A stretch of 64,000 nt of DNA, taken from NCBI RefSeq assembly GCF_000768675.1, contig NZ_AVPI01000056.1, positions 1-64,000 on the forward strand, written 5' to 3'. Positions 1-64,000 of the stretch are shown one piece after another. Source of the DNA: Knoellia flava TL1 (lineage in GTDB: Bacteria > Actinomycetota > Actinomycetes > Actinomycetales > Dermatophilaceae). Numbering within the stretch: position 1 is the first letter of the stretch; every line of letters begins with the position of its first letter. Both the position numbers and the translations under genes were made by a program. A model generated the notes under the pieces. That model had not been told where the DNA came from. It saw only the letters and a list, made by a program, of their open reading frames with translations, and ran no database searches.

Positions 1-146
1 CCGTCGGCGGGCTCGCCCGGGCACGCCGCGCCGCGCCGGGGCTGTCGTCGCGCTACGAGGCGCCCGGGCGCGCACCCGCCAGCGACTGGGACCAGCTCAC
101 CGCCGGCGAGGACCCGACCGATGTCGGTCCGGGCGGGCGCGAGTGA
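1..146 (+). CDS. C-terminal tail of Trp-biosynthesis-associated membrane protein (partial)
   Basis: Only the last 47 codons are inside the window, read in the frame that ends with TGA at 144-146. The tail is hydrophilic, rich in Arg, Ala and Gly at first and ending in an acidic stretch. Identity rests on position: in actinobacteria a membrane protein of the TIGR02234 type (Rv1610 in M. tuberculosis) lies between trpE and the HGxxPAAW/trpC genes, and a cytosolic low-complexity tail like this is usual for it. Its transmembrane part lies outside the window, so the call is inferred from context. Confidence 0.6.
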   Translation, partial: VGGLARARRAAPGLSSRYEAPGRAPASDWDQLTAGEDPTDVGPGGRE

Positions 147-187
147 CACAATGACGCTCGAACCACCCACTTCTGACGGAGGCATCC

Positions 188-424
188 ATGGCTGACCACC
201 ACGACGACGACCACCACGGCCACAGCCTCGCTGCCTGGGTCATGGTCGGGGTGGTGCTCCTCGGCTCGGCCGTGGTCTCCGTCGGCATCGTCATGTGGAG
301 CCTCGCCGTCAGCATCATCGGGGTCGTCGTCATCGTCGCCGGCCTCGTCGCCGGCAAGGTCCTCGCCCTCGCGGGGCACGGTGTCGACGGCGCGGTCGCC
401 CGCGCCGACGGCAACCTCTCCTGA
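188..424 (+). CDS. HGxxPAAW-type small membrane protein of the trp operon (DUF6704-like)
   Basis: This 78-residue protein begins with a His/Asp-rich segment (residues 3-12) and the signature HGHSLAAW, a variant of the HGxxPAAW motif that names the family. Two hydrophobic helices follow (about residues 15-37 and 41-60), then a short polar tail. The ATG at 188 is preceded by a GGAGG ribosome site. It lies between the TIGR02234-type protein and trpC, where actinobacterial trp operons usually carry such a gene. No biochemical function is known to me. Pro-to-Leu in the motif is a small departure from the family pattern. Confidence 0.85.
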
Positions 425-434
425 GCCCGCGCGC

Positions 435-1223
435 ATGACCACCGTGCTCGACGCCATCGTCGCCGGTGTGCGCGAGGACCTCGCCGTCCGCACCGAGGCC
501 GTCAGCCAGCCCGACCTCGAGCGCCGCGTCGCCGACGTCCCGGCCGCCATCGACGCCGAAGAGCGCCTGCGCGCGCCCGGCCTCTCGCTCATCGCCGAGG
601 TCAAGCGCGCCAGCCCGAGCAAGGGCGAGCTCGCCGAGATCGCCGACCCGGCGGCCCTCGCCGCGACCTATGCCTCCGCCGGCGCCACAGCGATCAGCGT
701 GCTCACCGAGCAGCGCCGCTTCCGGGGCAGCCTCGACGACCTCGACAGCGTCCGCGCGGCCGTGCAGGTCCCGGTGCTGCGCAAGGACTTCATGGTGACG
801 GACTACCAGCTCTGGGAGGCCCGCGCCCACGGCGCCGACATCATCCTGCTCATCGTCGCCTCGCTCACCGACGCCGAGCTCGTGCGGATGCACGGTCTCG
901 CCCGCGAGCTCGGCATGACCGCGCTCGTCGAGGTCCACGACGAGGGCGAGACCCAGCGAGCCGTCGACGCCGGCGCTTCGGTCATCGGGGTCAACGCCCG
1001 CAACCTCAAGACCCTCGAGGTCCACCGCGACACCTTCTCGCGGCTCGCCCCGCTCATCCCGCCGGGCGTCGTCAAGGTCGCCGAGTCCGGGATCTCCGGA
1101 GCGGACGACGCGGCGATGTATGCCGCCCAGGGCGCCGACGCGGTCCTCGTCGGCGAGGCGCTCGTCAGCGGTCCCGACCCGGCCGCGGCGGTGCGCGACA
1201 TCCTCGCGGCGGGTGCGGCGTGA
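435..1223 (+). CDS. trpC: Indole-3-glycerol-phosphate synthase
   Basis: TrpC closes the ring of carboxyphenylaminodeoxyribulose-5-phosphate to give indole-3-glycerol phosphate, the fourth tryptophan step, in the cytosol. The 262-residue protein is full length for a single-domain TrpC. The TIM-barrel active-site strands are visible: [10 protein letters not shown] (catalytic Lys), [31 protein letters not shown] and VAESGI. The ATG at 435 is chosen because homologous sequence begins at [11 protein letters not shown]; the longer frame upstream overlaps the preceding gene. The stop overlaps the trpB start by 4 bp (GTGA), indicating translational coupling. Confidence 0.97.
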
Positions 1224-2473
1224 GCGCCGGACGGTTCGGGGCCTTCGGCGGACGCTACGTCCCCGAGGCCCTCGTCCCCGCCCTCGAGCAGCTCGACGAG
1301 GAACGCCGCGCCGCGATGGCGGACCCGACCTTCCTCGCCGAGCTCGAGGAGCTCCACCGGACCTACACCGGTCGGCCCAGCATCATCACCGAGGTGCCCC
1401 GCTTCGCCGCCCACGCCGGGGGCGCGCGCATCATCCTCAAGCGCGAGGACCTCAACCACACGGGCTCGCACAAGATCAACAACGTCATCGCCCAGGCGCT
1501 GCTCACCAAGCGCATGGGCAAGACCCGCGTCATCGCCGAGACCGGCGCCGGCCAACACGGTGTCGCCACGGCCACTGCGGCCGCGCTCATGGGCCTCGAG
1601 TGCCGCGTCTACATGGGCAAGGTCGACACCGAGCGCCAGGCCCTCAACGTCGCCCGCATGCGCATGCTCGGCGCCGAGGTCGTCGCCGTCGAGCACGGCA
1701 GCGCGACCCTCAAGGACGCGATCAACGAGGCGCTGCGCGACTGGGTGACCAACGTCGAGCACACCCACTACCTCATCGGCACCGTCACCGGGCCGCACCC
1801 GTTCCCCGAGATGGTGCGCGACTTCCACCGGATCATCGGCGTCGAGGCCCGCGAGCAGGTGCTCGAGCTCACCGGCCGGCTGCCCGACGCGGTCGTCGCG
1901 TGCGTCGGCGGCGGGTCCAACGCCATGGGCATCTTCCACCGCTTCATCGAGGACGAGGGCGTGCGCCTCGTCGGCGTCGAGGCCGGGGGCGAGGGCCTCG
2001 AGGGCCGGCACGCGGCGCGGTTCGCGAGCGCGGTGCCCGGCGTCCTGCACGGCGCGATGAGCTACCTCATGCAGGACGAGGACGGCCAGACGATGGAGTC
2101 GCACTCGGTCTCGGCCGGGCTCGACTACCCGAGCGTCGGCCCGGAGCACGCCTTCCTGCGCGACTCCGGACGCGCGGACTACGTCTACGCCACCGACGAG
2201 CAGGCGATGGAGGCCTTCGCGCTGCTCTGCCGCACCGAGGGCATCATCCCGGCGATCGAGTCGGCCCACGCCCTCGCCGGTGCGCTCGTCCTCGGCCGCG
2301 AGCTCGGCCCCGACGGGATCATCCTCGTCAACCTCTCCGGGCGCGGCGACAAGGACATGCACACAGCGGCGGAGTGGTTCGGTCTCGTCGAGCAGGACCC
2401 CGACGCCGAGACGGTGCCCGAGGGCACGTCCGACGACCCGGGCGCGACCGGCGACGGACGGACCCAGCTGTGA
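1220..2473 (+). CDS. trpB: Tryptophan synthase beta chain
   Basis: This PLP enzyme condenses indole with serine to make tryptophan, as the beta partner of the alpha2-beta2 complex. The protein is 417 residues. It contains the PLP-lysine segment [11 protein letters not shown], the phosphate-cradling glycine loop GGGSNAMG, and the conserved start [15 protein letters not shown] typical of TrpB1. The C-terminal 25 residues are acidic and extend beyond the usual end. It starts at GTG inside the trpC stop and ends inside the trpA GTG start, so trpC, trpB and trpA form a tightly coupled unit. Confidence 0.98.
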
Positions 2474-3282
2474 GCGCCGGGCTCGGGGTCGCCGACGTCC
2501 TCGCCCGCTGCCGCGAGGAGGGGCGCGCCGCCCTCATCGGCTACCTCCCCGTCGGCTTCCCCGACGTCGAGGGCTCGATCCGCGCCATGGTCGCGATGGT
2601 CGAGTCCGGCGTCGACGTCGTCGAGGTCGGGCTGCCCTACTCCGACCCGCTCATGGACGGTCCCGTCATCCAGCACGCCGTCGAGACGGCGCTGGCGGGC
2701 GGCACCCACGTCGTCGACGGCTTCCGCGCGACGCGTGCGGTCCGCGACGCCGGCGCCCCCGCTCTCGTCATGAGCTACTGGAACCTCATCCTGCGTCGCG
2801 GCGTCGACCGGTATGCCGCGGAGCTGGCTGCCGCCGGCGGCGCCGGCCTCATCACCCCGGACCTCATCCCGGAGGAGGCCGAGGAGTGGATCGCGGCCAG
2901 CGAGCGCGAAGGCCTGGACCGGGTCTTCCTCGTCGCGCCGAGCTCGACGCCGGAGCGGCTCTCGAGGGTCACCGACTCCTGCCGCGGCTTCGTCTACGCC
3001 GCCTCCACGATGGGCGTGACGGGGGAGAGGTCGAGCGTCGGCTCGTCGGCCCGCGACCTCGTCGAGCGCACCCGCGCCGTGACCGACCTGCCGGTCTGCG
3101 TCGGGCTGGGGGTGTCCAACGGCGACCAGGCCGCCGAGCTCGCCGGCTATGCCGACGGCGTCATCGTCGGCACGGCGTTCGTCCGGGTGCTCTCCGGCGA
3201 GGGGGAACTCGGTGCCCGCCTCGACACGTTGCGCGAGCTGACGGCCGACCTGGCCCGGGGAGTGAGGGAAGGAGCGCGGTGA
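2470..3282 (+). CDS. trpA: Tryptophan synthase alpha chain
   Basis: TrpA cleaves indole-3-glycerol phosphate to indole and glyceraldehyde-3-phosphate and channels indole to TrpB. The protein is 270 residues, normal for the family. The catalytic Glu and Asp regions are visible as [14 protein letters not shown] and [18 protein letters not shown] and the phosphate loop [12 protein letters not shown] also fit. The GTG start overlaps the trpB stop. The stop TGA is overlapped in turn by the GTG of the MauE/DoxX gene, so the transcript probably continues to lgt. Confidence 0.97.
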
Positions 3283-3746
3283 GCACGCGTGTCGCCGATG
3301 GTCTCGGGTCGATCGCCCGTCTCGTCCTCGGCGTCGTGTTCCTCGTCGCCGGTGGCCTCAAGGTCACCACTCCCGAGGCGTCCGCCAAGGCCACGCAGGC
3401 CTACCAGGTGCTCCCGCACGACCTCGCCGCCTACGTCGGCTACGCGCTGCCGATCGTCGAGGTGATCCTCGGCCTGCTGCTCCTGCTCGGCCTCTTCACC
3501 CGCGTCTCGGCCATCGTCAGCTCGCTGCTGCTCGTCGTCTTCATCGCCGGCATCGCACAGGCCTGGGCCCGTGGCCTCACCATCGACTGCGGCTGCTTCG
3601 GCGGGGGCGGGACGGTGGCCGCCGACGAGACCTCCTACCTGCCTCGCATCCTCGAGGATGTGGGCATGCTCGCGTGCGGGCTGTGGCTGTCGCGGCGCCC
3701 GTCGTCCCACCTGTCCCTCGACCGCGCGCTCTTCCGAGCCCACTGA
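3279..3746 (+). CDS. MauE/DoxX-family redox-associated membrane protein
   Basis: A 155-residue membrane protein with about four helices (residues 8-27, 47-70, 75-95 and 125-140). After helix three comes IDCGCFGGGG, the Cys-Gly-Cys-Phe-Gly motif of the MauE branch of DoxX-like proteins, which resembles the redox domain of bacterial VKOR/MauE proteins. The family is associated with disulfide chemistry at the membrane, for example MauE in methylamine dehydrogenase maturation. The gene overlaps trpA by 4 bp and is followed after 40 bp by a DsbA-like thioredoxin, so the two probably form an extracytoplasmic thiol-redox pair. The exact substrate is unknown. Confidence 0.85.
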   Translation: MSTRVADGLGSIARLVLGVVFLVAGGLKVTTPEASAKATQAYQVLPHDLAAYVGYALPIVEVILGLLLLLGLFTRVSAIVSSLLLVVFIAGIAQAWARGLTIDCGCFGGGGTVAADETSYLPRILEDVGMLACGLWLSRRPSSHLSLDRALFRAH

Positions 3747-3786
3747 GCCCGACCGACCCGACCGCCCCACCAGGAGAAGCAGCACC

Positions 3787-4554
3787 ATGGCCCAGAAGTC
3801 CACACCGAAGAGCGCGCGCCAGGCGAAGATCGACGCGGTCCGCAAGGACGGGGGCGGCGGGGTCAACCGCATCGTCGTCGGCGCGGTCGTCGCCGTCGTC
3901 GCGATCATCGCCGTCGTCGGCGGCGTCGTCGTCGCCGAGCGCAACCAGCAGGACCGGGTCGGCACGAGCACCACCGTGCCCGCCGGCGCGTCCGGCATGG
4001 GCCAGGGCTTCGTCGCCAACGCCGACGTCACGCTGCAGCCGAACGCTCCGACGCTCGAGGTCTACGAGGACTTCCAGTGCCCGGCCTGCGCCCTGTTCGA
4101 GCAGGTCATGGGCGGCACGGTCGCCGACCTCGCCAAGGAGGGGAAGATCAAGCTCGTCTACCACCTCAAGACCTTCCTCGACGCCAACCTGCGCACCACC
4201 CACTCGCTGACGATGGGCAACGCCGCCATGTGCGCGGCCGACGCCGGCAAGTTCCAGGCCTTCCACGACGCGGTCTACGCCAACATGCCCGCCCAGGAGG
4301 GCCAGGGCTGGCCGACCGCCCAGGTCAGGGGCTTCGCCGAGGGCGCCGGCATCACCGGCGCGGCCCTCGACGCCTGGCAGACCTGCGTCGACGAGCGGAA
4401 GTACGGCACCTACGTCGAGTCCACCGAGGAGTCCTCGAGCAAGGCCGGCATCAACTCGACGCCGACCGTCGTCCTCGACGGCCAGAAGCTCGACTTCAAC
4501 GCCGTGCCGGACCCCGCCGCCCTCAAGGCCGCCGTCGAAGCAGCCACGAAGTGA
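3787..4554 (+). CDS. DsbA-like membrane-anchored thioredoxin domain protein
   Basis: The 255-residue protein has a basic N-terminus, one membrane helix (about residues 27-50, almost all Val, Ile and Ala) and a thioredoxin_4/DsbA-type domain. The active site is DFQCPACALFEQ (CPAC). The cis-Pro loop is seen as INSTPTVVLDGQ. It should act outside the membrane as a thiol-disulfide oxidoreductase, probably partnered with the MauE-like protein immediately upstream. ATG at 3787 is preceded by CAGGAGAAG as ribosome site. Its stop overlaps the lgt GTG start by 4 bp, which couples it to lipoprotein maturation, though that link may be only operonic. Confidence 0.92.
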   Translation: MAQKSTPKSARQAKIDAVRKDGGGGVNRIVVGAVVAVVAIIAVVGGVVVAERNQQDRVGTSTTVPAGASGMGQGFVANADVTLQPNAPTLEVYEDFQCPACALFEQVMGGTVADLAKEGKIKLVYHLKTFLDANLRTTHSLTMGNAAMCAADAGKFQAFHDAVYANMPAQEGQGWPTAQVRGFAEGAGITGAALDAWQTCVDERKYGTYVESTEESSSKAGINSTPTVVLDGQKLDFNAVPDPAALKAAVEAATK

Positions 4555-5474
4555 CCGCACTCGTCCCGGCCGTCATCCCGAGCCCGACGGCCGGGGTCCT
4601 CCACCTCGGCCCGCTGCCCATCCGCGGCTACGCCCTGTGCATCCTCCTCGGCATCGTCGTGGCCGTCTGGCTCACCGACCGCAGGATGCGCACGCGCGGA
4701 GGTGAGCCGGGTCAGGTCCTCGACGTCGCGGCATACGCGGTCGTGGCCGGCATCCTCGGCGGCCGCCTCTACCACGTCATCACGACGCCCGACCCCTACT
4801 GGGGCGAGAACGGCCGCCCGCTCGACGCGCTCAAGATCTGGGAGGGGGGCCTCGGCATCTGGGGCGCCGTCGCGCTCGGCGCCCTCGGCGCCTGGATCGG
4901 GTGTCGCAGGGTCGGGGTGCGCTTCCTCGACTTCGCCGACGCCGCCGCGCCCGGTGTCGCCATCGCGCAGGGGATCGGGCGCTGGGGCAACTGGTTCAAC
5001 AACGAGCTCTACGGCGGGCCCACCGACCTTCCGTGGGGGCTGACGATCCACGAGTGGGACAACGGGGCCGGTCGCGCCGTCCGCGACGCCTCCGGCGACC
5101 CCGTCGTCCTCGGCACGTTCCACCCGACGTTCCTCTACGAGTTCTTCTGGGTCATGCTCCTCGCGGCCGTGCTGCTCCTCGTCGACCGGCGGTTCTCGCT
5201 CGCGCGCGGCCAGCTCTTCGGCCTCTATGTCGCGGGCTACCCGATCGGCCGCATCATCATCGAGAAGATGCGCACCGACGAGGCCGAGCTCATCCTCGGC
5301 CAGCGGCTCAACGTCTGGACGAGCATCCTCGTCTTCCTCATCGGGGTGGCAGTCTTCGTGCACACGGGCCGCCGGGCCCGTTCGGAGGGTCGGGATGAGC
5401 CGGTCGACGCGGACCGCTCTGGCGACGTCGACCGGAACGGCCGGGAGAGCGACGCGGACACTTCCACCATGTGA
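4551..5474 (+). CDS. lgt: Prolipoprotein diacylglyceryl transferase
   Basis: Lgt transfers a diacylglyceryl group from phosphatidylglycerol to the lipobox cysteine of prelipoproteins in the cytoplasmic membrane. The 307-residue protein has about seven membrane helices. It carries the Lgt signature GRWGNWFNNELYGGPT, the GGRLYHV segment and HPTFLYE. The C-terminal 35 residues are Asp/Arg-rich and probably cytosolic. It begins with GTG overlapping the thioredoxin gene stop. Several predicted lipoproteins in this window (41214, 47750, 55337, 60521) would be its substrates. In M. tuberculosis lgt also follows trpA. Confidence 0.97.
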   Translation: MTALVPAVIPSPTAGVLHLGPLPIRGYALCILLGIVVAVWLTDRRMRTRGGEPGQVLDVAAYAVVAGILGGRLYHVITTPDPYWGENGRPLDALKIWEGGLGIWGAVALGALGAWIGCRRVGVRFLDFADAAAPGVAIAQGIGRWGNWFNNELYGGPTDLPWGLTIHEWDNGAGRAVRDASGDPVVLGTFHPTFLYEFFWVMLLAAVLLLVDRRFSLARGQLFGLYVAGYPIGRIIIEKMRTDEAELILGQRLNVWTSILVFLIGVAVFVHTGRRARSEGRDEPVDADRSGDVDRNGRESDADTSTM

Positions 5475-5612
5475 GATTTGCCGCTCGCAGTGCAAGACGG
5501 TGTTGGGCTAGCATCCCTGTCACGTGGCCACCGCTGTCCGCGTCCGATGACCTCCCGTGCCCGGACACCTCGTGTCTCCGGACTCCCGACTCCCTGAGGA
5601 CGGTGACCCGAC

Positions 5613-10149
<4,537 letters not shown>

Positions 10150-10157
<8 letters not shown>

Positions 10158-11610
10158 CCCCCAAGGCTTTCTCAAGACCCGCGAGCGCGAGCTCCCGGCC
10201 CGCCGCCCCGTGCCCGTGCGGATTAAGGACTGGCGCGAGGTCTACGAGGAGCAGGAGCTCGGGCAGCTCCAGCGCCAGGCCGGCCGCTGCATGGACTGCG
10301 GCATCCCCTTCTGCCACAGCGGCTGCCCCCTCGGCAACCTCATCCCCGAGTGGAACGACCTCGCCTGGAAGGGCGACTGGCGCCAGGCGATCGAGCGTCT
10401 CCACGCGACGAACAACTTCCCGGAGTTCACCGGCCGGCTGTGCCCGGCACCGTGCGAGACCGCGTGCGTCCTCGGCATCAACCAGCCGGCCGTGACGATC
10501 AAGCAGGTCGAGGTGACGACGATCGAGAAGGCGTTCGCCGACGGTGGCGTCGTGCCTCGTCCGCCGGAGCGTCTCTCGGGCAAGACCGTCGCCGTCGTCG
10601 GCTCGGGTCCCGCCGGGCTCGCGGCCGCGCAGCAGCTCTCCCGCGCCGGCCACACCGTCGCGGTCTACGAGCGTGCCGACCGCCCCGGCGGCCTGCTCCG
10701 CTACGGCATCCCCGAGTTCAAGATGGAGAAGTCGGTCCTCGACCGCCGCCTCCAGCAGATGCAGTCCGAGGGCACCCGTTTCCGCAGCTCGGTCGACGTC
10801 GGCACCGACGTCACGTGGGAGCAGCTGCGCGCCCGCTACGACGCGGTCGTCATCGCGATGGGCGCCACCGTCCCGCGAGACCTCGAGGTCCCCGGCCGCG
10901 AGGCCGACGGCGTCCTCCAGGCGATGGACTTCCTCCCGCCCGCCAACCGCGTGGCCATCGGCGAGACCGTCGACGGCCAGGTGACCGCCGAGGGCAAGGA
11001 CGTCATCGTCATCGGTGGTGGCGACACCGGCGCCGACTGCATCGGCACGTCGCATCGCCAGGGCGCCCGCTCGGTGACGAGCCTCGAGATCATGCCGCAG
11101 CCGGGGGAGCAGCGCGCCCCGGGCCAGCCGTGGCCGACCTACCCGATGACGTTCCGTGTCGCCTCCGCGCACGAGGAGGGCGGCGACCGCCTGTATGCCG
11201 TGAGCACCCAGGAGATTCTCTCGGACGACGAGGGTCGGGTGAGTGGGCTGCGGATCCACGAGGTGCGTCGTGGCGAGACCGGCTTCGAGCCCGTGGAGGG
11301 CACCGAGCGGGTCCTCCCGGCCCAGCTCGTCCTCCTCGCCATGGGCTTCCTCGGCCCCCAGACCGAGGCGCTCGTCGGCCAGCTCGGCGTCGAGCTCGAC
11401 GAGCGGTCCAACGTGCGTCGGGGCTCCGACTACATGTCGAGCGTGCCCGGCGTCTTCGTCGCCGGCGACGCCGGACGAGGCCAGTCGCTCATCGTGTGGG
11501 CCATCGCCGAGGGCCGCGCCGCGGCGCACCACGTCGACGCCTGGCTGTCCGGCAAGCCGTCGCGGCTGCCCCGTCCGGTCAACCCCACCGACCGCCCTCT
11601 CACGGTGTGA
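10150..11610 (+). CDS. gltD: Glutamate synthase small subunit (NADPH-linked)
   Basis: GltD oxidises NADPH and passes electrons through FAD and iron-sulfur clusters to GltB. The protein is 486 residues. The N-terminal cysteine sets [14 protein letters not shown] and CPAPCETAC bind 4Fe-4S clusters. The FAD Rossmann motif is [14 protein letters not shown], and the NADPH motif is [31 protein letters not shown] is the conserved FAD-side C-terminal segment. The GTG start lies 8 bp inside the gltB stop, so both subunits are made from one message. Confidence 0.97.
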
Positions 11611-11623
11611 CCCGCGTCACCGC

Positions 11624-11635
11624 GTAAACGTTTGC
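11624..11635. promoter_or_regulatory. Possible LacI-family operator in the pyk promoter
   Basis: The 8-bp palindrome AAACGTTT (11626-11633) sits just upstream of the predicted pyk -10 (TAGGCT, 11641-11646), between the expected -35 and -10 positions. A CG-centred AAACGTTT core is common among LacI/GalR-family operators. A repressor bound here would block pyk transcription. No regulator gene is adjacent, so the assignment is tentative. Confidence 0.35.
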
Positions 11636-11653
11636 CTCGATAGGCTTCGGGCC

Positions 11654-13111
11654 ATGCGCCGCGCCAAGATCGTCTGCACCCTGGGTCCGTCCACGTCCAG
11701 CCCCGAACAGCTGCGAGAGCTCGTCCGTTCGGGGATGGACGTGGCCCGGTTCAACCTCTCCCACGGGGACCTCGCCGACCACGCCCGCGTCTACCTCGAC
11801 GTGCGCCGGGCGAGCGACGAGACCGGGCACGCGGTCGGCATCCTCGCCGACCTCCAGGGCCCCAAGATCCGCACCGGCCGCTTCAAGGACGGCTCGGTCA
11901 TGCTCGAGCAGGGCGCCCGCTTCACGATCACCAACCGTGACGTCGAGGGCACCCAGGAGGTCGTCGGGACGACGTATGCCGGCCTGCCCGCCGACGTGTC
12001 CCCGGGCGACACGATCCTCATCGACGACGGCAAGCTCAACCTCGTCGTCGTCGAGTCCGACGAGACCGACATCGTCTGCGAGGTCGTCGAGGGTGGGGTG
12101 CTGAGCAACAACAAGGGCATCAACGTCCCCGGCGCCGCGATGAGCGTGCCCGCGCTGTCCGAGAAGGACGAGGTCGACCTGCGCTGGGCGCTCGACCAGC
12201 GCGTCGACATGATCGCGCTGTCCTTCGTCCGCAGCGCCGCCGACATCGAGCCGGTGCACAGGATCATGGACGAGAAGGGCGTCCGCCTCCCCGTCATCGC
12301 CAAGATCGAGAAGCCGCAGGCCGTCGACAACCTCGACGAGATCGTGCGGGCCTTCGACGGCCTCATGGTCGCCCGCGGCGACCTCGGCGTCGAGATGCCG
12401 CTCGAGACGGTCCCGCTCGTCCAGAAGCGCGCCTGCGAGCTCGGCCGCCGCAACGCCAAGCCGGTCATCGTCGCCACCCAGGTGCTCGAGTCGATGATCA
12501 GCAACAGCCGTCCCACCCGCGCCGAGGCGTCCGACGCCGCCAACGCGGTCCTCGACGGCGCCGACGCGCTCATGCTCTCGGGCGAGACGAGTGTCGGTGC
12601 GCACCCGATGGAGGCCGTGGCGACGATGGCGCGGATCATCGAGAACACCGAGGAGCACGGCCTCGGCCGGATCCTCCCGCTCGACACCAAGCCCCGCACC
12701 AAGGGCGGTGCCGTCACCGCGGCGGCCGCCGAGATCGGGGAGCTGCTCGGGTGCCGCTACCTCATCACCTTCACCGTGAGCGGCGACTCCTCGCGCCGGC
12801 TCTCGCGCGTCCGCCCGCGGATCCCGATGCTCGCCTTCACGCCGCACCAGTGGACCCGCTCCCAGCTCGCCCTCACGTGGGGCGTCGAGACGTTCCTCAC
12901 CGCTCCCGCCCGTCACACCGACCAGTTCGCGATGCAGGTCGACGAGGAGCTGCTCGCGTGCGGCAAGGTCTCCGAGGGCGACCTCGTCGTCATCGTCGCG
13001 GGCTCGCCGCCCGGCATCCCCGGCTCCACCAACGCCCTTCGCGTGCACCGCATCGGTGACGCGAAGAACCGGGTCGCGCCGGCATACGAGGACGAGCCGG
13101 CCGACGCCTGA
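11654..13111 (+). CDS. pyk: Pyruvate kinase
   Basis: Pyruvate kinase converts phosphoenolpyruvate and ADP to pyruvate and ATP, the last glycolytic step. The 485-residue protein starts [12 protein letters not shown] and has the active-site segments [16 protein letters not shown] (catalytic Lys) and [12 protein letters not shown]. The C-terminal allosteric domain follows from about residue 350. ATG at 11654 lies 7 nt after a TAGGCT -10 hexamer, so the message is probably leaderless. It lies between gltD and tRNA-Leu, in the position of pykA in mycobacterial synteny. Confidence 0.97.
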
Positions 13112-13165
13112 GCCGGTCGGCGGCCGGGGCACCCCCCGGGGGTCGGTAGACTGCCACCACCCCCG

Positions 13166-13248
13166 GCCGGGGTGGTGGAATGGCAGACACGGGGCACTCA
13201 AAATGCTCTGCCCGCAAGGGCGTGCGGGTTCAAGTCCCGCCCTCGGCA
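13166..13248 (+). tRNA. tRNA-Leu (anticodon CAA)
   Basis: The 83-nt gene folds as a class II tRNA. The acceptor stem GCCGGGG pairs with CCTCGGC (one G-U) and A73 is the discriminator. The anticodon loop reads CTCAAAA, giving CAA, followed by a short variable arm and the T-arm GCGGGTTCAAGTCCCGC. CCA is not encoded. A -10-like TAGACT lies at 13147-13152. It would read UUG leucine codons, which are rare in this genome. Confidence 0.96.
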
Positions 13249-13280
13249 CCCCGGGTCCGGCCGTCCCCTAGGCTGCTCCC

Positions 13281-13886
13281 GTGAGCGACACGACAGCCGA
13301 GAGCCCCGCACCCGCCAAGCGCATCCTCGTCGCCGAGGACGAGGCGATCATCCGCCTCGACCTCGCCGAGATGCTCGGGGAGGCGGGCTACGACGTCGTC
13401 GGCCAGGCGAGCAACGGCGAGCAGGCCGTCGAGCTCGCGACCTCGCTCCGTCCCGACCTCGTCATCATGGACGTCAAGATGCCCGTCCTCGACGGCATCA
13501 GCGCGGCCGAGCAGATCGGCAAGGAGCGCATCTGCCCGGTCGTCATGCTCACGGCCTTCAGCCAGACCGAGCTCGTCGAGCGCGCCCGCGACGCCGGCGT
13601 CATGGCCTACATCGTCAAGCCGTTCACGGCGACCGACGTCGTGCCCGCCATCGACATCGCGCTGTCCCGCTGGGGCGAGCTCAAGACGCTCGAGAACGAG
13701 GTCGCCGACCTCGGCGAGCGGCTCGAGACGCGCAAGGCCGTCGACCGTGCCAAGGGCGTGCTCATGAGCAAGCTCAAGATCAGCGAGCCCGAAGCGTTCC
13801 GGTGGATCCAGAAGACCGCGATGGACCGGCGGATGGGCATGAAGGAGGTCGCGGACGCGGTCGTGGCCGGCATGGAGAAGGCCTGA
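13281..13886 (+). CDS. pdtaR: ANTAR-domain response regulator, PdtaR type
   Basis: The 201-residue protein has an N-terminal receiver (acidic pocket VAEDEA, phospho-acceptor Asp in VIMDVKMPVLDG, switch Lys in YIVKPF) joined by a coiled segment to a C-terminal ANTAR RNA-binding domain (about residues 140-200, with KAVDRAKGVLM and the Ala/Trp pattern). Its mycobacterial orthologue Rv1626 (PdtaR) is a phosphorylation-controlled transcription antiterminator paired with the kinase PdtaS, encoded elsewhere. GTG at 13281 follows a TAGGCT -10 by 6 nt, so it is likely leaderless. Position between pyk and polA matches M. tuberculosis. Confidence 0.95.
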   Translation: MSDTTAESPAPAKRILVAEDEAIIRLDLAEMLGEAGYDVVGQASNGEQAVELATSLRPDLVIMDVKMPVLDGISAAEQIGKERICPVVMLTAFSQTELVERARDAGVMAYIVKPFTATDVVPAIDIALSRWGELKTLENEVADLGERLETRKAVDRAKGVLMSKLKISEPEAFRWIQKTAMDRRMGMKEVADAVVAGMEKA

Positions 13887-13907
13887 CCCCACGGACCGAG
13901 GAAGACC

Positions 13908-13933
13908 GCGTATGCCGGCCGGCCGGCATACGC
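13908..13933. terminator. 26-bp perfect palindrome between convergent genes (likely bidirectional terminator)
   Basis: A perfect palindrome with arms starting GCGTATGCCGGCC and ending in its complement lies between the pdtaR stop (13886) and the stop of the convergent DUF554 gene (13941). As RNA it forms a 12-13 bp GC-rich hairpin on either strand, without a U-tract. Each arm contains the TATGCC hexamer that is over-represented in this window. Confidence 0.6.
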
Positions 13934-13940
13934 ACGCCTG

Positions 13941-14738
13941 TCACCTCAGGGCGACGACCACCTGCGTGAGGAGCGGGGCGACGACGAGTGCGGGGAGCAT
14001 GTCCGCCACGGGCACGTCCTTGATGCGGAGCAGGCGCAGGCCGATGCCCGCGAGCATGAGCCCGCCCGTCGCGGTGAGGGCGAGGATGTGCGGCTCGGGC
14101 AGGACCGAGCCGAGGAGGACCCCGACGACGGTGAGCGTGCCCTGCACCACGGCGACGGACACGGCGGAGAGCAGGACCCCGACGCCGAACGACGACGCGA
14201 AGGCGAGGGCGGCGAATCCGTCGAGCACCGACTTGAGGAGCAGCTGGTCGATGCCGCGGCCGAGACCGTCCGAGAGCGAGCCCAGGATCGTCAGGGGCCC
14301 GACGCAGAAGAGGAGCGAGGCACTGAGCCAGCCCTCGATGAACTTCTCGCGCGCCGTCGTCACGTGACCCGAGGCGTCGGCGTCGTCGGTGTCGGCGAGC
14401 GCGGGGGACCGGCGCGCGAACCACGACTCGATCGTCCCGGCGAGCGACTCGAGACGGTCGCCGATGCGCAGCAGCGACCCGAGGATCGACCCGAGGAGGA
14501 GCGACCCGAGGACGATGAGCACGGGGGCGCCGGAGCCGGTGGCGTCCGAGAGGACGGTGTCGGTGACGCTCACCGCCGAGAGCCCGGCCATGAGCAGCGT
14601 CGTGAGGCCGAGGCAGTCGGTGACGACCGAGCGGGTGCGGTCGGGGAAGCGGTGGCCGATGGCCATGCCGGCGAGCGCGCCGACGACGACGGTGACGACG
14701 TTGACGGCTGTCCCGAGGCCGGGGAAGGAGGGATCCAC
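13941..14738 (-). CDS. DUF554-family membrane protein
   Basis: A 265-residue protein with about seven membrane helices. Conserved DUF554 (YqgA-like) features include the opening GLGTAVNVVTVVVGALAGMA, the central LGSLLLGSILGSLLRIGD and ILGSLSDG near the middle. The family is widespread, has no established function and is sometimes suggested to be a transporter. The GTG at 14738 is chosen over an upstream ATG (14777) because a TAGAGT -10 (14746-14751) lies exactly 7 nt before it, giving a leaderless message. It converges with pdtaR. Confidence 0.87.
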   Translation of the reverse strand: MDPSFPGLGTAVNVVTVVVGALAGMAIGHRFPDRTRSVVTDCLGLTTLLMAGLSAVSVTDTVLSDATGSGAPVLIVLGSLLLGSILGSLLRIGDRLESLAGTIESWFARRSPALADTDDADASGHVTTAREKFIEGWLSASLLFCVGPLTILGSLSDGLGRGIDQLLLKSVLDGFAALAFASSFGVGVLLSAVSVAVVQGTLTVVGVLLGSVLPEPHILALTATGGLMLAGIGLRLLRIKDVPVADMLPALVVAPLLTQVVVALR

Positions 14739-14854
14739 GACCGGCACTCTACGATTCGTCGGACGAATTCCCGCCAAGGCCTTCCGCGCGGACCTACCGC
14801 CCCGTAATGTCGGGATGTCATTGCGCAGGGGGCTGTGCAGTCGAGGAGGCGCCA

Positions 14855-15415
14855 GTGGCGCGCAACATGGTCGAGGTGTCTGCCGTGCGCAGGGACGACC
14901 TCGACGACCTGGTGGGGCTCTGGCTGGCGGCCAAGGTCGACGCCGGTGTGCCCCTGGAGGTGGCGACGCGCTTCGCCAACGACGGTCGCTTCGTCGCCGC
15001 CCTCGAGCGCCCCGAGGTGTGTGCCCACGTGGCCCGCCTCGACGGCCGGCCCGTCGGCTACGTCATGACGTCGGAGAACCCCTTCGGCCTCAGCCCCGAG
15101 CCCGAGATCGCGGTCGAGCAGCTCTACGTCGACCCGTCGGCCCGCCGCCACGGTGTGGCCCGCTCGCTCCTCTGCGCCGTCGTCGGCCACGCCGAGCGCG
15201 CCGGTTCCGAGGTCATCGTGAGCAACGTGCCGACCCAGAGCCGCGAGGCGCACCGCTTCTTCGCCCGGCTGGGGTTCTCGTCGGTCATCGTCCGCCGCGT
15301 CGTCGGGACGGGGGCCCTGCGCCGCCGCCTCTCACCCCAGGGCGGGGTGGGTTCGGCGGTCGAGCACCTCATCCGCCGTCGGCGCTCGCTGCGCGCGGAG
15401 TCGCGCGCCAGCTGA
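14855..15415 (+). CDS. GNAT-family N-acetyltransferase
   Basis: A 186-residue single-domain acetyltransferase. The acetyl-CoA loop is seen as RRHGVARSLLCAV after the beta-4 strand IAVEQLYVDPSA, and the C-terminal part AHRFFARLGF is typical of GNAT proteins. The acceptor cannot be deduced. GTG at 14855 is preferred to the ATG at 14807 because a strong AGGAGG site (14844-14849) lies 5 nt before it. The C-terminal 35 residues are Arg-rich and may be flexible. It ends just before a long hairpin and converges with the thioesterase gene. Confidence 0.88.
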   Translation: MARNMVEVSAVRRDDLDDLVGLWLAAKVDAGVPLEVATRFANDGRFVAALERPEVCAHVARLDGRPVGYVMTSENPFGLSPEPEIAVEQLYVDPSARRHGVARSLLCAVVGHAERAGSEVIVSNVPTQSREAHRFFARLGFSSVIVRRVVGTGALRRRLSPQGGVGSAVEHLIRRRRSLRAESRAS

Positions 15416-15425
15416 AGCAGCACGA

Positions 15426-15487
15426 CTTCTTGCCAGTTCCAGCGCTCCGTGGTCCTGACGGACCGGCCCGCTGGAACTGGCAAGAAG
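15426..15487. terminator. Long perfect hairpin between convergent genes
   Basis: Two 19-nt arms, 15426-15444 and 15469-15487, are exact reverse complements (first arm begins CTTCTTGCCAGTTCC). The 24-nt loop contains a second hairpin, GGTCC-TGAC-GGACC. The structure fills the gap between the GNAT stop (15415) and the thioesterase stop (15491) and would act in both directions. Purine/pyrimidine-rich AT content in the arms is unlike the surrounding GC-rich sequence. Confidence 0.75.
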
Positions 15488-15490
15488 AGG

Positions 15491-15925
15491 TCAGGCGCCG
15501 GGAGGGGCCTCGCGGACGAGGCACGTGATCCGCGACGTGCAGACGCGTCGGCCGTCCTCGTCGGTGACGACGACCTCCCACGAGCACAGGGTGTTGCCGA
15601 GCGAGATCGGCGTGGCCACGCCGGTGACGAGGCCGCTGCGCGCGGCGCGGTGGTGGGTGGCGTTGATGTCGGTCCCGACGACGATGCGGTCGGGGCCGGC
15701 GTGGATGGCCGAGCCGATGGAGCCGAGCGTCTCCGCGAGAACGACCGACGCGCCGCCGTGGAGCAGTCCGTAGGGCTGGGTGTTGCCCTCGACGGGCATC
15801 GTCGCGACGAGCCGGTCAGGTGCCGCCTCGGTGACCTCGATGCCCATGCGGTGGAGGAGGGACGTCGGGTTGAGCGCCTTCATCTGCTCGACGAGGGCCA
15901 TGACGTCCGGGTGCGCGCTGCTCAT
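15491..15925 (-). CDS. Hotdog-fold thioesterase (PaaI-like)
   Basis: A 144-residue acyl-CoA thioesterase of the PaaI/4-hydroxybenzoyl-CoA thioesterase hotdog family. The segment PYGLLHGGASVVLAET contains the HGG motif and the helix carrying the catalytic acidic residue. VGTDINATHHRAA and LCSWEVVVTDEDGRRVCTSRIT complete the fold. It probably hydrolyses a cytosolic acyl- or aryl-CoA; the substrate is unknown. The ATG at 15925 is divergent from polA with 48 bp between them. Confidence 0.9.
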   Translation of the reverse strand: MSSAHPDVMALVEQMKALNPTSLLHRMGIEVTEAAPDRLVATMPVEGNTQPYGLLHGGASVVLAETLGSIGSAIHAGPDRIVVGTDINATHHRAARSGLVTGVATPISLGNTLCSWEVVVTDEDGRRVCTSRITCLVREAPPGA

Positions 15926-15944
15926 GAGTGGTCGCCTTCTCTGC

Positions 15945-15966
15945 TGTCGGGGGCTGGCCATAGGCT
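15945..15966 (+). promoter_or_regulatory. polA promoter, near-match to the PafBC (RecA-independent DNA damage) motif
   Basis: TGTCGGGG (15945-15952), an 8-nt spacer and TAGGCT (15961-15966) match the pattern TGTCRGTG-N8-TANNNT with one mismatch. The hexamer ends 7 nt before the polA GTG, so transcription probably starts at the start codon. The same motif occurs without mismatch at uvrA and uvrB in this window. Confidence 0.5.
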
Positions 15967-15973
15967 GCCACGT

Positions 15974-18646
15974 GTGAGTCGCCTCCTTCTCCTCGACGGT
16001 CATTCCCTTGCCTACCGCGCGTTCTTCGCGTTGCCGGTGGAGAACTTCTCGACGAGCACGGGCCAGCACACCAACGGCGTCTACGGGTTCACCTCGATGC
16101 TCATCAACGTCCTGCGTGACGAGGCGCCCACGCACGTGGCGGTCGCGTTCGACGTGTCCCGCCAGACGTTCCGCTCCGAGGAGTACGCCGACTACAAGGC
16201 GACCCGGTCGAGCACCCCGAGCGAGTTCCAGGGCCAGGTGGCGCTCGTGCGCGAGGTCCTCGACGCCCTGCGCATCAAGCACGTCGAGGTCGACGGCTTC
16301 GAGGCCGACGACGTCATTGCCACCCTCACGACGATGGCCGAGGCCGAGGGCATGGAGGTCGTCATCTGCACGGGCGACCGCGACGCCTTCCAGCTCGTCA
16401 CCGACAAGGTCTCCCTCATCTACCCCGTCCGCGGCGTCTCGGACGTCTGGCGGATGGACCCCAAGGCCGTCGAGGAGAAGTACCTCGTGCCGCCGGAGCG
16501 CTACAGCGACCTCGCCGCCCTCGTCGGCGAGACGAGCGACAACCTCCCCGGCGTGCCGGGGGTCGGCCCCAAGACGGCCGCGAAGTGGCTCGGCCTCTAC
16601 GGCGACCTCGCCGGAGTCGTCGCCCACGCCGACGAGATCAAGGGCAAGGCGGGGGAGTCGCTGCGTGAGCACCTCAGCGGCGTCCTGCGCAACCGGCGCC
16701 TCAACCAGCTCGTGCGAGACCTCACCCTGCCGGTGACGATCGCCGACCTCGAGCGCGCCACGTGGGACCGCGAGGAGGTCCACAAGGTCTTCGACGGCCT
16801 CGAGTTCCGCGTGCTGCGAGAGCGGCTCTTCGAGACCTTCGACGCCGCACCCGACGAGGCCGAGGGCGGATTCGACCTCGACGCGTCGGTGCTCACCTCC
16901 GCCGACGTCCAGGCCTGGCTCGACGAGCACGCCATCGGGTCCGAGCCGACCGGCGTCCACGTCGTCGGCTCCTGGGGCCGGGGGACCGGCGACGTCATCG
17001 CGATCGGTCTCGCCACCGCCGGCAACGCCGCGGCCTACGTCGACGTCGCCGAGCTCGACGAGACCGGCGAGAAGGCGCTCGCCGACTGGCTCGCCGACGC
17101 GTCCCGACCCAAGGTCCTCCACGACCTCAAGGGTCAGTCGCACGCGCTGGCCGCGCGCGGTATGCCGGTCCGTGGCGTTGCGATGGACACCGCCCTCGCG
17201 GCCTACCTGGTCAAGCCCGACCAGCGCAGCTTCGACCTCGCCGACCTCGTCGTCCGCCACCTCGGCCGCGAGCTCAAGGCGGAGGCCCCGGCCGGCGGTC
17301 AGGGGATGCTCGACCTCGGCACCGAGGACGAGGTCGTCGGCCAGGACGCCATGGTCCGCGCCCGCGCCGTGCTCGACCTCTCGGTGCCGCTGGCCGAGCA
17401 GCTCGAGTCCACCGGTGGCACCGAGCTCCTCCGCGACCTCGAGCTGCCGCTCGTCGAGATCCTCGCGTCGATGGAGCGCACCGGCATCGCGGTCGACAGC
17501 GACGCCCTGAGCGCGCTGGAGGCCGACTTCGCCGCCAAGGTGCGCGAGGCCCAGCTCGACGCCTACGACGCCATCGGCGGCGACGAGATCAACCTCGGCT
17601 CACCCAAGCAGCTCCAGACCGTGCTCTTCGAGACGCTCGGCCTGCCCAAGACGCGGCGGACCAAGACCGGCTACACGACCGACGCAGATGCGCTCAACGA
17701 CCTCTTCGTCAAGACCGAGCACCCCTTCCTCGAGGCGCTGCTGCGCCACCGCGACGCCACGCGTCTGCGGATCACCGTCGAGGGCCTCATCAAGTCGGTG
17801 GCCGAGGACCAGCGGATCCACACGACCTACATCCAGACGATCGCCGCGACGGGGCGGCTGAGCTCGACAGACCCGAACCTTCAGAACGTCCCGATCCGCA
17901 CCGAGGAAGGCCGTCGCATCCGCGACGTCTTCGTCGTCGGCGAGGGCTACGAGTCGCTCATGAGTGCCGACTACAGCCAGATCGAGATGCGGATCATGGC
18001 CCACCTCTCCGGCGACGAGGGCCTCATCGAGGCCTTCCGCACCGGCGAGGACCTGCACCGGTTCGTCGGGGCGCGGGTCTTCTCGGTCGCACCGGAGGAC
18101 GTCACGACCGAGATGCGCGCCAAGGTCAAGGCGATGAGCTACGGCCTCGCCTACGGGCTGTCCGCCTTCGGCCTCTCGAAGCAGCTGACGATCTCGACCG
18201 GCGAGGCGCAGGGACTCATGGACGAGTACTTCGCCCGCTTCGGCGGGGTGCGCGACTACCTCCGCGAGGTCGTGGCCGAGGCGCGCGCCACCGGCTACAC
18301 CGCGACCATGCTCGGCCGTCGCCGCTACCTGCCCGACCTCACGAGCGACAACCGACAGCGCCGTGAGGGTGCCGAGCGGATGGCGCTCAACGCCCCGATC
18401 CAGGGCTCGGCGGCCGACATCATCAAGCTCGCGATGATGGGTGTCGACAAGGCACTGCACGAGTCCGGCGCGAAGTCGCGCATGCTGCTCCAGGTCCACG
18501 ACGAGCTCGTCCTCGAGATCGCCCAGGGCGAGCGAGAGGACGTCGAGGCCCTCGTGCGCCGCGAGATGGGCAACGCCATCGAGATGGACGTCCCGCTCGA
18601 CGTCAGCGTCGGTCTCGGCCGCAGCTGGCACGACGCCGCGCACTGA
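15974..18646 (+). CDS. polA: DNA polymerase I
   Basis: The 890-residue protein fills gaps in excision repair and removes Okazaki primers. Residues 1-300 form the 5'-nuclease domain (LLLLDGHSLAYRAFFALP; GFEADDVIATL; CTGDRDAFQL; LVGETSDNLPGVPGVGPKTA). The middle domain has the 3'-5' exonuclease fold, but the DxE metal motif is absent (VVGSWGRGTGDVIAI at that place), so proofreading is probably lost, as in mycobacterial and Taq enzymes. The polymerase domain shows DYSQIEMR, the O-helix region KAMSYGLAYGLS and QVHDELVLE. The GTG start is leaderless with a PafBC-like promoter. Confidence 0.97.
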   Translation: MSRLLLLDGHSLAYRAFFALPVENFSTSTGQHTNGVYGFTSMLINVLRDEAPTHVAVAFDVSRQTFRSEEYADYKATRSSTPSEFQGQVALVREVLDALRIKHVEVDGFEADDVIATLTTMAEAEGMEVVICTGDRDAFQLVTDKVSLIYPVRGVSDVWRMDPKAVEEKYLVPPERYSDLAALVGETSDNLPGVPGVGPKTAAKWLGLYGDLAGVVAHADEIKGKAGESLREHLSGVLRNRRLNQLVRDLTLPVTIADLERATWDREEVHKVFDGLEFRVLRERLFETFDAAPDEAEGGFDLDASVLTSADVQAWLDEHAIGSEPTGVHVVGSWGRGTGDVIAIGLATAGNAAAYVDVAELDETGEKALADWLADASRPKVLHDLKGQSHALAARGMPVRGVAMDTALAAYLVKPDQRSFDLADLVVRHLGRELKAEAPAGGQGMLDLGTEDEVVGQDAMVRARAVLDLSVPLAEQLESTGGTELLRDLELPLVEILASMERTGIAVDSDALSALEADFAAKVREAQLDAYDAIGGDEINLGSPKQLQTVLFETLGLPKTRRTKTGYTTDADALNDLFVKTEHPFLEALLRHRDATRLRITVEGLIKSVAEDQRIHTTYIQTIAATGRLSSTDPNLQNVPIRTEEGRRIRDVFVVGEGYESLMSADYSQIEMRIMAHLSGDEGLIEAFRTGEDLHRFVGARVFSVAPEDVTTEMRAKVKAMSYGLAYGLSAFGLSKQLTISTGEAQGLMDEYFARFGGVRDYLREVVAEARATGYTATMLGRRRYLPDLTSDNRQRREGAERMALNAPIQGSAADIIKLAMMGVDKALHESGAKSRMLLQVHDELVLEIAQGEREDVEALVRREMGNAIEMDVPLDVSVGLGRSWHDAAH

Positions 18647-18780
18647 GCCCTCGCGCGGCCCGAGCCACCTTCGTCGATCCGCGGTCGTGCCGCGCCGAGC
18701 GGTCGTAGTGTGCGCTCATCGGCTCCGGCGACCGCGAAGGGCGTTCGGCGCCATCGACCGGCGACCGGACGGAGCGCGCC

Positions 18781-19179
18781 ATGCCGATCACGAGGGCGGT
18801 CAACGCCACCATCGGCGTCATCACGCTGGTCGCGAGCCTTCTCGCGTCGGTGGCGCGCTACGAGAGCGAGCGTGGCATCGTGCCGAGGCTGCTCCTCACG
18901 GCGGCGGTCTTCGGGTTCACCGCCGTGACGCTCGCGATGACGTGGCGCCGTCGACCGGACCCGGGCAGCGCGCCCATGAGCGCCGGGTTCGTCTGGCTCG
19001 TCCTGCTCGTCCTCACGACGATGGCCGTGTGGGACCTCATCCCCACCGACCGGCGCCCGATGGTCGGCCTCCTCCTCGCCCTCGTCGTCGGCGCCACGGT
19101 GGGCACGGCCGTCGCGCCACGTGTCGACCTCGGACCCGACGACGAGCGGTCCGGAGGGCGTGGCGTCAAGCGCTGGTGA
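18781..19179 (+). CDS. Small membrane protein of unknown function
   Basis: A 132-residue protein with four predicted helices (about residues 6-24, 38-56, 68-86 and 96-114) and a charged C-terminus ending GGRGVKRW. I do not recognise a family. A weak -10-like TAGTGT lies near 18706. Codon use and helix pattern support a real gene. Its last 14 bp overlap the end of the convergent flippase gene. It marks the start of the envelope-gene region between polA and rpsA. Confidence 0.6.
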   Translation: MPITRAVNATIGVITLVASLLASVARYESERGIVPRLLLTAAVFGFTAVTLAMTWRRRPDPGSAPMSAGFVWLVLLVLTTMAVWDLIPTDRRPMVGLLLALVVGATVGTAVAPRVDLGPDDERSGGRGVKRW

Positions 19180-20434
19180 CCGGGGAGACGTCCGGACGCT
19201 CGGCCGTCGCGCGACGCGGCAGGCTCGCGAGGGTGCCGACCACGGCGACGACCACGGAGGCCGTGAGGAAGGTCGTCGCCACCTCACCCACGGTGGCGTT
19301 GCGCCAGCCCACCACGGCGACGGTCGCGAGACCGACCGCCGACCACACGAGGTAGCCGACGAGGTGACGCCCTCGGGCGGCGCCCCAGAAGACGAGGACC
19401 TGGGACAGCGCCCACGCGCCCCCGAGCGCCGTGAAGACGGGCACGAGCCCGGCGAGGTGCTCGTAGCCGACGCCGCCGACGATCCGCACGAGCGGCCCCG
19501 ACAGCACGGCCGAGAAGGTCACCCCGACCGCGACGATGGCGCCGGTCCCCGCGAGAGCCAGCAGGAGGGGTCGTGCGCCCCGTGCCCGTGACATGCCCGC
19601 GTAGAGGACGGTGACGAGGAAGGCAGGTCCCCAGAAGGCGGCCTTCGCGAAGAGGCTGAGGACGGCATACGCGCCTGAGTCCTCACCGGGCAGGACGTGG
19701 CGGGCGACGGGGGTGTCGATGGTCGACGCGACGAGGAGCGCGGACGTGCCGGCCATACCGGCAAGGACGCGGCGCACCTGCGTGGGGACGGCCGGGTCGA
19801 GGCTGCGGCGGAGGTGGCCACGCACGAGGACCACCGCCCCGGCGGCGACGACCCATGCCGCCAGCGCGGTGAGGGCCATGACCCCGGTGACGCCCCAGCC
19901 GAGCCATGCGGCGACGGCACCGCCGGCGGTGCGCAGGATCGACACGACGGCATACAGCGTCCCGAGGGCGACGAAGCGCTCACCGCCCTGGAGCGTGCCC
20001 TGGACGGCCGAGGTGACGCAGGTCGGCACCATCGACGCCGCGACGAGCAGGACCGGGAGTGGGCCGTCGAGGTGGAGCAGGGGGGTGACGACCGGGGTGA
20101 GCACGAGGACGGCGCCGGTGACGACGAGGCCGACGACGGCGCCGGTGCGCAGCGCGGTCGCGTGGGCGTCCGGACGGTGGAGCGCGACCCGCCAGGCGCT
20201 GACGAGCTGTGTCGAGAGCGCGGCGACACCGGCGATGACGACGAGATTGAGCAGGGACGCGACCGCGCCGAGCTCGTCGGCGCCGAGCTCGCGGTTGAGG
20301 ACGAGGAAGAGCGCGTAGCCGAAGACGTTGGCGACGAGCGTTCCCGCGCCGACGACACCCGCGCCCACGCCTCGCCGCCTCGGTGCGACGACCGGGGTCG
20401 GTGCCCCCGCGGGCTGCGGCGTCGCGTCGCTCAC
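19166..20434 (-). CDS. Oligosaccharide/lipid flippase-like polytopic membrane protein
   Basis: A 422-residue protein with about twelve membrane helices and no large soluble domain, of the MOP/Wzx-like (polysaccharide biosynthesis) type. The N-terminal region VVGAGTLVANVFGYALFLVL, then NRELGADELGAVASLL and later QGTLQGGERFVALG fit this superfamily. It probably moves a lipid-linked glycan or related molecule across the membrane. The GTG start overlaps the stop of the upstream methyltransferase by 4 bp, so the two are co-expressed. With the AftD-like genes nearby it suggests export of an envelope glycan precursor. Confidence 0.8.
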   Translation of the reverse strand: MSDATPQPAGAPTPVVAPRRRGVGAGVVGAGTLVANVFGYALFLVLNRELGADELGAVASLLNLVVIAGVAALSTQLVSAWRVALHRPDAHATALRTGAVVGLVVTGAVLVLTPVVTPLLHLDGPLPVLLVAASMVPTCVTSAVQGTLQGGERFVALGTLYAVVSILRTAGGAVAAWLGWGVTGVMALTALAAWVVAAGAVVLVRGHLRRSLDPAVPTQVRRVLAGMAGTSALLVASTIDTPVARHVLPGEDSGAYAVLSLFAKAAFWGPAFLVTVLYAGMSRARGARPLLLALAGTGAIVAVGVTFSAVLSGPLVRIVGGVGYEHLAGLVPVFTALGGAWALSQVLVFWGAARGRHLVGYLVWSAVGLATVAVVGWRNATVGEVATTFLTASVVVAVVGTLASLPRRATAERPDVSPVTSA

Positions 20435-21186
20435 GGCTCCGTGACGGCAGGCTTGCGGACGACGTACATGAAGGACGTGTAGCGGGGTCCGGCCATGAAC
20501 TCGCGCTCGACGTGGACCACCTCGGCACCCGCGGCGCGCAGAACCGCCTCGACCCTGGACCGCTTGAGCGGGTGGAACTCCATGACCTCGTCGTAGCCGT
20601 AGCGACGGCGGCGGTAGACGTTCTGCCACGAGTTCGGCAGGCGGCGCACGATGCCCTCGATGCTCCAGTCGCCGTGGCTGGGGACGGTGAACGCCGCGAC
20701 GCCGCCGGGCCGCAGGACGCGGACGAACTCCTCGAGGTAGCCGGTCTTGAGCCCATTGGGGATGTGCTGGAGGACGATGATGCTCAGCACGAGGTCGAAG
20801 GTGTCGTCGTCGAAGAGCGAGAGGTCGCTCGACTCGTTGAGGTGGTAGGTCACGCGGTCGCCGGCGCGGTTGTGCCGGCGCGCGAGCTCGATCATCGACG
20901 CCGCGATGTCGACCCCGTCGACGCGCTCGAGGTGCCCGGCCAAGCCCTGGGTGAGCCGACCGGCGCCGCACCCGAAGTCCATCGCGCGGTCCATCGCCGC
21001 CGGCGTGGCTCCGACGCGGTCCAGCATCGCCATGACCTCGTCGACGGCCTCACGGCCCGTGGCGAAGAAGTCGTCCTCGTGACCTTCCCACCCGCCGCGG
21101 TGCCGCTCGGGGTAGGCAAGGATGGCCCAGAGGGGGTCGACCCTGCCGAGCCCGTCCCAGTTGCGTCGCAGGTCGTCGAGTTTCAT
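20431..21186 (-). CDS. Class I SAM-dependent methyltransferase
   Basis: A 251-residue methyltransferase. Motif I is MDFGCGAGRLTQG, then GVDIAASMIELA (motif post I), DLVLSIIVLQHIP (motif II) and LRPGGVAAFTVP (motif III). No N-terminal signal. The C-terminal part is Arg/Tyr-rich, with YRRRRYGYDEV. The substrate is unknown; sugar or glycolipid O-methylation fits its operon with the flippase. The promoter region is shared with the divergent AftD-like gene and includes a TAATGT -10 on this strand (21200-21195). Confidence 0.88.
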   Translation of the reverse strand: MKLDDLRRNWDGLGRVDPLWAILAYPERHRGGWEGHEDDFFATGREAVDEVMAMLDRVGATPAAMDRAMDFGCGAGRLTQGLAGHLERVDGVDIAASMIELARRHNRAGDRVTYHLNESSDLSLFDDDTFDLVLSIIVLQHIPNGLKTGYLEEFVRVLRPGGVAAFTVPSHGDWSIEGIVRRLPNSWQNVYRRRRYGYDEVMEFHPLKRSRVEAVLRAAGAEVVHVEREFMAGPRYTSFMYVVRKPAVTEP

Positions 21187-21201
21187 CGGCAGTTACATTA
21201 G

Positions 21202-21213
21202 TACCCGCTGGTA
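21202..21213. promoter_or_regulatory. TACC-N4-GGTA inverted repeat in the divergent methyltransferase/AftD-like promoter
   Basis: TACCCGCTGGTA lies between the -10 of the leftward gene (TAATGT) and the possible -10 of the rightward gene (TAGGCC, 21212-21217). A near-identical element (TACCGACTGGTA) is found at 37432 and a third at 29977, all in promoters of the envelope-glycan genes. The symmetry suggests a dimeric repressor such as a TetR-type protein; no candidate regulator gene is in the window. Confidence 0.45.
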
Positions 21214-21232
21214 GGCCTGACGATGGAGTGAC

Positions 21233-24200
21233 GTGAAGAGCACACGGTCGCGCGACCCGGGGGCGCGTCTCGCATCGGTGCCCACCGAGACTCGGGTGCT
21301 CGCGCTCCTCGCCGTCGTCCTTGCCGTCGTCGTCTTCGCCAGCGACTTCGGCGTCCTCACGCCAGACACCAAGCCCGAGATCTTCCTCCAGCCCTCGCAG
21401 ACGGCGGCTCGCTTCGCCTCGGCGTGGCTCGACACGCCCAACCTCGGCACGTCGAACTACAACACCGGCGTGGTCCCGGTGGCCGCTCTCTTCTCGCTCT
21501 TCGAGCTCGTCGGCGTCCCGGCGTGGGTCATCATGCGGCTCTGGCGGATCGCCCTGCTCGTCACCGCCGCGTGGGGTGCGCGGCTCGTCGTGCGAGAGCT
21601 CGTGTCCGGTGGCTCCGGCGGGCGCGCCGGGCGCGGTGGGCGCGGTGGCCGCGGCGTCGGCGGGGTCGCGCTCGGCGACTCCGCCCGCGCGGTGGCGGGG
21701 GTCGCAGCCGCCGTGGCCTACGCCGCCAACCCCTACGTCGTCGTCGGCGGCGGCACGACACCGACGCTGCTTCCCTACGCCCTCCTGCCGTGGCTCGTGC
21801 TCTGCTGGCTCCGTGGCTTCCGCGCCCCGTCCTGGCGCTGGGCGTGCGCCGCAGCCCTCGTCCTCGCCGGCATGAGCGGCCTCAACGCCGGCGTCGTGCC
21901 GCTGCTCCAGCTCGTCGTCCTCGTGCCCGTGCTCGTCCACGCCCTCGTCGTCGAGGGGCACCGGTTCGCCCCGGTCGCCTGGCTCGTCGTGCGCACCGGC
22001 CTCGTGTATGCCGTCCTCTCGGCCTACTGGGTCGTCCCCGCCATCTCGGCCCTCGGCGTCGGGACGGCGATCGCCGAGGCGACCGAGTCGACCGAGGCGA
22101 TCAACACGGTCAACTCGTTCCCGGAGGTGCTGCGAGGCCTCGGGATGTGGACGCTCTACGGCGCCGACGCCGACGGTCCGTTCGACCCCGGCCGCCTCTC
22201 CTACGTCCTCGGTCCGGTCGTCATCCTGCTCACGTTCGCCGCACCCGTCCTCGCGGGGCTCGGCGTGCGGCTGTCGCGCTCGCCGGCGCGCCTCTTCGGT
22301 GCCACGAGCGTCCTCGTCGGCGCGCTCGTCATGGTCGGGACGTTCCCCAACGACGACAAGAGCGCATGGGGCCGGGCGGTCGGCGCCGCCCTCGAGAGCG
22401 TGCCCGGGCTCATCGCCTTCCGCACGACCAACAAGGCCGGCGCGGTGCTGGAGCTCGGGCTCGCCGTCCTCGTCGCTCTTGCCGCGGCAGCGATCGTGCC
22501 CTTGCTCTCCCACGTCACGGCCAGGTGGGTCGCCGGGTGGACCGCCGCGGCGCTCGTCGCGGGTGCGGTGGCCCCGGCGATGAGTGGAGACCTCTTCTGG
22601 GTGCGCATGGACGTGCCCTCCTACTGGGACGAGGCCGCCGACGCCGTCAACGCCCGTCCCGGGGACAGCCGCGTCCTCATGGTGCCGGGCACCGGTGTGC
22701 CGGCCTACTCGTGGGGCTACACCGGACCCGACGAGATCGGCCCCTCCCTCTTCCGTCGCCCCTTTGCCTTCCGCAGCGCGTCCCCGTCGGGTGGCGAGTA
22801 CGCCGCCAACCTGCTTGCCGAGGTCGACCGCCGTCTCTACCAGGGGACGCTGCCGCAGGGTGCGGTCTCGACGCTCGCGGCCTACATCGGCGCCGGTGAC
22901 GTCGTCGGCCGTTACGACGTCCGCGGGGTCGGGACGACGGGCGCCCGCGTCGAGCAGCAGCTCGCCGAGGACCCCGGCCTCGCACCCGGCGAGGCGTTCG
23001 GTCCGGCCGAGGTGGCGCACGGTGCCCAGGCCCCGGCCGTCGTCCGCCCGGTGGTCGGGGACCTGCCCCGCACGTCGGCGGCGGTGCGACCCGCCTCCGG
23101 CTCGCTCGTCGTCGACGGGGCGGGCACCGCGCTGCCCAGCCTGCAGTCCGCGGGGCTGCTCGAGGACCGCCCCGGGCTCCTGCTCGCCGGCGCTCTCACC
23201 GACGAGCAGCTCGCCGAGGCCCTGCGCGACGAGTCACGGGTCGTGCTCACGGACAGTAACGGCCGTCGGGAGTGGAGCAACCACGACCCCGCGGTCGCGG
23301 GCCCGCTGCTGCCCGGCTCGGTCGACCCGGAGGCGACCCGCGCCCTCTTCTCGACGGCGGACCAGACCGTCGCCGTCGTCCGCGGGAGCGCCCGCGTCGA
23401 GACTCGGGGGCAGGGGCTCCTCTTCGGCCCGCACGCCTTCGGCGACGTGACGCAGGCCTTCGACGGCGACCGCACGACCGGGTGGCGGTTCGGCAACTTC
23501 GGCACGGGCGTGGGCAACGCGGTGGTCATCACTCCGCGCAGTGCTCTCGCGATGCCCCTCGTCACGCTCGCCCCGATGCAGGGCGGGACCTCGCGCATCA
23601 CCTCCGTGCGCCTCACCGCGGAGGTCGAGGGGGAGACGGTCACCAAGGACGTGTCCTTCACCGAGTGGAACACCTTCCCGGTGACGACCGAGGTGAGCGA
23701 GCGCCCGGTGTCCCGTCTGACCGTCGAGGTGACCGGCGTCGAGGGCGCGGGTGGCAGCCCCGTGGGCTTCTCCGAGATCGTGGTTCCCGGGGTGACGGTC
23801 GACCGTGCGGCCTCGCTGCCCACGCGGCTCCCGCGCAGGTTGGCCGCGGCCGCGGACGCCGCCGGGGTCGACCTCGCCGAGGTCCCGATCGACGTCATCC
23901 TCCGGCGCAGCACCGGTGACGCAGACGGCCTCACGACCGAGGAGCCCCGTCTCGAGCGCGAGTTCACCCTGCCCGACGAGCGACGCTTCGAGGCGACGGG
24001 CACGGTCCGGCTCTCGGGCGGTGTCACCGACGCCGAGATCGACGAGTTCGCCGGGCTGTCCGACGACGTCGTGGCGCAGTCGAGTTCGCGGATCTTCGGG
24101 AACCCGAACGCCCGCGCCGCCATGGCCTTCGACGACGACGGCGGCGACCCGGACCTGTCCTCGGCGTGGGTTCCCAACGAGCCGGTCGTGGGGGAGTGGA

Positions 24201-25054
24201 TCTCGCTCGACTTCCCGAAGCGTCGGCTCTCGTCCTTCACCTTCACCCAGGACTCGGCCAGTCATGCCACGAAGGCCCTCGTCTCGGTCGACGACGGCGA
24301 GCCGATCGAGGTCTCGCTCGAGAAGGGAACCTCGCGGATCACGCTTCCCGAGACGGTCGAGGCAGGCCGGGTGCGCATCCTGCTCACGGAGCGCACGGGC
24401 GTCGGGTTCGTCCGCGTCACCGACATCGGCCTGCCGCGCAAGGACACCGCACCCTCACCTCCCGAGGGCTGCGTCCAGGTCGGCACCGTCGACGGTCGCC
24501 CGCTCGAGGCCGACCTGCGCGAGGGCTTCCCCTACCTGTTGGACGGCAAGGCCGTCCCGTTCGAGGCGTGCGGCGCAGGTCTGGCCCTCGGGGAGGGGCG
24601 GCACCGGCTGGCGGGCATCCCCGCACTCGCGATCGACGACCTCCGGCTGAGCTCGGCGGGCACGCCACCGGCGCAGGTCGCGGCCCCGACCTTCGAGGTC
24701 GTCCGGCACGGCTCCGCGTCGATGGACCTCCGGCTCACCTCGGGGTGCTCCCCCTGCCTCGTCTCTTCGGGCCAGTCGTTCGACGACCGGTGGACCGCCT
24801 CGGTCCGGGGCGAGGACCTCGGCGCACCGCTCGTCGTCGACGGCTTCGCCGCCGGGTGGCGGGTCAACGCCGCCCCGGGCGACGTCGTCTCGATCTCGTT
24901 CGCACCCTCGCGCGTCGCGCTCGCAGCGTGGCTCGTGAGCGGTGCGGCGCTCCTCGGCTGCCTCGCGGTCCTGCTCCTCGGGTCGCGGCCGAGGTCCGAC
25001 GGGCCGAGGGCGGGGACCGCGCGGGCCCGTCGACGAAGGAGGGCGACCCGATGA
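21233..25054 (+). CDS. AftD-like (DUF3367) giant membrane glycosyltransferase, paralogue
   Basis: A 1273-residue protein. Residues 20-440 hold about eleven membrane helices with the GT-C acidic loop LTPDTKPEIFL (Asp-Thr-Lys, compare EDTKNDLYV in the AftD protein at 32199). The extracytoplasmic half has beta-rich modules resembling discoidin/carbohydrate-binding domains (DVTQAFDGDRTTGWRFG; PVVGEWISLDFP). A last helix lies near the C-terminus, followed by an Arg-rich tail. By family it should transfer a sugar, arabinofuranose in mycobacteria, from a polyprenyl donor to an envelope glycan. A Gly/Arg-rich loop (residues about 125-140) is unusual. GTG start; the stop overlaps the next gene (ATGA). 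Confidence 0.8.
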   Translation: MKSTRSRDPGARLASVPTETRVLALLAVVLAVVVFASDFGVLTPDTKPEIFLQPSQTAARFASAWLDTPNLGTSNYNTGVVPVAALFSLFELVGVPAWVIMRLWRIALLVTAAWGARLVVRELVSGGSGGRAGRGGRGGRGVGGVALGDSARAVAGVAAAVAYAANPYVVVGGGTTPTLLPYALLPWLVLCWLRGFRAPSWRWACAAALVLAGMSGLNAGVVPLLQLVVLVPVLVHALVVEGHRFAPVAWLVVRTGLVYAVLSAYWVVPAISALGVGTAIAEATESTEAINTVNSFPEVLRGLGMWTLYGADADGPFDPGRLSYVLGPVVILLTFAAPVLAGLGVRLSRSPARLFGATSVLVGALVMVGTFPNDDKSAWGRAVGAALESVPGLIAFRTTNKAGAVLELGLAVLVALAAAAIVPLLSHVTARWVAGWTAAALVAGAVAPAMSGDLFWVRMDVPSYWDEAADAVNARPGDSRVLMVPGTGVPAYSWGYTGPDEIGPSLFRRPFAFRSASPSGGEYAANLLAEVDRRLYQGTLPQGAVSTLAAYIGAGDVVGRYDVRGVGTTGARVEQQLAEDPGLAPGEAFGPAEVAHGAQAPAVVRPVVGDLPRTSAAVRPASGSLVVDGAGTALPSLQSAGLLEDRPGLLLAGALTDEQLAEALRDESRVVLTDSNGRREWSNHDPAVAGPLLPGSVDPEATRALFSTADQTVAVVRGSARVETRGQGLLFGPHAFGDVTQAFDGDRTTGWRFGNFGTGVGNAVVITPRSALAMPLVTLAPMQGGTSRITSVRLTAEVEGETVTKDVSFTEWNTFPVTTEVSERPVSRLTVEVTGVEGAGGSPVGFSEIVVPGVTVDRAASLPTRLPRRLAAAADAAGVDLAEVPIDVILRRSTGDADGLTTEEPRLEREFTLPDERRFEATGTVRLSGGVTDAEIDEFAGLSDDVVAQSSSRIFGNPNARAAMAFDDDGGDPDLSSAWVPNEPVVGEWISLDFPKRRLSSFTFTQDSASHATKALVSVDDGEPIEVSLEKGTSRITLPETVEAGRVRILLTERTGVGFVRVTDIGLPRKDTAPSPPEGCVQVGTVDGRPLEADLREGFPYLLDGKAVPFEACGAGLALGEGRHRLAGIPALAIDDLRLSSAGTPPAQVAAPTFEVVRHGSASMDLRLTSGCSPCLVSSGQSFDDRWTASVRGEDLGAPLVVDGFAAGWRVNAAPGDVVSISFAPSRVALAAWLVSGAALLGCLAVLLLGSRPRSDGPRAGTARARRRRRATR

Positions 25055-25428
25055 CGACGACGACGCCCCGGCCGACCCCGGGACGCTCCGCCGCGAGGCG
25101 AGCCTCGCCGTGGGAGGCGCCACTGTGGCTGCTCGCCGGCGCCGCCGTCTGGGCCACCGTCGGCTGGGTCGCCGCCGTGGCGGCCGTCCTGCTGCTCGTC
25201 GCAGACCGGCTCGTGTGGCCCGGCCGCCGCATCCTCGCCACGGCAGCGGCCGCGCTGGTCGTGGCGGTGCCGGTCGTGTGGTTCCTCGGGTCCTCGCTGC
25301 CGCTCTTCCCGCCGTCCGTGCGTCTCAACGACAACCTGCTCGCCCACCAGCTCGGTGGGCTCGCCGTCTGGACCCTCTTCCTCGCCGCCTGCGTCGAGGT
25401 CGTCCCCCGAGAAAGTGACATCGCATGA
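25051..25428 (+). CDS. Small four-helix membrane protein in the AftD-like operon
   Basis: A 125-residue protein with a Thr/Pro/Arg-rich N-terminus (residues 1-20), then hydrophobic segments at about 24-40, 42-52, 59-77 and 97-114, and a C-terminus with VEVVPRESDIA. I recognise no family. Its ATG overlaps the AftD-like stop and its stop overlaps the next ATG, so four genes (21233-26941) are translated as a chain. That arrangement suggests it is a partner or assembly factor of the glycosyltransferase; this is inference only. Confidence 0.75.
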   Translation: MTTTTPRPTPGRSAARRASPWEAPLWLLAGAAVWATVGWVAAVAAVLLLVADRLVWPGRRILATAAAALVVAVPVVWFLGSSLPLFPPSVRLNDNLLAHQLGGLAVWTLFLAACVEVVPRESDIA

Positions 25429-26204
25429 ACCCGTCCGACTCCCCGCAGGTGTGGGTCCTGAGGCTCGTCCGCGTCGCAGCTGCGGCGCTGCTCGGAGCCG
25501 CGATCCTCGTCTGGGTCACCCCGGTGAACTCGCTCGGCCGCAACCTCGTGCCCGTGGGCTGCGGGTCGCCGGCCACGCCGACGACCGACGAGCTCGCGGA
25601 CTTCGTCTGCCGTGACTTCATCGGCGGTGCCAAGGTCGTCGCCGTGTGCCTCGCGGTCGCCGCGGGGGTGCTGCTCCTCCTGAGCGAGCTCGTCCTGCCC
25701 CGGCTGCGTGGCGCCGCATGGCTGCCCGGCACGGCGATCGCGGCGCTCGTCGCGGTGCCGGCGATCACCCTCGCGGTGGGTTCGCTCTTCGCGATCATCG
25801 CCGGCTCGGGCGCCGACGGCACGCTCATCCGGTGCGGCACTCCGCTGGCGCCGGCGAACGACGTCATCTCGAAGAGCCTCTGCGGCCAGCTCGCCGACCG
25901 CGACAAGACGCTCGCGATCGGGGTCATGGCGCTGTCGGTCCTCGCGATGGTCGGCGCCGGCTACGTCTCGGCCGCCATCGGCCCCCGTCGGTCGAGGACC
26001 GAGGACGACGTCGAGGCGGTCCCGTCCGCGACCGATGCGACCGCGACCGGTGCGACCGCGAGCGGGGAGCCAGCGCCGGAACGGGACGGGACGGCATACG
26101 CTCCGACCGGCGACCCGACGACGCCGGGTGCGCCGGCGGAGCCCCCGCATGGGTCCGGCGGCCCGACCACGATCCACGGCAGGCACGAGAAGGACGGCTC
26201 ATGA
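25425..26204 (+). CDS. Membrane protein with duplicated Cys-containing extracytoplasmic loops, unknown function
   Basis: A 259-residue protein with four helices arranged as two helix-loop-helix units. Each loop has a related pattern: VGCGSPATPTTDE...VCRDF in the first, IRCGTPLAPANDV...LCGQL in the second. The protein therefore looks like an internal duplication with one probable disulfide per loop. The last 75 residues are a cytosolic, low-complexity Ala/Thr/Pro/Gly tail. It is coupled by ATGA overlaps to the small membrane protein before it and the methyltransferase after it. No known family recognised. Confidence 0.75.
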   Translation: MNPSDSPQVWVLRLVRVAAAALLGAAILVWVTPVNSLGRNLVPVGCGSPATPTTDELADFVCRDFIGGAKVVAVCLAVAAGVLLLLSELVLPRLRGAAWLPGTAIAALVAVPAITLAVGSLFAIIAGSGADGTLIRCGTPLAPANDVISKSLCGQLADRDKTLAIGVMALSVLAMVGAGYVSAAIGPRRSRTEDDVEAVPSATDATATGATASGEPAPERDGTAYAPTGDPTTPGAPAEPPHGSGGPTTIHGRHEKDGS

Positions 26205-26941
26205 GCTTCGAGGAGTACTACCGGGGCAACGTCACCTACATCTCGCGTGTCGACCCGCGCCTCGCTCGGATCATCGAGCTCGTCACCGGGCTGCGACCGC
26301 GCTCGCTGCTCGACATCGGCTGCGGCCGTGGGTTCCTCCTCGACCGGCTGGCCGACGCGGGGCTCACCGGGCTCACGGGGATGGACGTCTACGACGACGT
26401 CGAGAGCGACCGGTTCGGCTACGCCCGCGGGGACGTGACGCAGCGCCTGCCCTTCGAGGACGCCTCGTTCGAGTGCGTCGTCGCGGGGGAGATCATCGAG
26501 CACGTGCCCGACCCCGACCACTTCCTGCGCGAGATCCGCCGGGTCCTGGTCCCCGGCGGCACCCTCGTCGTCTCGACGCCCAACATGGTCTCGTGGGCCA
26601 ACCGCGTCCTCGTCCCCTTCGGCGTGCAGCCGCTCGGGACGGAGACGAGCAGCGAGGTCGCCCTCGGCCGCCGGCACCGCGTCCTCGGGCAGGGCAACCA
26701 GGTCCAGGGCCACCTCAAGGTCTTCACCTTCCGGGCGCTCACCGAGATCCTCGAGCGCTATGGCTACACGGTGCGCCGGCGCGAGGGGGTCCCCGCCTTC
26801 TTCCCGAAGCCGATCGACCGCTTCGACCGGTTCGTGTCGCGCACGGCCCTGCCGCTCGCCTCGGGGTTGCTCTACGTCGCCACCGCACCGGAGGGGGAGT
26901 GGCCGACCCCGCCTGCGGGCAGGCGGCACGAGGGCTGCTGA
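26201..26941 (+). CDS. Class I SAM-dependent methyltransferase
   Basis: A 246-residue methyltransferase with motif I LLDIGCGRGFLLD, motif II FECVVAGEIIEHVPD and motif III LVPGGTLVVSTPN. The pattern of conserved segments (TPNMVSWANR; GHLKVFTF) is that of methyltransferases often found in polysaccharide clusters. It is the last gene of the coupled operon starting at 21233, so it may methylate the glycan or its lipid-linked precursor. The ATG overlaps the previous stop by 4 bp. Confidence 0.87.
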   Translation: MSFEEYYRGNVTYISRVDPRLARIIELVTGLRPRSLLDIGCGRGFLLDRLADAGLTGLTGMDVYDDVESDRFGYARGDVTQRLPFEDASFECVVAGEIIEHVPDPDHFLREIRRVLVPGGTLVVSTPNMVSWANRVLVPFGVQPLGTETSSEVALGRRHRVLGQGNQVQGHLKVFTFRALTEILERYGYTVRRREGVPAFFPKPIDRFDRFVSRTALPLASGLLYVATAPEGEWPTPPAGRRHEGC

Positions 26942-26982
26942 GCTGCCGCCGACGACCGGCGTCCGCCGACGAGCCGCGTCCG

Positions 26983-28191
26983 TCAGCGCTGGCTGAGCGG
27001 GACGCCCTTGCTCCACGCGATGGCCGGCCGCTCGACGAAGTGGTAGGTGAGGGCGCCGAGCGGGATGGCCACGGCGAGGAGGATCCCCAGCCAGATGACG
27101 AGCCCGCCCACACCGGGCTGGATCGACAGCTCGTTGGCGATGAGCAGCATCGCGGGCATGTGCCAGAGGTAGATGCCGTAGGACCAGCGACCCGTGGCGA
27201 CGAGCCAGCGCATCGAGAAGAAGCGGTTGAGGATCGAGTCGTCCTTGCCGACGGCCACCCCGACGAGCAGCACGAGCGCGAGCAGCGTGCAGGCCGCGGT
27301 CCGGATCGTCACCTCGGTGAACGTCGCCGGCTGGAAGGTCCACGGTCCGCCCAGCTGCGAGTTGCCGACGAGGCCGAGGACGACAGCGACGACGACGACG
27401 AGCCACTGGTGCGAGGCGAACCAGCGCAGCGACCGCATGCTCCCGAGGCCGTGGTGCTCGACGATCATGAGGTGCGCGACGAGGGCGCCGAGCATGAAGC
27501 AGATGATGAACGCCGGCAGCCAGAGCGGGAAGGTGATCATCTGTCCGAAGTCCTCGACCCGGAAGAAGATGTGGTACCTCCACGCCGCCGCCACGAGGAA
27601 GGCCACGACGACCGCGGCGATCATGGGCCGGACGGGGTGCGACAGCCCGCGCACCCGTGACGCGGTCGCGACGGCGACGGCGATGAGCGGCACTGCGACG
27701 TACCACGAGAGCTCGGTCCCGAGGCTCCACGTGTGCTCCATGCCGTGGCGCAGCCCGTCGGAGCTGAACGTGTTCGTCAGGGTGAGGGCGCGGAACCAGC
27801 CGTCGGCCTCGAGGGGCCGAGAGCCGGGCAGGACGAGGGCGGTGACGACGAGGACGACGAGGTAGGCCGGGAAGATGCGCCACACGCGCCGCCGCGCGAA
27901 GGTCGACACCGACGGCTTGTCGGAGACGCCGACGATCCATCGCGACCACGGCTGGATGAGCAGGAAGCCGGAGAGGACGAAGAGCGCGATCGGGCCGTAG
28001 CCGTGGAGGCCGAGCCAGGGGAAGGTCGTGAGCCCGGACCCGTGGACGAGGACGACGATGAGCGCCGCGAACCCGCGGAGCCCGGTGAGTCCGTCGACGT
28101 GGCCGGCTGCCCCGGAGCGCCGCCGACCGGCGCGGGTCCCGGAGGATGCGTCGGCGAGGATCTCGGGACTCGTGGCGGCCACGGGCGCCAT
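26983..28191 (-). CDS. Acyltransferase_3 (OafA/YrhL-type) membrane acyltransferase
   Basis: A 402-residue protein with about ten helices. It begins with the acyltransferase_3 signature DGLTGLRGFAALIVVLVHGSG (conserved His) followed by LFVLSGFLL and RRRVWRIFPAYLVV. Such enzymes O-acylate extracytoplasmic sugars. It lacks the SGNH domain found in some relatives. From memory, mycobacterial Rv0228 is an acyltransferase in an equivalent gene neighbourhood. It is divergent from the GT-C-like gene at 28239. Confidence 0.92.
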   Translation of the reverse strand: MAPVAATSPEILADASSGTRAGRRRSGAAGHVDGLTGLRGFAALIVVLVHGSGLTTFPWLGLHGYGPIALFVLSGFLLIQPWSRWIVGVSDKPSVSTFARRRVWRIFPAYLVVLVVTALVLPGSRPLEADGWFRALTLTNTFSSDGLRHGMEHTWSLGTELSWYVAVPLIAVAVATASRVRGLSHPVRPMIAAVVVAFLVAAAWRYHIFFRVEDFGQMITFPLWLPAFIICFMLGALVAHLMIVEHHGLGSMRSLRWFASHQWLVVVVAVVLGLVGNSQLGGPWTFQPATFTEVTIRTAACTLLALVLLVGVAVGKDDSILNRFFSMRWLVATGRWSYGIYLWHMPAMLLIANELSIQPGVGGLVIWLGILLAVAIPLGALTYHFVERPAIAWSKGVPLSQR

Positions 28192-28238
28192 TCAAACATG
28201 CACGACGGTGGCTCGTCCTGCCTCTAGGCTTCGTCGTC

Positions 28239-30008
28239 ATGACCTCGCGCCGGTGGGACGTGCCGTCCCCGCGCGTGGTGGTGCCGGTGGTCGTGGCGGT
28301 GGTCCAGGCGCTGCTCGTCCTCGGTCCCGCGCTCGGCGGTGGCGTGGCCGTCACGCACGACATGGCGTGGTCGCCCGACCCGCGCTGGACGCCGTTCGTC
28401 CTCGGGCTCGACACCCCCGCCCCGCGCGCCGTGCCCAGCGACGCCGTCGTCGTCCTCCTCGGCAAGGTCGTCGGGGCCTCGCTCGCCCAGCACCTCGTGC
28501 TCCTCACGATCCTCGTCGGGCTCGCGCTCGGGACCTGCGCGCTGCTCGACGAGCTCCTGCCGCGCGTGGGTGTCGCAGGGCTCGTCGCCGCCGCCGTCGC
28601 CGCCGTCTGGAACCCCTTCGTCTCCGAGCGCCTCGCGGTCGGCCAGTGGGCCGTCGTCCTCGGTCTCGCCGCGCTGCCGTGGGGGATGCGCGCGGCCCTG
28701 CGCGTGGTCCGGCACGGCACGAGCCCGTATGCCGTCGCGCCCGCCCTCGTGTGCGCGGCCGTCGGCGGTGGCAACTCCCTTCTCCTCGTCGGCGGAACGG
28801 TGCTGGCCGTGCTCGTGTCGGGTGCGGTGGTGGTTCGGTCCCGCAGGGTCCTCGCCGCCGCTGGGGCCGCGGTCGTCATGTGCCTCGGGCTGGCCGCCGC
28901 GTGGGCGCTGCCGGCGCTGACGGCGTCGCCGGTGGCGGACACGGCCGGGGTGCGGGCCTTCGCCCCCGTCGCCGACGGTCCGCTCGGTGTCGTCGTGTCG
29001 CTCCTCGGTGGCGGCGGGTTCTGGAACACCGGCGCGCACCCCGAACCCCGTGCCCAGGTCCTCATCGCCCTCACCTCCGCGCTGCTCGCCACCGCGGGGG
29101 TCGCCGCCGCAGTGGTCGTGGGGTGGCGTGGCCGTGGCCGGCCGGGGGTGCTGCTCGCGGTCCCGGTCGTCGTCTGCTGGGCGCTGCTCCTGCTCAGCCT
29201 CGGCGGTCCGGCCGAGGGTGTGTGGGAGGCCGTCGTGACACGGCTGCCCGGCGGCGGCCTGCTCCGCGACAGCCAGAAGCTTCTCGCCGTCTGGGTCGTC
29301 CTTGCCGCGACCGGGCTCGGTGTCCTCACCGACCGCGCGGTGCGGCTCGTGCCGGCCGGGCTCGTCGGACCCGTGCTCGGGCTCCTCGTCGGGCTCCCGC
29401 TCGTCCTCTCGCCGCAGCTCGTCTGGGGGATCGGGGGTCGCCTCGACGCCGTGACCGTGCCCGACGACTACCGGGCCGGCCTCTCCGAGGTCTCGACCCT
29501 GCCGCCCGGAGACGTGGGGCTCCTGCCCTGGAGCCAGTACCGCCGCTACGCGTGGAACGACAGCCGGGTCTCGCTCACCCTCGCCCCCCGGATGGTCGAC
29601 CGGGTCGTCCTCTTCGACGACTCGCTCCCGCTCCGCTCGGGCACGGTGGCGGGGGAGAGCCCGCGGGCGGCGGCCGTCTCGGAGCGCATCCGTGACGGGG
29701 TCGCTCCCGTGCAGGCGCTCGCGGTCGAGGGTGTCCGCTATGTCGCCGCAGAGCTCGGCGGAGCGCAGGACGTCGACACGCAGGCGCTGCGCGCGTCGGG
29801 GCGGGTCGTCGTCGACCGGCCGTCGCTCCTCGTCGTCGACACCGGCTCGACGACGGGACCGGGGGTGCCGGAGGCGACGGAGCCCAGCGGCGCCGTCCTC
29901 GTGGGCTGGGGCGTGACGCTTCTCACGGCCCTGCTACTCGTGGCACGCCGCGCCGCGCCCGAGATCGCCAGGAAGTTACCGACCGGTCTGCTACGCTCGC
30001 GCCCATGA
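28239..30008 (+). CDS. GT-C-like polytopic membrane protein (Rv0226c-like)
   Basis: A 589-residue protein with about ten helices in residues 1-415 and an extracytoplasmic domain to about 560, then a final helix and a basic C-terminus. A conserved patch WNPFVSERLAVGQWAVVLGLAALPW in the cytosol-facing part and THDMAW in the first loop resemble GT-C glycosyltransferase-like proteins of mycobacterial envelope clusters. I think it corresponds to Rv0226c, which lies beside a GT4 and a methyltransferase gene as here. The ATG is leaderless (TAGGCT, 28225-28230). Its last codons include rare TTA and CTA leucines, inside a promoter for the next gene. Confidence 0.75.
   Translation: MTSRRWDVPSPRVVVPVVVAVVQALLVLGPALGGGVAVTHDMAWSPDPRWTPFVLGLDTPAPRAVPSDAVVVLLGKVVGASLAQHLVLLTILVGLALGTCALLDELLPRVGVAGLVAAAVAAVWNPFVSERLAVGQWAVVLGLAALPWGMRAALRVVRHGTSPYAVAPALVCAAVGGGNSLLLVGGTVLAVLVSGAVVVRSRRVLAAAGAAVVMCLGLAAAWALPALTASPVADTAGVRAFAPVADGPLGVVVSLLGGGGFWNTGAHPEPRAQVLIALTSALLATAGVAAAVVVGWRGRGRPGVLLAVPVVVCWALLLLSLGGPAEGVWEAVVTRLPGGGLLRDSQKLLAVWVVLAATGLGVLTDRAVRLVPAGLVGPVLGLLVGLPLVLSPQLVWGIGGRLDAVTVPDDYRAGLSEVSTLPPGDVGLLPWSQYRRYAWNDSRVSLTLAPRMVDRVVLFDDSLPLRSGTVAGESPRAAAVSERIRDGVAPVQALAVEGVRYVAAELGGAQDVDTQALRASGRVVVDRPSLLVVDTGSTTGPGVPEATEPSGAVLVGWGVTLLTALLLVARRAAPEIARKLPTGLLRSRP
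29977..29988. promoter_or_regulatory. TACC-N4-GGT inverted repeat and promoter inside the 3' end of the GT-C-like gene
   Basis: TACCGACCGGTC lies 3 nt upstream of a TACGCT -10 hexamer (29992-29997), which itself ends 7 nt before the ATG of the small gene at 30005. It resembles the elements at 21202 and 37432. The host reading frame uses the rare codon TTA at this place, consistent with sequence constraint from the site. Confidence 0.4.
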
Positions 30009-30151
30009 CGCCTGCTCTCGCTGCGATCGGATCGGTCATCACCGGCGCGGTCCTCGCCCTCTTCACCATCATCGGTGGAGTCTCGGCCATCTCGCCCGAC
30101 GCCAACGCGCCCGCCAAGAGCGAGGCTGTCGTCATCTACGACGCCCCGTGA
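30005..30151 (+). CDS. DUF2613-like 48-residue membrane/secreted protein
   Basis: A 48-residue protein: a hydrophobic helix (about residues 4-27, LAAIGSVITGAVLALFTIIG) and a short extracytoplasmic tail ending in SEAVVIYDAP. Size and composition match the DUF2613 family, whose mycobacterial member Rv0236A sits next to aftD (Rv0236c). The ATG overlaps the upstream stop (ATGA) and also has its own -10 (TACGCT). A strong hairpin terminator follows. Presence next to GT-C and AftD genes supports a role with those enzymes, so far undefined. Confidence 0.75.
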   Translation: MTPALAAIGSVITGAVLALFTIIGGVSAISPDANAPAKSEAVVIYDAP

Positions 30152-30178
30152 CGCGGCTCGGCCTCGCGCCGACATCCT

Positions 30179-30211
30179 GAAGCCCCGATGCGGACCGCCG
30201 CACGGGGCTTC
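30179..30211 (+). terminator. Hairpin terminator after the DUF2613-like gene
   Basis: GAAGCCCCG (30179-30187) pairs with CGGGGCTTC (30203-30211). An inner stem TGCGG/CCGCA closes on an ACCG loop. Two T residues and GC-rich sequence follow. It lies 27 bp after the stop and before the convergent glycosyltransferase gene, so it could serve both strands. Confidence 0.75.
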
Positions 30212-30273
30212 TTCGCGCGCCCGTGCGCCGCGGAGCCGGCGCGTGAGGCCGGCGAGGGCTCGCACGGCTCGGG

Positions 30274-31386
30274 TCAGGCGCGGTGCTCGTCGACCGTGCG
30301 CCGGAGCAGCTGCTCCCACCGGTCGACCGTCTCGTCCCAGTGGAACTGGCGCACCCAGGTCGCGACCTCGGCGCTCATCCGTGCCCGTAGCTCGTCGTCG
30401 TCGAGGAGTGAGCGCATCGCCGCGGTGAACTCCTCCTGGCCGCCGTCGACGAGCAGGCCGGTGCGGTCGTGGACGATCGAGTCGGTCGGACCGCCCGCCT
30501 CGGCGAACGCGACCGTCGGAGTGCCGTGGACCCCGGCCTCGACGACGACGAGGCCCCAGCCCTCCTTGAGGCTGGGCATGACGTGCACCCACGCCCGGGC
30601 GAGCAGGTCGTGCTTCTCCGCCTCGGACACGTGGCCGTGGAAGGTCACGTGCTTCTCGATGCCGAGGTCGCGGGCCTCCTGCTCGAGGTGGGGGAGCGAC
30701 CAGCCAGACCCGACGACGTCGAGGGTGATGTCGGGGTGCTCGTGGGCGAACTCGGCGACCGCCCGCATGGCGATCTCGACCCGCTTCTGCGGCACGAGGC
30801 GGCCGAGGACGACGACTGACGGGTTGAGCGAGCGGGGCGTGTCGTCGAGGGGTACGGCGTCGGTGCCGTTGTGGATGACCTCGATGCGCTCGGCGTCGAT
30901 GCCGAGGCCCACGAGCTCGCGCCGGGTCGAGTCGCTCACCGCGACATAGGGCGTGCGGCGGTAGACGACCGGGGCGAGCCTCGACTCCAGCCACCAGCCG
31001 GCGTGGCTCAGGCGCGGTCCGAAGAGCACCGGCCACTGCTCCTTGTGCACGTGGTGGACGAGGTTGACGACGGGGCGGCGCGAGGTGAGCGGGCTGAGGT
31101 AGGGCACGCCGTTCTGCACATCGATGACGACGTCGACGTCGTAGCGCCGGACGAGGTGCGCGACCACCGAGCGCGCATAGATGTCGAAGCGCCCGCCGCG
31201 GCGGATGTAGTGGATGCCATCGACGACCTCGTCCGGCAGCCCGCCGGGGTAGCCGGCGGTCCGGAAGATGACGTGGTGACCCTTCGCCGCCAGGCCCCGG
31301 GCGACGGTGACGAGGTACTTCTCGGCTCCGCCGGCCTCGGGGTGGTCCATGTCGCGCCAGTTGAGCATGAGGATGCTCAGGGTCAC
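30274..31386 (-). CDS. GT4-family glycosyltransferase (Rv0225-like)
   Basis: A 370-residue cytosolic GT-B enzyme. The N-terminal acceptor domain has HPEAGGAEKYLVTVA (the GGxE motif). The C-terminal nucleotide-sugar domain contains VVLGRLVPQKR, DVVGSGWSLPHLE and the EX7E motif EGWGLVVVEAG. It probably adds a sugar to a lipid or glycan acceptor. GTG at 31386 is chosen because GAGGTGA lies 6-8 nt upstream; earlier in-frame starts lack one. Divergent from the methyltransferase at 31468, the same pairing as Rv0225/Rv0224c in M. tuberculosis. Confidence 0.92.
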   Translation of the reverse strand: MTLSILMLNWRDMDHPEAGGAEKYLVTVARGLAAKGHHVIFRTAGYPGGLPDEVVDGIHYIRRGGRFDIYARSVVAHLVRRYDVDVVIDVQNGVPYLSPLTSRRPVVNLVHHVHKEQWPVLFGPRLSHAGWWLESRLAPVVYRRTPYVAVSDSTRRELVGLGIDAERIEVIHNGTDAVPLDDTPRSLNPSVVVLGRLVPQKRVEIAMRAVAEFAHEHPDITLDVVGSGWSLPHLEQEARDLGIEKHVTFHGHVSEAEKHDLLARAWVHVMPSLKEGWGLVVVEAGVHGTPTVAFAEAGGPTDSIVHDRTGLLVDGGQEEFTAAMRSLLDDDELRARMSAEVATWVRQFHWDETVDRWEQLLRRTVDEHRA

Positions 31387-31467
31387 GGGTCTCACCTCGA
31401 TCTCAGCCGTCCAACGCGGGTCATGGGTCACAGCGGACACCCGACCGGGGATGGTTAGATTCCCGTC

Positions 31468-32202
31468 ATGCGACGCGCGCCGACCAAAAGGTACCGGACA
31501 GTAGCCAGGTCGGTGAACCTCTTCCGCTCGTTCCTCGTGGAGCAGACGGACCCAGAACGGTTCTACACCGACGTCGCCGACGACACCATCACCCTCATCA
31601 CCCGTCACGAGCCGCTCGAGGGCCGGACGGTGCTCGACGTGGGGGCGGGGCAGGAGCAGTTCGGCCGCCGCTTCGTCGAGCGCGGTGCCCGCTACGTCGC
31701 GGTCGACCTCGAGCGCGAGTCGCTCAACCCGGGCCCCGGCAACGGCGCCGTCGTCGGGCGCGGCGAGAACCTGCCCTTCCCCGACGGGTTCGCCGACATC
31801 GTCATGTCCAACAACGTCATGGAGCACGTGACGCAGCCGGGCATCCTCGCCGACGAGATGCTCCGCGTCACCCGCCCCGGCGGCCTCGTCTTCATCTCCT
31901 ACACCGCGTGGGCCTCGCCGTGGGGCGGCCACGAGACCTCGCCGTGGCACCTGCTCGGCGGTGACTTCGCGCGGCGTCGCTACGAACGCGTCCACGGACG
32001 CCCGCCCAAGAACCGCTTCGGCGAGACGATGCACGCAGCCACCGTCGCAGGGGGCCTCAACTGGGCCCGGCGGCAGACCGGCGCGCACCTCGTCGAGGCC
32101 GCACCGCGCTACCACCCCGACTGGGCCGACCCGCTGCTCATGGTCCCCGGGCTGCGTGAGGTGCTCAGCTGGAACCTCATGCTCGTGCTCCGGCGCACGT
32201 GA
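31468..32202 (+). CDS. SAM-dependent methyltransferase (Rv0224c-like)
   Basis: A 244-residue methyltransferase with motif I VLDVGAGQEQFG, DLERESLNPG, motif II ADIVMSNNVMEHV and motif III TRPGGLVFISYTAW. The segment GGHETSPWHLLGG is characteristic of the group encoded beside aftD-type genes. It is leaderless (TAGATT, 31456-31461; ATG 31468) and its stop overlaps the aftD start by 4 bp, so methyltransferase and AftD are made together. The substrate is probably a glycan or lipid intermediate. Confidence 0.88.
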   Translation: MRRAPTKRYRTVARSVNLFRSFLVEQTDPERFYTDVADDTITLITRHEPLEGRTVLDVGAGQEQFGRRFVERGARYVAVDLERESLNPGPGNGAVVGRGENLPFPDGFADIVMSNNVMEHVTQPGILADEMLRVTRPGGLVFISYTAWASPWGGHETSPWHLLGGDFARRRYERVHGRPPKNRFGETMHAATVAGGLNWARRQTGAHLVEAAPRYHPDWADPLLMVPGLREVLSWNLMLVLRRT

Positions 32203-35200
32203 GGTGGCGCCGCCTCCCTGACCCCGCCACCGCAGCGGGCCTGCTCGTCGTCTGGGCCGTGGCGTGGTCGGTGACCCCCGGCCGCATCGCCGAGGACACG
32301 AAGAACGACCTCTACGTCGACCCGTGGGGCTTCCTCGCGCGGTCGCTGCACCTCTGGGACCCACAGGTCACGTGGGGTGGCCTGTCGAACCAGGGCTACG
32401 GCTACCTCTTCCCCATGGGGCCCTTCTTCGCCCTCGGGTCCGAGGTGGCGCCCGTCTGGGTCGTCCAGCGGCTCTGGTGGACGGTGCTGCTCACCGCCGG
32501 CTTCGTCGGCGCGCTCGGGCTGCTCCGCGCCCTCGGTGTCGGGACGCCGCGCACCCGCATCGTCGGTGCGCTGGCCTACGTCCTCGCGCCCCGTGTGGTG
32601 TCGTCGGTCGCCGGGCTCAGCGCGGAGATCCAGCCACAGCTGCTCGCGCCCCTCGTGCTCTGGCCGCTCGTCGCCGCGTCCCGGGGCCGCCTGTCGCCGG
32701 TGCGGGCCGCGTCGCTGAGTGGGGTGGCCGCCCTGTGCTGCGGCGGCGTCAACGCCACGGCGACGCTGTGCGCGCTCGTGCCCGCCGGCCTCTGGCTCGT
32801 CACCCGACGACGGTGGTGGACCTCTCGGCTCACGTGGTCGTGGGCCGTCGCGGTCGTCGCCGCGACGGCGTGGTGGCTCGGGCCGCTGCTCGTCATGTCG
32901 CGCTACTCGCCCCCGTTCCTCGACTGGATCGAGGACGCGCGGGCGGTGATGCGCCCGGTCGGGATGCTCGACGTCGTCCGCGGCACGACGCACTGGCTGG
33001 GTCATGTCCTCACGCCCGGGGGTGCGTGGTGGCCCGCGGGTCACGAGCTCGTGACGAGCCGGAGCCTCATCGTCCTCACCTCCGCCGTGGCGGCGGTCGG
33101 CCTCGCCGGTCTCGCGCTTGCACACGTGCCCGAGCGCAGGTGGCTGTGGACCAGCCTCGTGCTCGGCGGGCTGCTGCTCACGGTGGCGCACTCGGGCCCG
33201 CTCGCCTCCCCACTCGTCGGTGCTGCCCAGTCAGCGCTCGACGGCCCGCTCGCGCCGCTGCGCAACATCCACAAGGTCGACCTCCTCGTGCGGCTTCCGC
33301 TGGTGGTGGGGCTGACCCACGTCCTCGGCCTCCTCACCGACTGGCGACCCCGCGCCGGCTGGCACCGGCAGCTCGCGCTCGGCGCGGCGGTCGTCACCGT
33401 CGTCGGGGCCGCGGCGCCGGCCTTCACCGGCGCCATCGCCGTCCGGGGCACCTTCGAGCGGATGCCGCAGCACTGGGTCGACACGGGTCGCTGGCTCGAC
33501 GCGCACCGTGGCGAGGGCCAGGCGCTCGTCGTCCCCGCCGCGAACTTCGGCGAGTACCAGTGGGGGCGGACGATCGACGAACCCATCCGTCCGCTCACCG
33601 ATGCCGCGTATGCCGTCCGCGACGCCGTGCCGCTCGCACCTGCGGGGACGATCCGCCTCCTCGACGAGGTCGAGCGGCGGCTCCAGACCGGTCGGCCGCT
33701 CGAGGGCGGCGTCGAGGTCCTGGGACGGGCCGGGGTGAAGCACCTCGTCGTCCGCAACGACCTCGCGACGAACGAGTCCGGCCAGCCGCCGGTCACCTTC
33801 GCCCGCTCGTCGGTCCGCACCACGGCCGGGGTGACGCTCGCCAAGGGCTTCGGGCCGACCTTCCTCGACGCCACCGGTGAGCGGGTCTTCCCGGTCGAGG
33901 TCTACGACCTGCCGACGCAGGCCTCCGCCCCGCTCGAGCTCTGGGACGCGTCCGACACGGTGGCCGCCTCGGGTGGCAGCGAGGACCTCGTCCGGCTGGC
34001 CGATGCCGGGCTTCTCACCGGTCCCGTCCTCTTCGACGGCGACCGCAGCACCGGCGCCCCGGCTCCGGCGAGCCGCGTCGACACCGACGGGCTGCGACTG
34101 CGGGAGCGGTGGTTCGGGGCACCCCGCGGCCAGGACCTCACCCCCACGCTGACCGCGGCCCGGGGGCGTGACGTCCCCGACTACCTGCCGTGGACGGACC
34201 GGTCGCTGCAGTCGTCGGTGACCTACACCGGCATCGCCGACGTCCGGGCCTCGTCGTCGATCGCCGAGGACCTCGGGTTCGCCGGCCTCCGTCCCGCACG
34301 CCGCCCGTTCGCCGCGCTCGACGGGAACCCGGCCACCGGGTGGGCGGCCATGTGGGACGAGCGCCCGACGCTCACCGTCGACCTGCCCGAGCCGGTGTCC
34401 TTCGACCACGTCGTGCTCACCGGGCTCGGGCCCGTGAGCAGCCTCGGTGACAGTGTCCGCCGGCCGACGAAGGTGCGCGTCAGCGCCGATGAAGCCCACG
34501 TCGTCGCCACCCTGGGCGACGGCCCGCAGCGGGTGGCCCTGCCGGACGGGCCGCACTCCCGTGTCCGCGTCGAGATCCTCGAGACCGAGGAGGACGCACC
34601 CGGGCGGGTCGTCACCGGCCTCGCCGAGCTGGCCGTCCCGGGTGTCATGCCGCGCGAGGTCGTGGACCTGCCGGACCCCCCGGAGGGCGCGGGTACGTCG
34701 AGCGGCTCGTCGGCCGTCGTCCTCGGGTCGGGCCTGCCGGGACGGGACGGCTGCACGAGCACGGGCCAGGAGTTCGTCTGCCTCTCCGGTCAGTCGGCCG
34801 ATCCCGAGCAGACAGGCGCCCTCGTCCGCTCCGTCCCCGGGGAGCGCCCGGGGGAGTGGGACGTCTCGGGCACGCTGGCCCCGCGTGGGCCGGACGCGGC
34901 GCCGGCCCTCACGTCCTCACCGGGTGTCGTCGTCACGACGAGCAGCGTGCGCACCGACGCGCCGCAGGCACGGCCCGACGCCCTCGTCGACGGCGACGAC
35001 CGCACCGCCTGGAGCCCCGCCTTCGACGACGAGACCCCCGAGGTGCGACTGGAGTTCGACCGGCCGGTGACCGTGTCGACGGTCCGCCTCCAGGCGCGAC
35101 GCGACTGGGCCGAGCGGGCCGCCCCCGCCGTCGTGCTCGACATCGGCGGCAAGGAGGTCACCCGTCGCGTCCAGCGCGGGGGCGTCGTCGAGATCCCGCC

Positions 35201-36269
35201 GACGACGGGCACCTCGCTCCGGCTCACCTTCGTGCGTGTCCCGACCACCGACGAGGACGCGCTGCCCAACGCGGCCCTCGAGCTCGAGGCCGTCGACCTC
35301 GCGGGCACGACGTTCCGCGCGCCACGTGACGTCGTCGAGGCCGCCTGCGGGTCCGGTCCCCGCCTCGTCGTCGACGGGACCGAGGTGCCGACCCGCGCCT
35401 CGCTCACCCGCGACGAGCTCTTCGGTCTCGGCTCCGGGACGTGGCGCGCGTGCCGGCCCGTGCGGTTCGACGGTGGCGAACGGCACGAGGTCGAGGTGGG
35501 GGCCTGGCAGGGGATGACACCTCGGTCGGCGGTCCTCCGGTCGGGCACCTCCGCCGCACCCAGCGCCGCCGTACCGACGTCCGTCCCGACGTCGCCGTCC
35601 GGCTCGGGCTGGACCGCGGAGGTCGCTGCCTCCGACGTGGCGCGGCTCCTCGTCCTCGACCAGAACGCGAACGCGGGGTGGGCCGCACGGCTCGGGGGAA
35701 CCGAGCTGCGACCCCAGGTCGTCGACGGTCGGCGGCAGGGCTTCGTCGTGCCGTCCGGTGCGTCGGGGGAGCTGACGGTCTCCTTCGGACCCGACGGCGC
35801 CTACCGGGCGCTGCTGCTGCTCGGGCTCGTGCTGGCGGCTGGGCTCGTCGCCACGGCCCTCGTCGGCCTGCGCCGGACGGGACAGGTCGCCACGATCGCG
35901 GTCCCGTCCGACGAGTCGCGTCGCCCGCTGCTGCCCAGCGCACGGCCGAGCGGCTTCGCCGTGGTCGGCGTCGCCGCGGTCCTCGTGGGGGCGGTCGTGG
36001 CCGGACCGGCGGGTGCGAGTGCCGCGCTCGCGGGAGCGATGGCGGCGATCGTCCTCGGTCGCCGGGGTCACCGTCGGGCGCAGCGCAGGCGAGCCGCGTC
36101 CGTCACCGTCGGAGCCGGGGTCCTCGCCTGCGGCACCGCCCAGGCGGCAGTGTCACCCGGGAGCCTGGGTCCGCCGCTCCTCGAGGGGGCGCTGCGGGTC
36201 GTGCTCGTCGCGCTCGTCGCGCTCGCGGCGCTGGCGCCGGTGGGCGAGCAGCCGCGACGTGAGGCGTGA
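32199..36269 (+). CDS. aftD: Alpha-(1->3)-arabinofuranosyltransferase AftD homologue (DUF3367)
   Basis: A 1356-residue membrane enzyme. The N-terminal GT-C domain has the catalytic-loop signature GRIAEDTKNDLYVDP, then NQGYGYLFPMGPFF, VVQRLWWTVLLT and APRVVSSVAGLSAE, all close to mycobacterial AftD. About eleven helices lie in residues 5-400. The outer part includes two discoidin-like sugar-binding modules (AALDGNPATGWAAMW, DALVDGDDRTAWSPA). Three C-terminal helices end the protein. In mycobacteria AftD builds branched arabinan of arabinogalactan and LAM. Here the acceptor is unknown. The GTG overlaps the methyltransferase stop; the last 117 bp overlap the convergent acyltransferase gene. Confidence 0.88.
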   Translation: MRWRRLPDPATAAGLLVVWAVAWSVTPGRIAEDTKNDLYVDPWGFLARSLHLWDPQVTWGGLSNQGYGYLFPMGPFFALGSEVAPVWVVQRLWWTVLLTAGFVGALGLLRALGVGTPRTRIVGALAYVLAPRVVSSVAGLSAEIQPQLLAPLVLWPLVAASRGRLSPVRAASLSGVAALCCGGVNATATLCALVPAGLWLVTRRRWWTSRLTWSWAVAVVAATAWWLGPLLVMSRYSPPFLDWIEDARAVMRPVGMLDVVRGTTHWLGHVLTPGGAWWPAGHELVTSRSLIVLTSAVAAVGLAGLALAHVPERRWLWTSLVLGGLLLTVAHSGPLASPLVGAAQSALDGPLAPLRNIHKVDLLVRLPLVVGLTHVLGLLTDWRPRAGWHRQLALGAAVVTVVGAAAPAFTGAIAVRGTFERMPQHWVDTGRWLDAHRGEGQALVVPAANFGEYQWGRTIDEPIRPLTDAAYAVRDAVPLAPAGTIRLLDEVERRLQTGRPLEGGVEVLGRAGVKHLVVRNDLATNESGQPPVTFARSSVRTTAGVTLAKGFGPTFLDATGERVFPVEVYDLPTQASAPLELWDASDTVAASGGSEDLVRLADAGLLTGPVLFDGDRSTGAPAPASRVDTDGLRLRERWFGAPRGQDLTPTLTAARGRDVPDYLPWTDRSLQSSVTYTGIADVRASSSIAEDLGFAGLRPARRPFAALDGNPATGWAAMWDERPTLTVDLPEPVSFDHVVLTGLGPVSSLGDSVRRPTKVRVSADEAHVVATLGDGPQRVALPDGPHSRVRVEILETEEDAPGRVVTGLAELAVPGVMPREVVDLPDPPEGAGTSSGSSAVVLGSGLPGRDGCTSTGQEFVCLSGQSADPEQTGALVRSVPGERPGEWDVSGTLAPRGPDAAPALTSSPGVVVTTSSVRTDAPQARPDALVDGDDRTAWSPAFDDETPEVRLEFDRPVTVSTVRLQARRDWAERAAPAVVLDIGGKEVTRRVQRGGVVEIPPTTGTSLRLTFVRVPTTDEDALPNAALELEAVDLAGTTFRAPRDVVEAACGSGPRLVVDGTEVPTRASLTRDELFGLGSGTWRACRPVRFDGGERHEVEVGAWQGMTPRSAVLRSGTSAAPSAAVPTSVPTSPSGSGWTAEVAASDVARLLVLDQNANAGWAARLGGTELRPQVVDGRRQGFVVPSGASGELTVSFGPDGAYRALLLLGLVLAAGLVATALVGLRRTGQVATIAVPSDESRRPLLPSARPSGFAVVGVAAVLVGAVVAGPAGASAALAGAMAAIVLGRRGHRRAQRRRAASVTVGAGVLACGTAQAAVSPGSLGPPLLEGALRVVLVALVALAALAPVGEQPRREA

Positions 36270-37376
36270 ACCGGGCACCTCGACGAGCTGGTGGCTGAGG
36301 AACCCGAGCAGGAGGCTGACCGGCAGGCCCACGGCCAGGAGGGGCAGGAGACCGCCGCGGAAGAACTCGGCCCCCGTCACGGCATACACGGCCGTGAGGA
36401 CCGGGAGGTGCCAGAGGAAGACGCCGTAGCTCACCACGCCGAGCCACCGTGCGGTGGGACGGGAGAGCATCCGCGAGAGGCCGGACGGTGGGCCGAGGGT
36501 GAGCGGCACGAGGAGCCCGGCCGCGACGACGGTGGCGAGCCCGGTCCGCAGGAGCAGTGCGACGCCGTGCGCCGGGTCGAGGGTGAGCGATCCGGCCAAG
36601 GGCGTCGTCGAGGCGAGGTAGGCGGCGGCCGCGACGGCGAGGCAGCCGACCGGGTCGCGGGCGAGCCGCGTGAGCCCCCTGGCAACGGGGTGTCCCGGCA
36701 CGCGCAGAGCCTCCGCGCACACCATCCCGAGGAGGAAGTGCGGGGCCCGCCACGGGAGCCAGCGCTCGAGGAGCAGGTCCTCGCCGAACTCGGCGGGGCC
36801 GGTGAGGAGCGGGAGCAGCGAGGTGACGACCAGCGCCGCGACGAGGACGGTGAGCGGCTGGGAGGGTCGGCCACGGCGCAGGCGCTCGAGGAGGACGACG
36901 GCGAGGGGCAGCACGGCATAGAAGCTGATCTCGGTCGCGATGCTCCACGACTGGCCGAACGACGCGATGACCGCGTCGGGGACGTAGATGTGCAGCCCGA
37001 GGGCGTGGAGCACGGTGTCCCCGACGTCCGGCCGGGTGGCGACGACGACGGCGGCGAGGGCGAGCCAGTAGGCGGGGACGACGCGGGCGAAGCGTCGCGC
37101 CGCGTAACCGAGCGCGTCCACGCGTCCGGTGTGCTCGAGGTGGTGGGCCAGTCCCCGGTGGAGGAGGAACCCCGAGAGCGCGAAGAAGATCGAGACCCCG
37201 AAGTCGCCGCGTGCGAGCAGGTGCCCGACGAGCCCACCCGTGGTGCCGACACCGGTGAGGAAGGACGCGTGCGTGAGCACGACGAGAGCTGCCGCGACCC
37301 CGCGCAGGCCGTCGAGTGCGGGCAGCACCTCGAGGCGCGCGGGCACGTGCGCTGAGGCAGGCGCGCCGGTGCTCAT
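36153..37376 (-). CDS. Acyltransferase_3-family membrane acyltransferase
   Basis: A 407-residue protein with about ten helices, starting with the signature LDGLRGVAAALVVLTHASFL (conserved His), then FGVSIFFALSGFLLHRG and RRFARVVPAYWLALA. It should O-acylate a surface glycan. The C-terminal 35 residues are strongly charged (RRQRRERDERDEHD) and lie in the region that overlaps aftD on the other strand, so the true end is conserved only as far as the helices. Second acyltransferase_3 in this cluster. It is divergent from the DUF3068 gene. Confidence 0.92.
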   Translation of the reverse strand: MSTGAPASAHVPARLEVLPALDGLRGVAAALVVLTHASFLTGVGTTGGLVGHLLARGDFGVSIFFALSGFLLHRGLAHHLEHTGRVDALGYAARRFARVVPAYWLALAAVVVATRPDVGDTVLHALGLHIYVPDAVIASFGQSWSIATEISFYAVLPLAVVLLERLRRGRPSQPLTVLVAALVVTSLLPLLTGPAEFGEDLLLERWLPWRAPHFLLGMVCAEALRVPGHPVARGLTRLARDPVGCLAVAAAAYLASTTPLAGSLTLDPAHGVALLLRTGLATVVAAGLLVPLTLGPPSGLSRMLSRPTARWLGVVSYGVFLWHLPVLTAVYAVTGAEFFRGGLLPLLAVGLPVSLLLGFLSHQLVEVPGSRLTSRLLAHRRQRRERDERDEHDPQRPLEERRTQAPG

Positions 37377-37431
37377 GAGAGCGAAGCGTAGGCGAGTGAC
37401 GCGTCACACCCGACGTGCCGGTGGAAGTGCG

Positions 37432-37443
37432 TACCGACTGGTA
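37432..37443. promoter_or_regulatory. TACC-N4-GGTA inverted repeat overlapping the DUF3068 promoter
   Basis: TACCGACTGGTA overlaps the first bases of the -10 hexamer TAGTGT (37442-37447) of the DUF3068 gene. It matches the element at 21202 in 10 of 12 positions. A protein bound here would exclude RNA polymerase, so repression is the natural reading. Confidence 0.45.
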
Positions 37444-37457
37444 GTGTCCCCCCGAAC

Positions 37458-37493
37458 ATGCTCCCCACACTTGAGACAAAGGTGTCCCACTGA
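37458..37493 (+). CDS. Possible leaderless upstream ORF (11 codons) ahead of the DUF3068 gene
   Basis: ATG at 37458 lies about 10 nt after the -10 TAGTGT. It opens a frame encoding MLPTLETKVSH, whose TGA overlaps the DUF3068 ATG as TGATG. It could be translated from a nearly leaderless end and pass ribosomes to the main gene. No other evidence supports a peptide function. Confidence 0.3.
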   Translation: MLPTLETKVSH

Positions 37494-38494
37494 TGCGCAG
37501 AATCATCGGTCTGGTGCTGATGGGCCTTGCCGGCTTCCTCCTCACCACGGCGCTGCTGGCGCTGGTCTACGTGCCCGGCCAGGTGAAGAAGACCCCGCTC
37601 GACACGGACTCCTACACGCGTCTCACGGGTCAGGCCTCCGCGCTGCCCTCCGGTGAGGGCGCGCCGGTCAAGGCCCTGAGCCACACGGTCGCCGACGGCG
37701 CCAAGTCCGACGGCGACGTCGTCGTCTTCGACACCTTCACCTGCCTCATCACCAACGAGGACGGGAACTCGCCCGACTGCGTCGACGACACCGACCCGGA
37801 CAAGCGCCTCGTCACCGCCTCGACCGACCGCTTCGCGACGGACCGCAAGACCGGTCTGTCAGTGAACGACGAGAAGTACATCGGCGACGCCACGCCGCAC
37901 GAAGGCCTCGTCAACAAGTTCCCGTTCGGGGTGGAGAAGAAGACCTACCCGTTCTGGGACGGCCTGCTCAAGCGCGCCGTCGAGGCGAACTTCGAGGGCG
38001 AGGAGAAGGTCAACGGCTGGAACACCTACAAGTTCGTCGTCGACGTCGTCGACGAGCCGGCCGAGATCTCCAACGGCATCCAGGGCACCTACTCGTCGCT
38101 CAAGACGATGTGGATCGACCCGCGCACCGGCGCCATCCAGAAGCAGACCGAGCAGCAGAAGCGCGTCCTCGAGAGCGGCACGACGGTCCTCGACCTCGAC
38201 TTCGGCTTCACCGAGGAGACCATCAAGGCCAACATCGAGGACGCCAAGGCCAACGACAGCAAGCTCGGCCTCGTCGAGAAGCTCCCGCTCATCGCGGGCA
38301 TCCTCGGCCTCATCGCCGCCGCCGTCGGGTTCTTCCTCTGGAACGGCGCCCGCGGCGCCGAAGGTGGCGACCTGCGCACCCGCCGTGACGGCGACGGCGG
38401 CACTCCCGCCTACGCCGGTCGCGACGATCTCGATGTCTTCGGCGACCAGGGCGACGACGCCGAGACCCGGCGCCGCGTCGACCTGCGCAAGTAG
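37493..38494 (+). CDS. DUF3068 family membrane protein (Rv0227c-like)
   Basis: A 333-residue protein with an N-terminal helix (residues 4-25), a large extracytoplasmic domain, a second helix near 265-285 and a cytosolic polar tail. The domain shows DUF3068 features: TGQASALPSGEG early, KKTYPFWDGLLKRAV in the middle and MWIDPRTGAIQKQ late. Two cysteines (CLITNEDG and DCVDDTD) may bond. Databases sometimes label relatives as PorA-family porin, but two-helix topology does not resemble a channel. From memory Rv0227c has this domain and sits between Rv0226c and Rv0228, mirrored by this cluster. Confidence 0.85.
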   Translation: MRRIIGLVLMGLAGFLLTTALLALVYVPGQVKKTPLDTDSYTRLTGQASALPSGEGAPVKALSHTVADGAKSDGDVVVFDTFTCLITNEDGNSPDCVDDTDPDKRLVTASTDRFATDRKTGLSVNDEKYIGDATPHEGLVNKFPFGVEKKTYPFWDGLLKRAVEANFEGEEKVNGWNTYKFVVDVVDEPAEISNGIQGTYSSLKTMWIDPRTGAIQKQTEQQKRVLESGTTVLDLDFGFTEETIKANIEDAKANDSKLGLVEKLPLIAGILGLIAAAVGFFLWNGARGAEGGDLRTRRDGDGGTPAYAGRDDLDVFGDQGDDAETRRRVDLRK

Positions 38495-38531
38495 GCGGAC
38501 GCCGAGGTCGCAGACCCGGACGACGCACGCT

Positions 38532-38568
38532 GGAGGCCCCGCGGACCGAGACGGTCCGCGGGGCCTCC
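38532..38568. terminator. Hairpin terminator between the DUF3068 and methyltransferase genes
   Basis: A perfect 17-bp stem (38532-38548 with 38552-38568, first arm GGAGGCCCCGCGGACCG) closes on AGA. It lies between convergent stops at 38494 and 38585 and can work in both directions. The following CGCACCG has no U-tract. Confidence 0.85.
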
Positions 38569-38582
38569 CGCACCGTGCGGGG

Positions 38583-39389
38583 TCAGGCGGGGCGGCGGCA
38601 GACGAAGATCGCCGTGCCCGGCAGGACCGCGCCGCGGGTCGGCGACCAGCCGCCCCACGTCTCCGTGTTGTCTGCCGGCCACTCGGGCTCGACGACGTCC
38701 TCGAGCACCATCCCCGCGGCGACCACCTCGCGGACCCTGTCGCCCATCGTCCGGTGGTGCTCGACGTAGGTCGCGCGCCCCGACCCGTCGGACTCGACGT
38801 AGGGCGTCCGGTCGAAGTAGCTGAGCCGCGCGACGAGCCCCGCCTGCGTGGGGTCGTCGGGGAAGGCCCACCGGACCGGGTGCGTTGTCGAGAAGACGAA
38901 CCGCCCGCCGGGGCGCAGGACCCGTGCCACCTCGGCCATGACGGCCGCGCTGTCCGCGACGAACGGCACGACCCCGTATGCCGTGAAGACCGTGTCGAAG
39001 ACCGCGTCACCGAAGGGGAGGGCGAGGGCGTCGCACTGCAGCAGCGGGGGAGCGACGCCGGTGCGGGCGCTCACCTCCGCGCCCACCCGGAGCATGCCGA
39101 TCGACAGGTCGGTGGCGACGACGGAGACGTCGGACGTGCGCCGCAGCCACCGCGCCCCCTGACCGGCTCCGGCCCCGATCTCGAGGATCCGCTGGCCGGG
39201 CCCGGCGCCGAGCAGCCGGAGGTCCTCCTCGGTCCAGCCCTCGGGACCCCAGACGAGGTCGTCGTCGCCGAGGAAGGCGCCGTGCTCGGCGTAGTAGTCG
39301 GTCGCCTCGCCGTCCCACCAGGCCCGGTTGGCTGCCTGCGTCTCGCCGGTCCCGGCGGTGCGCCGCCCGACGTCCTCGCTCACCGGCAT
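38583..39389 (-). CDS. SAM-dependent methyltransferase
   Basis: A 268-residue methyltransferase with motif I ILEIGAGAGQGAR, DLSIGMLRVG, motif II FDTVFTAYGVVPF and motif III LRPGGRFVFSTTHP. The N-terminal pattern NRAWWDGEATDYYAEHGAFLG is typical of a group of actinobacterial class I methyltransferases of unknown substrate. The ATG at 39389 (MPVSEDVG) is preferred to an upstream frame extension that runs into the rpsA promoter. It is divergent from rpsA and is probably not part of the glycan cluster proper. Confidence 0.88.
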   Translation of the reverse strand: MPVSEDVGRRTAGTGETQAANRAWWDGEATDYYAEHGAFLGDDDLVWGPEGWTEEDLRLLGAGPGQRILEIGAGAGQGARWLRRTSDVSVVATDLSIGMLRVGAEVSARTGVAPPLLQCDALALPFGDAVFDTVFTAYGVVPFVADSAAVMAEVARVLRPGGRFVFSTTHPVRWAFPDDPTQAGLVARLSYFDRTPYVESDGSGRATYVEHHRTMGDRVREVVAAGMVLEDVVEPEWPADNTETWGGWSPTRGAVLPGTAIFVCRRPA

Positions 39390-39397
39390 ACCCCGCT

Positions 39398-39427
39398 TTG
39401 ACCGTGCACAGACAGGGTCGGTAGGCT
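39398..39427 (+). promoter_or_regulatory. Housekeeping sigma promoter of rpsA
   Basis: TTGACC (39398-39403) and TAGGCT (39422-39427) are separated by 18 bp, a good sigma-A type promoter. Transcription would begin near 39435 and leave a leader of about 100 nt before the rpsA ATG, in contrast to the many leaderless genes here. Confidence 0.7.
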
Positions 39428-39534
39428 GGACGAGCATTCGTGTGCGTTCTCGCATGCCCTCCGGGGCCCGAAGGCGCGACGAATACCCAGTTCCACCCCA
39501 TCGAATCCACTGTCCACATCGGAGTTCCTACTAC

Positions 39535-41031
39535 ATGACTGCCAGCACGGTCGACAAGACCGCCCCTCAGATCGCCATCAACGACATCGGCTCTGAGGAA
39601 GACCTTCTCGCCGCCATCGACGCGACGATCAAGCACTTCAACGACGGCGACATCGTCGAAGGCCGCATCGTCAAGGTCGACCGCGACGAGGTTCTGCTCG
39701 ACATCGGCTACAAGACCGAGGGCGTCATCCCCTCGCGTGAGCTGTCCATCAAGCACGACATCGACCCCAACGAGGTCGTCGCCGTCGGCGACGAGGTCGA
39801 GGCCCTCGTCCTCCAGAAGGAGGACAAGGAAGGCCGCCTGATCCTCTCCAAGAAGCGGGCTCAGTACGAGCGCGCCTGGGGCACGATCGAGAAGGTCAAG
39901 GAGGAGGACGGCGTCGTCACCGGCACCGTCATCGAGGTCGTCAAGGGTGGTCTCATCCTCGACATCGGCCTGCGTGGCTTCCTTCCCGCGTCCCTCGTCG
40001 AGATGCGCCGCGTCCGCGACCTCCAGCCCTACGTCGGCAAGGAGATCGAGGCCAAGATCATCGAGCTCGACAAGAACCGCAACAACGTGGTCCTGTCGCG
40101 CCGTGCGTGGCTCGAGCAGACGCAGTCCGAGGTGCGCACGACGTTCCTCAAGGAGCTCCAGAAGGGCCAGGTCCGCTCGGGCGTCGTGTCCTCCATCGTC
40201 AACTTCGGTGCGTTCGTGGACCTCGGCGGCGTCGACGGTCTCGTCCACGTCTCGGAGCTGTCCTGGAAGCACATCGACCACCCGTCCGAGGTCGTCGAGG
40301 TCGGCGACGAGGTCACCGTCGAGGTGCTCGACGTCGACATGGACCGCGAGCGTGTCTCCCTGTCGCTCAAGGCGACGCAGGAGGACCCGTGGCAGCACTT
40401 CGCCCGGACCCACGCCATCGGCCAGGTCGTCCCCGGCAAGGTCACCAAGCTCGTCCCGTTCGGTGCGTTCGTGCGCGTCGAGGACGGCATCGAGGGCCTC
40501 GTCCACATCTCCGAGCTGGCCGAGCGCCACGTGGAGCTGCCGGAGCAGGTCGTCACCGTCGGCGCCGACATCTTCGTCAAGGTCATCGACATCGACCTCG
40601 AGCGTCGCCGCATCTCGCTCTCGCTCAAGCAGGCCAACGAGGACGGCGCCGGGCTCACCGAGTTCGACCCGACCCTCTACGGCATGGCTGCCGAGTACGA
40701 CGAGCAGGGCAACTACAAGTACCCCGAGGGCTTCGACGCCGAGACCAACGAGTGGCTCGAGGGCTACGAGAAGCAGCGTGAGACCTGGGAGAAGCAGTAC
40801 GCCGAGGCCCACGCCCGCTGGGAGGCCCACCGCACGCAGGTCGAGGAGGCCGCCAAGGCCGACGCCGAGGCCGCCGCGGGTGGCGACACCGCCACCTCCT
40901 ACAGCAGCGACTCCTCCTCGTCGTCCTCCGACGACGAGGGCGACGCCCGCCCGGCCGCTCCGGCCAACGAGGGCACCCTCGCCTCCGACGAGGCCCTCGC
41001 CGCGCTGCGCGAGAAGCTCACCGGCAACTGA
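39535..41031 (+). CDS. rpsA: 30S ribosomal protein S1
   Basis: S1 helps mRNA bind the 30S subunit. The 498-residue protein holds four S1 repeats, each with the KVxxxxxxGxxVxxxxGxxGxxxxSEL pattern: around residues 33-105, 120-185, 205-275 and 290-360 (examples GRIVKVDRDEVLLDIG, GVVSSIVNFGAFVDLG, GKVTKLVPFGAFVRV). Four repeats is the actinobacterial norm, against six in E. coli. The C-terminal third is low-complexity with a Ser/Asp run and ends ALREKLTGN. ATG at 39535 follows a long leader. A palindrome and a strong terminator follow the stop. Confidence 0.98.
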   Translation: MTASTVDKTAPQIAINDIGSEEDLLAAIDATIKHFNDGDIVEGRIVKVDRDEVLLDIGYKTEGVIPSRELSIKHDIDPNEVVAVGDEVEALVLQKEDKEGRLILSKKRAQYERAWGTIEKVKEEDGVVTGTVIEVVKGGLILDIGLRGFLPASLVEMRRVRDLQPYVGKEIEAKIIELDKNRNNVVLSRRAWLEQTQSEVRTTFLKELQKGQVRSGVVSSIVNFGAFVDLGGVDGLVHVSELSWKHIDHPSEVVEVGDEVTVEVLDVDMDRERVSLSLKATQEDPWQHFARTHAIGQVVPGKVTKLVPFGAFVRVEDGIEGLVHISELAERHVELPEQVVTVGADIFVKVIDIDLERRRISLSLKQANEDGAGLTEFDPTLYGMAAEYDEQGNYKYPEGFDAETNEWLEGYEKQRETWEKQYAEAHARWEAHRTQVEEAAKADAEAAAGGDTATSYSSDSSSSSSDDEGDARPAAPANEGTLASDEALAALREKLTGN

Positions 41032-41037
41032 GCCGAC

Positions 41038-41057
41038 CGGCATACGCGCGTATGCCG
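41038..41057. repeat. 20-bp perfect palindrome made of two inverted TATGCC motifs
   Basis: Seven bases after the rpsA stop, CGGCATACGC is followed directly by its reverse complement. Each half contains one copy of the hexamer over-represented in the window. It could form a hairpin ahead of the main terminator or be a protein site. A similar palindrome lies at 13908-13933. Confidence 0.6.
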
Positions 41058-41069
41058 TGACGCAACGTT

Positions 41070-41108
41070 CGAAGGCCCGGTTCCCCCTCGCGGGGAGCCG
41101 GGCCTTCG
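41070..41108 (+). terminator. rpsA terminator
   Basis: A 17-bp stem (41070-41086 with 41092-41108, including one G-U pair; first arm begins CGAAGGCCCGG) closes on CTCGC. It lies 38 bp after the rpsA stop and isolates rpsA from the sigma-factor operon. No U-tract follows. Confidence 0.85.
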
Positions 41109-41213
41109 GCCTGTCTGCGGCGCGGCGAAGAGGTTCTCGGCGACACTCAACCGATCCGGGGCCCTTCTCGTAGGGATGGGTGTCAGCGGGACACGACGGA
41201 GGGGAAGCACATC

Positions 41214-42005
41214 ATGGGGACAGCAGGAACGCGACTGCGACGGATGACGGTGACGACGGTCCTGGCCGTCGCGGCGCTCTCGACGACGGCATGCAGCGGT
41301 GCGGGGTCGACTGACCTCTCGGCCACGCCGGACAGCGGCGCCTCGGCCTCGCCGGCGGCTGCTTCGACCACGTCCACGGCTGCCGGGGGCACGACCGGGC
41401 GCACCACCGTGGCGTCCCCCGCCGCGACGGCGGCCCCGACCGCCACGGCGCCACCCGCTCCGTCCGCGGTGAGGCTGCTCCATGACGGGGCTCCGCCCGA
41501 GCCGGGGATCGAGGAGAACACCCCGTGGCGGCCGACCGCGGTGAGGGTGACCGTGTGCTGGCAGGACGTGCCACTGACCGGTGCCCAGGAGCACCGGGCG
41601 GTGACGGCACTGGTCGACATGGAGCGCTGGTCCGAGGGCCTGGTGGTGTTCGCGACCGCCGAGCAGGCGGTGCGGTTCGTCGAGGTGGCCCGGATCTCGG
41701 TGACCGAGTGCGCCGCGGGTGACGGCTCACCGTGGCAGGGGCGCCAGCAGCGCCTCGATGGCGCGTGGGGCGAGGGTGTCGCGATCTCGTACGGCTCCGC
41801 ACCAGCACCGTCCCAGTCGCCGAGCGCGCCCATGGGGGAGACCACGGTCGTCCTGGCCCGCGTCGGTCGGGCAGTCACCTACGCGCAGCGCGGGAGCCAC
41901 GGCATTCTCGGCGAGACGGTGAACGCCCGCGGCGTCGCCGAGCTTCGGCCGGCGCTCGACCACGTCGCTCCGCAGCTGTGCCGCTACACCCGGGCCGGTT
42001 GCTGA
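41214..42005 (+). CDS. Lipoprotein with four-Cys sensor-like domain, first gene of ECF sigma operon
   Basis: A 263-residue lipoprotein. The signal ends with lipobox STTAC (Cys27). Residues 28-85 are a Ser/Thr/Ala/Pro linker. The folded domain (86-263) begins VRLLHDG and ends LRPALDHVAPQLCRYTRAGC, nearly the same as the end of the membrane protein at 42514. Four cysteines (VTVCWQD, VTECAAG, QLCRYT, RAGC) are shared with that protein and could make two disulfides. SEGLVVFATAEQAVRFVE followed by a Cys resembles the pattern of PknH-type extracellular sensor domains (resemblance only). A possible ECF promoter, AACC-N16-CGTA, lies at 41149-41172. The stop overlaps the sigma ATG (TGATG). Confidence 0.85.
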   Translation: MGTAGTRLRRMTVTTVLAVAALSTTACSGAGSTDLSATPDSGASASPAAASTTSTAAGGTTGRTTVASPAATAAPTATAPPAPSAVRLLHDGAPPEPGIEENTPWRPTAVRVTVCWQDVPLTGAQEHRAVTALVDMERWSEGLVVFATAEQAVRFVEVARISVTECAAGDGSPWQGRQQRLDGAWGEGVAISYGSAPAPSQSPSAPMGETTVVLARVGRAVTYAQRGSHGILGETVNARGVAELRPALDHVAPQLCRYTRAGC

Positions 42006-42517
42006 TGGCCCGGTCGCTCGATGCGGACGCCGAGTTCACGGCCTTCGTCGAGGGGGCGCAGCCACGGCTGTCGCGAGTGGCGGTGCTGCTCACGGGCAAC
42101 CGGAGCAGCGCCGAGGACCTCGTGCAGGAGGCGCTCATCAGGACGTACGTCAACTGGGGGAAGGTGAGGCCGGAGGGCGCGTACTCGTACACGCGCCGGA
42201 TCCTCGTCAACCTCAACACCGACCGGTGGCGCCGACGCCACCTCGAGGCCGTCCCGGGTGACCTGGCCGACGACAGGGCGAGTGCGTCCGCGGCGCGGGC
42301 CTACGCCACCGTCGACCACCGTGACGACATCGTCTTCGAGCTCGCCGGTCTGACCGCGAGGGAGCGGTCGATCGTCGTCATGCGCTACTACCTCGACCTG
42401 ACCGAGCGCCAGGTCGCCGACGAGCTGGACATCTCCGTCGGCACCGTGAAGTCCACGTGTTCCCGGGCGCTCGCGCGCCTCGGGTCGCAGCGCGTGGGAG
42501 AAGGAAGGTTGTCATGA
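42005..42517 (+). CDS. SigE-family ECF RNA polymerase sigma factor
   Basis: A 170-residue group 4 sigma factor. Region 2 includes LTGNRSSAEDLVQEALIRTYVNWGKV and YTRRILVNLNTDRWRRR. Region 4 includes LTARERSIVVMRYYLDLTERQVADEL and ISVGTVKSTCSRALARL. This pattern fits the actinobacterial SigE-family (Streptomyces-type SigE subgroup) ECF factors. It directs RNA polymerase to a regulon that probably includes this operon. It is held between the lipoprotein gene (1-bp overlap) and the membrane protein gene (4-bp overlap), which indicates strict co-translation with its presumed regulators. Confidence 0.95.
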   Translation: MARSLDADAEFTAFVEGAQPRLSRVAVLLTGNRSSAEDLVQEALIRTYVNWGKVRPEGAYSYTRRILVNLNTDRWRRRHLEAVPGDLADDRASASAARAYATVDHRDDIVFELAGLTARERSIVVMRYYLDLTERQVADELDISVGTVKSTCSRALARLGSQRVGEGRLS

Positions 42518-43437
42518 GCCCCATCAGCGAGGACGAGCTCCGGGCCCGCCTGCGGAGCGTCGAGCCGTCGCCGGCCGCGCCCGGGCTGGCCGACCACATC
42601 ATTGGGCAGGGCAGGTCTCGGCAGCTGCGCCGTCGCTGGCTGACCGCGCTCGCCACCGCCGCGGCTGTCGCCGTCATCGGCGTCGGGGTCGTGGCGGTCG
42701 GGGACCAGCTCGGTCCGGACGACGCCCTCCCGGCGTCGCCCAGCCCGACGCCGACGAGCGCGCAGCCCACCCCGACGGTGGCCCCGACTGGCACGCCCAC
42801 TGTGACGACGACGGTGTCACCGGACCCGTCGTCGACAGCCTCATCCACGTCGGGTCCCACCAGTGCGAGCGCCGAGCCCACGTCCACGCCCTCCCGGACG
42901 TCTGCGCCGGCTCCCGTGCGGCTGCTCCACGACGGTCGTGCAGGCTGGAGTCCCGGCGAGCTCGAGATCTCGCTGTGCGTCGGCGATGCGAGGGTCTTCC
43001 CCGCGCCGCGGGGGACGACCGAGATGAGGGTCATCAGGGCCGACTTCGTGGCGGGCGCCAACATGAGCGAAGGTCTCGTCGTCTTCTCGTCGTCCGCGGA
43101 GGCCGTGGCCTACTTGGCAGATGTGCGCCGGATCGCTCGTGGGTGCACCGACGAGTCCTCGGGCGACACCAAGGTTGTCGTCGACCGCGTCGACGGTCCC
43201 TGGGGTGAGGGTCTGTCGATCGCTTCGGCCCCACGCCAGTCCTACGACGGCACGCCTCGCTGGACCGGGCTGGGTGTGACGGTGTTCGCCCGGGTCGGCG
43301 CGGGCGTGACCTTCGGGCAGTACGCCAGCAAGGCGGAGCTCACGGACGAGGCGGTGGCCTCGGACATCGCACAGCTCCGACCCGCGCTGGAGCACGTCGC
43401 CCCCCAGCTCTGCCGCTATACCCAGGCCGGCTGCTGA
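42514..43437 (+). CDS. Putative membrane-anchored regulator (anti-sigma candidate) with the same sensor domain as the lipoprotein
   Basis: A 307-residue single-pass protein. Residues 1-41 are cytosolic (DELRARLRSVEPSPAAPGLADHI), without the His/Cys zinc motif of ZAS anti-sigmas. The helix is about residues 42-63. A Pro/Thr/Ser linker spans 66-134 and the outer domain 135-307. That domain starts VRLLHDG and ends LEHVAPQLCRYTQAGC, matching the lipoprotein two genes upstream, with the four cysteines conserved. Cotranslation with the sigma factor argues for sigma control. Binding of the short cytosolic part to sigma is inference. ATG at 42514 overlaps the sigma stop; GGAAGG precedes it. Confidence 0.8.
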   Translation: MSPISEDELRARLRSVEPSPAAPGLADHIIGQGRSRQLRRRWLTALATAAAVAVIGVGVVAVGDQLGPDDALPASPSPTPTSAQPTPTVAPTGTPTVTTTVSPDPSSTASSTSGPTSASAEPTSTPSRTSAPAPVRLLHDGRAGWSPGELEISLCVGDARVFPAPRGTTEMRVIRADFVAGANMSEGLVVFSSSAEAVAYLADVRRIARGCTDESSGDTKVVVDRVDGPWGEGLSIASAPRQSYDGTPRWTGLGVTVFARVGAGVTFGQYASKAELTDEAVASDIAQLRPALEHVAPQLCRYTQAGC

Positions 43438-43476
43438 GGCCCGCACGCGGGTCGGGCAGCGTGCCAGAGTGGACGC

Positions 43477-43944
43477 ATGGCACGCACCATCGCGACGAAC
43501 GACCGGGTCGACCTCGACGAGCTGCTCGACTTCGTCCGGTCTCGGCACCACATGGTGCTCATGACGACCCGACGGGACGGACGGCCGCAGGCGTCGCCGG
43601 TCACCGGGGGAGTCGACGAGCAGGGACGGATCGTCATCTCGACCTACCCCGAGCGCGCCAAGACCGCCAACGCCCGCCGCGACCCGCGGGTGACCGTCCT
43701 CGTGCTCTCCGACGACTTCGGTGGCGCCTGGGTGCAGGTCGACGGGGACTGCGAGGTTCTCGACATGCCGGAGGCGGTCGACGCCCTCGTCGACTACTAC
43801 CGCTGCATCTCCGGGGAGCACCCCGACTGGGACGAGTACAGGCAGGCGATGCGCGAGCAGGGCAAGTCGCTGCTCCGAGTCACTCCGACCCGCTGGGGTC
43901 CGGTGGCGACCGGCGGCTTCCCCGCGCGGCTGGCGGACTCCTAG
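43477..43944 (+). CDS. PPOX-class (pyridoxamine 5'-phosphate oxidase-like) F420/FMN-dependent protein
   Basis: A 155-residue split-barrel flavin/F420-binding protein. It opens with LDELLDFVRSRHHMVLMTTRRDGRPQ, the hallmark of PPOX-class F420-dependent proteins, followed by VISTYPERAKTANARRDPRV, the phosphate-binding Arg/Lys cluster. It probably reduces or oxidises a small molecule; the substrate is unknown. It stands alone, ending in a 4-bp overlap with the stop of the convergent IMPase gene. Confidence 0.92.
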   Translation: MARTIATNDRVDLDELLDFVRSRHHMVLMTTRRDGRPQASPVTGGVDEQGRIVISTYPERAKTANARRDPRVTVLVLSDDFGGAWVQVDGDCEVLDMPEAVDALVDYYRCISGEHPDWDEYRQAMREQGKSLLRVTPTRWGPVATGGFPARLADS

Positions 43945-44813
43945 GACGTGCGCGAGGCCGCGGTCCTCGCCGATGCCTGAGCCCGCGTCAACCGCGTGAC
44001 CGTCGCGGCGAGCGTCGGGTGCTCGACGTCCGAGGCCGTTGCCCAGTAGGCGCGTCGCAGCCACGACGTGCGCGGGTCCTCGTCGACGACTCCGTCGTCG
44101 CAGCCGAGGTAGCGACCACCGCCGAGCCGCACCATGAGCGCGCCCGCTGCGACGTCCCACGAGTTGGTGTGGAGGTCGAAGGTCGCGTCGGCGCGGCCGG
44201 TGGCGACGTGGGCCAGGCCGAGCGCGCCACTGCCGAGCGTGCGCACGGCGCCGTAGGCGCGAACGAGGCGGCCGCTCTCGACGAGAGCGTCGTCGCCGTT
44301 CGCCTCGAGGTCGACGCCGCGGGGGAACGTGCCGATGACGAGGCTGTCGAGCTCCCGGTCGAGTCGTCGGGGACCGGCGGGGGTGCCGTTGACGGTCACC
44401 CCGGTGAGGTCCGCGGCATACACCTCCCCGAGGGCGGGGGCGGCGACGACGCCGGCGACGACCTCCCCGTCGACGGCCGCGCCGATCGAGACGCACCAGT
44501 GGGCGAGTCCGTGGCTGAAGTTCACCGTGCCGTCGATCGGGTCGACGTGCCACGTGACGCGGCCGGCCCCGCTGCGGCCCCCCTCCTCGCCGACGAACGC
44601 GCTGCCCGGCTCGGCGGCGAGCAGCCCATTCCGCAGGATCCGCTCCGACGCGAGGTCGTGCTCGGTGACGAGGTCGTGCGGACCGCCCTTGTGCTCGACC
44701 GCCATCGGCTTCCGGAAGGCGGACATGAGGTATGCCGTCGCCTCGGCCGCGACGTGTTCCGCCACCTCGCGGAGGCGGATCGACTCGTCGGTGCCCACCA
44801 GGCCGGATGTCAC
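43941..44813 (-). CDS. Inositol monophosphatase-family phosphatase
   Basis: A 290-residue Mg-dependent phosphatase. The three family signatures are present: GEEGG (metal Glu), WHVDPIDGTVNFSHG (DPIDGTxNF) and NSWDVAAGALMV (WDxAAG). Members act on inositol-1-phosphate, histidinol phosphate, PAP or sugar phosphates; residues alone do not decide which. The GTG start overlaps the stop of the ABC ATPase by 4 bp, so it is the last gene of the transporter operon. That suggests it dephosphorylates the imported compound (inference). Confidence 0.93.
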   Translation of the reverse strand: MTSGLVGTDESIRLREVAEHVAAEATAYLMSAFRKPMAVEHKGGPHDLVTEHDLASERILRNGLLAAEPGSAFVGEEGGRSGAGRVTWHVDPIDGTVNFSHGLAHWCVSIGAAVDGEVVAGVVAAPALGEVYAADLTGVTVNGTPAGPRRLDRELDSLVIGTFPRGVDLEANGDDALVESGRLVRAYGAVRTLGSGALGLAHVATGRADATFDLHTNSWDVAAGALMVRLGGGRYLGCDDGVVDEDPRTSWLRRAYWATASDVEHPTLAATVTRLTRAQASARTAASRTS

Positions 44814-45973
44814 TGCGTCTCGCCACCGACCGGCATGAGCCAGGCGCGCCCCTCCTCGAAGCCGACGTCGAGGAAGTCGCCGGCACCGAAGGTCTCGTGC
44901 GCGTGCGGGTCGGCGACCGAGACGACGAGGTTGCCCGCCTCGGTCTCGATGTCGTACTCGATCGACTCGCCGTAGAACATCGACGACAGCACCCGGCCGA
45001 CGGAGCCGCCGACCGAGCGGGAGTCGGTGGGGGAGAGGCGCACCGACTCCGGACGGACGAGCAGGGTCACCGGCTCGTCGACGTCGACCCCGGGGTGCTT
45101 GGGCACGGTCCACCGCTTGCCCAGCACGCCGACCTCTGCGCGGCCGTCCTCGACGGCGTGCACGTCGACATCGAGGAAGTTGGCGCGACCGATGAAGTCG
45201 GCGACGAAGACCGTCGCCGGATGCCGGTAGATCTCCTGAGGCGTGTCGACCTGTTCGATGACGCCGACGTTCATGACGACGATGCGGTCCGACATCGTCA
45301 TCGCCTCGTCCTGGTCGTGGGTGACGAAGACCGCGGTGATCCCCAGGCGGCGCTGCAGCCGGCGGATCTCTCCCCGCATCTGCACCCGCAGCTTGGCATC
45401 GAGGTTCGACAGCGGCTCGTCGAAGAGCAGCACCTTGGGCCGCATGACGAGGGCACGGGCGAGGGCCACGCGCTGCTGCTGGCCACCCGACATCTGGTGC
45501 GGTGCCCGGTCGCGGTAGGGCCCGAGGTTCATCGACGTCAGGGCGGTCTCGACCTCCTCGGCGACGCGCGCAGACGGCATCTTCTTGAGCTTGAGGCCGT
45601 AGGCCACGTTGTCGAAGACGGTGAGGTGCGGGAAGAGGGCGTAGGACTGGAAGACCATCGCCATCGGCCGCTTGTTGGGGGCGACCTTGTTGAGCAGCTC
45701 GTCGTCGAGGCGGATCTCGCCCGCAGTGGGCGTCTCGAACCCGGCGATCATCCGTAGGGTTGTCGTCTTGCCGCACCCCGACGGGCCGAGCAGGGTGATG
45801 AACTCGCCGGGCTCGATGTCGAGGTCGACGTCGCGCACCGCCGGGGTGGCGTTCTTGTCCTCGCCGTAGACCTTGCGCAGGCCGCGCAGGCTGACGCGTC
45901 CGGGGGTGGATGTCGCCAGGCTGTCCGGCGCGGTCCCGAGGCTGTCGTCGGCAAGGGTGGTGTCGTGTGTCAT
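44810..45973 (-). CDS. ABC transporter ATP-binding protein (ferric / phosphonate / phosphosugar type)
   Basis: A 387-residue ATPase with Walker A LGPSGCGKTT, Q-loop VFQSYALFPH, signature MSGGQQQRVALARAL, Walker B LLFDEPLSNLD and switch FVTHDQDEA. A TOBE domain follows from about residue 275. The type (FbpC/AfuC/PotA-like) powers import through the fused permease next door. The ATG at 45973 has GGAGAG upstream; an alternative ATG at 45997 overlaps the permease stop (ATGA) and would add eight residues. Coupled to the IMPase gene by a GTGA overlap. Confidence 0.95.
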   Translation of the reverse strand: MTHDTTLADDSLGTAPDSLATSTPGRVSLRGLRKVYGEDKNATPAVRDVDLDIEPGEFITLLGPSGCGKTTTLRMIAGFETPTAGEIRLDDELLNKVAPNKRPMAMVFQSYALFPHLTVFDNVAYGLKLKKMPSARVAEEVETALTSMNLGPYRDRAPHQMSGGQQQRVALARALVMRPKVLLFDEPLSNLDAKLRVQMRGEIRRLQRRLGITAVFVTHDQDEAMTMSDRIVVMNVGVIEQVDTPQEIYRHPATVFVADFIGRANFLDVDVHAVEDGRAEVGVLGKRWTVPKHPGVDVDEPVTLLVRPESVRLSPTDSRSVGGSVGRVLSSMFYGESIEYDIETEAGNLVVSVADPHAHETFGAGDFLDVGFEEGRAWLMPVGGETQ

Positions 45974-45993
45974 GGCACTCTCCGAGGTGGCGG

Positions 45994-47739
45994 TCATCGG
46001 CGTTGGATGCCGCGGATCGAGGGGTGGAGCATCGCGAGGTTGAGCAGCCCGATGAAGCCGAGCACGATGACGATGAGGATCGCGCAGTAGGCGAACGCGT
46101 TGCCGAAGCGACCGGCGTCGACCTCGGCGAGGATCTGGCTCGTCATGATCTTGGTCTGCGGCGTCGTGATGAAGACGATCGGTGAGAGGGTCGTCATCGA
46201 CCGGGCGAAGGCATAGGTGAGGCCCGACAGGAGAGCGGGCCGGATGAGCGGCAGCGTGACCTTGCGGAACGTCGTGAAGCTGCTCGCGCCCAGGCTGGTC
46301 GACGCCTCGTCGATGGCCGGGTTGATCTGCTGGAGCGCGGAGATGCCGGCGCGCTGTCCCGAGGGCAGGGAGCGCGCGACGAAGACCATGACGATCGCCA
46401 TGGCGCCGCCGAGGATCGCGGACCCGCCGGCCACCGCGGGGAACCACTGCCTTCCGGCGAAGATCGTCGGGGTGTTGAAGGCGATGGCATAGCCGATGCC
46501 GATGACGGTGCCCGGAACCGAGAGCCCGAGCATGCCGACGAAGTCCATGAGACCCGACGTGCGCTTGAGCTTGCTCACGACGAGCCAGGCGATGAGCATG
46601 CCGAGAAGACCGGCGATGGGGGTCGCGATGAGCGCGAGGATCGTCGTCGTGAACATCGCGTCCGAGCCGATGCCGGCGAGGACGAACCGGTAGTGAGCGA
46701 GCGTGAAGTCGTTGTTGACACCGAAGATCTTGACGAACCCACCGAAGATGACCGTCGCATACATGAGGACGACGAGCCCGGCAACGAGCACGGCGAGCGA
46801 CAGGATCGGCACGCGCAGCGCCGGTGCAGTGATGAGCTCCGGTGTGCCCGAAGGCTTCCCGGTCACCGTGACGACGTTCTTGCGACTCACCCAGTAGCGC
46901 TGGACGAGGAAGACGCTGAGCGCCGGGACGAGGAGGACGAGCGAGTATGCCGCGCCGCCGGCGACGTTGTACTCACCCGTCACCGCCAGGTAGGCCCGCG
47001 AGGCGAGGACGGTGTAGTCGCCGCCGAGCACGAGCGGGTTGGCGAGGTCGGCGATCGACTCGACGAAGAGCAGGAGGAACGAGCCCGCGATACCGGGCAC
47101 GAGCATGGGCAGCGTCACCGACGTGAAGATCTTGAGCTTGCTCGCGCCGAGGTTGGCCGCGGCCTCGTCGAGGCTGGGGTCGAGGCTCTCGAGCATCCCC
47201 TTGAGGTTCATGTAGGCCACGGGGAAGAACGACAGGGTGAGGACGAAGACGAGGCCCTTGAGCCCGTAGATGTCGATCTCGAGCCCGAAGAGCTTGTTGC
47301 TCACGATCCCGTTGCGCCCGAACATGGTGATCGCGGCCGTGGCGACGGCGAACGGCGGCGAGACGATCGGCATGAGCGAGATGAGGTGCAGGACCTTCTT
47401 GCCCCGGAACTTCAGCCGCACCTGGGCGTAGGCCATGACGAACCCGACGAACGTGCCGAGGAGGGCCACGACGACGCCGAGCTGGACGGTGTTCCACAGG
47501 ATCCGTCGGTTGACCGGGTTGGTGAGCATCGAGCTGACGATCTCCCACCCCTCCGGGGAGAACGCCACCGTGAGGATGCGCAGCAGGGGGAGCCCGACGA
47601 TGACGAAGAGGAGGACCGAGACCACCGTCACGAGGGTGACGAGGGTGAGGTCCCGCCCGGAGCGGCGGCGGCGGGGTCGGGGCGGGCTCGCGCCCACCCC
47701 GACCGGGTCCGCGGCCGCGGGCAGCAGCGTGGCGGTCAT
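45994..47739 (-). CDS. ABC transporter permease, two fused domains (FbpB/AfuB type)
   Basis: A 581-residue protein with about twelve helices and two copies of the BPD permease domain. Each has an EAA loop that contacts the ATPase: DEAAANLGASKLKIF and DEASTSLGASSFTTF. This duplicated layout is typical of the ferric iron (FbpB) and hexose-phosphate (AfuB) importers and of some aminoethylphosphonate permeases. The ATG at 47739 lies 10 bp after the binding-protein stop. Confidence 0.94.
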   Translation of the reverse strand: MTATLLPAAADPVGVGASPPRPRRRRSGRDLTLVTLVTVVSVLLFVIVGLPLLRILTVAFSPEGWEIVSSMLTNPVNRRILWNTVQLGVVVALLGTFVGFVMAYAQVRLKFRGKKVLHLISLMPIVSPPFAVATAAITMFGRNGIVSNKLFGLEIDIYGLKGLVFVLTLSFFPVAYMNLKGMLESLDPSLDEAAANLGASKLKIFTSVTLPMLVPGIAGSFLLLFVESIADLANPLVLGGDYTVLASRAYLAVTGEYNVAGGAAYSLVLLVPALSVFLVQRYWVSRKNVVTVTGKPSGTPELITAPALRVPILSLAVLVAGLVVLMYATVIFGGFVKIFGVNNDFTLAHYRFVLAGIGSDAMFTTTILALIATPIAGLLGMLIAWLVVSKLKRTSGLMDFVGMLGLSVPGTVIGIGYAIAFNTPTIFAGRQWFPAVAGGSAILGGAMAIVMVFVARSLPSGQRAGISALQQINPAIDEASTSLGASSFTTFRKVTLPLIRPALLSGLTYAFARSMTTLSPIVFITTPQTKIMTSQILAEVDAGRFGNAFAYCAILIVIVLGFIGLLNLAMLHPSIRGIQRR

Positions 47740-47749
47740 GGTGAGGCCG

Positions 47750-48841
47750 TCACTCCTTGGGAGCGGGCGCGACCTCGGCGTCGAACTTCGCGGTGAGGGC
47801 CTTCTTCTTCTCACCGGCAGCGACCGAGTCGTACTCGACGAGGGTGATCTCGTCGAGCTTGACCATGTCCTCGGTGATCTTGGCGTCGGGGTTGGTCGGG
47901 ATCTGGAAGCTGCCGACCGTCGGGCCGATGTCCTGGTGCTCGGCCGTGAGGGTCCAGTCGATGAACTTCTTCGCGTTCTCGGCGTTGGGGCCGCCCTTGA
48001 CCATCGACACGGCACCGATCTCGTAGCCGGTGCCCTCGCTCGGGAAGGTGACCTCGAGCATGTCGAAGCCCTCCTTCTGGTACTTCACGCAGTCGTGGCT
48101 GAAGATCACGCCAACGGCGACCTCGCCGCGGCCGGCCATCTGGCCCGGAGCGGATCCGCTCTTGGAGTACTGCAGGACGTTCTGGTGGAGCTTGCCGAGG
48201 TAGTCGAAGGTCTTGGCCTCGTCCATGCCGTTGAGCACCATCTGCGTCCACACGGCGGTGTAGGACGTGCCCGACGTCGACGGGTGGGCGATGGCGACCT
48301 GCTTCTTGAGCTTGGGGTCGAGCAGCTCCTGCCACGACTTCGGAGCGCTGGCACCGGTCTTGGCGAGCTGGTCCTTGTTGGAGCAGAAGCCGAGGACGCC
48401 GACGTAGGTGCCGGTCCACTTGCCGTCCGCGTCCTTGTACTTCGCCGGGATCTTCTCGGCGTTCGGGCTCTTGTAGGCCTCGATGAGGCCGGCGTTGAAG
48501 GCCGCGACGTGTCCGTCGGACGGTCCGCCGTAGAGGACGTCGAACTCGGGCTTGCTCTTCGCGGCGTCGAGTCGGGCGACGCCCTCGCCCGAGCTCATGC
48601 GGACGAACGAGGTCTTGATGCCGGACGCCTTGGTGAAGGCCGCGGCCATCGCCTGGCACTGCTCCTCCTGCGGCGTGCACGCGACGACGACCTCGCCGGT
48701 GCCCTTGATCGACCCGGAGTCGGAGCTGCTGCTGCTCGACGGGTCGGAGCTCGAGGGCTCCTCGACGGCGCACGCGGCGAGGAGCGCGGTCAGCCCCAGG
48801 GGGAGCGCCAGGAAAGCGGCGGAGGTGCGGGAACGGGACAT
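47750..48841 (-). CDS. ABC transporter substrate-binding lipoprotein (FbpA/AfuA type)
   Basis: A 363-residue lipoprotein with lipobox LLAAC (about residue 23), a Ser/Asp-rich linker and a class II (type F) binding fold. Segments VVVACTPQEEQCQAMAAAF, FDVLYGGPSDG and AVGVIFSHDCVKYQ are typical. AfuA-type proteins of Proteobacteria bind hexose phosphates, FbpA binds ferric ion; the ligand here cannot be read from sequence, and the FbpA twin tyrosines are not apparent to me. ATG at 48841 follows AAGGAG. It is first in the transporter operon, behind a regulated promoter. Confidence 0.93.
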   Translation of the reverse strand: MSRSRTSAAFLALPLGLTALLAACAVEEPSSSDPSSSSSSDSGSIKGTGEVVVACTPQEEQCQAMAAAFTKASGIKTSFVRMSSGEGVARLDAAKSKPEFDVLYGGPSDGHVAAFNAGLIEAYKSPNAEKIPAKYKDADGKWTGTYVGVLGFCSNKDQLAKTGASAPKSWQELLDPKLKKQVAIAHPSTSGTSYTAVWTQMVLNGMDEAKTFDYLGKLHQNVLQYSKSGSAPGQMAGRGEVAVGVIFSHDCVKYQKEGFDMLEVTFPSEGTGYEIGAVSMVKGGPNAENAKKFIDWTLTAEHQDIGPTVGSFQIPTNPDAKITEDMVKLDEITLVEYDSVAAGEKKKALTAKFDAEVAPAPKE

Positions 48842-48896
48842 GGCGTTGACTCCTTTGTCAATGGCCGGCCGTGACGCCACGGCCTGCTGCGCGCCG

Positions 48897-48966
48897 ACAC
48901 TAGGCCGACCGACCTGCGCCGACGGTCACGACACGGGTCCCGAACGGTCACCATCCTGTGACCGAA
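48897..48966 (-). promoter_or_regulatory. Promoter with four 11-bp direct repeats (probable response-regulator boxes)
   Basis: Read on the minus strand, a -10 TAGTGT (48902-48897) starts the transporter operon with a leader near 48 nt. Upstream, 48923-48966 consists of four units spaced exactly 11 bp on the plus strand: CGGTCACGACA, CGGGTCCCGAA, CGGTCACCATC and CTGTGACCGAA. The first overlaps the expected -35. OmpR/PhoB-family regulators bind 11-bp direct repeats in just this position when they activate, and the OmpR-type regulator gene ends 7 bp away. Confidence 0.6.
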
Positions 48967-48972
48967 GACCCG

Positions 48973-49683
48973 TCAGCCGTCGTCCGACCCCGGTCCGGCG
49001 GAGTAGCGGTAGCCGACCCCGCGCACGCTCGTGATGCACCCGCGCGCCGCCGGGTCGACGGCCTCGAGCTTGAGGCGCAGGCGGTAGACCGCCGTCTTGA
49101 GCAGCTCTCGACCCCCGAGCGGCTGGGCGTCGCCCCACCCGAGGAGCAGCAGCTGGCGGAAGGGCAGGTCCTCGTCGGGATGGGTGACGAGCGCGGCCAG
49201 CAGGCGGTACTCGTGCGGGGTGAGGTCGGCCCGCTTCCCCCTGACGTATGCCGTCGCGCTGCGCAGGTCGAGCGTCACCGGACCGGACTGGGCGACGGCC
49301 CCCTCCCGCAGGGGAGACCTCCGCACGAGGCCGGCGGCCCGCAGCGCGAGCTCACGCGGGTGGAACGGCTTGGTGACGTAGTCGGAGGCGCCCGCCTCGA
49401 GCCCGGCGATGCGCTGCGACGTCTCGCCGAGGGCGGTGAGGAGAATGACAGGCACCGCCTTCGTCGACGTGATCCGGCGGCACAGCTCGATGCCCGACAT
49501 GCCGGGCAGCATGACGTCGAGGACGACGAGGTCGACCTGCTGCTCGGAGACGATGCTCCACGCAGTCTCGGCCGTCCCGGCCGTGACCGTCTCGAAGTCC
49601 TGGGTCTCGAGGGCGAAGGTGATGATGTCACGCATCGCCGGCTCGTCCTCGACGACGAGGGCCCGCCACACCGGCGCGCTCAC
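48973..49683 (-). CDS. OmpR-family two-component response regulator
   Basis: A 236-residue regulator. The receiver has the acidic pair VVEDEP, the phospho-acceptor Asp in VVLDVMLPGMSG, Thr in LLTALGE and Lys in YVTKPF. The winged-helix DNA-binding domain (about 130-230) has LTPHEYRLLAALV and SVRGVGYRY. It most likely controls the ABC transporter operon just downstream. GTG start overlapping the histidine kinase stop by 4 bp. Confidence 0.95.
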   Translation of the reverse strand: MSAPVWRALVVEDEPAMRDIITFALETQDFETVTAGTAETAWSIVSEQQVDLVVLDVMLPGMSGIELCRRITSTKAVPVILLTALGETSQRIAGLEAGASDYVTKPFHPRELALRAAGLVRRSPLREGAVAQSGPVTLDLRSATAYVRGKRADLTPHEYRLLAALVTHPDEDLPFRQLLLLGWGDAQPLGGRELLKTAVYRLRLKLEAVDPAARGCITSVRGVGYRYSAGPGSDDG

Positions 49684-50498
49684 GGGCGCCCCTTGTGCTC
49701 GCCGGCGGGGAAGGCGACGAGCATCGTCGTCCCGTGCTGGGCGATCGTGTCGACGAGGATCCGGCCCCCGTGGAGCTCCGCGATGTGCGCGGAGATGTAG
49801 AGCCCCAGACCCGTCCCCTCACCGATGGGGGCGCTGCTCGAGAACCGGGCGAAGAGCCGCGAGCGCTCCTCCTCGCTCATGCCGCGGCCCTCGTCGCTGA
49901 TGGCGAGGATGACGTTGCCGTCGGCGGTGTGGCCCCGCACGACGACGGCGTTGTCGACGCGGTCGTCGTGGCGCAGCGCGTTGGCGACGAGGTTGCTCAC
50001 GAGCTGCTGGATGAGCTGCGGGTCGAGGTGGACCCGGGTCGGGGGGCCGGGGGCGTCGAGGGCGATGGCGCGGTGGCTGTGCACCTGCCGCAGCTCGCGC
50101 ACGACCGAGCGCAGGTAGGCCCGCAGCTCCACCTGGCGCAGGTGGACCTCGAAGAGCCCGGCCTCGATCCGGGCGTGGGTGAGCATGTCCTCGGCGAGCT
50201 CGATGACGTGGTCGGCGCTGCCCGAGATCGTGTCGACGAACTTCGCCTGGGTCGTCGTCAGGGGACCCGGCGTCTGCTCCGCCAAGAGGTCCGCGGACCC
50301 CTTGATGAGCGCCAGCGGGGTGCGCACCTCGTGGCTCAGCACCGACACCTGGTCCGCACGCCGCAGGGCCACGCCCTGCAGCCGCGCGATCTCGTGACCG
50401 CTGCGCCGCAGCGCCGCCCGCAGCCGCACGACCCACCACGCGAGCGCGAGCGCCACGAGCCCCGTCACGACGAGACCCGCCCCGAGGGCCGAGATCAT
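49680..50498 (-). CDS. Sensor histidine kinase without a large periplasmic domain
   Basis: A 272-residue kinase: one N-terminal helix (about residues 4-25), a coiled linker, dimerisation domain with H-box LSHEVRTPLALIKG, then the ATPase domain with N-box SNLVANALRH, G1 SDEGRGM and G2 GTGLGLYIS. There is no extracytoplasmic domain and no second helix, so it must sense inside the membrane, in the cytosol or through a partner, the adjacent transporter being the natural one. Start at ATG 50498. Divergent from coaE. Confidence 0.94.
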   Translation of the reverse strand: MISALGAGLVVTGLVALALAWWVVRLRAALRRSGHEIARLQGVALRRADQVSVLSHEVRTPLALIKGSADLLAEQTPGPLTTTQAKFVDTISGSADHVIELAEDMLTHARIEAGLFEVHLRQVELRAYLRSVVRELRQVHSHRAIALDAPGPPTRVHLDPQLIQQLVSNLVANALRHDDRVDNAVVVRGHTADGNVILAISDEGRGMSEEERSRLFARFSSSAPIGEGTGLGLYISAHIAELHGGRILVDTIAQHGTTMLVAFPAGEHKGRP

Positions 50499-50533
50499 GA
50501 GGGCGACCCTACGACGCCGGGTACGTTGACTCC

Positions 50534-51709
50534 ATGCTGCGCGTGGGCCTCACCGGCGGGATCGGCTCCGGCAAGTCGACGGTCGCCCGGACGCTGGCCG
50601 ACCTCGGGGCGGTCGTCGTGGACGCCGACGCCGTGGCCCGCGAGGTCGTCGAACCCGGCATGCCGGCCCTCACCGCGATCCGCGAGCGCTTCGGCGACGA
50701 CGTCTTCGGGAGGGACGGAGCCCTCGACCGACCCGCCCTCGGGCGCGTCGTCTTCGGCGATCCCGCTGCCCTGGCCGACCTCGAGGCGATCACCCACCCG
50801 GCCATCTGGAGGCGGACCGCCCAGCTGCTCGAGCAGGCGCCCAACGACGCCGTGCTCGTCCACGACATGCCGCTCATCGTCGAGAAGTCGATGGGCGCCG
50901 ACTACCACCTCGTCGTCGTCGTGGGCGCCACCGAGGAGGAGCGCCTTGCGCGTCTCGTCCGGGACCGTGGCATGGACGAGCAGGACGCGCGTTCGCGCAT
51001 CGCCGCACAGGCCGACGACGACGCGCGGCGCGCCGCAGCCGACGTGTGGCTCGACAACCACGGCACGCCGGAGCAGCTCGGCGTGCAGGTGCGGCGGCTC
51101 TGGGCCGAGCGGTTCGAGCCGTTCAACGCCAACCTGCTGCACGGCATACGGGCTCGTCGACCTGACGCGCTCACGATCAGCGAGCCGCGCGAGGAGTGGA
51201 CCGCGCAGGCGGCGCGGCTCGTCGCGCGGGTCGAGAAGGCGCTGGGGGAGCGGGCGGTGACCGTCGAGCACATCGGCTCGACGTCGGTGCCCGGCCTGCC
51301 GGCCAAGGACGTCATCGACCTCCAGGTGGGGGTCGCGTCCCTCGACGACGCCGACGAGCAGGCGTTCGTCGACGCCCTCGCGCGGTGCGGCTTCCCGCGG
51401 GTCGGCGAGGTTTCTCACGACAACGGCAAGGACGGGCAGGACTGGCCCAAGCGGTTCCACGCCAGCGCTGACCCCGGCCGCATGGCCCACGTCCACGTGC
51501 GCGAGGTCGGCAGCCCCGGCTACTCGTGGGCGCGGCGGTTCCGTGACTGGCTGCGAGTCGACGAGGCGGCCCGCTCCGAGTACGCCGCCCTCAAGATGCG
51601 CCTGCTGGCCCAGGGGCTCACCCCGTCGGAGTACGCCGACGCCAAGGAGCCGTGGTTCGACTCGGTGCACGAGCGCGTCCGGGGCCACGCGGCTCACTCG
51701 CCGGGGTAG
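50534..51709 (+). CDS. coaE: Dephospho-CoA kinase fused to a GrpB (UPF0157) domain
   Basis: A 391-residue fusion. Residues 1-200 are CoaE, which phosphorylates dephospho-CoA at the ribose 3'-OH: P-loop GLTGGIGSGKST, VDADAVARE and VHDMPLIVEK. Residues 205-390 are a GrpB/UPF0157 nucleotidyltransferase-fold domain with VEHIGSTSVPGLPAKDVIDLQ. The same fusion is present in mycobacteria (Rv1631). Leaderless: TACGTT at 50522-50527 ends 6 nt before the ATG. The last 16 bp overlap the convergent oxidoreductase. Confidence 0.96.
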   Translation: MLRVGLTGGIGSGKSTVARTLADLGAVVVDADAVAREVVEPGMPALTAIRERFGDDVFGRDGALDRPALGRVVFGDPAALADLEAITHPAIWRRTAQLLEQAPNDAVLVHDMPLIVEKSMGADYHLVVVVGATEEERLARLVRDRGMDEQDARSRIAAQADDDARRAAADVWLDNHGTPEQLGVQVRRLWAERFEPFNANLLHGIRARRPDALTISEPREEWTAQAARLVARVEKALGERAVTVEHIGSTSVPGLPAKDVIDLQVGVASLDDADEQAFVDALARCGFPRVGEVSHDNGKDGQDWPKRFHASADPGRMAHVHVREVGSPGYSWARRFRDWLRVDEAARSEYAALKMRLLAQGLTPSEYADAKEPWFDSVHERVRGHAAHSPG

Positions 51710-52743
51710 CGCACCCCTACCTGCGACCGGACCTCGTCGAGGACCTCCATGATGCGCAGGGTCTCGGCGGCGGGCAGGAGCGGGCTCTCCGTCAATCCGG
51801 CGTCGATGCACCGCGCGGCCTCGCAGACCTCGAAGTGGAGGCCGTGCTCGCGGCGCTCGGGTTCCCACGACAGCTCGGTCCCGGCGTCGCGCGACACGAA
51901 CCTCACGCGCGACGGCGCGTACCAGCGGTTCTGGGGGTCGTCGGGGTCGCCGAGCTCGAGCCGGCCCTCGGTCCCGTTGATGCTCGCGGTGGTGGGCGTG
52001 CGCGAGGTCATCGTCGCGTGGAGCAGACCATGCCCGCCGTTGCGGCCGGTCACGAGGATCGTCTCCTCGGCGTCGACGCCCTCATCGGTGAGGCGGCCGC
52101 TCGCCGTGACCGACTCGATGCCGCCGAGCGCGAACGACGCGAACGACGTGGGATAGATGCCGAGGTCGAGCAGCGCACCACCCGCGAGGGCCGGGTCGGA
52201 GAGCCGCTGCGGGCCGTTGGGGAAGAGCGGCTGGCCGTGGTCGGCGAAGACGTTCTCGACCTCGCCGAGCAGTCCCTGCTCGAGGCACTGGCGGACGACG
52301 TCGACGCCCGGGAGGAAGCGGGTCCACATCGCCTCCAGGGCCAGCAGCCCCTTGTCAGCGGCGGCGAAGAGGACCTCGCGGGCCTCGGCAGCGTTGCGGG
52401 TGAACGCCTTCTCGACGAGGACCGGCTTCCCCGCCCCGAGGGCGAGCAGCGACTGCGCGTGGTGCTCGGAGTGCGGGGTCGCGACGTAGACCGCGTCCAC
52501 GGCGGGGTCCGCGACGAGCTCCTCGTAGGACCCGTATGCCGTGTGCACCCCGAAGTCGTCCGCGAACGCCTGCGCACGCGACAGGTCGCGCGAGGCGACG
52601 GCCTGCAGGACCTGACCGGTCTCGTCCCGGAGCGCGGCCGCCATCTCACGGGCGATGTAACCGGGTCCGAGGACGCCCCAGCGCAGGCTGGGCGCGGAAC
52701 GGGGGTCGGGGGTGCGGGGCTCGGGGAGCGCGGTGAGGGTCAC
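51694..52743 (-). CDS. Gfo/Idh/MocA-family NAD(P)-dependent oxidoreductase
   Basis: A 349-residue oxidoreductase. The Rossmann part has GVLGPGYIAREMA (dinucleotide loop), AVYVATPHSEHHAQSLLALGAGKPVLVEKAFTRN (the EKP-type motif as EKA) and the C-terminal alpha/beta domain with LDLGIYPTSFASFALGG. It resembles trans-1,2-dihydrobenzene-1,2-diol dehydrogenase-like members. The likely substrate is a sugar or cyclitol, not resolvable here. GTG at 52743 is selected; GAGGATGAG precedes it. Divergent from uvrB. Confidence 0.92.
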   Translation of the reverse strand: MTLTALPEPRTPDPRSAPSLRWGVLGPGYIAREMAAALRDETGQVLQAVASRDLSRAQAFADDFGVHTAYGSYEELVADPAVDAVYVATPHSEHHAQSLLALGAGKPVLVEKAFTRNAAEAREVLFAAADKGLLALEAMWTRFLPGVDVVRQCLEQGLLGEVENVFADHGQPLFPNGPQRLSDPALAGGALLDLGIYPTSFASFALGGIESVTASGRLTDEGVDAEETILVTGRNGGHGLLHATMTSRTPTTASINGTEGRLELGDPDDPQNRWYAPSRVRFVSRDAGTELSWEPERREHGLHFEVCEAARCIDAGLTESPLLPAAETLRIMEVLDEVRSQVGVRYPGE

Positions 52744-52827
52744 CGACTCATCCTCCCGCACCTCGTGCCTGCGTCCGCAAGTGTGGTGGGTATGCCGGCA
52801 TCTCGCCGGACGCTGCGGGTGAGGCTC

Positions 52828-52849
52828 TGTCGGTGGCACGGCATACCGT
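52828..52849 (+). promoter_or_regulatory. uvrB promoter with exact PafBC (RecA-independent DNA damage) motif
   Basis: TGTCGGTG (52828-52835), 8 nt, then TACCGT (52844-52849) match TGTCRGTG-N8-TANNNT exactly. The hexamer ends 6 nt before the ATG, so the mRNA starts at the start codon. No LexA-box (CGAAC-type) sequence was seen in the 112-bp divergent gap. Confidence 0.8.
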
Positions 52850-52855
52850 GTGGGT

Positions 52856-54970
52856 ATGCGTCCCACCACCGACCTCAAGCGCACGGTCGCGCCGTTCAAG
52901 GTCGTCTCCGAGTTCGAGCCGGCCGGTGACCAGCCGGCCGCGATCAAGGACCTCGCCGAGCGCGTCAACCGCGGCGAGCAGAACGTCGTGCTCCTCGGCG
53001 CCACCGGCACCGGCAAGTCGGCGACGACGGCGTGGCTCGTCGAGCAGGTGCAGCGGCCGACGCTCGTCATGGCGCCCAACAAGACCCTCGCGGCGCAGCT
53101 CGCCAACGAGTTCCGTGAGCTGCTTCCGCACAACGCCGTCGAGTACTTCGTCAGCTACTACGACTACTACCAGCCCGAGGCCTACGTCCCGCAGACGGAC
53201 ACCTACATCGAGAAGGACTCCTCGATCAACGACGAGGTCGAGCGGCTGCGGCACTCGGCGACCAACTCGCTGCTCACCCGCCGCGACGTCATCGTCGTCG
53301 CGTCCGTGTCGTGCATCTACGGCCTCGGCACGCCGCAGGAGTACGTCGACAAGATGGTGCAGCTGCGCATCGGCGACGAGCTCGACCGCGACGAGCTGCT
53401 GCGGCGGTTCGTCCAGATGCAGTACACGCGCAACGACCTCGCCTTCACCCGCGGCACCTTCCGCGTGCGCGGGGACACCGTCGAGATCATCCCCATGTAC
53501 GAGGAGCTCGCGGTCCGCATCGAGTTCTTCGGCGACGAGGTCGACAAGATCTACACGCTGCACCCGCTCACCGGCGAGGTCGTGCGTGAGGAGACGGAGA
53601 TGTACGTCTTCCCCGCGTCGCACTACGTCGCCGGCACCGAGCGGATGGAGCGTGCCATCGCGGGCATCGAGCACGAGCTCGAGGAGCAGCTCAGGACGTT
53701 CGAGAGCCAGGGCAAGATGCTCGAGGCCCAGCGACTGCGCATGCGCACGACCTACGACATCGAGATGATGCGGCAGGTCGGCTCGTGCTCCGGCATCGAG
53801 AACTACTCGATGCACCTCGACGGCCGCACCCCCGGCTCGGCGCCCAACTGCCTCCTCGACTACTTCCCCGAGGACTTCCTGCTCGTCCTCGACGAGTCGC
53901 ACGTCACCGTGCCGCAGATCGGGGCGATGTACGAGGGCGACATGTCGCGCAAGCGCACCCTCGTGGACCACGGGTTCCGTCTGCCGTCGGCGATGGACAA
54001 CCGCCCGCTCAAGTGGGAGGAGTTCCTCGAGCGCATCGGGCAGACCGTCTACCTCTCCGCGACACCGGGCAACTACGAGCTCGCCCAGGCAGACGGCGTC
54101 GTCGAGCAGATCATCCGCCCGACGGGTCTCGTCGACCCCGAGATCGTGCTCAAGCCGACGAAGGGGCAGATCGACGACCTGCTCCACGAGATCAACGAGC
54201 GGGCCGCCAGGGACGAGCGCGTCCTCGTCACGACGCTGACGAAGAAGATGGCCGAGGACCTCACCGACTACCTGCTCGACAAGGGGGTGCGGGTCCGCTA
54301 CCTCCACTCCGACATCGACACCCTCCGCCGCGTCGAGCTGCTCCGCGAGCTGCGGATGGGTGAGTACGACGTCCTCGTCGGCATCAACCTGCTCCGTGAG
54401 GGACTGGACCTGCCCGAGGTGTCGCTCGTCTCGATCCTCGACGCCGACAAGGAGGGCTTCCTCCGCTCGGCCCGCTCCCTCATCCAGACGATCGGCCGTG
54501 CCGCGCGCAACGTGTCGGGCCAGGTCCACATGTACGCCGACAAGATCACCCCGTCGATGGCCGAGGCCGTCGACGAGACCTCGCGCCGCCGTGAGAAGCA
54601 GATCGCCTACAACACCGAGCGGGGGATCGACCCGCAGCCGCTGCGCAAGAAGATCGCCGACATCACCGACATGCTCGAGCGCGAGGACGCCGACACCGAG
54701 GCCCTGCTCGGGTCCGGACGGTCGCGGTCGCGCGGGAAGTCCGACGGGGGTCGTGGCGGTCGGGGGGCGCTGGCCGCCGACGCCGTCACGGTCGGCACGG
54801 ACCGGCTCGCGGGCATGGCGGCGGGCGACCTCGCCAACCTCATCCAGGAGCTGACGACCCAGATGCACCAGGCTGCGGCCGACCTGCACTTCGAGCTCGC
54901 TGCCCGACTGCGTGACGAGCTGGGCGACCTCAAGAAGGAGCTCCGGCAGATGAGCGAGGCGACACGATGA
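52856..54970 (+). CDS. uvrB: Excinuclease ABC subunit B
   Basis: UvrB verifies damage after loading by UvrA and recruits UvrC. The 704-residue protein has Walker [12 protein letters not shown], the beta-hairpin [20 protein letters not shown], helicase motif II VLDESH, motif [11 protein letters not shown] and a C-terminal UVR domain (about 665-700) after a Gly/Arg/Ser linker. ATG at 52856 is preferred to the in-frame GTG at 52850 because the -10 ends at 52849. RecA-independent damage promoter as for uvrA. Confidence 0.98.
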
Positions 54971-55016
54971 CATCGAGGAACACGACCGGTGCGCCCGTCC
55001 GCGGCCGGGACAGCGG

Positions 55017-55373
55017 GTGACCCCTGAGGAGCTGGGCGCCTACGCCCTGGCCAAGCCGGGGGCGTGGGCCGACCAGCCGTGGGAGGGCGACGACGTCGCC
55101 AAGGTCGGCGACAAGATCTTCGCGTTCCTCGGGTCGGAGGGGGTCGGGGTCAAGCTCGGCACCCGGGCCGAGGCCGACGAGTGGCTGGCCGAGTTCCCCG
55201 ACGACGCGGCCGTCATGGCCTACATCGGCCGGCACGGCTGGAACACCCTCGCCATCGGGGGGACGATCCCCGACGAGGCCCTGCGCGAGGCGGTCGACAC
55301 GTCCTACGCCCTCGTCGTCGCGAAGCTGCCGCGCAGTCAGCGACCCGAGAGCTCGTCGAGCAGCTCGAGCTGA
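55017..55373 (+). CDS. MmcQ/YjbR family protein
   Basis: A 118-residue protein with the CyaY-like fold of MmcQ/YjbR proteins: residues 3-35 (EELGAYALAKPGAWADQPWEGDDVAKVGDKIFAF is the diagnostic start), the loop GVKLGTRAEADEW and the end AYIGRHGWNTLAIGG...LRDAV-type helix. Function is unclear (sometimes called DNA-binding). The last seven residues are all serine, read through a 37-bp overlap with the convergent hydrolase, so the domain ends earlier. GTG at 55017 is the first start after the uvrB stop. Confidence 0.88.
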   Translation: MTPEELGAYALAKPGAWADQPWEGDDVAKVGDKIFAFLGSEGVGVKLGTRAEADEWLAEFPDDAAVMAYIGRHGWNTLAIGGTIPDEALREAVDTSYALVVAKLPRSQRPESSSSSSS

Positions 55374-56164
55374 CGCGTCCACGCCGGGGACTCGACGTCG
55401 ATGACGACGAAGTGGTCGCCGTCGACGAGCTCGACGGAGGCGTCGGCGCCCGTCGCGGTGGCCGCCTCGACGTACTCACGTGACTGCGTCGGCGGGACGA
55501 TGTCGTCGCCCCTGCCGTGGACGCACCGCACCGGCACGTCGAGAGGCACCTGTTGCCGTGGGTCGAAGGCCGCGTCCTCCGTGGTGGGGGCGCGACCGAG
55601 GAGCGCCTGCACCGCGCCCGACCCGAGGTCGTCGCGGTGGGCGGCGACGAGGTCGAGGACCCCGGCCTGCGACAGTGCCCCCGTGACGCGGACGCGCGCG
55701 TCCTGCCACCCGGCATACCGCTGGCGTCCTGCAGCCCACACCGCGAGGTGCCCACCGGCCGAGTGCCCGAGGGTGAGCACGGTCGAGGTGTCGAGGCCCT
55801 CGACGCCGGCGAGCCGCTCGATGGCGGCGTGCACGTCGTCGAACGTCGCCGGGGCGCCGCCACCGATGCCGACCCGGCGGTACTCGACGTTCCACGCCGT
55901 CCAGCCCTGCTCGGCGAGCGAGCGGGCGAGGGGACGGCCGAGCTCGAGGTCGTACTCCGCCTTCCAGAAGCCGCCGTGGATGACGACGACGACGCCCTTG
56001 CTCGCGCCGCTGGGCCGGGTCAGCTCGGCGAACTGCGACGGGTCGTCCCCATAGGTGATGCGCACGGGTCTCGAGTCCTCCTCTGGTGACGGCGGTGACT
56101 GCTGCGAGCACGCGACGAGGGGGAGCGAAGCCATCCCGAGCAGGAGGCCGCGACGCGTGAGCAC
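55337..56164 (-). CDS. Secreted lipoprotein alpha/beta hydrolase
   Basis: A 275-residue hydrolase with a twin-arginine-like, lipobox-ending signal (RRGLLLGMASLPLVAC, Cys19; here Thr-Arg-Arg). The oxyanion motif is VVVIHGGFWKAEY and the nucleophile elbow is LGHSAGGHL. Late strands include RCVHGRGDDIVPP (Asp) and GDHFVVID (His). The fold is near BD-FAE/kynurenine-formamidase-like esterases. It should act on an ester or lactone at the outer face of the membrane. It converges with the YjbR gene and is divergent from the riboswitch of terC. Confidence 0.92.
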   Translation of the reverse strand: MLTRRGLLLGMASLPLVACSQQSPPSPEEDSRPVRITYGDDPSQFAELTRPSGASKGVVVVIHGGFWKAEYDLELGRPLARSLAEQGWTAWNVEYRRVGIGGGAPATFDDVHAAIERLAGVEGLDTSTVLTLGHSAGGHLAVWAAGRQRYAGWQDARVRVTGALSQAGVLDLVAAHRDDLGSGAVQALLGRAPTTEDAAFDPRQQVPLDVPVRCVHGRGDDIVPPTQSREYVEAATATGADASVELVDGDHFVVIDVESPAWTRQLELLDELSGR

Positions 56165-56303
56165 GCTCGCAGCCTAGGTCGAGAGTGCTCGACACGCCGC
56201 CGAGCACCCACCACCCCCAGCGTGTTCTGCACTCTCGACCTCGTGCCCACCGTCCGTGGTCGAGTTGCGGCTCGACTCTCGATGCGTGCGAGAATCGTCC
56301 GAG

Positions 56304-56422
56304 CGGAGGGGAGTATCCCCAGCGCGGACTCCTCGTCATCACGGTCTCATCCAGGCCCGGGGATCCGGTCCAGCCCCACGGGCGGGAGAGACCTCCGGGA
56401 CACGCACCCGACCCCCGGAAGG
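56304..56422 (+). promoter_or_regulatory. yybP-ykoY manganese riboswitch upstream of terC
   Basis: The conserved L1 sequence GGGGAGTA (56308-56315) follows P1 5' strand CGGAGG (56304-56309), which pairs with CCTCCG (56392-56397). L3 element GAGAGACC lies at 56385-56393. P2 is ATCCCC (56315-56320) with GGGGAT (56359-56364). TCCGGG (56394-56399), which shares bases with P1, can instead pair with CCCGGA (56414-56419), hiding the ribosome site GGAAGG (56417-56422). Metal-stabilised P1 would thus free translation of the TerC gene. This class senses Mn2+. Confidence 0.85.
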
Positions 56423-56430
56423 TTCCGCAC

Positions 56431-57453
56431 TTGCACTCCCTCACCTCACTGGCGGCCGCGACGCCGTCGATGAACGTCGCCACGTGGCAGTGGTTCCTCA
56501 CCATCGGCATCGCCGCCGCCGTGCTGCTCTTCGACGTCGTCATGATCGCGCGCAACCCGCACCGCCCGTCGACGAAGGAGCTCGTCCTCGCGCTCTCGTT
56601 CTACATCGGCGCCGCGGTCCTCTTCGGGATCTGGGTCTGGCTCAGCCACGGGAGCCAGCTGGCGGGCGAGTTCTATGCCGGCTGGCTGACCGAGTACTCC
56701 CTGTCGGTCGACAACCTCTTCATCTTCCTGCTCATCATGGCGAAGTTCGCCGTGCCCGAGAAGTTCCAGCAGACGGCCCTCATGTGGGGCATCATCATCG
56801 CGATCGTCCTGCGCGGCATCTTCATCTGGCTCGGCGCCGCGGCGATCAACAACTTCTCGTGGGTCTTCTACATCTTCGGCGCGTTCCTCATCTACACCGC
56901 GGTCAAGCTCGCGACCGAGGGCGAGAGCGACGACGAGGAGTACGAGGAGAACCGCTTCATGAAGTGGGTGGAGAAGACCCTGCCGTCCACCAAGGAGTGG
57001 ACGAGCAAGATGGTCGTCAAGGAGAACGCGAAGCGCGTCGTCACGCCGCTCTTCATCGTCGTCCTCGCGCTCGGCACGACCGATCTGCTCTTCGCGCTCG
57101 ACTCGATCCCGGCGATCTACGGCCTCACCAAGGAGCCCTACCTCGTCCTCACCGCGAACCTCTTCGCGCTCATGGGTCTGCGCCAGCTCTACTTCCTGCT
57201 CGGTGGCCTGCTCCAGAAGCTCGTCTACCTCAGCCTGGGCCTGTCGGTGCTGCTCGCCTTCATCGGCGTCAAGCTCATCCTCCACGCCCTGCACGAGAAC
57301 GAGCTGCCGTTCATCAACGGCGGCGAGCACTTCGACGTGCCGGAGATCCCGATCGCGGTCTCGCTGGGCGCCATCGTCGTCATCCTCGGTGTCACCACGG
57401 TCGCCAGCCTCTGGAAGACCAAGCGTGACGAGAAGCAGGAGATCAACGCCTGA
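56431..57453 (+). CDS. TerC-family membrane protein (probable Mn exporter)
   Basis: A 340-residue protein with about nine helices. TerC signatures are EYSLSVDNLFIFLLIM (acidic Asp-Asn) and LALGTTDLLFALDSIPAIYG. A charged loop (about residues 165-205, SDDEEYEENRFMKW) separates the two halves. TerC proteins are linked to manganese export and to metalation of exported enzymes. TTG at 56431 is selected because GGAAGG is 8 nt upstream and lies in the riboswitch expression platform; an ATG at 56470 lacks a ribosome site. The C-terminus is Lys/Glu-rich and cytosolic. Confidence 0.92.
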   Translation: MHSLTSLAAATPSMNVATWQWFLTIGIAAAVLLFDVVMIARNPHRPSTKELVLALSFYIGAAVLFGIWVWLSHGSQLAGEFYAGWLTEYSLSVDNLFIFLLIMAKFAVPEKFQQTALMWGIIIAIVLRGIFIWLGAAAINNFSWVFYIFGAFLIYTAVKLATEGESDDEEYEENRFMKWVEKTLPSTKEWTSKMVVKENAKRVVTPLFIVVLALGTTDLLFALDSIPAIYGLTKEPYLVLTANLFALMGLRQLYFLLGGLLQKLVYLSLGLSVLLAFIGVKLILHALHENELPFINGGEHFDVPEIPIAVSLGAIVVILGVTTVASLWKTKRDEKQEINA

Positions 57454-57485
57454 CCCGTGGCACGGCATACGCCGCGTGCAGTGCG

Positions 57486-58358
57486 CTAGGACCCCGTCGA
57501 CTCGGCGGGGTCCTTGCGCGCTCCGAGGCCGAGGACGATCGCGGACGCGAGCACGACGAGAGCCATGCCGGCGAGCTGCCAGCCGTGGAGCACCTGCCCG
57601 AGGACGACGAGCCCGGCGAGAGCGGCGACGGCAGGCTCGAGGCTGAGCAGGATCCCGAAGACCTGGGCGGTGAGCCGCCGCAGCGCGACGAGCTCGAGCG
57701 AGTAGGGCAGCACCGACGACAGCACGGCGATGCCGAGGCCGCGGGCGAGCACACTCGCGTCCCACTCCGGCACCGAGGCGAGCCCGAAGGGCAGCGTGAC
57801 GAGGGTCGCGACGACCATCGCGAGCGCGAGGCCCTCGAGCTTGTCGAACTCGGCGCCGGTGCGCCCGCTGAAGATGATGTATGCCGCCCAGCACGCTCCC
57901 GCGGTCGCGGCCAGTCCCAGCCCGGTCCAGTCGAGGTCGGCGAACGGCACCGACAGCGCCTCGGAGATGAGGAGGACGCCGGCGCCCGCGGCGAGCACCG
58001 CGACGAGGTCGACGACACGACGTGACAGGGAGGCAGCGAGCAGCAGCGGGCCGAGGAACTCGATCGTCACGGCGACACCGATCGGCAGGTGGGCGAGCGA
58101 CCCGTAGAACGTGAAGTTCATGAGCCCGAGCGCAAGCCCGAAGCCGACGACGGTGAGCCAGGCGCGCCGTGAGTGGCCGCGGAAGCGGGGGCGGGCGATG
58201 GCGAGGAGGATGACGGTCGCGAAGAGCAGGCGCATGACGACCGAGCCCCCGGCCCCGATCTCGGGCACGAGCGTCGCGGCGAGCGCGCCACCGAACTGGA
58301 CCGAGACGACGCCGGCGAGGACGAGCAGGGGTGCGGGAACCGAGCTGAGGCGCGACAC
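57486..58358 (-). CDS. EamA-family (RhtA-like) transporter
   Basis: A 290-residue protein with ten helices and two EamA repeats (about residues 5-135 and 145-280). The N-terminal SVQFGGALAATLVPEIGAGGSVVMRL, GVAVTIEFLGPLLLA and VLPYSLELVALRRLTAQVFGILLSLEPAVAAL are typical of the RhtA subset, which exports amino acids such as threonine and homoserine. Substrate unproved. GTG at 58358, leaderless with TAGCCT (58370-58365). Confidence 0.92.
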   Translation of the reverse strand: MSRLSSVPAPLLVLAGVVSVQFGGALAATLVPEIGAGGSVVMRLLFATVILLAIARPRFRGHSRRAWLTVVGFGLALGLMNFTFYGSLAHLPIGVAVTIEFLGPLLLAASLSRRVVDLVAVLAAGAGVLLISEALSVPFADLDWTGLGLAATAGACWAAYIIFSGRTGAEFDKLEGLALAMVVATLVTLPFGLASVPEWDASVLARGLGIAVLSSVLPYSLELVALRRLTAQVFGILLSLEPAVAALAGLVVLGQVLHGWQLAGMALVVLASAIVLGLGARKDPAESTGS

Positions 58359-58394
58359 CCCGTCAGGCTAGGACCGGCAGCTCGACGGTCCCGC

Positions 58395-58763
58395 TCACGC
58401 CACTCCGTGAGACGGAGGTGCGGGCGGTGCCAGCAGAGCCCGGATCGCCGCGTGGCGTTCGAGGAAGGCGCGCTCGTCGTAGCGCTTGCGACGCAGCCAT
58501 CCGGTGACCTCGTCGTTGCACTTGCTCGCGTTGCACGGTCCGCAGGCAGGGGCGATGTTGTCCAGGGTGTAGCGGCCGCCCCGCGAAAGGGGCAGGACGC
58601 AGTCGCGCTGGAGCGGACGGTCGGTGGCGCCGCAGTAGGCGCAGCCACCCCACGCCTCACGCAGCGCCGCCCACTGGTCGCCGCTGAGGTCGTGCTCGAC
58701 CGCGTCCAGGCGCCGCTTGCGCCGACGGGCTGCCACGGCTCTCCGACTCCGCCTCATCGCCAC
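58395..58763 (-). CDS. HNH nuclease-domain protein with a Cys variant of the first His
   Basis: A 122-residue protein with a basic start (RRSRRAVAARRRKRR) and an HNH zinc-ribbon domain: CAYCG (zinc), DCVLPLSRGGRYTLDNIAPACGPCNASKCNDEV. In the usual pattern the motif before the PLS part is DH; here it is DC, so the general-base His is replaced by Cys. The remaining Asn and second Cys pair are present. It may bind or cut DNA or have lost nuclease activity. GTG start at 58763 is leaderless (TACGCT, 58775-58770). No restriction or defence partner is adjacent. Confidence 0.85.
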   Translation of the reverse strand: MAMRRSRRAVAARRRKRRLDAVEHDLSGDQWAALREAWGGCAYCGATDRPLQRDCVLPLSRGGRYTLDNIAPACGPCNASKCNDEVTGWLRRKRYDERAFLERHAAIRALLAPPAPPSHGVA

Positions 58764-58937
58764 GTCGTCAGCGTAGTTCGGGCGTCACCACCGGCGTCCG
58801 CGCCACTCCGGGCCCGGGTGCCGGCCCGCGTCGGGGGTGCCTCGGGCTCATTCCGTCACGTGGCCGCGTCGGGCATGCTGGAGCGAGAGGCGACAGGCCT
58901 CGCACAAGCCACACACCCGAGAGGAGTTGAGCACGCG

Positions 58938-59150
58938 ATGAACGAGGACGACCGCGACGACGAGGGGCTTGGTGACGTGGAGGCGCACGAGGCGAACGAA
59001 CGCCTCGACCGTCTCGCCGGCAGCATCGCCGACCGGATCAACCTGCTCGAGGTCCGCGTGGGCGCGCTGGAGCTGCAGGTCCGCACGTCCGACCAACGGA
59101 TGAGCCTGCTCGAGGAGACCCTCCGCCAGCACGAGATCGAGGTGCCTTAG
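58938..59150 (+). CDS. Small coiled-coil protein (SlyX-like), unknown function
   Basis: A 70-residue acidic protein. Residues 18-66 show a heptad pattern (NERLDRLAGSIADRINLLEVRVGALELQV and later LLEETLRQHE), predicting a long amphipathic helix, as in SlyX-like proteins. No signal or helix for the membrane. ATG 58938 follows GAGAGGAG at a long distance. Between the divergent HNH promoter and this gene is a 174-bp gap with no other feature seen. It converges with the MBL gene. Confidence 0.6.
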   Translation: MNEDDRDDEGLGDVEAHEANERLDRLAGSIADRINLLEVRVGALELQVRTSDQRMSLLEETLRQHEIEVP

Positions 59151-59155
59151 CGGGA

Positions 59156-59821
59156 CTACCAGCCGCGCTCGCGCCACTCGTCGAGGTGCGGGCGCTCGGC
59201 GCCGAGCGTCGTGTCACCGCCGTGCCCGGGGTAGACCCACGTGGAGTCGTCGTAGACGTCGAAGACCCGCGTCGTGACGTCCTCGATGAGGCTGTCGAAG
59301 CTCTGCCCCTCGTTCTTCGTGTTGCCGACGCCGCCCGGGAAGAGCGAGTCGCCGGTGAAGAGGTGGGTGTGGCCCTCGGGGTCGGCGTAGGCCAGGGCGA
59401 CCGAGCCCGGCGTGTGGCCGCGCAGGTGCACGACGCCGAGCCGCACGTCACCGACCGTGACCGTGTCGCCGTGCTGCAGCCGCACGTCCGGACGCACCGG
59501 AAGGGCGTCGGCGTCGTCGGCGCCGGCGTAGGTGCGCGGGTGGAAGGCGTCGACGAGGTCGCGCAGCGCGCGCACGTGGTCCCAGTGCTGGTGGGTCGTC
59601 ACGACGTGGTCGAGGCTCCCGCTGCCCTCGCGGACGAGGGCTCCGAGGCGCGAGGCGTCGTCGGCGGCGTCGACGAGCAGCTGCTCGCCGGTGGTCCGGC
59701 AGGTGAGGAGGTAGGCGTTGTTCGACATCTCCGACACGGCGAGCTTGCGGATGACGAGGTGCGCGAGCTCGCGGACCTGTGCGGGTCCGCCGGGGGAGAC
59801 GTCGCCGTCGTATGCCGTCAC
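59156..59821 (-). CDS. MBL-fold metallo-hydrolase (glyoxalase II-like)
   Basis: A 221-residue metallo-beta-lactamase-fold enzyme. The metal motif is VTTHQHWDHV (HxHxDH); LRGHTPGSVALA, LFTGDSLFPGG and VYPGHGGDT supply the other ligands. It resembles hydroxyacylglutathione/mycothiol hydrolase-like proteins. It begins with GTG one base before the stop of the preceding maleylpyruvate isomerase-family gene, so the two are an operon; an S-conjugate hydrolase next to a mycothiol-type enzyme would be sensible but is inference. Confidence 0.9.
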   Translation of the reverse strand: MTAYDGDVSPGGPAQVRELAHLVIRKLAVSEMSNNAYLLTCRTTGEQLLVDAADDASRLGALVREGSGSLDHVVTTHQHWDHVRALRDLVDAFHPRTYAGADDADALPVRPDVRLQHGDTVTVGDVRLGVVHLRGHTPGSVALAYADPEGHTHLFTGDSLFPGGVGNTKNEGQSFDSLIEDVTTRVFDVYDDSTWVYPGHGGDTTLGAERPHLDEWRERGW

Positions 59822-59822
59822 G

Positions 59823-60515
59823 TCACAGTCCCGCGGTCAGCTCGGGGAGCGCCTCGGCGCGCACTCCGCTCGGGTCCTGACGGGCCAGCCAGGTGAGGAT
59901 GCCGGCGCGCGAGCCGGTCACCGGAGGCACGCCGTCGGTGTCGTCGCCGACCCTCCACGTGTCACCCTCGTCGCTGCGCAGGACGAGGGGCGGGGCGCCC
60001 TCGACGCCCTGCTGCCGCTTGAGTTCGTTCTCGAGGAAGAGCACCTGGAGGTCGCCCTCGACGTCGTCGAAGCCGAACCCGAGGTCGAGGTCCACGTGGT
60101 GGTAGACGACCTCGCGCAGCCGCATGAAGGGGAGCATGCCGCCCTTAAAGGTCGGGCCGCCCGGCGTCCGCTCGAGCACGACGTCACGGTGCTCCGGCCC
60201 GAGCCGGCGCAGCGCCTCGGCGAGCGGGACGGCGCTCTGTTCGACCTCGCCGACGACGACCTCGGGGTCGCGGCCCACCCCGTCGTCGATCTCGCTGTCA
60301 CGCCGCTCGGGGGACGCGTACATCGTCTCCCCGGTGCCGTCGACGGCAGCACCGACGAGGCGGACGAGGGCCTCGGCGTTGCGGGCGAGGTGGTTGAGGA
60401 CGTGGTCGCGGGTCCACCCTTCGCACAGGCTGGGCGCGGACAGGTCGTCGCACGCACGGGCGTCGGAGACGAGGCGAGCGGTGTGCTCGTCGATGGCGGC
60501 GAGGAGGTCGGTCAC
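59823..60515 (-). CDS. Maleylpyruvate isomerase-family, mycothiol-dependent-type protein
   Basis: A 230-residue protein of the DinB/MDMPI fold. The N-terminal helix bundle has SAPSLCEGWTRDHVLNHLARNAEAL, the diagnostic LCEGWT...H..NHLA motif that holds a metal, and LREVVYHHVDLDLGFG supplies further His ligands. The C-terminal SCP-like part is short. Relatives use mycothiol, the thiol of actinobacteria. GTG at 60515, leaderless with TAGCCT (60528-60523). It is co-transcribed with the MBL hydrolase. Confidence 0.9.
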   Translation of the reverse strand: MTDLLAAIDEHTARLVSDARACDDLSAPSLCEGWTRDHVLNHLARNAEALVRLVGAAVDGTGETMYASPERRDSEIDDGVGRDPEVVVGEVEQSAVPLAEALRRLGPEHRDVVLERTPGGPTFKGGMLPFMRLREVVYHHVDLDLGFGFDDVEGDLQVLFLENELKRQQGVEGAPPLVLRSDEGDTWRVGDDTDGVPPVTGSRAGILTWLARQDPSGVRAEALPELTAGL

Positions 60516-60520
60516 GTTCG

Positions 60521-61681
60521 TCAGGCTACGCGCGCCCGCCACAGGGCGGGAGTGCCACGCCCGGCACCGGTGACGACCCACACCTCGGCACCGTGGACGA
60601 CGACCGAGGTGGGCGGTCCCGGTGGACCGGTGGCTGTGGTCCACCTCGCGCCGGACCGCCGCAGGAGCGTCGTGCCCTCAGCCGTGGGTGCGGCGACGAC
60701 GACGTCGTCGCCGAGAGGGACCGGCGACGGGACCGAGGCGTTCTCGGGAACCTCGACCGTCGGTGTCCCGGGCGGCTCCGCGGTCGTGCCGTCGGTGACC
60801 TCCCACATCGAGAGGCGCCCGTCCGTCGCCCCGGTGAGGAGGCACCGGTCGCGGGCGCAGACGGCGCCGTGGACCTCGGAGGTGCCCCGGTCGCCGCTGC
60901 GGGGCAGCTCGACCCGGGTCCAGGGTCCGCTCGGCCCCGGTGACGTCCACACGGCGGGCACGACCTCCACGGAGCCGGGAGCGAGCCTCGTGACCGAACC
61001 GCCAAGGAGCAGGCCGTCACCGCGGGCCGTGATGACGCGCGCGTCCACGAGTTCCCCGGGCGTGCTGCCGAGGGGGGTGCCGGTGGACGGGACCCGGGCC
61101 CACCGGTCCCCACTGCGCGTCCACGTGGCGACGTCCATCCCCGTCTGCTCGCTCTGCCAGGCGCCGAGCACGACCGGTGACGAGCCGGCATACGCGATGC
61201 CTGCGAGGTCCCCGGCGCCATAGCTGCCGAAGACGCCGAAGGGCTGCTCCTGCTCCGCGACGCCCGCGGCGGTGCCGGACCACGTCGTCCACCGGTAGTT
61301 GCCGTGCGCGCCGCCGCGGGCGCCGGCGATGGCGTCGATGCGCCCGCCGCGGGTCGCGACCTCGAGCCAGCGACCCTCGAAGGCGTAGGGCGAGCGCGGC
61401 GTCAGCGGCACCTCACGCAGGTCGTCCGGGCCGGGGCCGACGAGGAGGCGCGGGCGGGGCCGGGAGGGGGTGATGGCCCCGACGACGACGTCGTCTGCCG
61501 AGGTCGCGAGCGTGACGGGCTCGAGCCCGCCGGGGAGGGGGACCCGCTCCCACCGGAGCGTCGTCGGGGTCGTCGTGGGGGAGGCGGGCGGCTGCGGCGA
61601 GCCCGTCGAACCGGTCGTGCAGGCGCCGCACAGCACGGTCGACCCGGCGACGAGTCCGACGAGCACCGCGCGCACGCTCAC
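60521..61681 (-). CDS. Lipoprotein of unknown function, beta-rich
   Basis: A 386-residue lipoprotein with signal [19 protein letters not shown] (lipobox CGAC) and a Thr/Pro linker. The rest is a repetitive pattern of Trp, Gly and Val with short strands (for example [36 protein letters not shown]), like a propeller-type fold; two Cys occur in CARDRC. I recognise no family. GTG at 61681 is leaderless with TAGAGT (61694-61689). It faces uvrA across an 81-bp divergent gap. Confidence 0.75.
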
Positions 61682-61733
61682 AGGCGCCACTCTAGGTGCG
61701 CTGCGGGGCCGCATCCCGGCGCCGGACGGTGGC

Positions 61734-61755
61734 TGTCGGTGGGTCCACCTAGCAT
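61734..61755 (+). promoter_or_regulatory. uvrA promoter with exact PafBC (RecA-independent DNA damage) motif
   Basis: TGTCGGTG (61734-61741), 8 nt, then TAGCAT (61750-61755) fit TGTCRGTG-N8-TANNNT with no mismatch. The hexamer ends 7 nt before GTG 61763. This matches the known RecA-NDp motif read by the PafBC activator of actinobacteria. No LexA box seen. Confidence 0.8.
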
Positions 61756-61762
61756 GGAGGAC

Positions 61763-64000
<2,238 letters not shown>

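Follow-up and report, generated by a model that had tools for sequence, protein, structure and literature searches.

The terC locus and its leader

Examination of a 64,000-nucleotide stretch of the Knoellia flava TL1 genome (referred to here as the window) revealed a UvrB-like gene, yjbR, a divergent alpha/beta hydrolase gene, terC and an opposite-strand gene encoding an EamA transporter between positions 52850 and 58358. Among the relatives compared, those closest to the TerC protein come from Knoellia species (91-97% identity), and the TerC assignment made in an earlier note on this DNA, with a frame beginning at TTG 56431, agrees with the PF03741 domain match (Table 1). This TTG lies 8 nt 3' of the Shine-Dalgarno (SD) sequence GGAAGG, and its proposed role as the true start codon is borne out by the congeners, all eight of which have TTG (5) or GTG (3) at this position with the same SD; in Knoellia, no SD precedes the downstream ATG 56470, the codon to which the start of other genera aligns.

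A structured RNA element precedes terC, for which constrained folding of relatives gave a common architecture of P1.1, L1, P1.2, a short linker, P3 with L3 and P3.1, and P4. All elements previously named in this leader were found at 56303-56440, including GGGGAGTA, GAGACC, P1.1 and a helix competing with it, with the exception that the "P2" described there is not the P2 hairpin of the yybP-ykoY family, which is absent; the helices are P1.1, P1.2, P3/P3.1 and P4. The L3 metal-site loop, P1.2, P3, P4, the absence of P2 and a second copy at the other terC of the genome are additional to that description. Regarding the promoter, the pattern [TG]ANNNT was detected 4-12 nt 5' of P1.1 in 95 of 147 elements compared with 11-23 in control windows, and since a -10-like hexamer stands 6-8 nt 5' of P1.1 across the set, transcription is expected to start at the P1.1 strand.

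Table 1. Coordinates of terC and of the predicted features of its leader in the window.
Feature	Positions	Strand	Remarks
-10-like hexamer GAGAAT	56290..56295	+	7 nt 5' of aptamer
Putative compact three-way-junction aptamer, yybP-ykoY (Mn2+) type	56303..56398	+	Held-out model R2 and model R1
P1.1 5' strand CGGAGG	56304..56309	+	Switch helix; resembles SD copy
P1.1 helix CGGAGG/CCTCCG	56304-56309 / 56392-56397		
GGGGAGTA	56308-56315		
L1 5' side GGAGUA	56310..56315	+	100% conserved, n=101 elements
P1.2 5' strand UCCC	56316..56319	+	Partner GGGA 56384-56387
5-nt linker	56320..56324	+	Occupies place of P2 hairpin in canonical members
P3 5' strand CGGA(C)UCC	56325..56332	+	Partner 56361-56367; C56329 bulged
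L3 5' side UCGUCAUCAC	56333..56342	+	Loop length 10; contains A56338
P3.1 hairpin GGUCU-CAUCC-AGGCC	56343..56357	+	
L3 3' side CGG	56358..56360	+	
P3 3' strand GGAUCCG	56361..56367	+	
P4 hairpin GUCC-AGCCCCAC-GGGC	56368..56383	+	91% paired, two-sided changes
P1.2 3' strand GGGA	56384..56387	+	
L1 3' side GAGA	56388..56391	+	AGA 100% conserved
GAGACC	56388-56393		L1 3' side running into P1.1
Shared strand CCUCCGGG	56392..56399	+	P1.1 3' strand (56392-56397) if ON; anti-SD if OFF
CCCGGAAGG	56414..56422	+	SD GGAAGG (56417-56422) and 5' flank; predicted OFF partner of 56392-56399; A56420 bulged
terC	56431..57453	+	340 aa; start TTG; PF03741 E 1.2e-50

Covariance models and class assignment

Searches with RF00080, the Rfam model of the yybP-ykoY family, gave no match at the gathering score in the whole window, where no other Rfam model gave a riboswitch match, no match even at E 10 in a 361-base stretch containing the element, no match in the whole genome, and a match at none of 20 terC loci of relatives. 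This Infernal search, which had been proposed as a check in the earlier note with a missing match counting as refutation, is considered uninformative; its negative outcome carries no weight, as E. coli mntP, a proven switch, likewise scores below the gathering score of 45 (41.6 bits, L119 15462-15558), and RF00080 is too narrow a model.

A first covariance model (R1) was built from 22 sequences, in which covariation was well over both controls and P1.2 was paired in all sequences, with the variants UCCC/GGGA, UUCC/GGAA, CCCC/GGGG and CUUC/GAAG. R1 gave 86.6 bits on the window element but did not recognise E. coli mntP, and it thus describes the compact form rather than the whole family. As a guard against circularity, only Propionibacteriales and Mycobacteriales sequences went into a second model (R2), with none from Micrococcales, the order of the window; R2 matched exactly 56303-56398 (70.7 bits, E 1.1e-18), with a runner-up at 15.7 bits in the window and a next-best match at 21.4 bits across the whole genome.

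The R2 alignment has two-sided changes in all eight pairs of P3, with pairing in 94% of all cells. Across 101 aligned elements, two-sided changes were found in 24 of 27 pairs and the covariation score was 0.62, compared with 0.21 when shuffled; P1.2 was 98% paired in this alignment, with two-sided changes at 4/4 pairs. An initial MAFFT alignment (A1), in which P3 was one column off between two groups and therefore only 62% paired, was replaced by a single-clade alignment (A2) and a model-based alignment (A3). Since the fold energy of the element is unremarkable for its composition (z -0.6, not significant), the evidence for it is comparative.

That unexceptional fold energy and the missing RF00080 match are what might be expected of a conserved leader with chance resemblance to a riboswitch, or of a protein-binding site, but such readings retain hardly any probability and are judged refuted in practice by the R2 match (E 1e-18) and the two-sided changes in 24/27 pairs; the invariant loops and the gene context recovered by RNA-only searches also stand against them. 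Several loci (G076:C22, G158:C1, G175:C69 and L115-L118) were matched by both R1 and, below its cut-off, RF00080, and as intermediates they tie the compact form to RF00080. There is thus little doubt that the stretch before terC is an RNA switch akin to the manganese riboswitch already known, and the membership of the yybP-ykoY class put forward in the earlier note now has comparative evidence in the R2 match, the covariation and the invariant loops. Judged from sequence comparison, the element is very probably a compact yybP-ykoY Mn2+ riboswitch variant lacking P2, acting on terC as a translational ON switch.

Distribution, metal site and the missing P2

Within the class, R1 matched 129 of 198 genomes, and across the phylum it matched 35 of 149; RF00080 matched seven of the same 198, none over its cut-off. 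The R1 searches used the RNA alone, and the downstream genes therefore serve as a test. A readable gene followed 76 elements, encoding TerC in 56 cases, MneA/GDT1 in 13 (one a weak assignment), a member of the Na/Ca-exchanger family in 4 and other proteins in 3; the lower-ranking matches were read by choice, favouring multi-copy genomes, and these proportions are no unbiased census. TerC and MneA encoded behind such switches in V. parahaemolyticus are Mn-induced Mn exporters (PMC13274385). The recurrent pattern 5' of terC in relatives is CGGAGG-GGAGTA-TCCC ... TCGTCATCACGG ... GGGA-GAGA-CCTCCGG ... CCGGAAGG ... start. Weak RF00080 matches in relatives were found before mneA and Na/Ca-exchanger genes and at none of the terC leaders. 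The second terC of the K. flava genome has a compact element of its own (53 bits; G000:C48:4700-4802, L002 1138-1240, L121 1501-1603), and a search of this genome for an mneA homologue with such a leader gave a weak protein match only.

Further leaders were noted in other genomes. Knoellia locipacati (G008) has a compact element before mneA/GDT1 (L118 1974-2066, also L117) with a longer and different platform (CUUUCGACCAG...CUGGUCGAAGG), which is probably not of the simple anti-SD form. Mn-riboswitch-like leaders of Na/Ca-exchanger family genes were found at L113-L116, two with P2 and two without, and back-to-back elements about 105 bases apart at L166 (2466-2564 on the minus and 2670-2815 on the plus strand). 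Elements were also seen before genes other than those of known Mn transporters, encoding a GreA/GreB-like protein (L192 378-495) and a proline-rich protein (L150 1501-1597), and before a small hypothetical protein gene (L157 327-434). On a Mumia contig, the element is followed at about 2.5 kb by a c-di-AMP (ydaO-yuaA) riboswitch (L104 4469-4636). Close terC homologues at L060, L085, L086, L103, L108 and other loci have no such leader, which suggests repeated loss.

Regarding the metal site, GGGGAGUA of L1, C-A of L3 and AGAC are invariant in the 101 elements, the C-A of L3 being A56338 and the C just before it, both 100% conserved. In the solved structures, the contacts to Mn2+ come from L1 and L3 phosphates and from the N7 of a single adenosine, which is invariant in L3 and numbered A41 in L. 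lactis and A48 in X. oryzae (PMC9190785, PMC6754395). By sequence, A56338 corresponds to this Mn2+-discriminating adenosine and is its putative counterpart. The L3 of the window element likewise has a length of 10, and its positions are putatively matched to those of the L. lactis loop. After the discriminator A, L3 reads UCAC here and UACU in many members.

Mn2+ is the likely ligand of the compact element. A compact form that chiefly senses another divalent metal or signal (Ca2+, Ni2+/Co2+, or pH together with Mn2+) could account for the absent P2, for the difference in L3 beside the discriminator and for the relatives standing before Na/Ca-exchanger family genes, and the E. coli alx switch is also tied to alkaline pH (PMC9603457). 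This reading is nevertheless quite improbable given the invariance of the metal-site residues, the Mn-discriminating adenosine among them, and the occurrence of the same RNA before mneA/GDT1 and terC, families with roles in Mn export.

With Mn2+ as the probable ligand, the window element shares with yybP-ykoY members (RF00080; L. lactis yybP/yoaB and the X. oryzae crystals) the L1 of form GGGGAGUA...GAGACC, the P1.1 switch helix, P3/P3.1 and P4, the 10-nt L3 with the Mn-binding adenosine and the 3' CGG, the terC and mneA targets and, presumably, the ON logic. It differs in the UCCC/GGGA that follows L1, where canonical members have GC(C)/(G)GC, in L3, which is UCGUCAUCAC here and UCAACAUACU in the canonical form, and above all in the lack of P2 and of the four-way junction, both of which are present in all solved structures. 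GGAGTA and L3 are 17 nt apart in the window element, and in 96 of the 101 elements the spacing is 15-19 nt; in E. coli mntP, about 30 nt separate L1 from L3. A spacing of 15-19 nt leaves no room for a P2 hairpin, and without P2 the junction is a three-way one in place of the usual four-way. A clear P2 occurs in just two members of the set (29 and 37 nt), both of them Na/Ca-exchanger leaders, L113 and L114.

Two characterised leaders are close for comparison. The E. coli mntP switch is an established Mn2+ riboswitch which acts by SD exposure from a 229-nt leader (PMC11647493); like the window element it falls below the RF00080 cut-off and exposes the SD with Mn2+, as the window element would, but it has P2 and a long leader, whereas in the window the SD and the P1.1 3' strand lie in one short hairpin. 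The terC leader of C. glutamicum (cg2157) is annotated with RF00080 (49 bits by Rfam), has its transcript start at the leader and is about 170 nt long (PMC3890552); it is thus also an actinobacterial terC leader, yet Rfam detects it, whereas the window form of about 96 nt goes undetected. The element is filed as a variant because P2 lies outside the metal site. On balance we favour the view that the P2-less form is a distinct, phylum-wide Mn2+ riboswitch subclass with L1-L3 docking on a three-way junction, a minimal self-contained translational switch of about 120 nt with an anti-SD strand, which possibly differs in metal affinity or selectivity. It is set apart here from the solved structures and from E. 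coli mntP; the 2015 riboswitch papers may mention such members.

The P1.1 3' strand and the proposed control of terC

The competing helix pairs TCCGGG (56394-56399) with CCCGGA (56414-56419), covers GGAAGG and grows to 8 bp with a bulged A when 56392-56393 pair with 56421-56422. Among 123 distinct terC leaders, the pairing of the P1.1 3' strand with its own SD was 6.90 compared with 5.47 when permuted (sd 0.10), and in the 42 leaders with variant strands it was 5.84 compared with 4.52 (sd 0.16), values which are not strict probabilities because the sequences are related. Strand and SD co-vary, as in CCUUCCACC/GGUGGAAGG (L180), CCUCGAACA/UGUUCGAGG (L162), CCUCAAGC/GCUUGAGG (L156) and the second terC of the genome, where the P1.1 3' strand CCUCAUGAC can pair with GUCGUGAGG across the SD. 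P1.1 pairing is retained alongside SD pairing, which places two pairing constraints on one strand, and this is what a switch requires.

In predicted metal-free folds of full leaders, P1.1 was formed in none and the SD was mostly paired. The predicted energies of the window leader are -68.6 kcal/mol for the free fold and -53.4 kcal/mol for the aptamer-forced fold, a gap too large for simple equilibrium switching, and the decision would therefore probably fall during transcription. The ON-switch logic proposed in the earlier note, by means of a helix that shares bases of P1 and covers the SD, thus gains comparative support from the own-SD pairing, the covariation and the folds. Manganese would accordingly be expected to turn the switch on, and control is likely to be exerted at translation, no intrinsic terminator having been found in the leader.

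The same RNA and switch might instead act mainly on transcription, through Rho-dependent termination of the untranslated leader, either in place of or besides translation initiation. In the mntP leader of E. coli, masking of the SD is coupled to Rho termination (PMC11647493), and the downstream part of the present leader is C-rich (ACACGCACCCGACCCCC), but the lack of an intrinsic terminator and the conserved covariation of the P1.1 3' strand with the SD itself in most terC leaders speak against this mode, which we consider unlikely.

For translational control, the proposed sequence of events would be as follows. The transcript would start at about the P1.1 5' strand. At low Mn2+, L1 and L3 would remain undocked and P1.1 unstable, and the freed 3' strand CCUCCGGG would pair with CCCGGA(A)GG and hide the SD. 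Mn2+ bound between L1 (GGAGUA/GAGA) and L3 (UCGUCAUCAC/CGG, with A56338 as discriminator) would keep P1.1 closed, leaving the SD free, so that TerC would be made and cytosolic Mn2+ lowered. Within this scheme, the aptamer fold, the metal-site residues, the gene context and the either/or pairing of the strand are established by comparison of related sequences.

For one large class of bacteria, most Mn2+ riboswitches escape the current Rfam model. The compact form makes it testable whether the four-way junction is required for Mn2+ docking, and the exchange between P1.1 and the anti-SD helix is short and hence amenable to two-base swaps. Actinobacteria, including mycobacteria and those with Streptomyces-sized genomes, would have an RNA-based Mn export regulon comprising terC, mneA and genes of the Na/Ca-exchanger family.
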